Of a stretch of 5,883 nt of DNA, positions 1 through 5,883 are shown in pieces. Source of the DNA: Omnitrophica bacterium RIFCSPLOWO2_01_FULL_45_10. GTDB taxonomy: Bacteria; Omnitrophota; Gorgyraeia; 2-01-FULL-45-10. Where the stretch lies: assembly GCA_001804165.1 (NCBI GenBank), contig MHFL01000024.1:13512-19394 (forward strand), written 5' to 3'. Under the pieces are notes generated by a model that had not been told where the DNA came from, made no database searches, and worked only from the letters and a program-made list of their open reading frames with translations. The translations under genes and the position numbers were made by a program. How positions within the stretch are numbered: position 1 is the first letter of the stretch; each line of letters begins with the position of its first letter.

Positions 1-896
1 ATCGGCTCCAGATTATGCCGAGCCGCGAGTTCAAAATCTATTGGGTCATGCGCCGGCGTAACTTTTAGGGCGCCTGTCCCGAATTTCAAATCAACGATCT
101 TATCCTGAATTACCTTGAGTTCCCTTCCTAAAAGCGGCAGGGTGAGCGTCTTATCCTTTAAATATGCATATCTTTTATCTTTCGGATTTATCGCTACCGC
201 GACATCTCCGAGCATCGTCTCCGGCCGCGTGGTGGCAACGATAACATAATCCATTTTGTCTTTACTTGACCCTTCTTTTACGAGATACTTGATGTAATAC
301 AGCATCCCATCCACGTCTTTATGCTGAGATTCTTCGTCAGACAGCGCGGTCTGACAGCGCGGGCACCAGTTTACTATGTAATTTCCTTTGTAAATGAGGC
401 CCTTTTCATAGAGCCGGACAAAGACTTCCAGAACGGCCTCCGAAAGCCCTTCATCCATGGTGAACCGCGCCCTCTCCCAGTCGCAGGAGCAGCCCATTTT
501 TTTCAATTGTCTTATTATTGTTGAGCCATATTCATCTTTCCATTTCCAAACCTCCCGGACGAACCGCTCCCTGCCCAAGTCTTCTCGTCTCACTCCTTCC
601 TTCGCGAGTTTTCTCTCGACTACGTTTTGTGTCGCTATTCCGGCATGGTCCGTCCCGGGCATCCATTCCGCCTCAAACCCCCGCATCTTTTTGAAACGAA
701 TCAGTATATCTTGGATGGTGTTATTGAGGGCATGGCCCATGTGCAGGATGCCCGTTATATTGGGCGGAGGTATCACTATCGAATAGGGTTTCTTCTTAAG
801 GTTCGCATCGGCATGGAAATAGCGTTTTCCCTCCCACATCTCATATATCCTGTCCTCAACCTCACGGGGATTGTATGCCTTTGAAAGTTCGTTCAT
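1..896 (-). CDS. valS: Valyl-tRNA synthetase, N-terminal part (runs off the left edge)
   Basis: Class I aminoacyl-tRNA synthetase that charges tRNA-Val with valine in the cytoplasm and hydrolyses mischarged Thr-tRNA. Translating the minus strand from ATG at 896 gives 298 uninterrupted codons to the window edge. Visible signatures are [16 protein letters not shown] (residues 43-58, holding the HMGH form of the HIGH ATP-binding motif at 52-55), [12 protein letters not shown] (79-90), the [14 protein letters not shown] stretch (176-189), and the start of the CP1 editing domain with TTRPET (222-227) and [11 protein letters not shown] (279-289), whose His-Asp pair belongs to the editing pocket. 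The KMSKS loop and anticodon-binding domain lie outside the window. The start codon overlaps the stop of the HTH-Fic gene (ATGA), and the only upstream purine run is the A-rich end of that gene, so translation is probably coupled. No T-box leader is visible before it. Identification is firm. Confidence 0.97.
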
Positions 897-1807
897 ATTT
901 CTTTCTGTCTTTCTGTCAATATATTGTATCCTTTTAATATGCCGTCGCAAATCATCTGCACCATATTCTTAAAATATCCCATATCGCCTTTCGCGAGGGC
1001 CGTATAATATTTATGCCTATCCTCAACCTGTATTAGGATTGGCGGATAACCTTTAGATAGAAGTTGAGTCAATAAAAGAAGCCGCCCCACCCTTCCGTTC
1101 CCGTCAAAAAACGGGTGTATGCTCTCGAATTCATAATGATCCCTTGCCGCTTTTCTGACGACGTCTTTTCCATAGAGATTGATATCCTTGAGCAGTGCCT
1201 TCATCTTGAGCGGGACCACTTGAGCGGATGGCAGTTTAACTTCCGTGTCTGTGAGGTTTACGAAGCCTGTCCTGTATTTGCCGGGTAGTTTGTCGTTAAA
1301 ATTATACATCACGATGGAGTGAAGCCTCAGTATATATTCCTCGTCTATCTTAAAATTAGGATTGATATTCTCCAGTAAAAACTCGAGCGCATTTTCATGA
1401 TTCACCGCTTCGAGGATCTCAAAAAGTTCTTTGCCCCTGACCTTCCCCCCCTTAATCGCCATCTCGGTTTCTTTCAGGGTCATGCGGCTGCCCTCTATCG
1501 CGTTTGAATGATAGGTCATTTCGAGGAAGAATTTCTCTCGTATCTTCGCGCCTTCTCTCAATATGCGTATCGGGTCCTTAAAGTGGGCCTTCACATCCTC
1601 TACTATACCCATCAGGTCGACATTGTCTTTGAATAGTTCGTCTATATGACGGGAGTGGGCCGGATGCGGCTTGACGCCATTATCTATCCATCGGTATACC
1701 GTTTTGTATTCGACCTCCAGGGCCCTCGCGATTTCAGATCTCGACAATCCGGCATCATCCGCAAGCATCTTCAGTTTATCTTTATCCGTGATCTCTATCT
1801 TTTTCAT
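893..1807 (-). CDS. HTH-Fic family protein, probable self-inhibited AMP-transferase
   Basis: Predicted 304-residue Fic protein. Fic enzymes typically transfer AMP from ATP to a Ser, Thr or Tyr hydroxyl of a target protein. Residues about 19-42 ([20 protein letters not shown] region) look like an XRE/Cro-type helix-turn-helix. SNAIEG (101-106) matches the (S/T)xxxE(G/N) inhibitory motif, and because it precedes the Fic core this is a class II arrangement. The catalytic loop [12 protein letters not shown] (231-242) is complete, with catalytic His231, the acidic metal-binding residue and both arginines. The segment near KLPSAQVVP (191-199) is the likely flap. The open frame reaches a TTG at 1852, but that would translate through the operator and start next to the predicted transcription start. 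The first ATG, at 1807, is preferred although no good ribosome binding site precedes it. The stop overlaps the valS start. The Fic assignment is firm; the target and whether it acts as a toxin are unknown. Confidence 0.93.
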
Positions 1808-1826
1808 AAATATTTTGTTTAAATTG

Positions 1827-1879
1827 ATAGGACATATGGTATATAAAATCAATTATAATAAGTATACCATATGTCCTAT
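1827..1879. promoter_or_regulatory. 17-bp perfect inverted repeat, candidate operator of the fic-valS unit
   Basis: Arm 1827-1843 reads ATAGGACATATGGTATA and arm 1863-1879 is its exact reverse complement, separated by a 19-base AT-rich spacer. Arm centres are 36 bp apart, close to three and a half helical turns. The right arm fills the promoter spacer and enters the -10 box. The left arm lies in the predicted leader. The dyad axis (about 1853) falls on the predicted transcription start, so an mRNA from this promoter would carry only one arm. That favours a DNA operator over an RNA hairpin. The adjacent gene encodes an N-terminal helix-turn-helix, so autoregulation by the Fic protein is the natural inference. 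Confidence 0.75.
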
Positions 1880-1890
1880 ATAATTGTCAA
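1861..1890 (-). promoter_or_regulatory. Near-consensus sigma70-type promoter for fic-valS
   Basis: On the minus strand TTGACA (1890-1885) is a perfect -35 box, followed by an 18-base spacer and TATACT (1866-1861), a 5/6 match to the -10 box. Transcription would begin near 1854, giving a leader of about 47 bases before the ATG at 1807. One arm of the inverted repeat occupies most of the spacer and overlaps the -10 box, so a protein bound there would block RNA polymerase. Confidence 0.72.
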
Positions 1891-1927
1891 GGCTTCGACT
1901 AGCGAATCCGTTACAGTTCAGCCATCG

Positions 1928-1969
1928 AAAAAACCCCGTCGTAGGGCTTTTCTTAAACCTGCCCTACGA
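1928..1969 (-). terminator. Probable Rho-independent terminator after the PspC gene
   Basis: In the minus-strand RNA, a 9-bp stem (TCGTAGGGC with GCCCTACGA, 1961-1969 and 1939-1947) encloses a 13-base loop and is followed by CGGGG and then six U residues (1933-1928). The U tract lies five bases after the stem, which is less tight than a textbook terminator. It sits 38 bases past the PspC stop and just before the fic promoter, as expected of a boundary between two units. A weaker 5-bp hairpin lies just upstream at 1976-1989. Confidence 0.5.
1941..1967. repeat. Decayed second copy of the GTAGGGC palindromic repeat
   Basis: Begins GTAGGGC and ends TTAAACCTGCCCTAC. The last 15 bases (1953-1967) are identical to 4798-4812 in the perfect copy near 4800, and the first seven also match. 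The inner part of the left arm is replaced by unrelated bases, so only the outer seven bases still pair within the repeat unit. It forms most of the stem and loop of the terminator annotated here. Confidence 0.6.
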
Positions 1970-2006
1970 TCTCGTCAGAATATTTTCTGCCCGGATTGAA
2001 TTTTTA

Positions 2007-2204
2007 TTAGGCGCCGCCTTTGGGCCGCCTCGGCATGATAAGCCATATGAGAAAATAAGCGAGGATCCCTAAGCCGAGCGAAAAGAGCGTCGCGATTATG
2101 AAAATTACCCTTATCAATGTCGGGTCCACCTCGAAATACTCGCCTATCCCGCCGCATACCCCGCCGAGCTTTTTGTTAGCGGCCGATAGATAGATTCGTT
2201 TCAT
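2007..2204 (-). CDS. PspC-domain small membrane protein
   Basis: A 65-residue protein that is essentially one PspC domain. The diagnostic N-terminal stretch KKLGGVCGGIGEYFEVDPTLIR (residues 11-32) is followed by a hydrophobic helix (about 32-57) and a basic, Gly-rich tail. In the phage-shock response of enterobacteria PspC is an inner-membrane partner of PspB and a sensor of envelope stress. Stand-alone PspC domains like this one are common in other phyla and their role is poorly known. No pspA, pspB or pspF is in the window. ATG at 2204 lies 3 bases after the cimA stop, with a strong ribosome binding site inside the end of cimA. It is the last gene of the upstream unit and is followed by a probable terminator. 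The domain is certain; the function is not. Confidence 0.92.
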   Translation of the reverse strand: MKRIYLSAANKKLGGVCGGIGEYFEVDPTLIRVIFIIATLFSLGLGILAYFLIWLIMPRRPKGGA

Positions 2205-2207
2205 GTA

Positions 2208-3782
2208 TTAAGCTCCTCCTCCAGAGTCTTTCAGCAATTTATACTCCACCGAATCCATAAGCGCCTGCCATGACGCGTCTATGATATTTTCGGAAACGCC
2301 TATCGTCCACCACGAATCGGTCTGGTCCTGCGACTGTATCAGGACGCGCACTTTGGCGGCCGTCCCTTCCTTTTCGTCGAGGACCCGCACCTTGTAATCG
2401 GTAAGATGCATCTTCACCAGATTAGGATAGAACTTCTCGAGCGCCTTCCTCAGCGCCCTGTCGAGCGCGTTCACAGGGCCGTCTCCGAGCGCTGCCGTAT
2501 GTTCGACCTCTTTGCCGACCCTTAATTTTATTGTCGCCTCAGATACGGTCTTTGCGCCCTTCTTCTTTTCCATGATAACCCTGAAATCCTCAAGGGCGAA
2601 GAAGTCCTTGAACTTCCTCATCACGCGTTTTATCAAAAGTTCCAAGGACGCCTCTGCCGCTTCGAAATGGTAGCCCTTGTGCTCAAGGTCCTGTAAAAGC
2701 ATTAGAATCTTTTTCGACTTTTCAGAGCTCTTGCCGAGATCGATATATAGGTCCTCGGCCTTCTTCAAAATTGTGGATTTTCCGGATAGTTCCGAGATTA
2801 AAAGGCGCCTGTGATTTCCGACACTGCGCGGATCGACATGTTCGTATGTCCTTGGGTTTTTCAATATGGCGTTCACGTGGATACCCGCCTTATGCGCGAA
2901 CGCGCTATGGCCGACAAACGGCTGTTTGTCATCCAGCCTCATATTACTTATCTCGGCAACAAACCTCGCGATCTCCGTCAGTTCCTTAAGCTCGAGGTCC
3001 GATACGCAGTCTAGCCCGAGTTTCAGTTTAAGATTCGCTATACACGAGACCAAATTGGCATTGCCGCACCTCTCGCCGTATCCGTTCATTGTCCCTTGGA
3101 CATGGACACAACCTGCCTGCACGGCGGCGATTGAATTACTGACCGCCATATCGCAGTCATTGTGGGCATGGATTCCAAGCGGCGCGCTTATCGCGGCCTT
3201 TACCTCTTCCACGATTTTAAAGACATGCGATGTTAAGGTGCCGCCGTTCGTATCGCACAGGACCACTCTCTCCGCCCCCGCGTTCTCGGCCGCCTTCAAT
3301 GTTTTGAGGGCGTAGTTTTGGTTTACCTTAAATCCGTCAAAAAAATGCTCCGCGTCGTAGAAGACCCTTTTATCTTTGGATTTTAAAAATTTGACCGACT
3401 CCTCGATCATTTTCAAATTTTCATTCAGATCGACTTTGAGGACGTCGCGGACATGTAGGTCCCAACTCTTGCCGAATATTGTGACGTATTCTGTATCGGC
3501 ATCGACAAGATATCTCAAGATCCTGTCTTTGCCCGCCGTTGAGCGGCTCTTGCGCGTGCTCCCGAACGCCACGAGTTGACTGTTCTTTAGCCGTAATCCC
3601 TTAACCTTCTTAAAGAAACTCATATCCTTGGGATTCGCGCCCGGCCACCCTCCTTCAATGAAGTGTATCCCTAGTTCGTCCAACTTCTCGCATATCTTCA
3701 ATTTATCACTGACAGAGAAGGAAATACCCTCCGCCTGCGCTCCATCGCGTAATGTTGTGTCGTATAGTTCTATTCTGGTCAT
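2208..3782 (-). CDS. cimA: (R)-citramalate synthase
   Basis: 524-residue enzyme of the LeuA/CimA group of DRE-TIM metallolyases. It condenses pyruvate with acetyl-CoA to (R)-citramalate, the first step of the threonine-independent route to 2-oxobutanoate and isoleucine. The catalytic barrel begins LYDTTLRDGAQ (residues 6-16, with Arg12 and metal ligand Asp13), followed by GGWPGANPKD (44-53), HAHND (205-209, metal-binding histidines) and CGNANL (239-244). A linker and a C-terminal LeuA-type regulatory domain (about 395-515) follow, which in relatives binds the feedback inhibitor. The opening motif with GGWPGANPKD and the total length fit citramalate synthase better than 2-isopropylmalate or homocitrate synthase. 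ATG at 3782 has AGAGG six bases upstream. It follows htpX by 28 bases and is 3 bases from the PspC gene. With lysC nearby, the unit covers branches of aspartate-family and isoleucine synthesis. Confidence 0.94.
   Translation of the reverse strand: MTRIELYDTTLRDGAQAEGISFSVSDKLKICEKLDELGIHFIEGGWPGANPKDMSFFKKVKGLRLKNSQLVAFGSTRKSRSTAGKDRILRYLVDADTEYVTIFGKSWDLHVRDVLKVDLNENLKMIEESVKFLKSKDKRVFYDAEHFFDGFKVNQNYALKTLKAAENAGAERVVLCDTNGGTLTSHVFKIVEEVKAAISAPLGIHAHNDCDMAVSNSIAAVQAGCVHVQGTMNGYGERCGNANLVSCIANLKLKLGLDCVSDLELKELTEIARFVAEISNMRLDDKQPFVGHSAFAHKAGIHVNAILKNPRTYEHVDPRSVGNHRRLLISELSGKSTILKKAEDLYIDLGKSSEKSKKILMLLQDLEHKGYHFEAAEASLELLIKRVMRKFKDFFALEDFRVIMEKKKGAKTVSEATIKLRVGKEVEHTAALGDGPVNALDRALRKALEKFYPNLVKMHLTDYKVRVLDEKEGTAAKVRVLIQSQDQTDSWWTIGVSENIIDASWQALMDSVEYKLLKDSGGGA
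2213..2222 (-). promoter_or_regulatory. Ribosome binding site of the PspC gene inside the cimA end
   Basis: The minus strand reads GGAGGAGGAG eight bases before ATG 2204. It doubles as the Gly-Gly-Gly codons ending CimA, so translation of the two genes is probably coupled. It is the strongest ribosome binding site in the window and fixes the PspC start. Confidence 0.8.
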
Positions 3783-3788
3783 AGGTTA

Positions 3789-3793
3789 CCTCT
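3789..3793 (-). promoter_or_regulatory. Ribosome binding site of cimA
   Basis: AGAGG lies six bases before ATG 3782, in the 28-base gap after htpX. It supports the chosen start and independent ribosome loading on cimA. Confidence 0.65.
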
Positions 3794-3810
3794 GGTTCAA
3801 CAATGTCCGC

Positions 3811-4746
3811 TTAACCGGTATATGCCATTCCTTTCAATCTCTCTATCCTCTTTGCTATAGGCGGGTGTGTGGCCAAAAGGTCCCAAACGGCCCCCTCTTT
3901 AAGATTTACGGAACTCCCCTTTGGATCCGCGATGCATAGATGCGCCGTTCCCTGATTTATTGAACGTGTCGGCTCCGCGCATGATTCTATCTTTTCCAAG
4001 GCAGACGCAAGCGCTATCGGGTTTCGCGTCAATTCCGCGCCCGAGGCATCTGCCAGATATTCCCGTCTCCGAGAAACAAACATCGCCATGATCTGCGACA
4101 AGATCGGCGATAGAATCACGGTGATGAGCCATATAGCCAGGATGATTAAGGCCCCTGCCCCTCCTCCTTCGCTCTTTCTTTCACGTCGTCTGCCATAGAA
4201 GAGCGAACGGCTCGCCCAATCCCCAAGAAGCGCTATTGAGCCCACGAGAACGGCTATAATGAGCATCAACCGTATATCGTAATTCTTTATATGGCTCATC
4301 TCATGCGATGCGACTGCCTGAAGTTCGTCTCTATTCAGCGCGTCCAACAGCCCCCTTGTTACGGCGATTGAAGCATGGTCCGGATCCCTTCCTGTCGCGA
4401 ACGCATTGGGGTCAGAATCATTTATTATAAATGTCTTTGGCCGCGAAATGCCGGAGGCGATGCTCATCTCATCCACGACGTTCTGCCACTGTTTCTCTTT
4501 TGGGTCGTTCAGGTTCAACTCGCGCGCCTTCGTTGATGAAAGAATGACCCTGTCCCCGTATCTGTATCCGCTGTAACTTGATACGATAGCGACAAAAACG
4601 GCAAGCGTCGTGAACACCGGCGCATTAATGCCTTCGCCGTAAAAACGGTCAAGGCCAAGTCCGATAAATAGAAAGAGCGCTATAAAGATAGTTACGATAA
4701 ACCAAGTGGCGCGCCTATTTTTTTGAATCTGCTCATAGATGTTCAT
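3811..4746 (-). CDS. htpX: HtpX-like M48B membrane zinc protease
   Basis: 311-residue membrane metalloprotease. HtpX degrades damaged or misfolded inner-membrane proteins, with its active site facing the cytoplasm in the characterised enzyme. Two hydrophobic segments lie near the N-terminus (about 14-32 and 43-59), followed by the family signature SDPNAFATGRDP (111-122). The zinc-binding HEMSH is at 148-152 (His148, Glu149, His152) and the third ligand, Glu229, is in SRRREYLADASG (225-236). Two more hydrophobic stretches (about 158-176 and 197-220) flank a charged, Gly-rich linker (185-199). The C-terminus has the usual THPPIAKRIERL (293-304). Length is normal and all catalytic residues are present. 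ATG 4746 is the first start in frame but has only a weak upstream purine run. Pairing with lemA immediately upstream is common in bacteria. Whether it shares the upstream mRNA or has its own promoter cannot be settled here. Confidence 0.94.
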   Translation of the reverse strand: MNIYEQIQKNRRATWFIVTIFIALFLFIGLGLDRFYGEGINAPVFTTLAVFVAIVSSYSGYRYGDRVILSSTKARELNLNDPKEKQWQNVVDEMSIASGISRPKTFIINDSDPNAFATGRDPDHASIAVTRGLLDALNRDELQAVASHEMSHIKNYDIRLMLIIAVLVGSIALLGDWASRSLFYGRRRERKSEGGGAGALIILAIWLITVILSPILSQIMAMFVSRRREYLADASGAELTRNPIALASALEKIESCAEPTRSINQGTAHLCIADPKGSSVNLKEGAVWDLLATHPPIAKRIERLKGMAYTG

Positions 4747-4786
4747 CTTTTAGATGCGGAAATTTCATTTAAGCGAAATTGTAGTT

Positions 4787-4812
4787 GTAGGGCAGGTTTA
4801 AACCTGCCCTAC
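4787..4812. repeat. Perfect 26-bp palindrome, intergenic repeat copy
   Basis: Half-site GTAGGGCAGGTTT (4787-4799) is followed directly by its exact reverse complement (4800-4812), with no spacer. It lies in the lemA-htpX gap. A related, decayed copy lies at 1941-1967, so this looks like a dispersed repeat rather than a gene-specific site. No U tract follows on either strand, so a simple terminator is unlikely. As RNA it could still fold into a stable hairpin affecting lemA mRNA ends or htpX expression. Confidence 0.8.
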
Positions 4813-4826
4813 TCCTCGCAATGACG
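4812..4826 (-). repeat. CGTCATTGCGAGGAG repeat-like fragment next to the palindrome
   Basis: Read on the minus strand this is CGTCATTGCGAGGAG. From memory it resembles the end of a dispersed palindromic repeat family seen between genes in many unrelated bacterial genomes. Only a fragment is present, no second copy is in the window, and it abuts the perfect palindrome. The family assignment is tentative. Confidence 0.35.
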
Positions 4827-4853
4827 AAAAGAGTATTCTCAAACAATTCCATG

Positions 4854-5414
4854 CTATTTAAGTCCAAGGTCCACTTTAGGAACCTCCCTTTCGGAAGAGA
4901 CCGTTATTTCAAACAACTCAAGCAGTTTGAATCCGAACGTTGATGCGATCAAATTTGTAGGAAAAGTCTGTTGGGCCGTGTTAAACTTTGTCGCGATGTC
5001 ATTGTAGAACTGCCTGGCGAAACCGATTCGGTTCTCTGTGGAAGAAAGTTCTTCCTGAAGTTTCGCGACATTAGTGTTTGACTTCAAGTCAGGGTAGTTT
5101 TCTGCCAGCGCGAATAGTTGACGCAGGGTCCCTGTGAGAGCGTTCTCCTGGGCCGCCTTTTCGGCCACGCCCTGTGCCGAAACGGCCCTATTGCGCGCCT
5201 CGATGACCTTGGTCAGCGTATCCTGCTCAAATTTCATCACGCCTTTCACGGTCTCAACAAGGTTCGGTATGAGGTCGTGCCTCCTTTTCAACTGAACATC
5301 TATCTGCTTCCATCCGTTAAGCGTCTGATTCTTCAGCGTTATGAGCCCGTTGTAGCCTGAGATGATCCATATAATCAGTATCGCCGCTATTCCCAGAATA
5401 ATCAACATAACCAT
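4854..5414 (-). CDS. lemA: LemA family membrane-anchored protein
   Basis: 186-residue LemA protein of typical length. An N-terminal hydrophobic helix (residues about 3-20) anchors it in the membrane and the remainder is a mainly helical bundle. Family motifs are YNGLI (21-25), the WKQIDVQLKRRHDLIPNLVE stretch (35-54), AENYPDLKSN (104-113), ENRIGFARQFYND (127-139) and FPTNLIA (151-157). The biochemical role of LemA is not settled. It often accompanies HtpX or other membrane proteins, as here. The frame is open to a TTG at 5417, but AAAGGAG (5427-5421) is six bases from ATG 5414 and only three from the TTG, so ATG 5414 is chosen. It starts 17 bases after the lysC stop and is probably cotranscribed with lysC. 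The downstream gap to htpX contains the 26-bp palindrome. Confidence 0.93.
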   Translation of the reverse strand: MVMLIILGIAAILIIWIISGYNGLITLKNQTLNGWKQIDVQLKRRHDLIPNLVETVKGVMKFEQDTLTKVIEARNRAVSAQGVAEKAAQENALTGTLRQLFALAENYPDLKSNTNVAKLQEELSSTENRIGFARQFYNDIATKFNTAQQTFPTNLIASTFGFKLLELFEITVSSEREVPKVDLGLK

Positions 5415-5420
5415 CAAAGT

Positions 5421-5427
5421 CTCCTTT
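5421..5427 (-). promoter_or_regulatory. Ribosome binding site of lemA
   Basis: AAAGGAG lies in the 17-base lysC-lemA gap, six bases before ATG 5414. It decides the lemA start in favour of that ATG over the in-frame TTG at 5417 and the ATG two codons downstream. Confidence 0.8.
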
Positions 5428-5431
5428 CTTC

Positions 5432-5883
5432 TTAGCGCCTTTTCTTCCCCAATCCAAACTTCGCATGAATCGCCCGCACCGCGTCCGGCCCTCGATCCTT
5501 CTTGACAATGCAGGAAATTTTTATCTCGCTCGTAGATATCATCTCGATATTTATCCCTTTTTGAGCCAACGCCTCGAAGACGGCCGCGGCTATACCTGAG
5601 TGGCTGCGCATCCCTATCCCTACGATCGAAACCTTCGCTATTTCCTTATCGAAGGTGATGCCGCCGGCGCCTATCTTTTTCGAAAGTCCTTTCGCGATCT
5701 TTATTGTCTTATTCAGATCGGATCCCATCACGGTAAACGATACGTCGGTAGCGCCGGTCCTTGAGACGTTCTGAATTATCATGTCGACGTTTATTTCCTC
5801 TTTGGCTATCTCCTTAAATATCTTCGCGGCGATGCCTGGCTTATCCGGAACATCGCAGATGGTAACCTTCGCCTCCTCCTTAT
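5432..5883 (-). CDS. lysC: Aspartate kinase, C-terminal ACT domains (N-terminus beyond right edge)
   Basis: The last 149 codons of aspartokinase, which phosphorylates aspartate to enter the lysine, threonine and methionine pathway. The frame is open from the window edge, so the ATG at 5782 is internal and not the start. The first ACT domain is seen in VTICDVPDKPGIAAKIF and continues through MIIQNVSRTGATDVSFTV. The second contains VSIVGIGMRSHSGIAAAVFEAL and the regulatory signature INIEMISTSEIKISCIV. The pattern resembles monofunctional Corynebacterium- or Bacillus-type enzymes whose tandem ACT domains bind lysine and/or threonine for feedback inhibition. No homoserine dehydrogenase domain follows: the protein ends FGLGKKRR and stops. 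In the Corynebacterium and Bacillus enzymes an internal start makes a separate beta subunit, but that site would lie outside this window. It is followed closely by lemA. Confidence 0.95.
   Translation of the reverse strand, partial: KEEAKVTICDVPDKPGIAAKIFKEIAKEEINVDMIIQNVSRTGATDVSFTVMGSDLNKTIKIAKGLSKKIGAGGITFDKEIAKVSIVGIGMRSHSGIAAAVFEALAQKGINIEMISTSEIKISCIVKKDRGPDAVRAIHAKFGLGKKRR

Follow-up and report, generated by a model that had tools for sequence, protein, structure and literature searches.

A class II Fic protein of Omnitrophota with an N-terminal helix-turn-helix: likely repression of its own promoter through paired palindromic sites

The HTH-Fic locus and its product

The window (the whole 5,883-nt stretch of contig MHFL01000024.1, from Omnitrophica bacterium RIFCSPLOWO2_01_FULL_45_10, that we analysed) carries on its minus strand a gene joining a helix-turn-helix (HTH) to a domain of the AMP-transferring Fic type, and upstream of it a promoter overlapped by a long inverted repeat. 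The features on which the argument depends are as follows.

893..1807, minus strand: HTH-Fic gene, 304 amino acids, ATG at 1807, a start backed by the orthologue alignment
1082..1117, minus strand: Fic catalytic motif HPFFDGNGRVGR, residues 231-242 (Pfam PF02661, E 1.7e-19), invariant in the 30 aligned sequences
1490..1507, minus strand: SNAIEG (residues 101-106), the inhibitory motif, which precedes the Fic core and does not vary among the same 30 sequences
1622..1786, minus strand: four-helix XRE-like HTH at the N terminus, residues 8-62 (AlphaFold2 pLDDT 90)
1682..1708, minus strand: predicted recognition helix, residues 34-42 (AlphaFold2 model and covariation)
1703-1705, minus strand: K35, second residue of the predicted recognition helix, covarying with operator bases -5 and -6
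1827..1844, minus strand: putative operator site S2, ATATACCATATGTCCTAT, between the predicted transcript start and the ATG
1861..1866, minus strand: -10 box TATACT, with TG at 1869-1868 giving an extended -10 that uses the operator core
1862..1879, minus strand: putative operator site S1, ATAGGACATATGGTATAC, its upstream half kept and its downstream half yielded to the -10
1885..1890, minus strand: -35 box TTGACA (promoter match), with an 18-nt spacer to the -10

Class II Fic proteins carry an inhibitory motif, [S/T]xxxE[G/N], N-terminal to the Fic core. By its catalytic and inhibitory motifs, the window protein is a class II Fic protein. The forms TSAIEG and SARIEG of the inhibitory motif are printed in PMC10628234 and PMC9755527, and HPFFDGNGR (residues 231-239) satisfies the Fic motif HPFx[D/E]GN[G/K]R as defined in PMC2686095. 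The alignment in which these nine residues are invariant holds 30 sequences, 29 of them picked among the matches listed (120 of 3096).

The Fic domain is closer to that of FICD, a eukaryotic protein acting on the chaperone BiP, than to those of SoFic and CbFic2. The best alignments with FICD/HYPE and with Clostridium difficile Fic 0569 span mainly the Fic part, and the HTH, which lies outside them, sets the window protein apart from both. None of the 15 Pfam models matching the window protein (E up to 1) is DUF4172, and the AlphaFold2 model, which ends in a helix (residues 280-299), contains no C-terminal HTH. The N-terminal XRE-like HTH of the original prediction is supported at the level of the fold: structure comparison matches it with HigA, P22 c2 and the controller proteins of restriction-modification systems, mostly XRE-type repressors, which it resembles in predicted fold. 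Several of these proteins repress their own genes from palindromic operators that overlie the promoter. The Pfam model HTH_23 is found on the HTH in 40 of 41 members and Cro/CI-type models in 13 to 21 of the 41; the window HTH, with the domain searched alone, passes the cut-off of HTH_23 only, a generic model.

The TGA stop of the HTH-Fic gene overlaps the ATG start of the next gene in an ATGA at 893-896. This downstream gene encodes a class I aminoacyl-tRNA synthetase (Pfam), which we take to be valS. Through the overlap, translation of the synthetase may be coupled to that of fic, and its transcription may come partly from the presumed autoregulated fic promoter; in relatives, the downstream neighbours of fic are mostly different genes. 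On the other side, a PspC gene lies 200 bp upstream of fic in the window. The gene at 2208-3782, presumably 2-isopropylmalate/citramalate-synthase-like, is upstream of fic both in the window and in L009 (78% identity), so the insertion point of fic is partly common within the family. The stretch ahead of the fic start codon, 1808-1826 (TCAATTTAAACAAAATATTT), contains no clear Shine-Dalgarno sequence.

A 26-bp perfect palindrome elsewhere in the window, GTAGGGCAGGTTTAAACCTGCCCTAC, is a member of a repeat family (window positions 4787-4812 and 1953-1967). In the 1.43-Mb genome, AAACCTGCCCTAC of this family has 27 copies, often as back-to-back pairs (reversed control 0), and the family represented by the two sequences resembles a REP-type element.

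The inverted repeat, the promoter and the paired sites

The original prediction started from a 17-bp perfect inverted repeat overlapping a TTGACA-N18-TATACT promoter. The repeat is present: its arms, at 1827-1843 and 1863-1879, are 17 nt long, 100% complementary and separated by 19 nt, with their centres 36 bp apart. No repeat of 17 bp arose in shuffled DNA, the best being 13 bp in 400 dinucleotide shuffles of the whole window (gap up to 60); when the AT-rich segment 1801-1900 was shuffled 5000 times, the best was 15 bp. The promoter was re-derived with its boxes at 1890-1885 and 1866-1861; it has 11/12 box matches and is the best of six promoter-like matches in the window, such matches being no commoner there than in shuffles (6 vs 7.5). 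The dyad axis lies at 1853, 8 nt past the -10, and coincides with the transcription start, as had been claimed, if this predicted start sits where a sigma-70 promoter puts it. What had to be revised is the repeat unit. Two arms are present, but the relatives described below identify the unit as an 18-bp palindrome, ATAGGACATATGTCCTAT, which occurs twice; each window arm is, judged by its sequence, a version of it, and the core centres of S1 and S2 are 35 bp apart.

Among the 41 loci with called sites, a perfect repeat of 17 bp is found only in this genome and is the longest; the next is 15 bp (L018), and the other 39 relatives reach at most 13 bp (13 bp in three loci). In the window, S2 duplicates the degenerate, -10-like half of S1, which gives the 17-bp perfect repeat; template-switch correction of a quasi-palindrome would account for this.

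At E up to 1e-30, homologues of the protein occur in 21/146 near genomes (18 close, 57-100% identity, own genome included) and in 45/384 from the whole phylum (30 with a close homologue and 15 with one at 29-42% identity); at E up to 1e-40, they occur in 11/74 (7 close) and 4/198 (all close) genomes of two other phyla. Searches at E up to 1e-60 found them in 7/42, 4/49 and 8/128 genomes, largely ones already seen, and contributed 2, 0 and 5 new loci (2 of the last being duplicates). De-duplication left 48 close loci (identity of 50% or more, the window among them) and 8 distant ones. Seventeen of 19 named loci are from Omnitrophota/Omnitrophica, Saganbacteria, WOR-1, Margulisiibacteriota, Elusimicrobia or simply 'bacterium', and two, both distant, are from Flavobacterium; since the Saganbacteria, WOR-1 and Margulisiibacteriota genomes were grouped as one phylum, we count three phyla in all. 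The distribution of the gene among relatives is patchy. Its nearest long ORFs (81 from 47 loci) are common at 70% identity or more in only three locus pairs (L032/L047 and L049/L054 on both sides; L001/L009, the window with its same-family relative, on the upstream side), which is the pattern that a gene often moving on its own would show. No neighbour common to the whole family, as a candidate cognate antitoxin gene, turned up among the nearest ORFs of at least 70 aa (81 ORFs, 47 loci).

Paired sites were called with a score that credits a central CATATG, a correctly spaced -10, the presence of a -35 and matching outer halves, with a cut-off of 16; both caller and cut-off were chosen after the sites had been seen, and the controls were run with the same caller. 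The cut-off was reached by 41/47 upstream regions of close orthologues, which come from Omnitrophota, Margulisbacteria-type and Elusimicrobia records and count that of the window among them, compared with 3/920 shuffled upstreams and 4/1500 other segments of the same loci. The search upstream of homologues that the original prediction had proposed therefore turns up paired sites of this kind, and relatives rarely keep the gene without it. Left out of the 41-locus statistics are L017, which has 14 bp of upstream DNA, and the six loci below the cut-off (L015, L021, L023, L035, L040 and L041). By eye, each of the six has site-like sequence in which base -5 obeys the residue-35 rule given in the next section in at least one arm; as exceptions, the first-site outer half of L023 misfits, and L015 helped to derive the rule.

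The spacing between the centres of S1 and S2 is 35 bp in 22 of the 41 loci, 34 bp in 13, 33 bp in 5 and 36 bp in one. The core is exactly CATATG in 40/41 S1 and 23/41 S2 sites, and in 31/41 loci the outer halves of the two sites share at least 5 of their 6 letters. In 40/41 loci, a -10 agreeing with TATAAT at 5/6 positions or more falls on the inner half of S1, and a -35 with at least 5/6 matches is found in 29/41, both being matches that the caller rewards. In the K class (27 loci), S1 has the outer GGA in 26/27 and the inner TCC in 0/27, its inner half being the -10, while S2 has the outer TCC in 24/27 and the inner GGA in 16/27; each window arm therefore consists of one conserved and one degenerate half of the palindrome. 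Among the S2 sites, 4/41 form a perfect palindrome of 18 bp. In 9/41 loci (L014, L022, L032, L036, L047, L090, L093, L101 and L103), a third half-site matching at 7/9 letters or more is found 33-34 bp upstream of S1; 20 control offsets gave none. This third half-site is absent from the window, and where present it suggests an operator array with a period of about 35 bp.

In the 384 genomes of the phylum, the strict pattern RACATATG-N26-30-CATATGTY was found in 19, directly upstream of the HTH-Fic gene in 17 and elsewhere in two (G306 and G385); its reversed control was found in none. The pair is thus a companion of this gene and not a repeat of unrelated loci, which would have told against the original prediction. 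Put differently, 17/30 close-orthologue genomes have the pattern upstream of HTH-Fic, and 2 of the other 354 have it at all (Fisher p 1e-19). In the remaining 13/30, inspection by eye finds that the second site is weak, that a half-site is a variant (TGGC or TTAC, for example) or that sequence is missing. A looser pattern, GACATATG-N20-36-ATGTC, matched 118/384 genomes and was replaced by the strict one. A search of 26 genomes for the 14-bp palindrome at 2 mismatches was likewise too loose, the control matching about as often in many genomes; among the matches listed, the five exact 14-bp palindromes all adjoin an HTH-Fic gene.

The window's own genome (assembly 86.7% complete) has the strict paired pattern once and no other copy of the arm at 0-1 mismatches. 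A wider regulon or a mobile repeat was rejected on the count at up to 3 mismatches, 5 genome matches for the arm vs 13 for the reversed control; two of the five are the arms themselves and the rest are single sites with 2-3 mismatches.

Residue 35 and the operator bases

Residue 35 covaries with two bases of the operator across the 41 loci. At base -5 of S1, G accompanies K in 28/28 and R in 6/6, A accompanies M, N or Q in 5/5, and T accompanies V in 2/2; at base -6, G accompanies K in 26/28 and T accompanies R in 5/6 as well as the other residues. Base -5 of S2 follows the same rule for K (G in 27/28), R (G in 5/6), M (A in 2/2) and V (T in 2/2), and runs counter to it in the N and Q proteins (G in 3/3) and in one K and one R protein (A in each); at base -6 of S2, G accompanies K in 25/28. 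Pairings of K/R with G, N/Q with A and hydrophobic residues with T are chemically usual protein-DNA contacts.

By mutual information, raw or shuffle-corrected, column 35 leads the 260 variable columns at S1 -5, where it fixes the base completely (0.81 of 0.81 bits), and at base -6 of either site; at S2 -5 it comes second to column 23, which likewise belongs to the HTH. Ranked by z-score, it leads at -6 in both arms, while at S1 -5 it is second and at S2 -5 it is fourth. The column ahead of it at S1 -5 is Y178, outside the HTH (10.4 vs 10.2), a score that comes from two proteins and goes with a mutual information of 0.28 vs 0.81.

On a tree built from the Fic part, with the HTH columns left out, residue 35 changed at least 10 times. 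Independent pairs on this tree agree in 5/5 cases for K/R vs G at S1 -5 and in about 4/5 for K vs G at -6, with none opposed; for K/R vs G at S2 -5, about 2 agree, 0.2 are opposed and 2.8 are uninformative. As five pairs cannot reach p below 0.05, we regard the tree as support rather than proof.

The rule was written down before the upstream DNA of six further loci was inspected, and it was right at S1 -5 in all six (misses: T instead of A at S1 -4 in L093, and S2 -5 in L090 and L093). For five later loci (seven minus the duplicates L151 and L152), the rule was fixed beforehand, without locus-by-locus predictions, and was right at -5 of both sites in 5/5; here the misses were G instead of T at S1 -6, and also S2 -6, in L154 (which has a YREV helix), S2 -4 in L149 and S2 -6 in L155. 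L099, named in advance for the prediction set, was merged with a duplicate row and left out. Few of these 11 loci discriminate, because 8 have the frequent K-type helix and L093 (Q) is alone in testing -5 outside K/R. Taken together, the covariation of residue 35 with the operator suggests that the ligand of the sites is the Fic protein itself.

Autorepression, its alternatives and related Fic proteins

That HTH domains on Fic proteins control fic expression was reportedly proposed by Kinch and colleagues. The suggestion dates from 2009 (PMC2686095), and CccR of Yersinia pseudotuberculosis, a class II Fic protein with a C-terminal HTH, has since been shown to repress its own promoter (PMC9755527). 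CccR binds AGATAATCAT-N26-ATGATAATCT, 10-bp arms 26 bp apart near the -35/-10 boxes; a dimer-interface mutant failed to restore repression, and the protein is a T6SS effector whose regulatory and toxic activities are, in the authors' view, independent (PMC9755527). Its HTH is described as winged and accompanied by an N-terminal DUF4172 domain (PMC10628234). For CbFic2 of Coxiella burnetii, DNA binding was proposed to switch AMPylation to deAMPylation, in assays on random DNA with the operator undefined, and DNA binding by SoFic is stated there as undemonstrated (PMC10628234). A 2026 review cites CccR for an autoregulatory role (PMC12894286). In the openly licensed PMC literature, we found no demonstrated HTH-Fic autorepressor other than CccR and no paper linking Omnitrophota with Fic.

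The window family resembles CccR in being a class II Fic protein fused to an HTH, with a long-spaced inverted repeat at its own promoter and, here, predicted autorepression. It differs in that its HTH is N-terminal and XRE-like, whereas that of CccR is C-terminal and winged and comes with DUF4172, and in that its arms each derive from a palindrome of other sequence, whereas those of CccR are plain 10-bp arms. CbFic2 and SoFic are likewise class II Fic proteins with an HTH, but theirs is C-terminal and winged. By analogy, then, the family looks to work like CccR while standing outside the CccR/SoFic architecture, having neither DUF4172 nor a C-terminal HTH.

We suggest, with a probability of roughly 0.86, that this class II Fic protein represses its own promoter, its HTH binding two copies of ATAGGACATATGTCCTAT about 35 bp apart over the -10 and the predicted start. 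The claim that the Fic enzyme is also the repressor of its own gene draws its support from the paired sites (41/47), the covariation at residue 35 and the XRE-like fold, and we infer the repressive sense from the placement of the sites and from the precedent of CccR. Each palindrome would accommodate a single HTH dimer. The stronger site would be S2, with both halves kept in over half of the K-class relatives, and S1, whose inner half is lost to the -10 box, would be filled with help from S2; occupancy of S1 would cover the -10 and the spacer and that of S2 the transcript start, RNA polymerase would be blocked, and transcription would drop as the HTH-Fic protein builds up. The sites are about 3.3 helical turns apart and thus on different faces of the DNA, so any cooperative contact would have to be made via the Fic part or DNA bending. 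Gene and operator would travel as a self-contained unit, without a common antitoxin gene, and the protein would therefore control its own dosage.

In place of one dimer per palindrome, a single dimer could bridge the two sites, a rival reading to be taken seriously. The protein would be the same autorepressor, but one Fic dimer with wide-set HTHs would grip both outer half-sites (AGGACAT ... ATGTCCT), as proposed for CccR; we judge this possible without favouring it. It would account well for the outer halves being the best kept (S1 GGA 26/27 and S2 TCC 24/27 vs 0/27 and 16/27 for the inner ones), and from GACATATG to CATATGTC the window sites span 45 bp, near the 46-nt footprint of CccR (PMC9755527). 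However, 16/27 for the inner GGA of S2 is far above the expectation for an unneeded half, four S2 sites are perfect palindromes, and the third half-sites 33-34 bp upstream of S1 are a better fit to repeated dimer sites.

The remaining alternatives concern the ligand, the sign of control and the nature of the repeat. That the sites are targeted by another, trans-acting regulator, with the HTH of the Fic protein doing something else, would suit the match of the window HTH to a generic Pfam model only, but it is improbable, since the sites accompany the gene across phyla among mostly unrelated neighbours and covary with a residue of the protein's own recognition helix. Proteins bound over the -10/spacer or over initially transcribed DNA normally block polymerase. 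The sites by themselves do not give the sign of control, and the protein could activate its promoter, or both activate and repress it; with S1 on the -10 and spacer, S2 on initially transcribed DNA, and boxes of at least 5/6 (40/41 for the -10, 29/41 for the -35) that leave no obvious need for an activator, we consider this a shade less probable still. Least probable of all is that the inverted repeat acts as RNA (a hairpin or attenuator) or is a mobile element, as a 17-bp perfect repeat with a 19-nt loop and the presence of another repeated palindrome family in the genome might suggest: arm 1 lies within the promoter and ahead of the predicted start, which leaves it out of the predicted RNA and led us to reject a hairpin, the arm (at 0-1 mismatches) and the paired pattern are confined to this place in the genome as assembled, and the relatives keep the sites yet have shorter perfect repeats.

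Autorepression through the paired palindromes would make this what looks to be a second, differently built Fic family besides CccR, with an operator readable from comparative sequence, an N-terminal XRE-like HTH, a FICD-like Fic domain and a different operator. The comparison also points to the protein residue that probably reads each base, and a guess about mostly uncultured bacteria becomes cheaply testable. The matched protein-operator pairs form a natural series for the study of how repressor and operator change together, and would be useful for asking whether DNA binding sets the state of the Fic enzyme. More speculatively, and with slightly less conviction than we grant the bridging dimer, we picture a one-gene, self-limiting module of toxin-antitoxin kind in which one protein would serve as both enzyme and repressor: its dimer would be quiet while bound to DNA, and release would turn the gene on and free active Fic. 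Such a module would spread between phyla together with its operator, operator and helix changing by a simple code in which residue 35 as K/R goes with G, as M/N/Q with A and as V with T.

The eight distant loci (30-42% identity) were inspected by eye only. L024 (42% identity) has TATACCATATGGTATA and L025 (30% identity) has TGTTATATAATATGTTATATA, in each case inside a TTGACA promoter, and with such palindromic or repeated AT-rich promoter sequence this mode of control may extend to distant HTH-Fic homologues.
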